Shown: positions 1-36,366 of the stretch, piece by piece
Layout: each line of letters starts with the position of its first letter
Position numbering within the stretch: the stretch's first letter is position 1
Assembly: GCA_036265815.1 (NCBI GenBank)
Contig: DATAOI010000097.1
Span: forward strand, 1-36,366
DNA from: Gemmatimonadales bacterium
GTDB lineage: Bacteria; Gemmatimonadota; Gemmatimonadetes; Gemmatimonadales; GWC2-71-9
Direction of reading: 5' to 3'
DNA length: 36,366 nt
The notes under the pieces: model-generated
What the model was told of the DNA's origin: nothing
The model's database searches: none
The model's input: the letters and a program-made list of their open reading frames with translations, nothing else
Program-made: the position numbers and the translations under genes

Positions 1-1496
1 GCGGGTGACAAAATCCAGACTCCGCCGGGCGCCGAGACGTACACATTGCCCTGCTGATCCACCTTGATGCCGTCCAGTGCAACCATCTCGGGATCCTTGG
101 TGAAGTCGTAGAACACCTTTCCGTTCGCGATCGTCCCATTCGGGTTCACCTCGTAGCGCATGAGCACTTTGCGCTTGAGGTCCCAGTTATCGACGTAGAG
201 GTAGCGCTCGTCGGGCGAGAAGGCGATGCCATTGGGGCCGGTCAGCTCCTTGGTCAGCAAGGTCACCTGGCTGTCTTTCACCATGTAGACGCCGCTGAAC
301 GGCAGCTCTTTCTTCGGGTCGTCGAACCCCTTCGGCAGGCCGAACGGCGGATCGGTGAAGTAGAGTGTGCCGTCCGAGCGGTACACCAGGTCGTTGGGAC
401 TGTTGAGCCGTTTGCCGTCGTAGCGGTCAGCGAGCACCGTGATCTTGCCAGTCCGCTCCAAACGGGTCACCCGCCTGTTGCCATGCTCGTTGATCGTGAG
501 CAGGCCGTTCCGGTCCAAGGTGAGCCCGTTGGAGCCGGGCTGGTGGTACTCGCCGATATCGAATCCGCTGTAGCCGCTCTTGCTGCGGAACACCGAGACT
601 GCGCCATCCGGGGTCCAGCGGTAGATCGTGTTTGCGTTGGGGTCGCTGAAGAGGAGGTAACCGTCCGGGTGCCAGACCGGCCCCTCAATGAACTGGAATC
701 CACCCGCCAGCTTCTCGATCGCCGCACCGCTGGGCACGATGCGATCGATCGAGGGGTCGAGCCGGATCACTTTGGCCCGGGTGGCCACCGGAGCACCCAC
801 CTGGCCGGGGCGGTAGAAGTCGAGCGTCGCCGAGCGGACCCAGATGAAGTTCACCGGCGGACTGGAGACCGGCCCGTTGATCCCGAACACGGCGAGCTGG
901 ATCTGCTGGCCGGGGCGCGCATCACGGGTGAGCACCACGCGGTTGGGTGCGTTGAAGCCCTTGATGAGCTGGCCGCCGGTCTGACCCAGCACCAGCGGCA
1001 GCTTCCCGTCCACCCAGATCTCGGCGTAGTCGTCGATCACCAGCTCGAATACCACGGTGGCACCGGTGATGCCGAGCCCACCGACCGTACGGGGCAGTGT
1101 GATCCTGGTCCGGTACCAGTTGAAGGCGAGCCGCCCGTTCGACCGTCGGGTCTCGAGCGCCGCCGGCTCGATCGCCTCCCAGCCGGAATCGTCGAAGTCC
1201 GCCGCCTCCGCGTGCGGCGTGATGTCGTTGGTGCGGTTGGGCGGCCCCGATGGCCTGAGATCGGGTCCCGGGGCGTGATGATCCACCTCGATCACCTTGA
1301 CGTCGCTGTAGCGCCATTGCGCCTGGACCAGCGCCGCACCCTCGGCCGTGCGGAGGTCGACCACCGCGGCCGGGAGCACCACGGGCAGGTCCACCGTCGC
1401 CTGTGCCGCGGCCGGCGACGGCGCGGTCATCGCGAGGGCCGGGGCCACCAGGAGGGCGGCCGTTGCCCACGCAGGCACGGGAGTGGGGCGCGGCAT
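1..1496 (-). CDS. Exported sugar-binding domain / SMP-30 gluconolactonase fusion (3' end cut by window)
   Basis: About 498 residues are visible, and the C-terminus runs off the window edge. Residues 1-32 are a signal peptide (hydrophobic core, then AAAQA). Residues about 85-215 look like a galactose-binding/jelly-roll sandwich (FDDSGWEAI, WYRTRITLP, DDYAEIWVDG). From about 240 onward there is an SMP-30/gluconolactonase six-bladed propeller. Its metal-site motifs are present: FIEGPVWHPDG (Glu), LNSPNDLVY (Asn), TGPNGIAFSPD and ALDGIKVD (Asp). The family hydrolyses lactones or related sugar-acid esters with one divalent metal; the substrate here is unknown. The ATG shares one base with the stop of the upstream cupin (TGATG), so translation is probably coupled. 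The protein is probably periplasmic. Family call is firm; enzymatic role is inferred. Confidence 0.88.
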   Translation of the reverse strand, partial: MPRPTPVPAWATAALLVAPALAMTAPSPAAAQATVDLPVVLPAAVVDLRTAEGAALVQAQWRYSDVKVIEVDHHAPGPDLRPSGPPNRTNDITPHAEAADFDDSGWEAIEPAALETRRSNGRLAFNWYRTRITLPRTVGGLGITGATVVFELVIDDYAEIWVDGKLPLVLGQTGGQLIKGFNAPNRVVLTRDARPGQQIQLAVFGINGPVSSPPVNFIWVRSATLDFYRPGQVGAPVATRAKVIRLDPSIDRIVPSGAAIEKLAGGFQFIEGPVWHPDGYLLFSDPNANTIYRWTPDGAVSVFRSKSGYSGFDIGEYHQPGSNGLTLDRNGLLTINEHGNRRVTRLERTGKITVLADRYDGKRLNSPNDLVYRSDGTLYFTDPPFGLPKGFDDPKKELPFSGVYMVKDSQVTLLTKELTGPNGIAFSPDERYLYVDNWDLKRKVLMRYEVNPNGTIANGKVFYDFTKDPEMVALDGIKVDQQGNVYVSAPGGVWILSP

Positions 1497-1969
1497 CACA
1501 TCGCTCCCGCGGTCGTCTGACGGTCCGCCTGACGCACTTTCACGACGTAATAGAGGAACGGTGCCTTGACCTGCTTGAACCAGTGCGGCGTGCCGTTCGG
1601 GATGACCACGACGTCGCCGGGATTGAGCTGGCGGGTGTCCCCGCCGTCGATGGCGCTGCCGCGGAACTCCTCGGTGCCGATCTCCTTGAGGCCGATAGCT
1701 GTCCCGCCGGTCACCAGGGTCGCCGATCCTTGCAAGACGTAGGCGATGTCGGTGTCACGAGTGTGGACCTCGACCAGCCCGGCGCCTTCCCGCCGGCTCG
1801 CGTGGATCTTGTAGTCGCCCACTTCGATCATCGGCTTGCCTCTGGCGAAGGCGGCCGTGACGTCATCGTGCCCGATGTAGCGGACGCTCGCGTCGTCCGA
1901 CTGCGCGCGGGCGACGCCCAGCGGCAGCGCCGCCAGGACAGTCATCGCGGCGAGGAGAGCAGATCGCAT
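1496..1969 (-). CDS. Exported single-domain cupin protein
   Basis: About 157 residues with an N-terminal signal peptide (MRSALLAAMTVLAALP, then ARAQ). The body is a small RmlC-like cupin. It has HTRDTDIAYVLQGSATL for the first cupin motif and LNPGDVVVIPNGTPHWF for the second, with metal-ligand candidates His and Glu/Asp. The ATG at 1969 is preferred because a GAGGG sequence precedes it at good distance. A GTG at 1984 overlapping the upstream stop (GTGA) is the alternative and would add five residues. It is the middle gene of a three-gene minus-strand unit with an SMP-30-like protein downstream and a GlcG/HbpS-like protein upstream. Function is unknown beyond the fold; the context suggests periplasmic handling of a small organic molecule. 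Confidence 0.82.
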   Translation of the reverse strand: MRSALLAAMTVLAALPLGVARAQSDDASVRYIGHDDVTAAFARGKPMIEVGDYKIHASRREGAGLVEVHTRDTDIAYVLQGSATLVTGGTAIGLKEIGTEEFRGSAIDGGDTRQLNPGDVVVIPNGTPHWFKQVKAPFLYYVVKVRQADRQTTAGAM

Positions 1970-1980
1970 GGTGGGCGCCC

Positions 1981-2475
1981 TCACCTGGTCGCGCTGGTCT
2001 TGGTGCCGAGCGCGCCGGCGCCGGCAACCGCGATCGCCGCATCCCGGGCGGCGCTGGACGCACCGCTCACGCCCACTGCTCCGACCACCTGGCCCTCCAC
2101 GACGATGGGCTCGCCACCGTTGAGCGGAGCGGACCAGACATTGAGCAGCGGTGTCCGGCCACCCACGATCGCATCCTCCAGGATCTTGCTCGGCTTCTGG
2201 AACAGGGCCGCCGTGCGTGCCTTCTCGGTGGAGATGGTGGCGCCCATCGGGAAGGTCGGCTGGAGCCGCTCCAGGTACATCAGGTTGCCGCCATCGTCCA
2301 CCACGGCGATCGACGCTCCTTCATTGCCCTTCTTCGCCTCCGCGACCGCCGCGGCCGCAATGACCTTGGCCCCCTCGAGCGTGAGGGTCTTCTTGCTGAT
2401 GGTGGTCTGCGCGTACGTCCGGCCGGCTCCGGCCAACAGCGCCAGTGCTACCAGGCAGAATCCGCGGAATCTCAT
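1981..2475 (-). CDS. Exported GlcG/HbpS family protein (heme-degrading domain family)
   Basis: 164 residues, signal peptide MRFRGFCLVALALLAGAGRTYA, then a GlcG/HbpS (DUF336-type) domain. Typical landmarks are the alpha-helical start LTLEGAKVIAAAAVAEA, the strand ASIAVVDDGGNLMYLERL, the helix STEKARTAALF and the glycine-rich end GEPIVVEGQVVGAVGVSG. HbpS-like proteins bind heme or small cofactors and are often exported. GlcG itself sits in glycolate operons with unclear function. The start at 2475 is chosen over 2502 because AAGGAGAG lies seven bases upstream. It is the first gene of the unit with the cupin and the SMP-30 fusion. Heme binding is not shown by the sequence alone. Confidence 0.85.
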   Translation of the reverse strand: MRFRGFCLVALALLAGAGRTYAQTTISKKTLTLEGAKVIAAAAVAEAKKGNEGASIAVVDDGGNLMYLERLQPTFPMGATISTEKARTAALFQKPSKILEDAIVGGRTPLLNVWSAPLNGGEPIVVEGQVVGAVGVSGASSAARDAAIAVAGAGALGTKTSATR

Positions 2476-2482
2476 GGACCGG

Positions 2483-2490
2483 CTCTCCTT
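2483..2490 (-). promoter_or_regulatory. Strong ribosome binding site of the GlcG/HbpS gene
   Basis: AAGGAGAG on the minus strand, seven bases before the ATG at 2475. It decides the start of the first gene of the exported three-gene unit against the longer in-frame start at 2502. Confidence 0.7.
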
Positions 2491-2667
2491 TGCAGGGGAC
2501 ATCGATGCGGGGTGACACGCGCTCTAATGCGGCCACGCCGTCGTTGGTTCCCGGACTGGACGAGCGGGAGAGCAGGAAACCTCCCGCGCCCTCGCGGCAT
2601 TACACCCGCGAAGCCGAGCGCCGCGGTCCGGCGGCGGAGGGCCGATACCCTGACGTGGAGGTGCGCG

Positions 2668-3402
2668 ATGCCGTGGAAGAGAAGTGCAGCGCTGGCCCTG
2701 GCGACGCTGGTGCGGGTGATCTCCTCCGCGCACGCCCAGGATCCGCTGCCGCGCTATCCGGAGAACTACACGGTCATCGTGGAGAACGAACGGGTGCGGG
2801 TGCTCGACTTCCGGCTGCGCAAGGGGGCCAAGGAAGCGTCACATTCGCATCCGGCCCATGTGGTGTACGTCGTGACCCCGTTCAGGATCCGGTTCACCTT
2901 TCCGGACGGGCACAGCGCCGTACGTGTGGCCAAGGCCGGTGACGTGCTCTACAGCGAGGCGGTCACCCACGCCTCGGAGAACATCGGCGACACCGACGCG
3001 CACGGCATTCTGGTGGAGCTCAAGGCGGGAGACGCGCGGTCCGCTGCCCAGGCGTTCCAGGCTCCGCAGGGTTCGGCCGACGTGCTGACTGCGGTCACCG
3101 TCATCCGGGGGAAGCCCGCGAAGGAAGCCGAGATCAAACGGGAGCTCTTGTCACTGACCCCTCCTACCAGGAGAGAACCCGGGAACCTCGGGTATGACCT
3201 GTATCAGTCAGCCGATCGACCGGGGGAGTTCCTCCGCCTGGAGGTCTGGCGCAGCCCGGAGGCGCTGGAGCTGCACAAGGCCAGTCCCTACCTGCGGGCG
3301 TCGTTCGAGCGGCGGAAGGACCAGGGGTGGATGACGGAGATCACCCGGTGGAAGCGAGTGCCGGAGGAGCAGAGGGAGCAGCAGGCGACCCGGACCCGCT
3401 GA
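2668..3402 (+). CDS. Exported cupin fused to a C-terminal ABM-type (quinol monooxygenase-like) domain
   Basis: 244 residues. Residues 1-24 are a signal peptide (ending SSAHAQD). Residues about 30-130 are a cupin fold (ENERVRVLDFRLRKG, then SHSHPAHVVYVV). Residues about 160-230 match the antibiotic-biosynthesis-monooxygenase dimeric barrel: GNLGYDLYQSADRPGEFLRL, EVWRSPEALELHKASPYL. ABM domains act without cofactor on quinones or polyketides, or serve as small-molecule binding modules. GGAGG at 2657-2661 sets the ATG at 2668; longer upstream starts lack support. It diverges from the GlcG/cupin/SMP-30 unit across 192 bases, so a shared regulatory region is possible. The joining of the two domains is seen directly; the reaction is unknown. 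Confidence 0.82.
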   Translation: MPWKRSAALALATLVRVISSAHAQDPLPRYPENYTVIVENERVRVLDFRLRKGAKEASHSHPAHVVYVVTPFRIRFTFPDGHSAVRVAKAGDVLYSEAVTHASENIGDTDAHGILVELKAGDARSAAQAFQAPQGSADVLTAVTVIRGKPAKEAEIKRELLSLTPPTRREPGNLGYDLYQSADRPGEFLRLEVWRSPEALELHKASPYLRASFERRKDQGWMTEITRWKRVPEEQREQQATRTR

Positions 3403-3429
3403 GCCGCCGTCGAGATCGCGGCCGCGGCG

Positions 3430-4254
3430 TCACTCCACCGAAGCGAGATTGTACATCGCGCGCCAGGCGCGGAAGACCTCGCGGAAGTCGTCGTCCGAGT
3501 AGGCCACGGTGCGGCCGGCAGACCGCACCGAGCCCGGCACCAGCTCGGCCATGTCGGCCATCCGAGTGAGGGCGAACTCCACCTCCAGCCGCACCGGCGA
3601 CGTCGGCCGGAACGGCTGGTGCGGCCGGCCGAGCGCGGCGATCGTGCCTGCGCGGATGCGCCGGCAGGCCTCGACCGGGGCCACGCTCCGCGCGGCGAAT
3701 TGGCCGACGGCGTGCTTGACGGTGACGGTCTCGATCCCATCGCCCAGCAGCTCACGGGCCTCGGCCGCGAGCGCCTGGTCGCCGCTCACCAGTGCCACCG
3801 GCACGCCGTAGGTGCCGGCGAGCGCCGCGTTGATGGCCAGCTCGCCCACCGGGAGCCCGTTCAGCCGGACCTCGTGCACCAGGCTGGTGTAGGTGTGATC
3901 GATGACGGCGTGGTGGGTCCCGGCGCGGGCATGATAGCCGATGAAGAGCGCCGCGTCGAAGCCGCCGTCGATGCCCTCGACCATGGAGTGGAGCTTGGGC
4001 CCGCCGCTCAGCAGCTCGGCCGCCGGGTGCAGCTCCTCCGCCAGGAGGTTGCGCATGAGCCAATGGCTGTCGTTCACCAGCACCGCCGCCGCGCCCGCGG
4101 CCACCGCCCCCTCGATAGCGGCGTTCGCTTCCGCCGTCATCAACCGGCGGAAGCGATTATACTCCCCCGCATGTCGCGGCTCGATGGGGTCGGTCTGATC
4201 CTCGTGAACCACGCCGGCGACGCCTTCCATATCGACCGAGATGTAGACCCGCAT
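3430..4254 (-). CDS. M55 family D-aminopeptidase (DppA-like)
   Basis: 274 residues, full length for family M55. The SxDxEG metal motif is SVDMEG (Asp8, Glu10). Other probable zinc ligands are His64 (NDSH), His108 (GYHARAG) and Glu138 (VGELA), and the active-site histidine region is GTHHAVIDHTY. The family contains the Bacillus decameric self-compartmentalising enzyme that removes N-terminal D-amino acids such as D-Ala. There is no signal peptide, so it is cytoplasmic. The start at 4254 has GGAG a few bases upstream and puts the conserved MRVYISVD at the N-terminus. It converges on the cupin-ABM gene with 27 bases between stops. It is not adjacent to the peptide importer at 8191-13683, though both could serve peptide or cell-wall recycling. 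Confidence 0.92.
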   Translation of the reverse strand: MRVYISVDMEGVAGVVHEDQTDPIEPRHAGEYNRFRRLMTAEANAAIEGAVAAGAAAVLVNDSHWLMRNLLAEELHPAAELLSGGPKLHSMVEGIDGGFDAALFIGYHARAGTHHAVIDHTYTSLVHEVRLNGLPVGELAINAALAGTYGVPVALVSGDQALAAEARELLGDGIETVTVKHAVGQFAARSVAPVEACRRIRAGTIAALGRPHQPFRPTSPVRLEVEFALTRMADMAELVPGSVRSAGRTVAYSDDDFREVFRAWRAMYNLASVE

Positions 4255-4303
4255 GGGCACTCCCGAAGGGGTGATCCGGCTCAGGGCTGAGTGAGGACAC
4301 GCG

Positions 4304-4708
4304 ATGCGCAGCTGGAATGTCGGACTCGTGCTGGTCTTGGCCGCCGCGGCGTGCACTGTCCGCGGTGATCGGCCGCCCCAGACGCTGCTGGAGCAGGGGC
4401 GACTCTACACCTCCTGGCTCTACGGCAGCGAGTATCAGAAGCTGTGGGACCGCTTCTCGCCCGAGATGCGTCAGACCTTCGGAAGCGTCGGCGACCTCGC
4501 GAGCTTCGCCGGACAGGCAGTCACCCGCCTTGGCCGGGAGAAGAGCGCCATCGACGAGCGGGTCTCCACCGAGGCGCCGTTCCACATCTACCAGCGTACG
4601 GCCTCGTTCAACCGCTCCCGCCACCGGATGCTGATCGAGTGGAGCCTGGCGAAGGACGGCGAAGTCACCGGCCTGGTGGTCCGCCCCGTCCCGGGCGACT
4701 CTCTGTGA
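4304..4708 (+). CDS. Small lipoprotein of unknown function (DUF3887-like)
   Basis: 134 residues. A lipoprotein signal ends in LAAAAC (lipobox Cys at residue 17). The remainder is a small mixed alpha/beta domain (SEYQKLWDRFSPEMRQTF, then HRMLIEWSLAKDGEVTGLVV). This pattern resembles the NTF2-like DUF3887 group, in which a short helix-rich half precedes a curved sheet. GAGGA at 4293-4297 lies seven bases before the ATG. It diverges from the M55 peptidase gene across 49 bases. No catalytic residues are recognised; the DUF3887 match is a visual judgement. Confidence 0.7.
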   Translation: MRSWNVGLVLVLAAAACTVRGDRPPQTLLEQGRLYTSWLYGSEYQKLWDRFSPEMRQTFGSVGDLASFAGQAVTRLGREKSAIDERVSTEAPFHIYQRTASFNRSRHRMLIEWSLAKDGEVTGLVVRPVPGDSL

Positions 4709-4724
4709 GCGCGCTTCCGTCCGC

Positions 4725-5072
4725 CTAATAGACCCGTCCGCCCAGCGGGACCTCCCGCTCGGCGCTCAGCAGGACGACCTCGCCCGCCTCGTCAGGCAGC
4801 CCCAATACCAGCACCTCGGACGCGAACCCCGCGATGTTGCGGGCTCCCAGGTTGACCGCCGCGATGACCAGGCGGCCGACCAGCTCGTCCGCCCGATAGA
4901 GCGCCCGGAGCTGCGCGCTCGAGGTGCGCTGCCCCAGAGGTCCGAAATCGATCCAGAGCTTGTAGGAGGGTTTCCGGGCGCGCTCATTGAGCTCCGCGCG
5001 AAGCACCCGTCCAACCCGCAGATCCAGGGTCTGGAACGCCGCGATCGGGTCGGGGCCGGCCTGGCCGGTCAC
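4725..5072 (-). CDS. csaA: CsaA-type tRNA-binding / chaperone-like OB-fold protein
   Basis: 115 residues made almost wholly of the EMAP-II/Arc1 tRNA-binding OB fold. Family landmarks are FQTLDLRVGRVLRAELNE, ARKPSYKLWIDFGPLG, a strand with QRTSSAQLRALY, AAVNLGARNIAGFASEVLVL and the closing EREVPLGGRVY. CsaA proteins are cytoplasmic homodimers that bind tRNA-like RNA and have been linked to export-chaperone activity in Bacillus. The GTG start overlaps the stop of the upstream PhzF-like gene (GTGA), so the two are probably translated together. Length and motifs fit the family fully. Confidence 0.9.
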   Translation of the reverse strand: MTGQAGPDPIAAFQTLDLRVGRVLRAELNERARKPSYKLWIDFGPLGQRTSSAQLRALYRADELVGRLVIAAVNLGARNIAGFASEVLVLGLPDEAGEVVLLSAEREVPLGGRVY

Positions 5073-5863
5073 GCGAGCAGCTCGCCTCGAAGGACGGTCA
5101 CCGCCTGGCCTCCAAGATGGACCCGGTCACCGGCCAGGCGGGCCCGGACGGTGCCCCCTCGGCGTGACGCCTGGTATCCGACCAGGTCGCTGACGCCCAG
5201 GCGCTCTCCCCAGAATGGACCGAGGGCGCAGTGCGCGGAGCCGGTGACCGAGTCCTCGGGAATGCCGGCGGCCGGGGCGAAGAACCGGGAGACGAAGTGC
5301 CGCGCCGGATCAGTCGAGGTGGCGGTGACGATGATCCCGCGCACGGGCAGCTTGGCGAGCCGAGCGAGATCGGGCTCCAGTGCTCGCAGGACGGCCTCCG
5401 ACTCCAGCTCGACCAAATAATCGAACTGCGTCCGGCCGACGTAGCCTGGGGGGGCGCCGAGCGCCTCGCTGAGTCCGGCCGGCGCCGGGGCTGCGGTGGC
5501 GGGTGTGGCGGGGAAGTCGAGCCAGATGGTGCGGGCGCGGTGCTCGGCAGTGAGCACGCCGCTCCGGGTATGGAAACGGGCGATGGCCTCGGGCGGGAGC
5601 TGACCGCACTCCCACAGCGCGTGCGCACTGGCCAGGGTCGCATGGCCGCAGAGGTCGAGCTCACCGATCGGAGTGAACCAGCGCAACCCGAACCCGTCCG
5701 GCTGCCGGATCAGAAACGCCGTCGCCGCCAAGTTCATCTCGGCGGCTACCTGCTGCATCCACGTCGTGTCCCGCGCCACGGAGAGCAGGCAGACGGCCGC
5801 TGGATTGCCGCCGAACGGCCGGTCGGCGAAGGCGTCGACCTGCGTGAATGGCTGACCCGGCAT
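5069..5863 (-). CDS. PhzF family isomerase-like protein lacking the usual catalytic Glu
   Basis: 264 residues, the usual size for the PhzF/diaminopimelate-epimerase-like fold. It opens with FTQVDAFADRPFGGNPAAV. It retains TPIGELDLCGHATLASAH (the GHAT histidine) and the GIPEDSVTGSAH motif of the second half. At the position where PhzF relatives carry Glu in LSETAF, this protein reads NLAATAF, so the Glu held to be the acid/base of PhzF is Ala here. One base (GAG to GCG) would account for it. The product may be inactive, binding-only or use another residue. The start at 5863 follows the conserved N-terminus; an upstream in-frame start is possible. The downstream csaA overlaps by four bases. The substrate is unknown. 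Confidence 0.85.
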   Translation of the reverse strand: MPGQPFTQVDAFADRPFGGNPAAVCLLSVARDTTWMQQVAAEMNLAATAFLIRQPDGFGLRWFTPIGELDLCGHATLASAHALWECGQLPPEAIARFHTRSGVLTAEHRARTIWLDFPATPATAAPAPAGLSEALGAPPGYVGRTQFDYLVELESEAVLRALEPDLARLAKLPVRGIIVTATSTDPARHFVSRFFAPAAGIPEDSVTGSAHCALGPFWGERLGVSDLVGYQASRRGGTVRARLAGDRVHLGGQAVTVLRGELLA

Positions 5864-5994
5864 GTCGCGCTCGAAGCGAAGGAGGGCATCGCAGGTAGGA
5901 AGTAAAGAATGAGACTGGAGGGAAGTGAAGGGGGAGGGCGCCGTCGGTAGTGGGTCAGATTGAACGGAACGTCGAGAGTGGGCTATGCTTCCAC

Positions 5995-6186
5995 ATGTCC
6001 CACGAGGCGACGCTCCATTGTCCAGTGTGCGGGGTTGGAAGCGCGGCCACCGCGCCGACTGACGCCTGCCTGTTCTTCTGGGAGTGCCCCGCCTGCCGGG
6101 CGGTGATCCGGCCGAAGGCGGGTGACTGCTGCGTCTTTTGTTCCTACGGCTCCGCCCCGTGCCCACCTAAGCGGGCGATCAAGTGA
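5995..6186 (+). CDS. Small GDCCVxC-domain protein (mercury-associated, Cys form)
   Basis: 63 residues with five cysteine groups: HCPVC, AC, CPAC, GDCCVFCSYGS and PCPP. This matches the GDCCVxC-domain (seleno)protein family. In this copy all positions are Cys codons; no in-frame TGA is present. These small cytoplasmic proteins recur beside MerC/MerT-type mercury transporters and are thought to bind thiophilic metals. Here the stop overlaps the GTG start of a MerC-like gene by four bases (GTGA), supporting a joint role. The ATG at 5995 is the best start because it places the first CxxC near the N-terminus. A longer version from 5950 is possible but adds non-conserved residues. Confidence 0.85.
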   Translation: MSHEATLHCPVCGVGSAATAPTDACLFFWECPACRAVIRPKAGDCCVFCSYGSAPCPPKRAIK

Positions 6187-6488
6187 CCAAGACCGTCCGC
6201 TGGACGGACACGGTCGGGGTGTGCGGGGCGGTGTTCGCGGCGCTCTGCTGCATGGGCGTCCCGGTGATCGTGAGCGTATTGGCCGCCGTCGGTCTGGGTT
6301 GGCTTCGACAGGATGCCATCCTCTGGCCGCTGATGGTCGTCTCGCTCGCCATCGCCGGGGTGATCTTCGTGCATGGGCCACCGGCGCGCGTCCTCATCGA
6401 TACGACTGCCGTCGCCCTCGTGCTCGCCACGGCGTGGAACGTCTGGCTCCGGAAGCCTCGTCCCGCCGTTGCCGTCGAGTCGCGCTAG
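6183..6488 (+). CDS. merC: MerC-like mercury transport membrane protein
   Basis: 101 residues with three to four transmembrane stretches (about 9-31, 43-60 and 68-88). The first helix contains the MerC signature DTVGVCGAVFAALCCMGVP, including the CC pair that accepts Hg(II). It is followed by GLGWLRQDAILWPLMVVSL as in MerC. MerC moves Hg(II) from outside or from periplasmic carriers into the cytoplasm, usually for reduction by MerA. The GTG start overlaps the upstream GDCCVxC gene stop. No merR, merA, merP or merB is present in the window, so this is a minimal pair. Metal specificity is inferred from family. Confidence 0.85.
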   Translation: MTKTVRWTDTVGVCGAVFAALCCMGVPVIVSVLAAVGLGWLRQDAILWPLMVVSLAIAGVIFVHGPPARVLIDTTAVALVLATAWNVWLRKPRPAVAVESR

Positions 6489-6577
6489 CTCCAGGACCTG
6501 CCGGACTCCGCCGGCGCTGTCGTAGTGGCTCGGTGTCCTCCTGCACCAGGAGCCAGCGGCTCGCGTCTCCAGCCGGC

Positions 6578-7012
6578 TTATTGCTGGGGAGGGGTGATCA
6601 CCTGTTCAATGCGGGCCAGGGTCTCCGTCCGATCGGTCTCGCAGACTCCGCTTTTCGTCGACGCCATTTCGGTCGGCGCAATCCACCGGCTCTTCCACCC
6701 GATGTCGGTGCGGTCCGGGCCGCCCTGCAGCGCGAGCGCCAGCTGGACCCGGCACGCGGCGGCAGTACCCACCCGCGCATTCGCGCTGGGGTAGCGGAGC
6801 CCGCTGAGCCGTCCTCGCAGCGAATCCTGCACATCGAGCGTGAACCCCTCCGCCTGAGCCGCGCGCTTGGCCCTCACGTAGGCCGAGTCCCGTGAAACCG
6901 GCGCGGGGCTGGTCGTGCTTACTTCGGGACCGGCGGCCAGCCCGGTGCAGCCGGCCAGGGCCAGAGCCGCGGAGAGAGGCGGGAGGAGACGGTACAACGC
7001 GCCTCGAGCCAT
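6578..7012 (-). CDS. Hypothetical lipoprotein
   Basis: 144 residues. The N-terminus is a lipoprotein signal with the lipobox LALAGC (Cys22). After a Pro/Ser/Thr-rich linker (STTSPAPVS) there is a small domain with two cysteines (AACRVQL and SGVCETD), rich in charged residues, with SRWIAPTEMAS near the end. No known family is recognised. It converges on the MerC-like gene with 89 bases between stops; that gap shows no clear terminator. It probably resides in the periplasm attached to a membrane. Gene reality is supported by the well-formed lipobox and by codon structure, which favours this strand over the overlapping reading frames. Confidence 0.65.
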   Translation of the reverse strand: MARGALYRLLPPLSAALALAGCTGLAAGPEVSTTSPAPVSRDSAYVRAKRAAQAEGFTLDVQDSLRGRLSGLRYPSANARVGTAAACRVQLALALQGGPDRTDIGWKSRWIAPTEMASTKSGVCETDRTETLARIEQVITPPQQ

Positions 7013-7248
7013 AGGGACCTCGCGGAATCGTTAGGTGAAAAGTGGCATCCTCTGTCTGCCGCTTGAGCAAGTGCCAACAGACCAGAAGTGTACGGACGCC
7101 TTGTCACAATCCATAGCTGGCAATGTCACGAACACATTTGCACTTCTCCACCAGCTTCTCCACTATCGAGACATCAGGTCGTGCCGGCTGGAGCGTCGCC
7201 CCGCCGCCTGGGCCGCTTACGGCGCCGGGTGTCCGTGAGTCCAGCCCG

Positions 7249-7707
7249 ATGATACATTTCGCCTTCCCCTTGCGACGTACTCCCCGGACAACCGAGATAC
7301 TGGCCGTGGCACCTGCCGTGAGTAGGCGCCCCCTGAGTCTGCTCGTCGACGATGATCGCGCTGCTCGGCTGGTCATGGTTCGCGCGATGTCCACGGCGGG
7401 CTATGACACCCTGGTTGCCGCCGACGGAGAAGTCGCGAAGACGATGCTCTGGAGCCTCCGGAGATCGCCTGACCTGATTATCACCGATTTTCGAATCAGG
7501 AAGCTGGGCGGGGAGGAGCTTGCCGGGTGGCTGGCCCAACATGCACCCGCGGTACCGGTGGTCTTTGTGTCCGGCCACCCTGGACTGCTCGAGTCGAGTC
7601 CGCTCCGCCGCCGTGCCCTCCGGAAGCCGTTCACGGAAGCTGAGCTTTTGACAGTAGTGCAGCAGGTGCTGCAAAGGCACGAGTACAGGACGCGACTCCG
7701 CAGTTAG
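7249..7707 (+). CDS. Stand-alone response regulator receiver (REC) protein
   Basis: 152 residues from this start. Nearly the whole protein is one CheY-like receiver domain: acidic cluster LLVDDD (34-36), phosphoacceptor Asp80 in LIITDFRI, Ser108 in VVFVSGHPG and Lys126 in RKPFTEAEL. No output domain follows, so it would act by protein contact or in a phosphorelay. The start is uncertain: ATG 7249 is used, an upstream ATG at 7123 would add 42 poorly conserved residues, and a GTG near 7305 would begin closer to the domain. No strong ribosome site marks any of them. No kinase is adjacent; the nearest is the hybrid kinase at 28392. Confidence 0.8.
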   Translation: MIHFAFPLRRTPRTTEILAVAPAVSRRPLSLLVDDDRAARLVMVRAMSTAGYDTLVAADGEVAKTMLWSLRRSPDLIITDFRIRKLGGEELAGWLAQHAPAVPVVFVSGHPGLLESSPLRRRALRKPFTEAELLTVVQQVLQRHEYRTRLRS

Positions 7708-7729
7708 TCACGCCACGTCAGATGGGGTT

Positions 7730-7745
7730 GGACGGGGCGCCGTCC
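7730..7745 (+). terminator. GC hairpin after the receiver gene (possible weak terminator)
   Basis: A perfect six-base stem (GGACGG / CCGTCC) with a four-base GGCG loop lies 22 bases after the receiver stop, between it and the convergent csbD gene. No T-run follows on either strand, so it is not a standard intrinsic terminator. Confidence 0.25.
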
Positions 7746-7847
7746 TCGTGCAGGGCGGCGCCGCCGGCCGATTGGTGGATGCCTGTCTGGGTCGGACGCA
7801 TTGCGGTTGGAGTTGGAGCTCCTCAGGGCCGCGGTCCGCCAGGGCTT

Positions 7848-8108
7848 CTAGAGGCGGTCCGCTCTGTCCTCGTCGACTTCCGACTCAGACACTCCAGGGT
7901 CGGGATCCATACGCTGCTTGGCTTTCCCAATCGCCTGCTTGGCCTTGCCCTTGATCTCCTGGGCCTTGCCCTTCACCTGCTCGCTCGTGTCACCCGTCGC
8001 ACCACCCACCGCACTCCGCACTCGCCCTTCCACGACCTTGGCTGCGCCTTTGAGGCGATCCTTGCCGCCCTCGGTCGCGAGGTCTTTTTTCCCCCGATCG
8101 TCCGCCAT
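7848..8108 (-). CDS. CsbD family stress-response protein
   Basis: 86 residues, highly charged and soluble. The CsbD core is KDRLKGAAKVVEGRVRSAVG followed by the lysine/glutamine/alanine-rich KGKAQEIKGKAKQAIGKAKQ. An acidic tail follows. CsbD-like proteins are small, largely disordered or helical proteins induced by general stress in many bacteria; their biochemical role is not established. An AGGAGG site seven bases before the ATG indicates strong translation. The gene stands alone, downstream of the peptide-importer operon on the same strand with 82 bases between. Confidence 0.9.
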   Translation of the reverse strand: MADDRGKKDLATEGGKDRLKGAAKVVEGRVRSAVGGATGDTSEQVKGKAQEIKGKAKQAIGKAKQRMDPDPGVSESEVDEDRADRL

Positions 8109-8115
8109 AACTCGT

Positions 8116-8121
8116 CCTCCT
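8116..8121 (-). promoter_or_regulatory. Consensus ribosome binding site of csbD-like gene
   Basis: AGGAGG on the minus strand, seven bases before the ATG at 8108. It is one of the few full-consensus Shine-Dalgarno sites noticed in the window and suggests high expression. Confidence 0.7.
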
Positions 8122-8190
8122 GAGAGATGTGAGCCATTCTCCCGGAAGCTTGCGGACGGCTGGTCTCACGGCCGTGACCGGCCTCACCCC

Positions 8191-9210
8191 TCAGATGGTC
8201 GGAGGAGTCTCCGTGAGGGGCGTCTGCTCGGCGTAGTGGCAGGCTGCCATCGTCGCTCCGACGGGCCGGAGCACGGGGACCTCGCGCACGCAACGCTCAT
8301 CCCGCAACGGATGGAAGCATCGGGTATGGAAGGGGCACCCGGACGGCGGACTGGACGGGCTGGGAAGGTCGCCCCGGAGCACGATGCGCGAGCGGCGCAG
8401 CGAGGGGTCCGGCTCCGGCACCGCCGAACGCAAGGCCACGGTGTAGGGATGCCGTGGCGCGGCGAGCAACGGCTCGGTCGCGCCCTCCTCAACGATTCGA
8501 CCCAGGTACATCACCGCGATCCGCTGGGCGATCTGCCGCACGACCGCCAGGTCGTGGGCGATGAACAGGTAGGAGAGTCCCCGGTCCCGCTGCAGGCCCG
8601 AGAGGAGGTTGAGCACCTGGGCCTGGACCGACACGTCGAGCGCCGAGACCGGCTCGTCGCACACGATGAACCTGGGCTCGACCGCCAGGGCCCGGGCGAT
8701 GCCGATGCGCTGCCGCTGCCCGCCGGAAAACTCGTGGGGATACTTCCGGGCGTAGCTCGGGTCGAGCCCGACCTCCGCCAGCAGCGCCGCGACCCGGCGG
8801 CCGACCTCCGCCCCGCTGGCGAGGTGGTGAATCTCGATGCCTTCGGCCACCGCCGCGCCGACAGACATGCGCGGATTGAGTGAGCTGTACGGGTCCTGAA
8901 AGATGATCTGCATTCGCCGCCGGGCCAGCCGGAGCGAGACGCGGTCGAGCGAGAACACCTCGGTGTCTTCGAACCGTGCGCTCCCACTGGTCGGCTCCTG
9001 CAGCCGCAGAATGGTGCGTCCGACCGAGGACTTGCCGCAACCGGACTCGCCCACCAGCGCCAGTGTCTCGCCCCGGCCCACCGTGAAGGAGACGCCATCG
9101 ACCGCCCGCACCGGCGCCGCCTGCTTCCGAAAGAGTCCGGTGGCGTGGTAGTGCTTCACCAGGTCGCGGACCACCAGCAGCGGCTCAGGCGCGGTCGTCA
9201 GGGGAGTCAT
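8191..9210 (-). CDS. dppF: Peptide ABC importer ATPase, DppF/OppF type
   Basis: 339 residues. Nucleotide-binding motifs appear in order: Walker [11 protein letters not shown]-loop [13 protein letters not shown], signature [15 protein letters not shown], Walker [13 protein letters not shown] and switch His in IAHDLAVV. The C-terminus carries the oligopeptide-transporter extension with cysteines ([17 protein letters not shown]). It is the last gene of the five-gene importer operon, 19 bases after the DppD-type gene. It would sit on the cytoplasmic side of the permeases and pair with the DppD-type subunit to drive import of di- or oligopeptides. The exact substrate (peptide, nickel or other) is not determined by sequence. 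Confidence 0.93.
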
Positions 9211-9229
9211 GTCGCGGTGGGGCTCCGGC

Positions 9230-10201
9230 TCAACTGGGGTCCGCGAGCCAGCACCGCATCCGATGCTCCGGCCCGACGGTCAGCAGCTCCGGTGGAAGCT
9301 CGCTCTTGTCGAAGGCCTGCGGACAGCGCGGGCGGAAGCGGCATCCCGAGGGCCAGGCGGTGGGCGGGGGCACACTGCCGCCGATCGGCGTGAGCCGACG
9401 CACCGGTCCCGAGATGCGCGGGACCGAGGCGAAGAGTCCCTGGGTATATGGGTGCGACGGGTGGGCGAACAACTCCGCGGTCGATGCCTCCTCCACGATC
9501 TGCCCGGCGTACATCACCGCCACCCGGTCGGCCCGTCCCGCCACGATCCCCAGGTCGTGGGTGATCAGCAGCACGGCCATGCCCCGGCTCCGCCTGAGCG
9601 CCTCCAGCACCTCGAGAATCTGGGCCTGCACGGTCACATCCAGTGCAGTGGTCGGCTCGTCGGCCACCAGGATCTCGGGCTCCGCAGACAGCGCGATGGC
9701 GATCATCACCCGCTGGCGCATGCCGCCGCTGAGCTGGTGGGGATAGGCATCCAGCCGCGACTCTGGGTCGGGGATGCCTACCTCCTCGAGCAGCCCGAGC
9801 GCCCGGCGGCGCGCCTCGGCTCGACTCACCTTGAAGTGGGCCCGCACGCCTTCGGCGATCTGCGCGCCGACGGTGAAGACCGGGTTGAGGCTGGTCATCG
9901 GGTCCTGAAAGATCATCCCGATCCGGCGGCCGCGGATCCGGCGCAGCGCCTCGCCGCGGAGCGCGAGGACGTCCGTCTCGCCCAGGCTGATGACGCTGCC
10001 CGGATCGACCCGGCCGGGTGGCGGAACCAGCTGAAGCAGCGCCAGGCTGGTGAGGCTCTTCCCAGAGCCCGACTCGCCCACCAGCGCGAGCGTCTCGCCT
10101 GTCCGCAGCTCGAAGCTCACACCGTCCACCGGGTGGAAGCGGCCACCGGCGCCGTCGGGGAAGGACACCCGGAGATTTTCCACCTGGAGCACTCGAGTCA
10201 T
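9230..10201 (-). CDS. dppD: Peptide ABC importer ATPase, DppD/OppD type
   Basis: 323 residues. Walker [13 protein letters not shown]-loop [15 protein letters not shown], signature [15 protein letters not shown], Walker [13 protein letters not shown] and switch His in ITHDLGIV are all intact. The C-terminal oligopeptide/dipeptide extension has [12 protein letters not shown]. The N-terminal [11 protein letters not shown] and the [14 protein letters not shown] segment are typical of OppD/DppD rather than OppF. Its ATG overlaps the upstream DppC-type stop by four bases (ATGA). It forms the second half of the ATPase pair of the importer. Confidence 0.93.
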
Positions 10202-11037
10202 GCGCCTCGCGGGTCCACGGCGTCACGCAGCGCGTCGCCGAACAGATTGGCCGACAGCACGGTGATGGTGATGGCAAGCCCCGGGAAGATACCGACCCAG
10301 GGTGCGGTCACCAGCACCTGGCGCGCGTCCATGATCATGCCGCCCCAGGACGGGGCCGGCGGCTGCACACCCAGGCCGAGAAAGGAGAGCCCGGCCTCGA
10401 GCAGGATCACGTCGCCCACCCCGAGCGTGGCGGCGACGAGCAACGGTCCCAGGGCATTCGGCAGCAGGTGCCGCCACAGGATTCGGCGCCGCGATGCGCC
10501 GAGCGCTTCGGCGGCCCGCACGTAGGTCTCGTGGCGAAGGCGGAGGATCTCCCCCCGCACCAGGCGGCTGGTGGCGAACCAGCCCGTGGTTCCGATCACC
10601 AGCACCAGGATCCCGAGTGGCACCCGCTCGGAGACCGCCAGGAGCAGTAACAAAAGGAAGAGCCGCGGGACCGCCAGTGCGCCGTCGACCAGGCGCATGA
10701 GCACCGCATCCACGCCGCCGCCGAAGTAGCCGGCCACCAGCCCGACCAGGGCCCCCAGCGTGACCGACAACCCCACCGCGAGCAGGGCCACGGTCAGGGA
10801 AACCCGGCCGCCGCTCACTACCCGCGCCAGCACGTCGCGGCTGAGCTCGTCGGTGCCGAAGGGATGCCCCAGACTCGGCGGCATGGCGCCGCCCAGGATG
10901 TCGGGTTGCGCCCGAGGGTCGGGCAGCGCAAGCGGCCCCAGCAGCGATGCGGCCGCGATCGCCAGGAGCACCAGCGCCCCGGCTCGGCCTCGCGTCGTCC
11001 CCCATGCCCGCGCGAGCGAATCCCGGATCGCCGTCAC
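10198..11037 (-). CDS. dppC: Peptide ABC importer permease, DppC/OppC type
   Basis: 279 residues with about six membrane segments. The N-terminal OppC-like segment is followed by LGHPFGTDELSRDVLARVV, the standard DppC sequence. The ATPase-coupling EAA region includes TYVRAAEALGASRRRILWRH followed by LLPNALGPLLV. The end has GLGVQPPAPSWGGMI, another DppC hallmark. The GTG start overlaps the DppB-type stop (GTGA), and the next gene overlaps by ATGA, so translation is tightly coupled. It pairs with the DppB-type subunit to form the channel. Confidence 0.93.
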   Translation of the reverse strand: MTAIRDSLARAWGTTRGRAGALVLLAIAAASLLGPLALPDPRAQPDILGGAMPPSLGHPFGTDELSRDVLARVVSGGRVSLTVALLAVGLSVTLGALVGLVAGYFGGGVDAVLMRLVDGALAVPRLFLLLLLLAVSERVPLGILVLVIGTTGWFATSRLVRGEILRLRHETYVRAAEALGASRRRILWRHLLPNALGPLLVAATLGVGDVILLEAGLSFLGLGVQPPAPSWGGMIMDARQVLVTAPWVGIFPGLAITITVLSANLFGDALRDAVDPRGA

Positions 11038-12005
11038 GAGAGCCGGACCCGCGGATCCAGCACCGCGTAGGCGAGATCGGTGAGAAGGCTGCCGAGCACC
11101 ACCAGCACGGCCACCAGCAGCGACGCGCCCATGAGGAGGGGATAATCGCGATAGCCCACGGCCTGGAACGCGAGCGAGCCCAAGCCGGGCCAGGCGAAGA
11201 CCGACTCCACGAACACCGCGCCGGTCACCAGCACCGGGAGCCAGAGCCCAAAGAGGGTCAGGACCGGGAAGAAGGCATTCCGCCAGGCGTGCCGCCAGGT
11301 GACGGCCGCCTCCGACAGTCCCTTGGCCCGGGCGGTCACTATGTAGGGCAGGCGAAGCGCCTCGAGCATGGCGCTCCGCTGGTGCCGCATGGTCCCCGCG
11401 ATGCTGACGACGGACAGGGTGAGCGCCGGGAGCACCAGATGTCGAAGCACGTCACCCGCGCGGGCCAGGAACCCCGCGCCAGGATCGAGCAACGGGTCGT
11501 GCATCCCGGCGGCCGGCAGCAGCCGCCAGCGGACACCGATCAGCCAGACCAGCACCAGGCCCAGCCAGAACGAGGGAGTGGCGTAGCCGGCGAGCGATAG
11601 CGTCGTGAGCAGTTCGTCGCCGGCCCCGCCACGGCGAACCGCCTGTCGGGCGCCGAGCCAGATACCGATGGTGAAGTTGAGCAGGAGGACCGTGCCGCCC
11701 AGCAGGAGCGTTGCCGGAAGCCGCTCGGCCAGCAGGGCGCTGACCGGCCTCCCGTACTGGATCGAGGTCTCCAGGTCGCCTCGGGCGAGATGGCTCACGA
11801 AGGCGGCGAGCTGGGTGGTGATCGGCTGGTCCAGGCGGTAGAGCGCCCTGACCGAGGCGACCTCCGCGGGCGAGAGCGGCCGGTCCTCCGAGAGTCCGGC
11901 GAGCGGATCTCCCGGAGCCAGCCGCATCAGGACGAACAGGAGCACCAGCGCGATCACCAGGGTGACGAGCGCCTGCAGTATGCGCCCGGCCAGCCAGCGC
12001 CCCAC
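11034..12005 (-). CDS. dppB: Peptide ABC importer permease, DppB/OppB type
   Basis: 323 residues with six membrane segments. DppB landmarks are the first helix followed by MRLAPGDPLAGL, ALYRLDQPITTQ, GDLETSIQYGRPVSALLAER, the EAA loop YIVTARAKGLSEAAVTWRHA and VFVESVFAWPGLGSLA. Start is GTG at 12005, with one base between it and the stop of the binding-protein gene. It is the first permease gene of the operon and contacts one ATPase subunit through the EAA loop. Confidence 0.93.
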   Translation of the reverse strand: MGRWLAGRILQALVTLVIALVLLFVLMRLAPGDPLAGLSEDRPLSPAEVASVRALYRLDQPITTQLAAFVSHLARGDLETSIQYGRPVSALLAERLPATLLLGGTVLLLNFTIGIWLGARQAVRRGGAGDELLTTLSLAGYATPSFWLGLVLVWLIGVRWRLLPAAGMHDPLLDPGAGFLARAGDVLRHLVLPALTLSVVSIAGTMRHQRSAMLEALRLPYIVTARAKGLSEAAVTWRHAWRNAFFPVLTLFGLWLPVLVTGAVFVESVFAWPGLGSLAFQAVGYRDYPLLMGASLLVAVLVVLGSLLTDLAYAVLDPRVRLS

Positions 12006-12006
12006 C

Positions 12007-13683
12007 TCAGTCCCCTGTGCCCTTGCGTGCCTGGGCCCCGCCCATCGTCCATTGCCAGAGGGCGAGCCACGACGACTCCGGCCGGATCGTCACATTGGTG
12101 AATCGCCGGTTCACCGCGTAGACGTAGAGCGGCGCATACATGAAGGCGGCGGGCGCGTCCTCCTCGATCCGGATCAGCGCCGCGCGCCAGAGGTCGGCGA
12201 CGTTCGCGCCACCGCGGCTGGCGCGCTCGAACAGTGAGTCCACCACCGGGTCGCAGTAGTGGGCCACGTTGCCCGCGCCGCCGCAGGACCAGCTGTTGGC
12301 CAGACCCGATGGGGATGGGTCCATGCTGGCGCCGGAGAAATCGATGTCGAATCGCCCGGCGGTCCTCCGCTCGGAGAACACCGGGTAATCGTACTGCTGC
12401 ACGTCGACCGTGACCCCCAGCTGGCGGAGCTGTTCCTGCACCAGGAGTCCCAGCTCCCGGCGGATGCCGCTGGTGACCGGAAGGCTCAGCGTGAGATGCA
12501 ACGGCTGACCGGCGCGATCGATCATTCCGTCACCGTCGTGGTCGGCCCAGCCGGCACCGGCGAGCAGGTGGCGCGCACGGTACAGGTCCTGCCCGAGGGG
12601 CGGGGGCGCCTGGTGGCCGATCCAGAGGATCGCGGGCACCGGCCCGTACGGTACCTTGGCGTAATCCCCCAGCACGGCGCGCACCATCCGGGCCCGGTCC
12701 AGGGCCAGGACGATCGCACGCCGCACGTTCGGGTCGGCCAGCACCGGGTGCGGGCGCGAGGTGTCGCGCGGGTCGCGCTGATTGAACAGGAGATAACCGA
12801 GCGTTGGGGATGGCACCGGGATGAGCCGCACGTCACGGTCCGCTCCCAGCCGGCGAAGATTGGCGAGTGGCGGCGGCACGTTGTCCATGGCGTCCGCTTC
12901 GCCGCTCAACAGCAGGTTGATCCTGGCATCGGGATCCGCGGCGACCCGCACGATGACCCGACGAATCGCCGGGGGGCCCAGGAAGAAGTGCTCGTTCGCG
13001 GCGAGCTCGATGTACTCGCCGGCCACGCTCCGCACCCAGCGGTACGGTCCGCTGCCGACCGGCCTGGTCAGGAACGGCGAGCGGCGGAGCTCCTCCTGGG
13101 AGAGTCCCGCCAGGAGATGTGCCGGCAGTGGAGCTACGTGGAACACCGCGTCATACACCTGCTCGGCGTAGGGGTAGGAAAAGCGAAAGACCACGCGGCG
13201 ATCGCCCTCGGCGGTCACGGCCATGATCCGCCGGAGTACGCCGGCGGTACGGGGGGCAATCGCCGGGTCCCGCGCCCGCTCGAAGGTGAACACCACGTCC
13301 CGCGCGGTCACCGGCGCGCCGTCCTGCCAGGTGGCCCGCGGATCGAGCTCGAACGCCACGGTCACCGAATCCCGCCGTACCCAGCGCCGGGCCAGGAGCG
13401 GCACGAAGTCGCGATCGCCGGCCGTGGTGAGCGTGGGACCGAGCCCGGCGAGATGGAGGAAGAGCTGGTCGGCGATCTCGTAGTTGGCCACCGCCGCCTG
13501 GGTCCCCTCCATCAGCGTCGGGATCGGCACCGGGGCCGGCGCGCCGGTCACGATGACGATCGTCGCGGGCCCCCTGGCCGCTTGCGCGGCCGCCTGGGTC
13601 GCCCAGCAAAGCGCGATGGCGAATCCCGATACCCGGGCGGGCAGCCGCATGGTCAAGGCAGTCCGTGGCGTCCAGTGCGTCAC
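12007..13683 (-). CDS. Periplasmic peptide-binding protein of ABC importer (SBP family 5)
   Basis: 558 residues. A secretion signal is present (MRLPARVSGFAIALCWATQA after a short N-terminal extension). The rest is a family 5 solute-binding protein. Landmarks include PLLARRWVRRDSVTVAFELD, ATWQDGAPVTARDVVFTFER, the conserved GSGPYRWVRSVAGEYIELAA, LADPNVRRAIVLALDRARMV and a C-terminal NSWSCGGAGN region. It delivers peptides or related ligands to the permeases. The GTG at 13683 has CGGAG five bases upstream, whereas the ATG at 13650 has no clear ribosome site, so the longer form is used. It is the first gene of the importer operon. The ligand is unknown. Confidence 0.9.
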   Translation of the reverse strand: MTHWTPRTALTMRLPARVSGFAIALCWATQAAAQAARGPATIVIVTGAPAPVPIPTLMEGTQAAVANYEIADQLFLHLAGLGPTLTTAGDRDFVPLLARRWVRRDSVTVAFELDPRATWQDGAPVTARDVVFTFERARDPAIAPRTAGVLRRIMAVTAEGDRRVVFRFSYPYAEQVYDAVFHVAPLPAHLLAGLSQEELRRSPFLTRPVGSGPYRWVRSVAGEYIELAANEHFFLGPPAIRRVIVRVAADPDARINLLLSGEADAMDNVPPPLANLRRLGADRDVRLIPVPSPTLGYLLFNQRDPRDTSRPHPVLADPNVRRAIVLALDRARMVRAVLGDYAKVPYGPVPAILWIGHQAPPPLGQDLYRARHLLAGAGWADHDGDGMIDRAGQPLHLTLSLPVTSGIRRELGLLVQEQLRQLGVTVDVQQYDYPVFSERRTAGRFDIDFSGASMDPSPSGLANSWSCGGAGNVAHYCDPVVDSLFERASRGGANVADLWRAALIRIEEDAPAAFMYAPLYVYAVNRRFTNVTIRPESSWLALWQWTMGGAQARKGTGD

Positions 13684-13764
13684 AGGAACTCCGGAAATGA
13701 GCGATGCAGCGGGGATGCCCGGAATGTAGCAGGGCGGGGTGGCGGCGAGGAGCGGACCGGCCGA

Positions 13765-14530
13765 TCAACTACTCCAGGTCCAGGCGTCCGAACGGAAGCG
13801 CGCCGCATGCCGGCTGGCCCCGTCGACCAGCGCGTCACCGCTCGGCTGTCGCTCCCAGCGACCGCCCCAGCGCTCCACCGCCGTGCTGGCAATCGCATCG
13901 ACCAGCTCCTCCGCCGACGGGGGAGCGGACAGCAGCGATGCCAGTGGCCCGGCGAGGTCCGGAAGCGGAGTGCCGCGGGTTACCGCCTGGACCACCGCCT
14001 GGTCGGTCTCCAGCAGAATCGAGCCGTGCTGCAGCAGCGCGCCGCCCTGCCGGAGCTGCGCGCTGCCCACGGCCTTGCGTCCCTGCACCATGATCTCACC
14101 CCCCGCCGGGGACGCGAAGCAGGCCCCGCTACCGACCCCGACCGCGCGTCCGCCCGGCGCCAGCCTCGCCGGGATGCCGAGCCGCCCAAGCGCGCCGAGC
14201 AGCATCTGGTGGATCTCGACGTACGACTCGCGCACCGTGCCCAGCTCGGCGCTCGGGGCCGCCAGCGCGTAGGTGACCTCACGCCCGTGCCACACGGCGC
14301 GGCCGCCAGTGGGGCGTCGCACCACGTCCAGACCGAGGGCTTCGACCCGTGCCCGGTCGTACCGCCGCGCCGCAGGCTCGTGGCGGCCGAACGAGAGACA
14401 GTGCGGCTCCCAGCCGTAGAGTCGGAGCCAGCGCTCTCCGGAATGCGCGGCCCGATCCAGCAGCGCTTGGTCGAGCGCCATGTTGGTCCAGCCCGGCCGC
14501 GGGGTATCGTCGACCCAGAGCCGCCAGGGC

Positions 14531-14538
<8 letters not shown>
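13765..14538 (-). CDS. LipM/LplA-like octanoyl/lipoyl protein ligase family
   Basis: 257 residues covering the BPL/LPL catalytic domain. It shows [12 protein letters not shown] at the start, [20 protein letters not shown], the substrate loop [20 protein letters not shown] and [20 protein letters not shown] with Lys155. Cys140 in [13 protein letters not shown] sits where LipM-type octanoyltransferases carry their catalytic Cys, so octanoyl transfer from ACP is the first guess; an ATP-dependent lipoate ligase is the alternative. The product acts in the cytoplasm. The start overlaps the end of gcvP by eight bases, and gcvH lies upstream, so GcvH is a likely acceptor protein. The link to GcvH is contextual. 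Confidence 0.85.
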
Positions 14539-17434
<2,896 letters not shown>

Positions 17435-17470
17435 CGGAAGCTCGGGCTCCTGCGCTGGGAAGGGCTCACG

Positions 17471-17503
17471 ACAAAACACCCCGAGAACGCGCTCCCGGGG
17501 TGG
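17471..17503 (-). terminator. Intrinsic terminator or attenuator between gcvH and gcvP
   Basis: On the minus strand, CACCCCG pairs with CGGGGTG (17497-17503 with 17478-17484), with a short extra AG/CT pairing inside, and TTTTGT follows directly. This is a GC stem plus T-run, the standard Rho-independent form. It lies between the gcvH stop (17574) and the gcvP start (17434). It may end gcvH transcripts, partly or fully, and make gcvP depend on read-through or its own promoter. Confidence 0.65.
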
Positions 17504-17573
17504 GCCTGGAACATCGGCAGATCGGCACGTCGTTGCTACAGTTCAGGTCATGCACTGGGAGTCCGGTCGCGCC

Positions 17574-17963
17574 TCATTCGCCGATGTGAGTCCGGTAGGC
17601 GCCGGGGGTGAGCAGTGACCCGAGCGCCGCCGGATCGTCGACCCGGAGACTGACCATCCATCCGGCGCCGTACGGATCGCGGTTCACCACCGCCGGATCG
17701 CTGTCCAGTGCCCCGTTCACCTCGGTCACGACACCGGCCACCGGGCTGTACAGCTCGGAGACCGCCTTGACGGCTTCGATGGTGCCGAACGCCTGGTGGA
17801 CCTCGAGCCGCTCGCCGGGCTTGGGCAGGTTCACGAAGACCACGTCACCCAGCTCACCCTGTGCGTAATCGGTGATGCCGACTCGCATGACCGCGGGATC
17901 GCCGGTGCGCGCGAGATACTCGTGCTCGACAGTGTACAACAGATCATCCGGTATCTGCGACAC
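17574..17963 (-). CDS. gcvH: Glycine cleavage system H protein
   Basis: 129 residues, the usual size. It begins LYTVEHEYLARTGD (family YTxEHEW region with Tyr for Trp). The biotinyl-lipoyl fold follows: VGITDYAQGELGDVVFVNLP, then the lipoyl attachment site GTIEAVKAVSELYSPVAG with Lys66, and VNRDPYGAGWMVSL. H protein carries the aminomethyl intermediate between P, T and L proteins in the cytoplasm. Start is GTG at 17963. It is 54 bases downstream of coaE. An intrinsic terminator follows before gcvP. Confidence 0.96.
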   Translation of the reverse strand: MSQIPDDLLYTVEHEYLARTGDPAVMRVGITDYAQGELGDVVFVNLPKPGERLEVHQAFGTIEAVKAVSELYSPVAGVVTEVNGALDSDPAVVNRDPYGAGWMVSLRVDDPAALGSLLTPGAYRTHIGE

Positions 17964-18017
17964 GACGGGCCCCCAAAGTGAGTGCGCGTGGGAGGATAGA
18001 CGGCCCGGTGGATGCGG

Positions 18018-18617
18018 TCAAGCGCGGGCCACCAACGCCTCCCACACCTCCCTCGCCCGGCGCTCCAGCGCGGCCGGGTCGGCATCGTTATCGATGACGT
18101 ACGCGCTGCGCGTGCGCTTCTCCGCGCTGGGCAGCTGGGCGGCGAGCATGCGGTCGGCGTCCGCCGCGGAGAGGCCGCGGCGGGCCACCAGCCGAGCCCG
18201 CCGGACCGGCTCCGGTGCATCCACCAGCACCACGGCGTCGAACGCCGCCGGGTCCAGTGACTCGAAGAGCAGGGGAATGTCGCTCACCACGATCCGGGCT
18301 CCCCGCGCGCGAGCCTCCGCCAGCAGCGCCGCCCGGCGTCGCGCGACCTCGGGATGGACCAGCCGCTCGAGCTCGGCTCGGGCTGCGGGATCGCCCATCA
18401 CCCGCTGGCGGAGGGCCGCGCGGTCGAGCTCGCCCGCCGGCCCGATGAGGTCGGCCCCGAACCGCGCCGCGATGAGCCGCAGCACCGGGGTGCCCGGTGC
18501 CTGCGCGTCCCGCACCAGGCGGTCGGCCTCGATCAGGACCGCGCCCCAGCTGCGGAAAAGCTCGGCCACCGTGGACTTGCCGGCCGCGATGTTGCCCGTG
18601 AGCGCGACGTTGAGCAT
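18018..18617 (-). CDS. coaE: Dephospho-CoA kinase
   Basis: 199 residues, full length. The P-loop is LTGNIAAGKSTVAELF (Lys14). CoaE-specific sequences include the GAVLIEADRLVRDAQAPGTP segment, LERLVHPEVARRRAALLAEA, the strand VVSDIPLLFE and the late YVIDNDADP motif. It phosphorylates the 3'-hydroxyl of dephospho-CoA, the last step of CoA synthesis, in the cytoplasm. It lies 18 bases downstream of the thymidine kinase gene and is probably co-transcribed with it. Confidence 0.96.
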   Translation of the reverse strand: MLNVALTGNIAAGKSTVAELFRSWGAVLIEADRLVRDAQAPGTPVLRLIAARFGADLIGPAGELDRAALRQRVMGDPAARAELERLVHPEVARRRAALLAEARARGARIVVSDIPLLFESLDPAAFDAVVLVDAPEPVRRARLVARRGLSAADADRMLAAQLPSAEKRTRSAYVIDNDADPAALERRAREVWEALVARA

Positions 18618-18635
18618 GGGCCTGTCGGCCGGAGC

Positions 18636-19241
18636 CTAGAGGAGCGCCGTCTGGTCTTCGTCTCTGCGCGGCACCTTGTGGCAGTGCCGGCAGCGCGCCT
18701 CGTAGCTTTCCCGGCCGCCCACCATGATGGTGGGCGAGTCGTAGCGTGCAGGCTTGCCGTTCAGCAGACGTTGGTTGCGGCAGGCCGGATCGCCACAGAC
18801 CACGCAGATCGCCTGCAGCTTGTCCACGATTTCCGCGACGGCCATGAGATCGCCCATCGAGCCGAACGGCTCGCCCCGGAAGTCGGTGTCGGTGCCGGCC
18901 AGGATCACCCGGACGCCACGTCCGGCCAGGTGTCTGCTTACCTCGAGGATGTGGGGATCGAGAAACTGGGCTTCGTCGATGGCGATGATCTCGCTCTCGG
19001 GACGCACCAGCCGGAAGATCTCGGCGGCCGAGTCCACCGGGCTGGCCTCCAGCTCGGTGCCGTCGTGGCTCGACACCGTGTACAGCCCCGCGTAGCGGCT
19101 GTCGAGGTGGGACTTGAACACCTGCACCCGGCGCCGTGCGATGATGGCGCGCCGCACTCGCCGGATCAGCTCCTCACTCTTGCCAGCGAACATGACACCG
19201 CTGATCACCTCGATCCAACCGGGGTGCATCCCGTAATTCAT
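18636..19241 (-). CDS. tdk: Thymidine kinase (type II, zinc-containing)
   Basis: 201 residues. The P-loop is [19 protein letters not shown] (Lys21), the catalytic acid Glu90 sits in [11 protein letters not shown], and the lasso region contains [14 protein letters not shown]. Four zinc-site cysteines are Cys146/149 (CVVC) and Cys184/187 (CRHC). The pocket motif [20 protein letters not shown] is complete. It phosphorylates thymidine to dTMP in the salvage pathway. GGAG eight bases before the ATG supports the start at 19241. It is 40 bases after the DbpA-domain protein and 18 bases before coaE. Confidence 0.96.
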
Positions 19242-19281
19242 CGCCGAGTCTCCGGATGACGGTGGCGGGGCGGCAGGAGAA

Positions 19282-20805
19282 CTAGCGCCGGGCGGGCGGC
19301 CGCTTGGCAGGCGGGCGCGCCGGTCCGCCGCGGTCGACCCGAGCAGTGACCCGGCGCCGGCGGATGGTGACGCCGTTGAGCGCGGTCGCCACCCGCTCGG
19401 CCTCCTGCGCCGGGATCTCCACCAGGGCGTAGGCGTCCCTCAGCTCGACCCGCCCGATCTTGCCGCGCTCCACCCGCAGCTCCTTGGTCAGCACCGCGAC
19501 CAGATCGTTGACCGTGGCCCCATCCTTCTTGCCCACCCCGACGTAGATCTTGGCCGTGGCGGGGATATCGGGCAGCGGCGGCGGCAGCTCGGCGCCGGCC
19601 GCGTCGGCCGCGCCGGTCCAGAGCTCGAACAGCGCCGCGGCCACGACTGATGGATCGTAGCGCTCGAACAGGGGTGCCAGCGTCAGGAGCGCGCGCTCCG
19701 GGCGGGCGCTCTCCAGCGCTCGCACGATGGCGGCTCGCTTGCGGCTCGCGGCGGAGGTCACCGCCTCGACCAGGCCGGACAGGCGAATCGGGCGCTGCGG
19801 CGCGGCGATCCTCGCCACATAGCTCTCGGTGCCCGGCGGCACCAGCAGCACCACCTGGCCGGCAGCGAGGAGCTGGCGGAGCCGCGTGGGAGTCGGCGGA
19901 TCGAAGGCGATCACCAGCTCCGCTGGGGCCGCGTCTCCGGTGGTCAGGCGCAGCTCAGGCTCGGCCAGCGCCACCGCGCGGCCGATCCCTTCGTGCTGCG
20001 CCCGGTCGGCGGTCCACACCGACACGGTGGCCGGATCGAGCAGCTCCACCAGCTCCCCCAGTGCGGCCGCCCGCCGGGCCCAGGGCACCGCCACCGTCCT
20101 GACCGGGCCGGCCGGCCCGCCGACCTCGGCGCTGGCGCCCAAGGTGAGCGCGCGCCGGGCGTATCGCTCGACCAGGTCGGCCACCCGGTCCGGCGCGCCG
20201 GAGAGCACGATCCGCTGCGACTCCTTGCTCAGATCGGCCATGAGCGGCGCGAGACTCTCCGGCTCCTCCCACGTCTCGGGCCACGCCAGCAGGACCGACC
20301 CGAGCGCCTCCAGGCGGAGCGCCGAGCGGGTGTGGAGGGCCAGGGCAGTCTCCGGGGTGGTGACCAGGAGATCGACCGTGCCGGCCCGCACTCGCCGCAT
20401 GGCTCGCGCGGTGCCGTGGGCAACCTGCACCCGGATCCCGGTCTCCGCCGCCAGCGAGTGTACCAGCGCACCCCAATCCTCCAACTGGACCGCTGAGCAG
20501 AGCACCAGCCCGGACTGCCCGGACCCGAGGCGGCTCAGCAGGCCCGCCAGCGCCGGCGCGGCGTACGCCGGCGCCGGCGGCGTCAACCCCACCAGATTGT
20601 GCCCGCGCGCCGCGGTGGGCGCCGCCTCGCGGACCGTCGGGTCGGCGGCGGCCCAGCCCAGGCGCTCGAGCGCGGCCGCGATCGGCGTCGTGAGATGCAG
20701 CTCTTCCAAACCGGCCACTGGAGCCTCGTGCTGGGGGTGGAAAATCCAGGGCAAGGTAAGGTGAGCGGCGGTGCGATCCAACCCCGTCGTGGGGACGGTT
20801 GACAT
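19282..20805 (-). CDS. Pseudo-DEAD-box helicase with intact DbpA RNA-binding domain
   Basis: 507 residues. Residues about 418-495 form a good DbpA/CsdA-type RNA-binding domain ([20 protein letters not shown], then [15 protein letters not shown]), followed by a basic Pro/Arg tail. The preceding region aligns by layout with the two RecA lobes of a DEAD-box helicase: a Q-motif-like [23 protein letters not shown] in place of motif Ib and LSGAP in place of SAT. The catalytic motifs are lost: no GxGKT P-loop ([12 protein letters not shown] at that place), AWPETWEE instead of a DEAD box, and no HRxGRTGR. It may bind structured RNA (perhaps 23S rRNA) without ATP-driven unwinding. Start ATG 20805 is used; a longer in-frame start at 20823 is possible. 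It heads the tdk-coaE-gcvH run. Confidence 0.8.
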
Positions 20806-20867
20806 CGCCGATCCGGCGACCAACCTTTCCCACCACTCTCTCGCTTCACCTCGATCCGGAACCGCTC

Positions 20868-22079
20868 ATGCCTGACCCGCTGTCGCAGAACGTCCAGCAT
20901 CTCAAGGCGTCCGAGACGGTCGCCATCAGCAATGAAGCCAAGCGCCGGAAGGCCGCCGGCGAGGACGTGCGCGACCTCGGCGTGGGCGAGCCCGACTTCG
21001 ACACCCCGGCTCCGGCGGCGCAGGCCGGTATCCAGGCGATCCAGAAGGGGCTCACCCGCTATCCGCCGAACGTCGGAATCGCCGAGCTCAGGAAAGGGAT
21101 CGCGGGCCAGCTGAGCCGGATGTCGGGCGGCCGCGCGGTGGACCCCGACCAGATCATGGTGAGCTCCGGCTCCAAGCAGTCGATCTTCAACGCCTGCTTC
21201 GCCCTGTTCGGACCCAAGGAGCGGGTCCTGATCCCGGCGCCTGCCTGGGTCTCCTATCCTCAGATTGTGCACCTCTGCCGGGCTGAGCCGGTGCTGGTGC
21301 CCGGAGACGTCGAGTGGGGGCTCAAGGTCAGCGCGCGGGATCTCGACCGGGCCTCGAACAAGCTGACCCGCGGGCTCATCCTGTGCTCCCCGTGCAATCC
21401 GACCGGCGCGGTCTACACGCTGGCGGAGCTGCGCTCCATCGCCGAATGGGCCAAGGCCAACGACGTCTGGATCATCTCCGACGAGATCTACCGGCGGATC
21501 AACTACGGTCCCGGGCCCGCGGCGTCGCTGCTGGATTTGCCGGACGATCTGCTCGAGCGCACCGTGATCATCTACGGCGCCAGCAAGGCGTACGCAATGA
21601 CCGGCTGGCGCATCGGGGCCGCGCTCGCGCCCCCGCATCTCACCAAGGCGATGGCGGCGTTCCAGTCTCACACCACCACCGGTGCCAACCATCCTGCGCA
21701 GTGGGCCGCCGCCGCCGCCTTTACCGACGAGCGGGTCGATGGCGAGGTCACCCGGATGGTGGCCGCCTTCCGCCGCCGGCGCGACTATCTGGTCGAGCGC
21801 TTCCGGCGGGAGGCACCCGGTGTGGAGTTCGTCGAGCCCCATGGGGCGTTCTACTTCTTCTTCCGGGTCGACGGCATCCGGGAGAAGGATCCGGTCAGCG
21901 GCACGACGTTCTGCGAGCAATTGATGAAACAGGAAGGGGTTGCCCTGGTGCCCGGCGGGGCGTTCTCGGACGACCGCTGGGTCCGCCTCAGCTACGCCGT
22001 GTCCGACACCGAGCTGGAGCAGGCACTGGACCGGATCATCGGGCTCATCCAGCGCCTGGCGTCCGCCCGTGCCGCCTAA
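20868..22079 (+). CDS. Class I aminotransferase, aspartate aminotransferase-like
   Basis: 403 residues of fold type I PLP enzyme, subgroup Ib-gamma of aspartate aminotransferases. Landmarks: LGVGEPDFDTP near the N-terminus, the SSGSKQSIFNACFAL cofactor loop, CSPCNPTGAVYT (Asn and substrate site), ISDEIYRRINYG (Asp) and the PLP Schiff-base Lys240 in YGASKAYAMTGWRIG. The C-terminal substrate Arg is in DRWVRLSYAVSD. It likely moves amino groups between aspartate and 2-oxoglutarate, though aromatic or prephenate substrates occur in this subgroup. The ATG at 20868 gives the conserved MPDPLSQNVQHLKAS start. It diverges from the pseudo-helicase gene across 62 bases and precedes an unknown gene by 10 bases. 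Confidence 0.93.
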   Translation: MPDPLSQNVQHLKASETVAISNEAKRRKAAGEDVRDLGVGEPDFDTPAPAAQAGIQAIQKGLTRYPPNVGIAELRKGIAGQLSRMSGGRAVDPDQIMVSSGSKQSIFNACFALFGPKERVLIPAPAWVSYPQIVHLCRAEPVLVPGDVEWGLKVSARDLDRASNKLTRGLILCSPCNPTGAVYTLAELRSIAEWAKANDVWIISDEIYRRINYGPGPAASLLDLPDDLLERTVIIYGASKAYAMTGWRIGAALAPPHLTKAMAAFQSHTTTGANHPAQWAAAAAFTDERVDGEVTRMVAAFRRRRDYLVERFRREAPGVEFVEPHGAFYFFFRVDGIREKDPVSGTTFCEQLMKQEGVALVPGGAFSDDRWVRLSYAVSDTELEQALDRIIGLIQRLASARAA

Positions 22080-22089
22080 GGTCTCGCCG

Positions 22090-22602
22090 GTGGCGATCGA
22101 CGCGCGGGTAGAGCCGCTGACCGGTCAGTTGCCGGCCATTGCGTGGCGCTGGGACCCCGAGACGGACATCCTCTCGGGCGCGTTCAAGGGAAACCGGAAA
22201 AGCGGCGGGCTCACCGGTACGGTCGAGCTGACCGACGCCGAGGGATCGATCGCGGTGCTCGACGTGAGCAACGGAGTCATCTGCGGGCTCGACGTGGTGG
22301 TCTGGCCCGAGGTGACCACGGCGTCGGAGCTGCGGGTACCCGCGCAGCTCACCGACGGGCGCGTGGTGCTGCCCGCCCGCCCCTCTCGCCCGGGAGTGAC
22401 GTCGGTCGAGGTCGATACCACTCTGTCCGTCCAGACCAATGCCGCGGAGAGCGTGTTCCACCTGAACATCGGCCCTCGGCGGCCGGTCGAGCTGGTCCGG
22501 GTGGCGGACAACTTCTATGTCGAGGTGGACCAGCAGGGCGGCCTGGCGGGCTTCTGGCTCACCAACGTCCCGCCCTTCACCGCCTTCGAAGACGAGATGT
22601 AG
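22090..22602 (+). CDS. Unknown protein with internal duplication, DUF2283-like repeats
   Basis: 170 residues, no signal peptide or membrane segment. Two halves look alike. Residues about 40-75 (TVELTDAEGSIAVLDV, then NGVICGLDVVVWPEV) resemble residues about 130-165 (PVELVRVADNFYVEVDQQGG, then LAGFWLTNVPPF). The pattern of a buried Asp/Val strand, a Gly turn and a second hydrophobic strand recalls DUF2283-type small domains, but this is a visual resemblance only. The GTG at 22090 has AAGG eight bases upstream; GTG 22069, overlapping the aminotransferase, is an alternative. It follows that gene by 10 bases and ends one base before the convergent ABC gene. Confidence 0.65.
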   Translation: MAIDARVEPLTGQLPAIAWRWDPETDILSGAFKGNRKSGGLTGTVELTDAEGSIAVLDVSNGVICGLDVVVWPEVTTASELRVPAQLTDGRVVLPARPSRPGVTSVEVDTTLSVQTNAAESVFHLNIGPRRPVELVRVADNFYVEVDQQGGLAGFWLTNVPPFTAFEDEM

Positions 22603-22603
22603 G

Positions 22604-24373
22604 TCACGCGGCCCAGCTGGGCACCGCCTCTCCCAGGAATCCCTGTTGCTGGCGCTCCACCAGCGACGCGTAGTAGCCTCCCCGCTGACAGAGCTCGACG
22701 TGGGTCCCCATCTCGGTGATCGATCCGTTCTCGATCACTACGATGCGGTCCGCCTCTCGAACGGTCGACAATCGGTGGGCGATGACGAACGCCGTGCGTC
22801 CCTTGAGCAGGACCCGGAGCGCGAGCTGAATGAGGTGCTCCGATTCGACATCGAGCGCGGACGTCGCCTCGTCGAGAATCAGGATCGGAGGATTCTTGAG
22901 CAGCGCCCGGGCGATGGCCACCCGCTGACGCTGGCCGCCGGAGAGCCGGCTGCCACGCTCCCGCACGCTGGTGTCGTAGCCCTCCGGCAAGGCCATGATG
23001 AAGTCGTGCGCTTGCGCCGCCTTGGCCGCCGCCTCGATCTCCTCCTGGGTCGCGTCCGGCCGCCCGTAGGCGATGTTGGCTCGGACCGAGTCGTTGAAGA
23101 GGTGGGGATCCTGGAACACCACGCCGATCTGACTGCGCAACGACTGCTGGGTCATGGCGCAGATGTCGGTACCGTCGATGGTGATCGACCCGGGCGACAC
23201 GGCATGCAGGCGCTGTAGCAGCGTCATGAGCGTCGTCTTCCCGCTTCCGCTCGGGCCGATCAGCGCGATGGTTTCGCCCGGGGGAACGCTGAGGTTGACG
23301 CCCTGGAGCACCGGGGCGCCCGGCTGGTAGGCGAAGGTGAGGTCGCGGAACTGGACCTCGCCCTGGAATGGCGGCACGTCCGCCGCGTCCGGCCGGTCGC
23401 CGACCACGTCCTCGGCGTCCAGTATTGCGTACAGCGACTCCAGGGAGACGGTGGCCTTCCGCAGCGTCTGGTACGTGTTGGTCAGCCCCTGCACCGGCCC
23501 AAACAGGCCGCCGATATAGCCCAGGAACGCGATCAGCGTACCCAGGGTCAGTTGTCCCCGAAAGGCGAGATAGCCGCCTAACGCCAGCGCGGCCAGACGC
23601 GCCGAGGTGGCAGCCAGGTTCCGGAACGCGGCGTTCCGGGTGTCGGTGCGTACTCCTCGCCGGACCACTTCATTGCCCTGCCGGACGCCGCTCAGGAACC
23701 GGGTCATCTCCGCCTGCTCCATGCCGAAGCCCTTGACCGTCATCATCCCGGCCAGAACTTCGTTGAAGCGGGAGTAGATCGAGCTCCAGCGCTCCACCAA
23801 TCGGCGCTCTCGCTGGATCTGCTCCGGCGCGGCCCGCGCACCGATCAGGGCGGGAATCGGGGTGAACAGGATCACCACCGCGGCGAGCCGCCACTCCAGC
23901 TGGAGCATCGCGGTGATCGAGAGCCCCAGGTAGAGCAGGGTCGGCAACAGGTTGAAGGCGATATCGCTGAAGGCGGTCACATAGCCGGTGATTCCCTGAT
24001 TGATCCGGTTCACCGTGCCGCCCACCCCCTCCTTCTGATGGAAGGCGACCGGCAGCGAGTTGAGCTTGCTCACCACCTGCTCGCGGACGCTGTACTCCAC
24101 GCCGAGTCGCACGTCCCAGCTGCGCATCCCCAGCCAGCTCTGGAGGCCGGCGCGCACCAGCTCAAGCACCAGCAGCCCTGCCATGGCGACCGCGAACGCG
24201 TGGGCACCGCCCGCGGTGCCGAGCTGGTCGAACAGGTATTTCATGAGGAGCGGGTCGATGGCGCTCAGGGTGGCGAGCACGAGCGCGAGGACAATGACGG
24301 TGACTAAAGGCCGGCGGTACGGCCGGACGAACTGCAGGGATCGAACAGCGAGCCGGATGCCCGAGGAAGCCAT
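22604..24373 (-). CDS. ABC exporter, fused membrane and ATPase domains (MsbA/MDR type)
   Basis: 589 residues. Residues about 20-305 form a six-helix type IV exporter membrane domain. Residues about 340-575 form the ATPase with Walker A IGPSGSGKTTLMTLL, Q-loop VFQDPHLFNDSV, signature RLSGGQRQRVAIARALL, Walker B ILILDEATSALD and H-loop FVIAHRLSTV. It would act as a homodimer in the inner membrane, exporting lipid, drug or peptide; no substrate can be named. The start MASSGIRLAV at 24373 is chosen; a TTG further upstream is less likely. It converges on the unknown gene with one base between stops and is preceded by a 411-base non-coding region. Confidence 0.92.
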   Translation of the reverse strand: MASSGIRLAVRSLQFVRPYRRPLVTVIVLALVLATLSAIDPLLMKYLFDQLGTAGGAHAFAVAMAGLLVLELVRAGLQSWLGMRSWDVRLGVEYSVREQVVSKLNSLPVAFHQKEGVGGTVNRINQGITGYVTAFSDIAFNLLPTLLYLGLSITAMLQLEWRLAAVVILFTPIPALIGARAAPEQIQRERRLVERWSSIYSRFNEVLAGMMTVKGFGMEQAEMTRFLSGVRQGNEVVRRGVRTDTRNAAFRNLAATSARLAALALGGYLAFRGQLTLGTLIAFLGYIGGLFGPVQGLTNTYQTLRKATVSLESLYAILDAEDVVGDRPDAADVPPFQGEVQFRDLTFAYQPGAPVLQGVNLSVPPGETIALIGPSGSGKTTLMTLLQRLHAVSPGSITIDGTDICAMTQQSLRSQIGVVFQDPHLFNDSVRANIAYGRPDATQEEIEAAAKAAQAHDFIMALPEGYDTSVRERGSRLSGGQRQRVAIARALLKNPPILILDEATSALDVESEHLIQLALRVLLKGRTAFVIAHRLSTVREADRIVVIENGSITEMGTHVELCQRGGYYASLVERQQQGFLGEAVPSWAA

Positions 24374-24784
24374 ATCGTCCGTGTGGGAGAAGCCGTGCGG
24401 TGGGACCGCGGCCAATAACCGGCTCGGGACGGGGCAAGTTCAATGCCGGTACGCGGATGGCTCAAAACCTCCGGCTATTCCGTGGGGATTGCCTCAAGCG
24501 GCAAGATCGACTGCAAGATGCACGACGTTGCACCAGGGGTGAGCCGGTGCTCATCCGGTGGTTACCAAATACCCTCATGCCAGAACTTCACTTGCTTGAA
24601 GATCACTCGCTGACTCGGGCGAGTGCCGGGGCGAATCAGTATGTAAATGAGGGAGTGTGACCAGCGAGCTGCTTACCTGTCCGTGCCTGGCTTCCGTGCA
24701 GAACGACTTTCGCCCGTAGTTTGAACTGCCTATCGCGGGAAACTGAGGTGCAGCAGAGGAGTGGCGGTGCGAAAGTAGTGCGGT
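24374..24784. other. Intergenic region of about 410 bases, no gene recognised
   Basis: It lies between the start of the ABC exporter gene (minus) and the end of the LuxR-type gene (minus). It is visibly less GC-rich than the flanking genes. It should hold the exporter promoter, but no convincing -35/-10 pair was found. A 7-base inverted repeat (CACTCGC/GCGAGTG, 24604-24625) has no T-run. Nested inverted repeats lie at 24706-24776 (listed separately). An 86-codon open frame (24400-24660) has no family resemblance and is not called. Confidence 0.5.
24706..24776 (-). other. Nested inverted repeats just after the LuxR-type gene
   Basis: ACTTTCGC (24706-24713) pairs with GCGAAAGT (24769-24776), a perfect 8-base match. 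Inside it, AGTTT pairs with AAACT around 24718-24743. On the minus strand the structure begins eight bases after the stop of the LuxR-type gene, so it could be a folded 3' untranslated region, a small RNA or a factor-binding site. There is no T-run, so it is not a clear terminator. Confidence 0.35.
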
Positions 24785-25216
24785 TCAGCCGCGGAGCAGA
24801 GCGCCCGCCGCGGCTCGCGAGTGGACGCCAAGCTTGACCAGCACCCGCTGGGTGTGGTGTCGTGCGGTGTGGGGGCTGATCCGCAACGCCGCCGCGATCG
24901 CAACGTTGGAGCGGCCGCTGGCGAGCAGCATGGCCACCTGGAGTTCCCGGGGAGTGAAGCCGTAGGTGGACTGGAGGGAGGCGCCGCGCGGCGGTCCCTT
25001 GAGCCCGCGCGAGTTCGCCGTGGCCGTGCGCTGCTCCAAGAGTCGCGCCCGCAGGTGTCGCATCTGGTCCAGCGAATCGCGGATCTGTCCGATGATCTGC
25101 CGTCCGTCGCGCCGTAACGACTTGAAGGTGGCGCGCAGGGCCGCGAGTTGCTCTGCAGAGACGGTGCGCTGACCATCCTGCGGCTGGTACACCGACTCGA
25201 GGCGGTTGGCGGTCAC
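24785..25216 (-). CDS. LuxR/NarL-type HTH transcriptional regulator with coiled-coil N-terminus
   Basis: 143 residues. The C-terminal 60 are a LuxR-type helix-turn-helix: YGFTPRELQVAMLLASGRSN, then VAIAAALRISPHTARHHTQR and VLVKLGVHSRAAAGALL. The N-terminal 75 residues have a long heptad-like helix (LAALRATFKSLRRDGRQIIG, then IRDSLDQMRHLRARLLEQR) suited to dimerisation. There is no receiver or PAS domain, so no direct phosphorylation site is seen. The GTG start at 25216 is supported by GAGGT five bases upstream. It is divergent from nurA across about 130 bases, so control of the nurA-herA transcript is possible but not shown. Confidence 0.85.
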   Translation of the reverse strand: MTANRLESVYQPQDGQRTVSAEQLAALRATFKSLRRDGRQIIGQIRDSLDQMRHLRARLLEQRTATANSRGLKGPPRGASLQSTYGFTPRELQVAMLLASGRSNVAIAAALRISPHTARHHTQRVLVKLGVHSRAAAGALLRG

Positions 25217-25268
25217 GTTGACCTCACAGCAGCGGCGATGCTTCGGTTACGTAGCGGTGGGCCCGGTG

Positions 25269-25288
25269 TATAGTCAATCTAGTCTATA
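25269..25288 (+). promoter_or_regulatory. AT-rich promoter/operator candidate between luxR-type gene and nurA
   Basis: A 20-base AT-rich island in otherwise GC-rich DNA. It reads TATAGTCAATCTAGTCTATA: TATAG and CTATA arms form an inverted repeat, and AGTC occurs twice. TATAGT (25269-25274) matches five of six bases of a sigma-70 -10 box for nurA, but the -35 region is poor. It could be the nurA promoter, a regulator site or both. Confidence 0.35.
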
Positions 25289-25349
25289 TGCCGGCGAGCG
25301 CAGGCGGCAAGATGCCGAGCGCCGGTGGCTGGGCTAGCTTTGCCCATAC

Positions 25350-26288
25350 ATGGACCCTGTCAATCTGACCAATCTGCGCCGGGTTCTGGCCCTGCGAGGC
25401 CTCACACCGGCTTCCGCGGTGCCGGACGCGAGCGGCGGGCGGACCGAGGACGCCTGCATTCGGCAGGCACGGCTGCTGGAGGGCGCCCCGCTCCAGTGGA
25501 TTCCGGTAGATGCGGCGGAGCCCTGGCCCGACCCGCTCGCCTTCCTCGACGGGGTGCAGCGCTCCGAGCTGCTCGCCTACGCCGGCGCGTCGGTCATCGT
25601 GGTTGGCGAGATCGCGGCCGCGGTCCGCGAGCGGCGCGATGCCCGGCTCACCACGGTGGTGGAGGATCGGCGCTTGCTGGCCATCGGGCGGCCCGCCGCG
25701 CTGGAGGCCGCCGGCGACGCCCTCTCCCGCTTCCAATTATTGGCGCTACCCGAGGACGAGCCGCCGCACCCCATCCGGGATCAGGCGAACGCGGCCCGCG
25801 CGCTCGACCGGGCCCGGGGCGCACTGGAGCTGTCGATCGGCGACCGCTACCGTGCCCGCTCCGATGGATGGCTGATCGTGGATGGCTCGCTGACCGAGAG
25901 CCCCGTCTGGTCGGCCGACCCCCGCATGGTGGGTGTCGCGAAGAGCCACGCCACGCTGCCGTTCGACGGAGCCGACCTGGATCGTTACCTCCGGCTGCCC
26001 CAGGGCCATCGCTCCTCGCTCTATGTTCCGCAGACCCGGAGTCTCACGCCGGTGCACGCCTGGGCACTCCGACTCTGGCCTTGGGAGGGGAAGGACCTGT
26101 TTCACGGGCTGGTACGCATCGAAGTTGCTCCGGTCAACGGCACACCGGCGATGGCCGGCCTTCTATCCCGGTGGCTCCTGGCGGAGCGGGCGCCGCTCAG
26201 TGCGCCGGACGCGCGCTGGGATCGTCTGCTCTACGGCATCCACTCGGTCGAGAGCTACCTTCGCGCGCAGGTTCGCGCCCTCGGCTGA
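25350..26288 (+). CDS. nurA: NurA-domain DNA-end nuclease
   Basis: 312 residues, soluble. The NurA catalytic pattern is recognisable: Asp67 in LAFLDGVQRSEL (first Asp motif), Glu160 in GALELSIGDRYRARSDG, Asp178 in WLIVDGSLTESP (second Asp motif), VGVAKSHATL, and a C-terminal LLYGIHSVESYLRAQ with Tyr295 and His298. The Glu-Asp spacing (18) is like that of archaeal NurA. NurA is a 5'-3' exo/endonuclease that works in complex with the HerA hexamer to resect DNA ends. The next gene, 50 bases downstream, is a HerA-type ATPase, which strengthens the call. No clear ribosome site precedes the ATG. The family call rests on motifs plus context; activity is inferred. Confidence 0.82.
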   Translation: MDPVNLTNLRRVLALRGLTPASAVPDASGGRTEDACIRQARLLEGAPLQWIPVDAAEPWPDPLAFLDGVQRSELLAYAGASVIVVGEIAAAVRERRDARLTTVVEDRRLLAIGRPAALEAAGDALSRFQLLALPEDEPPHPIRDQANAARALDRARGALELSIGDRYRARSDGWLIVDGSLTESPVWSADPRMVGVAKSHATLPFDGADLDRYLRLPQGHRSSLYVPQTRSLTPVHAWALRLWPWEGKDLFHGLVRIEVAPVNGTPAMAGLLSRWLLAERAPLSAPDARWDRLLYGIHSVESYLRAQVRALG

Positions 26289-26338
26289 CGCTCGGTAGCC
26301 CCTACAGGTTTCCCGCCCGGCGAGACACATTTCCTCCC

Positions 26339-28282
26339 ATGCCCCATCCCGCCCCACCCATCGGCCGTGTCGTCGCCACCGAGCTCAAGCCTTCCACGCC
26401 GCACCAGTTCCACTTCTGGACCGCGCGGGAGTCGCCCATCGGGATCGGCGCCATCGTCCGAGTCGAGGAAGCGGAGCGCATCGTCTACGGAGTCGTGACC
26501 GACGGCTTCGCCTACTCCGATCTCGCCACGCCGCTGCACGCGGTCATCGGAAGCGATGGAGATCCGGTGGCCGCCGGCATCGAGCCGAGCCGGCGCGCGG
26601 AAATCCGGCTCTTCACGGCGGCCGTGCTCCGGCAGATTCCGGAGGAGCCGCTGCAGCCGGTGCCGCTCGGCTCGGTCTGGCTCGCCTCCGACGCAGACGT
26701 GCTGCTGGCCCTCCGGATGGACAGCTACACCACCGGCGCGCGCCCGACGGGCATCCCCGTGGGATTGTATGCTGCCGGCGGGCACGAGTCGCCGGTGTAC
26801 CTCGACTGCGATTTCCTCCTCGGCCCCGAGGCGGCCCACCTCAACATCACCGGGGTCTCCGGGCTGGCCACCAAGACCAGCGCGGTGGAGTTCCTCCTCG
26901 CGAGCATCTTTCAGACCTTCCCACCGCATAAGGGGTCGGTTGCCGCGCTCTGCTTCAACGTGAAGGGCCCCGACCTCTGCTTCCTCGATCAGCCCGCGAC
27001 CCTTGCCGAGGAGGATTGCCGGCTCTACGCCAAGCTCGGTCTCCGCCCGGAGCCCTTCGGCGACGTGCATTACTACGCGCCCTTCAAGGCCGACGGCGTG
27101 AACCTGAATACGCTACGCACCAACGACGCGCTGTCGGCCAACACGGAGCCGCTGGTGTGGGGCCTGCGAGAGGTGCTGGACTACGCCGAGGTGGTCCTCA
27201 ATCGCGACGACGTAGACGCCAAGGCAGACGCTTTCATCGACTTTCTGGCGGAACGGGTGGTGGGACGGGAGTACCAGGACGACATGTTGCGAGGCAAGCC
27301 TTTTCGGGTGCAGAGCTTTGCCGACCTGGAGGAGTTCTTCCGCGCCATCTTCGACTTCATGGAGGTCCTGGGGAAAGGCGCCGAGGTCTGGAAGACCCAT
27401 CATCTCGCTACCATCCGCAAGGTCCGCAACCGGCTCACCAACATTTCGACGCGCTCCAAGGGACTGGTGACCGACGACGGGGACGCGCACGATCTGCCCT
27501 GGGGCGCCTTCCGGGACCGCGGCGTTCATGTGGTGGACGTCGCCGGACTCGACCCGCTGGCCCAGGATCTGGTGTTCGCCCGGATCGTCTCCAAGCTGCG
27601 GGAGCACCTCGAGCGCCGCGATCTGGGCGTCGATCACGTGGTGGTCTTCGTCGACGAGCTCAACAAGTACGCCCCGGCCGATGGCGCCGACACCTACGTG
27701 CGGAAGATGCTGCTCGATCTCTCCGAGCGGGGCCGCTATCTCGGGCTGGTGCTCTTCTCCGCCCAGCAGTTCCGCTCTCAAGTGCAGCGGCGGGTGGTGG
27801 GCAACGCGGGCACCGCCGTGTACGGCCGGATGGACATGGACGAGCTCACCACGCCGGGGTACGCGGCGGTCTCACCGGCCACCAAGATCAAGCTCGCCAC
27901 CCTGCCCAAGGGCGAGCTGATGCTGCGCCATCCCCACTTTACCCAGCCGATCTTCGTCAAGTTCCCCCGGCCGGCCGTGCTGAGCAGCCGGGAAGGGATC
28001 GAGCGGTTCCCCCCGGCCACCGAGCTCGCCTTTGCCGATGCGGTCGCGCGCCAGCTCCGCGGCATGGACCGCGGGGTCTCGGCCGACGCGGTGCGCGCTC
28101 TGGTGGATGGCCGGCGGGAGGACGAGGTGCGCCGCGCCCTCGCGGCCACCCGGCGGGAACGTGCGGCGGAGCCGCTCGCCTTCTTCATCGCCTGTCTCGG
28201 CCGCCGGGTCAACGGCGAGGTGGTGCAGGGCCGCCGGGGTATCCCCGCGGTCAAACGGGCCGACGACGGGTACGGTTTCTAG
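26339..28282 (+). CDS. herA: HerA-type DNA-translocating ATPase (FtsK/HerA superfamily)
   Basis: 647 residues. Residues 1-130 are the N-terminal HAS-barrel region (PIGRVVATELKPSTPHQFHF, GAIVRVEEAERIVYGVV). The P-loop is LNITGVSGLATKTSAVEFLL (Lys179), which departs from GxxxxGK[ST]: Thr precedes the Lys. Walker B is HVVVFVDELNKYAP (Asp439, Glu440). LSERGRYLGLVLFSAQQ supplies the arginine and sensor Gln typical of HerA. VGNAGTAVYGRMD and MLRHPHFTQPIFVKFPRP are late HerA features. It would form a hexameric ring on duplex DNA and power the NurA nuclease. The region between P-loop and Walker B is longer than in archaeal HerA. Confidence 0.85.
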   Translation: MPHPAPPIGRVVATELKPSTPHQFHFWTARESPIGIGAIVRVEEAERIVYGVVTDGFAYSDLATPLHAVIGSDGDPVAAGIEPSRRAEIRLFTAAVLRQIPEEPLQPVPLGSVWLASDADVLLALRMDSYTTGARPTGIPVGLYAAGGHESPVYLDCDFLLGPEAAHLNITGVSGLATKTSAVEFLLASIFQTFPPHKGSVAALCFNVKGPDLCFLDQPATLAEEDCRLYAKLGLRPEPFGDVHYYAPFKADGVNLNTLRTNDALSANTEPLVWGLREVLDYAEVVLNRDDVDAKADAFIDFLAERVVGREYQDDMLRGKPFRVQSFADLEEFFRAIFDFMEVLGKGAEVWKTHHLATIRKVRNRLTNISTRSKGLVTDDGDAHDLPWGAFRDRGVHVVDVAGLDPLAQDLVFARIVSKLREHLERRDLGVDHVVVFVDELNKYAPADGADTYVRKMLLDLSERGRYLGLVLFSAQQFRSQVQRRVVGNAGTAVYGRMDMDELTTPGYAAVSPATKIKLATLPKGELMLRHPHFTQPIFVKFPRPAVLSSREGIERFPPATELAFADAVARQLRGMDRGVSADAVRALVDGRREDEVRRALAATRRERAAEPLAFFIACLGRRVNGEVVQGRRGIPAVKRADDGYGF

Positions 28283-28391
28283 ATCGCCCCCGGTTGACCG
28301 TGGGGACGTGGGTCACAGCGCGGTCTCGACTTCCTCTCGACCTTCCCCAACCAGCCCCGGTGTGCCGCGGTTCCTCCGTCGCGAGTCTCTG

Positions 28392-30383
28392 ATGTCCGGA
28401 CCCACTCCAGACTTCCCATCCATGGCGCCACAGGCGTCGGCCCGCGTGGACCCGTGGCGGGCATGGGTCGAGCAGGTCAAGGACTATGCGATTTTCATGA
28501 TCGACCCGCGTGGCTATACCGTGACCTGGAATCAGGGGGTCGAGCGGGTGCTCGGCTACTCGGAACGGGAGTTCATCGGTCTACCGGCGTGGCGGCTTTT
28601 CCCCGTCCGGGATCGCGCGGCGATGGTGCCGGAGAGTGAGCTGGAGACCGCGGCGCGTGACGGCCAGGCGAGCGATGATCGATGGATGCTGCGCAAGGAT
28701 GGCACGGAGTTCTGGGCCTCGGGCATCACGAGCGCGCTCCGTGACGCCTCGGGAGGGTTGGAGGGATTCGCCAAGGTGATGCGCGACAGCACCGCCGAGC
28801 GGCGCTCGACGGAGCTCCTCCGGGCCAGTGAGGAACGGCTGCGGGAGACCGAGCATCGGCTCATGACCGCCTTGGACGCGGCCGGCATGGGGACGTGGCG
28901 GTGGAACCTCCTCACCAACGAGGAGGATCTCGACAAAGGCTTGAGCCGGATGCTCGGGCTGGAGGCCGGCGAGTCGGTTCAAACGATGCAGGATGTTCTC
29001 GACCGGGTCCATCCGGAGGACTACGAGGCGGTCCGGGCCGCCTTCAGTCAATCGGCGCAGAGTGGCGCCGACCTGGACATCGAATTCCGGGTGATGCGGT
29101 CCGACGGCGGGCTGCGCTGGATCCGGGCGCACGGCCAGGTATTCTACGACGCCGAGGGAGATCCCGTCACCATGACCGGCGCCTGTGTGGACGTCACCCG
29201 CCGCCGGGAGGTCGAAGAGCAGCTTCGCCAGGCGCACCGTATGGACGCGGTGGGGCGATTGGCCGGCGGGGTCGCACACGAAGTCAACAACATGATGACC
29301 GTGATCCTCGGTTTCTCCGACATCATTCTGCCCACCTTGGACCAGGGAGACGACCGGTACGCCGACCTGCTGCAGGTTCGGAAGGCCGCGGCACGTGCCG
29401 CGATGGTCACCGGACAGTTGCTCGCCTTCAGCCGCCGGCAGATGCTCCAACCCCAGGCCCTCGGGCTCAACGGCGTACTGGAACAGCTCCGGCCGATCCT
29501 CCTGCGGCTGTTGGGAGCCGACAAACGGCTGGACCTGACGCTCGCTCCCGATCTGTGGCGGGTCTATGCCGATCGGGGACAGATCGAGCAGGTGCTGATC
29601 AATCTTACGATCAATGCGCGGGACGCGATGACATCCGGTGGCTGGCTGGCCATTCAGACGGCGAACGTGCGTCTCGACGATGCCTATGCCGGTCGTCATG
29701 CCGGTGTCCGGGTGCCGCCGGGCCGCTATGTACAGATGGCCGTGACCGACACGGGCAGCGGGATTCCGCACGATGTCCAGACTCGGATCTTCGAACCGTT
29801 CTTCACCACGAAGCCGGTGGGGCAGGGCACCGGCCTCGGCCTTTCCATGGTCTATGGGCTGGTCAAACAGAGCAACGGCTTCATCTGGGTGTACAGCGAG
29901 CCGGCGCACGGCACAACCTTCAAGCTCTACTTCCCTGCCACCGATTCCGATGCCCCGGCCGATCACCAACCCGGTGCCCTTCAGGGGGCGGGCGGAGCAG
30001 AGACCGTCCTGGTGGTCGAGGACGACGACTTGGTCCGGCCGCTCACCGTCCGCCTGCTCGAGGTTCAAGGCTACTCGGTGGTGGAGGCGCGGCACGGAGG
30101 CGAAGCGCTGGAGATCCTCGCGAGACCGGATCAGCCGATCGACGTCGTGCTGGCAGACGTGGTGATGCCGGAGATGGGCGGGTCCGAGCTCGCCAGTCGC
30201 ATCGCCGCTTCCGGTGTCGACCTCCCGGTGGTGCTCATGTCCGGTTTTACCGATGACGAGATTGCTCGCCGCGGGCTGCTGGCGCCGGGTGTGCCCTACC
30301 TGCAAAAACCGTTTGATGCCAGCCAACTGGGCCAGCGCCTTCGGGAGGCACTCGCCGCCCGCCGCTCCGGCGGCCAGGCCTGA
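28392..30383 (+). CDS. PAS-PAS hybrid histidine kinase with C-terminal receiver
   Basis: 663 residues, no membrane segment, so a cytoplasmic sensor. PAS 1 is at about 22-135 (AIFMIDPRGYTVTWNQGVER) and PAS 2, PAS_3-like, at about 155-270 (FRVMRSDGGLRWIRAHGQV). The dimerisation/phosphoacceptor domain has His296 in GRLAGGVAHEVNNMMTVILG. The ATPase has NLTINARDAM, TDTGSGIP and GTGLGLSMVYGL. The receiver at about 537-655 has VLVVEDDD, phosphoacceptor Asp589 in VVLADVVMPEMGG and Lys639 in LQKPFD. It lies between herA (109 bases before) and sbcD (81 bases after), same strand. No partner response regulator is adjacent. What it senses is not visible. Confidence 0.93.
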   Translation: MSGPTPDFPSMAPQASARVDPWRAWVEQVKDYAIFMIDPRGYTVTWNQGVERVLGYSEREFIGLPAWRLFPVRDRAAMVPESELETAARDGQASDDRWMLRKDGTEFWASGITSALRDASGGLEGFAKVMRDSTAERRSTELLRASEERLRETEHRLMTALDAAGMGTWRWNLLTNEEDLDKGLSRMLGLEAGESVQTMQDVLDRVHPEDYEAVRAAFSQSAQSGADLDIEFRVMRSDGGLRWIRAHGQVFYDAEGDPVTMTGACVDVTRRREVEEQLRQAHRMDAVGRLAGGVAHEVNNMMTVILGFSDIILPTLDQGDDRYADLLQVRKAAARAAMVTGQLLAFSRRQMLQPQALGLNGVLEQLRPILLRLLGADKRLDLTLAPDLWRVYADRGQIEQVLINLTINARDAMTSGGWLAIQTANVRLDDAYAGRHAGVRVPPGRYVQMAVTDTGSGIPHDVQTRIFEPFFTTKPVGQGTGLGLSMVYGLVKQSNGFIWVYSEPAHGTTFKLYFPATDSDAPADHQPGALQGAGGAETVLVVEDDDLVRPLTVRLLEVQGYSVVEARHGGEALEILARPDQPIDVVLADVVMPEMGGSELASRIAASGVDLPVVLMSGFTDDEIARRGLLAPGVPYLQKPFDASQLGQRLREALAARRSGGQA

Positions 30384-30419
30384 CGCTCTAACTCGTTGCC
30401 CGAGCGCCCGTTTCACCGA

Positions 30420-30453
30420 CTCGTGAGACCTTGATAAATCCCCCGGTCACGAG
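30420..30453 (+). promoter_or_regulatory. Inverted repeat and possible promoter upstream of sbcD
   Basis: CTCGTGA (30420-30426) and TCACGAG (30447-30453) are perfect inverted arms separated by 20 bases. The spacer holds TTGATAAAT, the only AT-rich stretch nearby and a possible -10 element. The site lies 11 bases before the sbcD GTG start, so a bound repressor could block the sbcD-sbcC-GNAT unit. It could also act as an RNA structure over the ribosome-loading region. Confidence 0.35.
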
Positions 30454-30464
30454 ACATTACGTGG

Positions 30465-31646
30465 GTGAAACTGGCTCATCTCGCCGATCCCCATCTCGGC
30501 ATACGGCAGTACCATCGGCAGACCCCTGCCGGCATCAACCAGCGCGAAGCCGACATCGCGAAGGCCTTTCGGGCTGCCATCGATGACGTGATCGCCGCCC
30601 GGCCCGACGCGGTCGTGGTGGCAGGTGATCTCTTCCACTCCGTCCGGCCCACCAACTCGGCGATCGTCTTCGCCTTCCGCCAGTTTCAGCGGCTGCGTGA
30701 GGCGATCCCCGACGCGCCGGTCGTGTTGATCGCCGGAAACCACGATACCCCACGCTCGGCGGAGACCGGGTCGATTCTTCGACTCTTCGAGGAGCTCGGT
30801 GTGGACGTGGCAGTCGACCAGCCCCGCCGGCTCGTCTATCCGGCGCTGGACCTCTCGATCCTCGCGGTGCCGCACCAGGCGCTCACCGCGGCGGACCGCC
30901 CATCGCTCACCCCCGAGGGCCCGGAGCGGAACCGCGTGCTGCTGCTCCATGGCGAGGTGGCGGGCGTCTTTCCCTTTGACCGGAGCGCGGCGGAATACGG
31001 CGGAGCGCTCATCGACCTGCGGGAGCTGGGCGGTCGGGGGGAGTGGAGCTATGTCGCACTGGGGCACTACCACGTGCAGCACGAGGTGGCTCCCCGGGTC
31101 TGGTATGCCGGATCGCTCGATTACGTGAGCCCCAACCTCTGGGGCGAGCTGGCCGACGAGCGGGAGCGCGGATCTTCCGGAAAGGGCTGGCTGCTGGCCG
31201 ATCTCGAGCGCGGCAAGGTCGAGCGCCGGCCGGTGGCCCCTGCCCGGGCGATCCTGGACCTGGCACCGCTGGATGGGGAAGGACTCTCCGCGGCCGCGAT
31301 CGATGTCCAGATCGCCGAGCGGCTGCACGCCATCTCCGGTGGACTCGCCGACAAGATCGTCCGCCTGGTCGTGTACAACGTGCCGCGTCACGTCGGACGG
31401 GAGCTGAATCATTCCATGATTCGCGGATTCAAGTCCACGGCGCTGCACCTGCACCTGGACGTTCGTCGTCCCGAGGTCAACCGCAGCGTTGGCGTGGGCG
31501 CGCCGGGGCGGCGGCAGACCCTTCCCGAGCTGGTGCGATCCTATCTGAGCGGCCGTCCCCTTCCAGCGGAGCTCGACCGCGAGGCGTTCGTGCACCTGGG
31601 CGAGGAGTTGATCGACGCGGTCGAGCGGGACCTGGCAGGGTCCTGA
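30465..31646 (+). CDS. sbcD: SbcD/Mre11-type DNA exonuclease
   Basis: 393 residues. The calcineurin-like phosphoesterase motifs occur in order: HLADPHLG (Asp8, His10), VVAGDLFHS (Asp55), AGNHDTPRS (Asn92, His93), LLLHGEV (His162) and ALGHYHVQHE (His201, His203), followed by WYAGSLDY. The C-terminal part is the capping and Rad50-binding region (ELVRSYLSGRPLPAELDREA). The protein is the Mn-dependent 3'-5' exo/endonuclease that with SbcC opens hairpins and blocked DNA ends. Start is GTG; no strong ribosome site. The stop overlaps the sbcC start by one base (TGATG). Confidence 0.93.
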   Translation: MKLAHLADPHLGIRQYHRQTPAGINQREADIAKAFRAAIDDVIAARPDAVVVAGDLFHSVRPTNSAIVFAFRQFQRLREAIPDAPVVLIAGNHDTPRSAETGSILRLFEELGVDVAVDQPRRLVYPALDLSILAVPHQALTAADRPSLTPEGPERNRVLLLHGEVAGVFPFDRSAAEYGGALIDLRELGGRGEWSYVALGHYHVQHEVAPRVWYAGSLDYVSPNLWGELADERERGSSGKGWLLADLERGKVERRPVAPARAILDLAPLDGEGLSAAAIDVQIAERLHAISGGLADKIVRLVVYNVPRHVGRELNHSMIRGFKSTALHLHLDVRRPEVNRSVGVGAPGRRQTLPELVRSYLSGRPLPAELDREAFVHLGEELIDAVERDLAGS

Positions 31647-34066
31647 TGCAGATCAACCGGATCCGCCTCTGCAACTTCCGCCAGCATGAGCACACCGACC
31701 TGGAGCTCGGCGCGGGGCTCACTGGCATCATCGGGCCCAACGGCGCCGGGAAGACCACCATTCTCGAGGCTATCGCCTGGGCGATGTACGGCATGCCGGC
31801 GGCTCGCGGCAGCCGGGAGACCATCCGCCGCCGGGGCGCGCCGCCCCGCGCCAAGGTCGAGGTGGAGATGGAGTTCAGCCTCGGTCCTCACCAGTATCGC
31901 GTGGTCCGGTCGCTCAACGGCGCCGAGCTCTACCAGGACGGCGATCCCGCGCCCATCGCCAATTCGCTCGGTGCCGTCACCGAGCGGGTGACCCGGCTCC
32001 TCGGCATGACCCGCGAGGAGTTCTTCAACACCTATTTCACCGGCCAGAAGGAGCTCGCCGTGATGGCGGCGATGAGCGCGCCGGAGCGCGCCCAGTTCCT
32101 CTCCCGCGTGCTGGGATACGAGCGCCTCCGCGCGGCGCAGGAGCGGCTGAAGGAGCGCCGGGCATCGCTGCGCGCCCGGCTCGAGGCGCTCCGCGCCGGC
32201 CTGGTCGATCCCAGCGAGCTCGATACTGCTGAGCAGCGCGCCCGGCAGCGGATCGCGGCCGCCGCGACCGCCGAAACTGCGACCGCCGATACGTTGGCCG
32301 GGGCCGAGCGCCTGCTGCTCGAGGTACGCCCCCGGTGGGAGCGTGTCCAGGTCTTGCGGGAGAGCGCGCTCGCCCTGGACGCCGAACTCACGGTAGCCCG
32401 GCATCAGGTGGGTGCCGCCTCCGACCGGGTCGGGCGCCTGGAGCGGCAGATGGAGGAAGCCGCGCTCGCGGCCCACAACCTGGAAGAGCTCACCGGCCGG
32501 CTCGCCCCGCTGCCGGACCTTCGGAACGAGGCGGCGACGCTCGGTCGCCAGGCCGAAGCGTGGGCGGCCCGCAAGGGGTTGCTGGCCCAGCTCTCCGAGG
32601 TGCGTACCCATCTCGCCTCGGTGGAAGAGCGGATGGATCGGATCCCCACCCGCGCGGCCGTGGAGAGCTCTCGCGAGCGGGTCAACGATCTCCGTGCCTC
32701 ACTCACCGGGCTCGCCCTCGACGCCGAGGCCGCCCGGACCGCCTGGGTGCAGGACGCACAGGATGCCCGGACCAAGCGGCAAGGACTCCTCGATCAATAC
32801 CAGGAGCTCAAGGACCAGCGCCAGCGAATCGTGAAGGCCGGCCCGGAAGGCGACTGCCCCACCTGCACCCGGCCCTTGGGCAAGGAGTACGGCACCGTGC
32901 TCCAGTTGCTCGACCGGCAGATCGAGGAGGTCGTCTCCAACGGCAATTTCTACAAGCAGCGCATCGAGCAGCTGCAGGCCGAGCCGCGCGAGCTGGAGGA
33001 GGTCGAGCACCGCCGCATCGAAGTGGAGCGGGAGCTCTCCAACGCCATCGCGGAGCTGGGCCGGCTCGACGCACAGACCCAGGAAGCGGGACACCTCCAC
33101 GAGGAGCACGAGCGCCTGGTGCTCCGCACCCATGAGCTGGAGGCGTCGCTCGGTCTGCTGCTGGGGTCCTACGACCAGGGCCGCCACGAGGCCGTCATCG
33201 GGCAGATCCGCGAGCTGGAGCCGCTCGCGCTGCAGGCCGAGCGCCTGCGTGGCCTGGTCGACCGCGGCAGCGTGGTCACCGCCGAGCTGGAAACCGCCCA
33301 TGGCGAGCGCGACGCCGCAGCCGCGCGGCAGGCCCTGCTGGAGGGGCGGTTGGCGGAGCTGGGGTACAATGAGCCCATGTATCGCGCGGCCCGGGAGGCG
33401 GAGCTCACCGCCGAGCACGGCCGGCGGGAGGCGGAGCTCGCGCTGGTGCGGGCTCGCGGCGAGAGCGCGGCGGCCGCGGAATTGATCGCCGAGATCGCTC
33501 GCCGCAGGGCTGAGCGGGTGGAGCGGGAACGCGAGGCGGCCGCCACCGCGGCGGAGCTGGCGCTGCACCAGGAGCTCGACCGCGCGCTCACCGATCTGCG
33601 GACCGACCTGAACGCCGCCCTCCGCCCCGACCTGTCCGAGCTCGCTTCCGGCTTCCTGCGCGACTTGACCAATGGTCGCTACACCGACCTGGAGCTGGAC
33701 GAAGACTATGTCGCGACCCTGCTGGACGATGGTGAGGCCAAGGCGGTCATCTCGGGCGGCGAGGAGGACGTGGCCAATCTGGCGCTGCGGCTCGCGATCA
33801 GTCAGATGATCGCGGAGCGGGCGGGTCAGCCGCTATCGCTGCTGGTGTTGGACGAGATCTTCGGCTCGCTCGACGAGGAGCGCCGCGCCTCGGTGGTGGA
33901 TCTGCTGCGCAGCCTGGCCGACCGTTTCCCCCAGGTCATCCTGATCACCCACATCGACTCCGTGCGGGAGGGTTTCGACCGGGTGGTGCGGGTGGGCTTC
34001 GATCTGGCGAGCGGCGTCGCGACGGTGCGGGAGGATCCGCTGGGAGGACATGATGTGGCGGCCTGA
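31646..34066 (+). CDS. sbcC: SbcC/Rad50-type DNA repair ATPase with zinc hook
   Basis: 806 residues. The N-terminal ATPase half has GIIGPNGAGKTTILEAIAWA (Walker A). Two long Glu/Arg/Ala-rich coiled-coil arms follow, meeting at a zinc hook CPTC (Cys404, Cys407), placed almost exactly in the middle. The C-terminal half has the signature ISGGEEDVANLALRLAIS (about 702-719), Walker B LLVLDEIFGSLDEER (Asp736) and the H-loop ILITHIDSV. The length (806) is shorter than Escherichia coli SbcC and nearer archaeal Rad50. It is coupled to sbcD by a one-base overlap (TGATG) and forms the Mre11-Rad50 complex with it. It tethers and signals DNA ends with ATP. Confidence 0.94.
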   Translation: MQINRIRLCNFRQHEHTDLELGAGLTGIIGPNGAGKTTILEAIAWAMYGMPAARGSRETIRRRGAPPRAKVEVEMEFSLGPHQYRVVRSLNGAELYQDGDPAPIANSLGAVTERVTRLLGMTREEFFNTYFTGQKELAVMAAMSAPERAQFLSRVLGYERLRAAQERLKERRASLRARLEALRAGLVDPSELDTAEQRARQRIAAAATAETATADTLAGAERLLLEVRPRWERVQVLRESALALDAELTVARHQVGAASDRVGRLERQMEEAALAAHNLEELTGRLAPLPDLRNEAATLGRQAEAWAARKGLLAQLSEVRTHLASVEERMDRIPTRAAVESSRERVNDLRASLTGLALDAEAARTAWVQDAQDARTKRQGLLDQYQELKDQRQRIVKAGPEGDCPTCTRPLGKEYGTVLQLLDRQIEEVVSNGNFYKQRIEQLQAEPRELEEVEHRRIEVERELSNAIAELGRLDAQTQEAGHLHEEHERLVLRTHELEASLGLLLGSYDQGRHEAVIGQIRELEPLALQAERLRGLVDRGSVVTAELETAHGERDAAAARQALLEGRLAELGYNEPMYRAAREAELTAEHGRREAELALVRARGESAAAAELIAEIARRRAERVEREREAAATAAELALHQELDRALTDLRTDLNAALRPDLSELASGFLRDLTNGRYTDLELDEDYVATLLDDGEAKAVISGGEEDVANLALRLAISQMIAERAGQPLSLLVLDEIFGSLDEERRASVVDLLRSLADRFPQVILITHIDSVREGFDRVVRVGFDLASGVATVREDPLGGHDVAA

Positions 34067-35012
34067 CCGGAGCCTTCGCGGGCCGGACCGGCCCGGGCTG
34101 CGCGATATCGAGCCGCTCAATCGGGTCTTTGCCGACGCGTTCACCGACCGCTACAGCCGGGACGGGCTGGTCGGCGTCCGGGTGCCGCACCTGAACAAGC
34201 TGGTCTGGCGCTACGCCATCGAGGATGCCGGCAACGGCGCCATGATCTGGCGGGATGGCGAGGGGCAGATGGTCGCCTTCAATATGGTCCACCAATCCGG
34301 AGCCGAAGGCTGGATGGGTCCGCTCGCCGTCCGGCCGGATCGTCAGGGGGAGGGGCTCGGCTCCACTATGGTGCGGGTCGGCATCGAGTGGCTCAAGGCG
34401 CAGGGCGTCCAGACCATCGGGCTCGAGACGATGCCCAGGACGGTGGAGAACATCGGGTTCTACAGCCGTCTCGGGTTGGTGCCCGGCCCGCTCACCGTCA
34501 CCCTGGTGCACGATGTGCCGCGGCGGGTCGGAGCCGCGCCCGAGCTGCTCTCGACCACGGGGAATTCACTGGAACGAGGGGTGGAGGAGTGCCGGCGGCT
34601 CACCGACGAGCTGGCGCCAGGCGTCGATTTCTCCCGGGAGATTACTCTCACCCATGAGCTCAACATCGGCGACACCACGCTGGTGCGCGAGGGCGGGGAG
34701 CTCCTGGGGTTCGCGCTCTGGCATTCCACGCCGCTGGCGGCCGGCCGGGCCAAGGACGAGGTGCGGGTGCTCAAGCTGGTGGCGCGGAGCCTCTCGACGT
34801 TCGAGCGACTGCTCGAGGTCCTGCACGGCACCGCCGCGGTCGAGCGGGTCGGACGCGTCGCCATCCGCTGCCAGACCGAGTATGCGGAGGCCTACCTCCG
34901 GCTCATCGCCGCGGGATACCGGGTGCACTGGACCGATCTGCGGATGATCCTGCGGGAGCTGCCACACGCACCGCCCAAGCGCGGGCTAGTGTTGTCGAAT
35001 TGGGAGATCTGA
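34053..35012 (+). CDS. GNAT-family N-acetyltransferase, probably with two GNAT-like halves
   Basis: About 319 residues. The first half is a GNAT domain with the acetyl-CoA loop MGPLAVRPDRQGEGLGSTMV, then GIEWLKAQGVQTIGLETM and a late IGFYSRLGLVPG. The second half (about 165-315) repeats a similar alpha/beta pattern (LLGFALWHSTPLAAG, then YAEAYLRLIAAGYRV) without a clear acetyl-CoA loop, as in other tandem GNATs. Two ATGs lie in a row (34050 and 34053); GGAGG at 34043-34047 gives better spacing to the second. The gene starts inside the end of sbcC (14-17 bases), so the two are co-transcribed. The acceptor is unknown. A role in modifying a repair protein is only a possibility from position. Confidence 0.8.
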   Translation: MWRPDRSLRGPDRPGLRDIEPLNRVFADAFTDRYSRDGLVGVRVPHLNKLVWRYAIEDAGNGAMIWRDGEGQMVAFNMVHQSGAEGWMGPLAVRPDRQGEGLGSTMVRVGIEWLKAQGVQTIGLETMPRTVENIGFYSRLGLVPGPLTVTLVHDVPRRVGAAPELLSTTGNSLERGVEECRRLTDELAPGVDFSREITLTHELNIGDTTLVREGGELLGFALWHSTPLAAGRAKDEVRVLKLVARSLSTFERLLEVLHGTAAVERVGRVAIRCQTEYAEAYLRLIAAGYRVHWTDLRMILRELPHAPPKRGLVLSNWEI

Positions 35013-35020
35013 TCGGCTGG

Positions 35021-36169
35021 TTACGACCGGGTGCACGGCCTGCCCGGTAATGCAGCCAGCCGCGCGCCCACGTCCTTGAACGCCTGTTCGTTCTCCGGGT
35101 TGGACATGAAGTCCCGGTCGTACCGCCACATGAGCAGGGCACAGCCGGCCGGGCCAAGGGTGAGGCCGACGGTTCGCACCTGCTCCGCCGTCATGCGGCA
35201 GTTGGGGTCGCCGGTCCCCCGTCCACCGGTGGACGGGGTGGGACAGTTCCACGAGCCATCGCGAACGGCTTGGATACCGCCGTTCAGGATGTTCATGCTG
35301 AAGACGATCGCGTGGTGGTCCCGCCGGGCAAGCGCCAGACCCGCGTCCCGGAACGCCGTGACATCCCCGGCACGGGAAGAATACTGGTCGATGATGAACT
35401 CGCACACCCGGTAGGACGCCTGCGGCTGGAAGGCGTCGTGTTGGTGGCCCACCCCAACGGGAAGGGTCGGAAACAGGGCCTTGACCACGGCACACATCGA
35501 GTCGACCCGGGCCTTGGTCATCGTGCCCGACGGCCCCCAGGTGTTTCCGTCTCCCAGGCCGTGCACATTGGGCTCATCCATCACCGAGTTCCCCAGGAGC
35601 GTTCCATCGGCGACCGCCGCCGCAACTGCCGCTTTGATCTCCGGCGTGTCATAGCCGTCCATCACCGCCTGCCATTTGCCTCTGTCGAACTCGCCGCCGG
35701 TGAGATACCGGTTATGCGAACCGCCCGTCATGTTGAAGATCACGTGCCGGTGTGCCGCTCGCGCGGTGTTCAACTGAGTGATGATGGCGTCCGGGCTGGT
35801 ACCGGAAATGGTGCCGGTGAATGGCTCCATGCCGGGCTTCCAGCCGGTGCTCCCGTTGAATCCGCCGGAGGGTCCGAAGGGGATGCCCTGACCGCTCGGT
35901 GCGCGGGTCACTGTGGCGGCCTTGGCCGATGACGTGAGCGTCACGACCGCCGTATCGGCGAGTCCAGTGGAGGAGGCGATCACCCGGTAGGTGCCCGCGG
36001 TGGCCCCGGCGGTGTAGAGGCCACTCCGGGTGATACTGCCGCCGGTGGCGCTGAAAGCCACCGGCACGACTACACTGTCCAGGACTGGGGGGGTGGCAGG
36101 GACAGCAGTCGGGGTCTGGAACGTGAGGACCCCGACCAGCGCGAACGCCTGTGCAGGCAACGTAAGCAT
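35021..36169 (-). CDS. Exported Ig-like plus barrel domain protein of unknown activity
   Basis: 382 residues. The N-terminus is weakly signal-like (MLTLPAQAFALVGVLTF), then a short bacterial Ig-like segment (AFSATGGSITRSGLYTAGAT, AGTYRVIASSTG). Residues about 95-380 appear to be a single alpha/beta barrel domain: HVIFNMTGGSHNRYLTGGEF, GNSVMDEPNVHGLGDG with a possible acidic catalytic Asp-Glu, CEFIIDQYSSRAGDV and a C-terminal CALLMWRYDRDFMSN. The layout resembles glycoside-hydrolase-like barrels, but no named family is recognised. The Ig segment looks shortened, so the true start may lie elsewhere. It converges on the GNAT gene with eight bases between stops, and the 56 bases upstream separate it from a galactose-oxidase-like gene. 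Confidence 0.6.
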   Translation of the reverse strand: MLTLPAQAFALVGVLTFQTPTAVPATPPVLDSVVVPVAFSATGGSITRSGLYTAGATAGTYRVIASSTGLADTAVVTLTSSAKAATVTRAPSGQGIPFGPSGGFNGSTGWKPGMEPFTGTISGTSPDAIITQLNTARAAHRHVIFNMTGGSHNRYLTGGEFDRGKWQAVMDGYDTPEIKAAVAAAVADGTLLGNSVMDEPNVHGLGDGNTWGPSGTMTKARVDSMCAVVKALFPTLPVGVGHQHDAFQPQASYRVCEFIIDQYSSRAGDVTAFRDAGLALARRDHHAIVFSMNILNGGIQAVRDGSWNCPTPSTGGRGTGDPNCRMTAEQVRTVGLTLGPAGCALLMWRYDRDFMSNPENEQAFKDVGARLAALPGRPCTRS

Positions 36170-36225
36170 GACGAAGTTTCGCGCGAGCGCCGGCCCAGGC
36201 GCAAGCGTCCCGCCGGAGCCCGACC

Positions 36226-36366
36226 CTAGAACAGCCGGATGATCTTGGCCACCGAGGGCACGTCGCTGCCGTTGAGGATGAAGACCATGTAGTGGCCCGG
36301 CGGCGCCCGGTTGCTCGAGCTGGGGGCGGTCACGGTGAGCCCGGTGGCATCGGCCGTGAAGCTCAG
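36226..36366 (-). CDS. C-terminal end of a galactose-oxidase-like protein (DUF1929 domain), cut by window edge
   Basis: Only the last 46 codons and the TAG stop are in the window; they were found by reading the minus strand at the edge. The sequence includes SFTADATGLTVTAPSSSN and APPGHYMVFILNGSDVPSVA, ending KIIRLF. The PPGHYMVFILN...VPSVAKI pattern is typical of the early-set Ig-like C-terminal domain of galactose oxidase and related copper radical oxidases (DUF1929). The catalytic part lies outside the window. The open frame is clear; whether the whole protein is an active oxidase cannot be seen. Confidence 0.72.
   Translation of the reverse strand: MSFTADATGLTVTAPSSSNRAPPGHYMVFILNGSDVPSVAKIIRLF

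Follow-up and report, generated by a model that had tools for sequence, protein, structure and literature searches.

The nurA, herA, mre11 (sbcD) and rad50 (sbcC) genes of a Gemmatimonadales bacterium, which lie together in the 36,366-nucleotide stretch of DNA analysed here (hereafter, the window), probably constitute a chromosomal module for the resection of double-strand-break ends, of the HerA-NurA/Mre11-Rad50 type, that replaces AddAB/RecBCD in most Gemmatimonadales. The set itself is known in archaea and in one bacterium; what is new is its broad distribution in bacteria, a NurA component that family models do not detect, and the complementary occurrence of the set and AddAB. The original observation is real and turned out to be somewhat larger than the first-pass annotation of the window had it: this is an order-wide, annotation-hidden bacterial counterpart of the archaeal resection operon that probably does the work of AddAB.

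Layout of the locus and identity of the encoded proteins

In the host genome (4.59 Mb, 99% complete), nurA, herA, sbcD and sbcC are intact and follow one another on the + strand in the order in which they were originally described. The locus consists of six genes:

25350-26288, + strand: nurA, with an ATG start and a TGA stop, 312 aa
26339-28282, + strand: herA, with an ATG start, 647 aa
28392-30383, + strand: PAS hybrid histidine kinase, domain order PAS-PAS-HisKA-HATPase-REC (Pfam/NCBIfam)
30465-31646, + strand: mre11/sbcD, with a GTG start, 393 aa, metallophosphoesterase nuclease
31646-34066, + strand: rad50/sbcC, about 806 aa, ABC ATPase with a coiled coil and a zinc hook
34050-35012, + strand: tandem-domain GNAT acetyltransferase, 320 aa (PF00583, 1.2e-11)

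Position 35012, which had been given as the end of the locus, marks the end not of SbcC but of the separate GNAT gene. The intergenic distances, from nurA to GNAT, are 50, 109, 81, -1 and -17 nt, so that the last three genes overlap: the ATG of sbcC shares bases with the sbcD stop codon, as TGATG, and the GNAT start runs 17 nt into the end of sbcC. These small gaps and overlapping stop and start codons are consistent with an operon, and co-transcription is predicted. In scans for consensus promoters and terminators, the real sequence performed no better than shuffled sequence. The GC content of the operon genes is that of the window as a whole.

The 25350 protein yielded no matches in Pfam, NCBIfam, PADLOC or PHROGs. 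The Pfam NurA family, PF09376, with which the first-pass annotation proposed to identify it, misses it completely, with no match in this protein or in the host genome, and recognizes only 4 of 46 NurA relatives, at a best E-value of 0.0034. Because the curated family models fail on this protein, we turned to profile and fold comparison. Searched against the PDB, a profile built from the 46 relatives found only 1zup (T. maritima TM1739; 0.0012) and the NurA of 7f6d (0.0057); a haemoglobin match from a single-sequence PDB search was rejected as a chance match. The AlphaFold2 model (pLDDT 92.2, pTM 0.90) retrieves 1zup (3.1e-11), 7f6d_G (1.1e-10) and 2ygk (4.6e-8) as the best Foldseek matches, and VIA-align gives Z-scores of 19.9 with D. 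radiodurans NurA (7f6d_G), 19.1 with the T. maritima protein (1zup) and 15.6 with S. solfataricus NurA (2ygk). Every one of the best ten VIA-align entries is a NurA or a TdpAB/TdpB chain (Z 14.4 for the TdpAB chains), and Argonaute and endonuclease V trail at Z 11. The RNase H-like NurA fold assumed at first pass is thus present in the model, and the protein is clearly identifiable by fold as a NurA nuclease of the bacterial type, with predicted Mn-dependent nuclease activity. Among the 46 aligned relatives, the acidic residues D178, E160 and D67 are conserved in 46, 45 and 41 sequences, respectively, and E160 and D178 pair with a glutamate and an aspartate of 1zup in the profile alignment; these three residues probably bind metal and are the putative catalytic site.

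PF09376 overlooks an entire bacterial branch of NurA, and because of this, the nurA genes of this branch are likely annotated as "hypothetical protein".

HerA, which has no Pfam match, aligns with D. radiodurans HerA (drHerA, 7f6d_B) at 2.8e-46 in phmmer and 2.3e-61 in a profile search, the profile alignment comprising two stretches (profile positions 5-280 and 324-555). Its Walker A motif, GVSGLATKTS, is unusual, and Walker B reads FVDELNKYAP; both motifs are intact, and Walker A and the DELNK motif are invariant in 26 aligned sequences. In drHerA, the residues matching the Walker A K/T and the Walker B D/E are important for function (PMC9960219). By sequence comparison, the protein belongs with D. 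radiodurans HerA among the DNA translocases with HAS-barrel and RecA-like domains, with translocation predicted; by analogy with drHerA, it would form a hexamer and translocate DNA at the expense of ATP (PMC9960219). The D. radiodurans proteins (7f6d; PMC9960219) are the closest solved homologues of both NurA and HerA, carry the same Walker motifs and are likewise encoded together, whereas the identity between the NurA proteins is only 12-13% over the structural alignment.

A metallophosphoesterase nuclease gene that overlaps the gene of an ABC ATPase with a CxxC hook has the signature of a Mre11-Rad50/SbcCD pair, and the homology searches agree with this assignment. Mre11 matches PF00149 (2.7e-11), P. 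furiosus Mre11 (1e-15) and, under the model cut-offs in both cases, the NCBIfam models Mre11_Sulfo (2.9e-25) and sbcd (1.2e-19). Rad50, a single-copy gene in the host genome, contains the SMC_N/AAA_23 domains (Pfam), an intact Walker A motif (GPNGAGKTT) and, in the middle of the sequence, around residue 406 of the frame as translated, a CPTC zinc hook; it matches the archaeal Rad50 model of NCBIfam at 4.3e-57 compared with 1.4e-29 for sbcc, and M. jannaschii Rad50 at 4.9e-31. Judging by these scores, both proteins are closer to their archaeal homologues than to E. coli SbcCD.

The model of the GNAT protein (AlphaFold2, pLDDT 92.6) resembles tandem GNATs in a Foldseek search.

Conservation of the gene order

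To explore the neighborhoods of herA in related genomes, we used 80 loci that were collected by the HerA sequence alone. The nurA gene is located at most 500 bp upstream of herA in 49 of the 70 loci with at least 1.5 kb of upstream flank; sbcD lies on the same strand, at most 2.5 kb downstream of herA, in 46 of the 52 loci with at least 4 kb of downstream flank, with sbcC directly behind it. This linkage is far beyond chance. The order nurA-herA-sbcD-sbcC is found throughout Gemmatimonadales, in Armatimonadota (L092 and L095; among further genomes sampled from the L095 phylum, L111-L116 and L118) and in Gastranaerophilales (L094, L099). In other genomes of the same Armatimonadota sample (L119-L124), nurA-herA is present and sbcCD is not adjacent. 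Thus, the pairs that the first-pass annotation noticed side by side in a single contig are regular neighbours in HerA loci from three phyla.

In deep Gemmatimonadota, herA is near sbcCD in 4 of 6 cases. We considered a diverged copy of nurA upstream of herA in these genomes and rejected it: herA follows carB there, and nurA is located elsewhere in the genome. The position of herA directly after carB, which encodes the large subunit of carbamoyl-phosphate synthase, was seen in L080, L083, L085, L088, L089 and L097.

The main branchings of the HerA tree agree with those of the SbcC tree, in which Armatimonadota and Gastranaerophilales are likewise each set apart from Gemmatimonadota. Pairwise identities are strongly correlated between HerA and SbcC (0.89) and between HerA and SbcD (0.90), which supports joint inheritance rather than interaction because shared descent alone yields high correlations.

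The GNAT gene directly follows sbcC in most Gemmatimonadota loci with enough flank and is a constant neighbour of the module in this phylum. In the alignments made, mean column identity is 70% for GNAT, 61% for HerA and 41% for NurA. The hybrid kinase, which had been listed between herA and sbcD as part of the locus, is indeed there and does not belong to the conserved set: found in L031 and missing in nearly all relatives (for example, L041 and L036), it is an incidental, lineage-specific insertion. More generally, the nurA/herA and herA/sbcD junctions are interrupted in many lineages (L031, L033, L034, L037, L038, L050, L071, L085, L109) by genes for kinases, chloride channels, an ABC transporter and secreted proteins of about 300 aa, the latter recurring in several genomes; despite these insertions, the core genes remain near each other. 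A hidden conserved partner among the inserts was ruled out, the inserted genes being unrelated to each other.

Distribution of RecB/AddAB-type nucleases

A check for recBCD/addAB, proposed at first pass, came out in favour of the original idea. The host genome has no match to PDDEXK_1, which is the nuclease domain found in RecB and AddB, whereas the same search was positive in 12 of 14 control genomes, and UvrD_C matches in the host genome are limited to PcrA and a UvrD-DEDDh fusion. These checks covered PDDEXK_1 and UvrD_C, and the survey across the phylum covered HerA and PDDEXK_1. One UvrD-family frame of 1,014 aa was considered as AddA/RecB and rejected, because it encodes a UvrD helicase that carries an exonuclease domain of the DnaQ type. 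In this UvrD/PcrA-type helicase of about 990 aa (L135:5686-8727; contig C5, about 115685-118726), the DnaQ-like (DEDDh) domain is inserted between the helicase parts.

Across 150 genomes sampled evenly over the Gemmatimonadota phylum, full-type HerA was identified in 83, leaving out nine weak matches that resemble other HerA-family ATPases, and strong PDDEXK_1 matches (E up to 1e-20) were found in 65. The two are close to mutually exclusive: 73 genomes have HerA only, 55 the nuclease only, 10 both and 12 neither (odds ratio 0.03; Fisher p 7e-19, a value that overstates independence and is not to be read literally since the co-distribution runs along a small number of deep branches). RecB/AddAB-type nucleases are thus nearly absent from the genomes that carry the module. 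When any PDDEXK_1 match is counted, the respective numbers are 59, 63, 24 and 4. The distribution mostly tracks deep branches, with families f1 and f2 set against f5 to f9 and f4 mixed. Many of the strong matches are pairs of adjacent frames of about 1,050 and 1,150 aa, presumably AddAB or AdnAB.

Given that 10 genomes encode both HerA and a strong nuclease match and 12 encode neither, the replacement is not strict. Furthermore, it is claimed for Gemmatimonadales only because most of the HerA-bearing genomes tested from Armatimonadota and Gastranaerophilales do carry PDDEXK_1 matches. Most of these Gemmatimonadales lack the usual bacterial enzyme and, therefore, the archaeal-style set is suggested to perform the trimming of DNA ends.

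Function of the module and alternative readings

By analogy with the studied systems, we infer that the four products may act jointly. Rad50-Mre11 would recognize and tether the break and then make the first cuts; a HerA hexamer would load onto the duplex next and pump DNA into a NurA dimer, which would pull the strands apart and digest the 5' strand, thereby providing RecA with a 3' tail. What this scheme says about enzymatic activities, about a 6:2 assembly of HerA and NurA and about Mre11-Rad50 handing over to HerA-NurA comes from work on D. radiodurans, Sulfolobus and Pyrococcus and would carry over to the proteins described here. The archaeal operon of Sulfolobus, Pyrococcus and their relatives links the same four protein families; herA, mre11, rad50 and nurA are co-transcribed in S. 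acidocaldarius (PMC2288612), and all four are essential in S. islandicus (PMC4351679). The locus analysed here differs from it in the bacterial type of NurA and HerA, in the order nurA-herA-sbcD-sbcC, in the GNAT gene that follows in Gemmatimonadota and, in the window, in the kinase insert. The role of HerA-NurA is disputed, between the production of recombinogenic ends with Mre11-Rad50 and other functions, such as degradation of foreign DNA (PMC12977600). Against the resection reading count the modest or inconsistent effects of nurA and herA deletions in D. radiodurans and Thermus (PMC9960219), the doubts about such a role raised in 2026 for HerA-NurA of T. kodakarensis (PMC12977600) and the separation of nurA from herA in a deep clade of Gemmatimonadota.

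We put forward only tentatively a more far-reaching version, in which the linked NurA-HerA-Mre11-Rad50 would be the primary resection apparatus of Gemmatimonadales, and perhaps of some Armatimonadota and Gastranaerophilales, having replaced AddAB/RecBCD at deep branches; in Gemmatimonadota, GNAT would have joined as a fifth dedicated part, perhaps a regulator that acetylates one of the other four.

TdpAB works together with DNA phosphorothioation in phage defence. Like the present locus, TdpAB (8wet, 8wfd) combines a HerA-like ATPase with a NurA-like nuclease, and a comparable role in the degradation of phage or other foreign DNA could be envisaged, with HerA feeding linear DNA to NurA, both strands being destroyed as in TdpAB, HerA-Sir2 or HerA-DUF4297, and Mre11-Rad50 serving as the end sensor. 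The resemblance of the NurA model to TdpAB chains fits this picture, as do the PADLOC matches of HerA (to the mad8 and HerA models, weakly) and Rad50 (to mad3 and LmuB) and the study of T. kodakarensis HerA-NurA, in which both strands are degraded and an antiviral role is preferred by the authors (PMC12977600). Defence genes, however, are usually patchy and mobile, and for a TdpAB or HerA-nuclease system such a distribution and an association with defence or DNA-modification genes would be expected, whereas the module described here spans whole families, with congruent HerA and SbcC trees, and sits among housekeeping genes. No DNA-modification gene was recognised within the locus, HerA has no close relative in viral contigs, and its relatives on plasmids are only distant ones. 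A defence function thus seems unlikely.

Also quite unlikely, in our assessment, is the combination of two independent modules, SbcCD for hairpins and blocked ends and NurA-HerA for something else, brought together by co-regulation or slow rearrangement. The two pairs do occur apart: work on bacterial HerA-NurA has so far concerned Deinococcus and Thermus, where nurA-herA does not adjoin sbcCD (PMC5448004), and the Armatimonadota genomes L119-L124 and the displaced nurA of deep Gemmatimonadota point the same way. Yet the linkage recurs in the three phyla sampled here and survives repeated unrelated insertions, and HerA co-precipitates with Rad50-Mre11 in Sulfolobus acidocaldarius (PMC2288612). 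The linkage has also been reported from Oceanithermus profundus (Deinococcota), as nurA-hepA-sbcD-sbcC, in one species, and interpreted as local recruitment of sbcDC (PMC5448004). That arrangement is the same, with a NurA homologue before HerA and SbcD and SbcC downstream; here, it extends across an order of Gemmatimonadota and to Armatimonadota and Gastranaerophilales.

Recent import of an archaeal operon into the host genome, in line with the preference of Mre11 and Rad50 for archaeal over E. coli families and structures and with the archaeal origin that earlier authors assume for bacterial HerA-NurA (PMC12977600, PMC5448004), is highly improbable given the D. radiodurans type of HerA and NurA, the order-wide spread, the HerA and SbcC trees that track bacterial phyla, and the GC content of the genes, which equals that of the window; an ancient transfer of the set from archaea is compatible with these data.

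A resection module replacing AddAB/RecBCD suggests that wholesale swapping of the end-resection machinery can occur inside a phylum. In the open-access literature, we found no report of the set in Gemmatimonadota and none with these genes for Armatimonadota or Melainabacteria, although an earlier mention is possible. Cooperation of the four products should be testable by ordinary genetics because this order, with its linked genes and mostly without RecB-type nucleases, has cultured mesophilic members.

Two other genes of the window deserve mention. The product of 19285-20823, on the - strand, is 513 aa long and has a C-terminal DbpA RNA-binding domain, with no Pfam DEAD-box helicase match in the remainder; this is perhaps a degenerate DEAD-box protein. 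Just 3' of GNAT, on the opposite strand (35024-36169, -), is the gene for a 382-aa protein without a Pfam match, whose 56%-identical relatives are encoded a few kb 3' of GNAT in L036 and L041, on the operon strand there.
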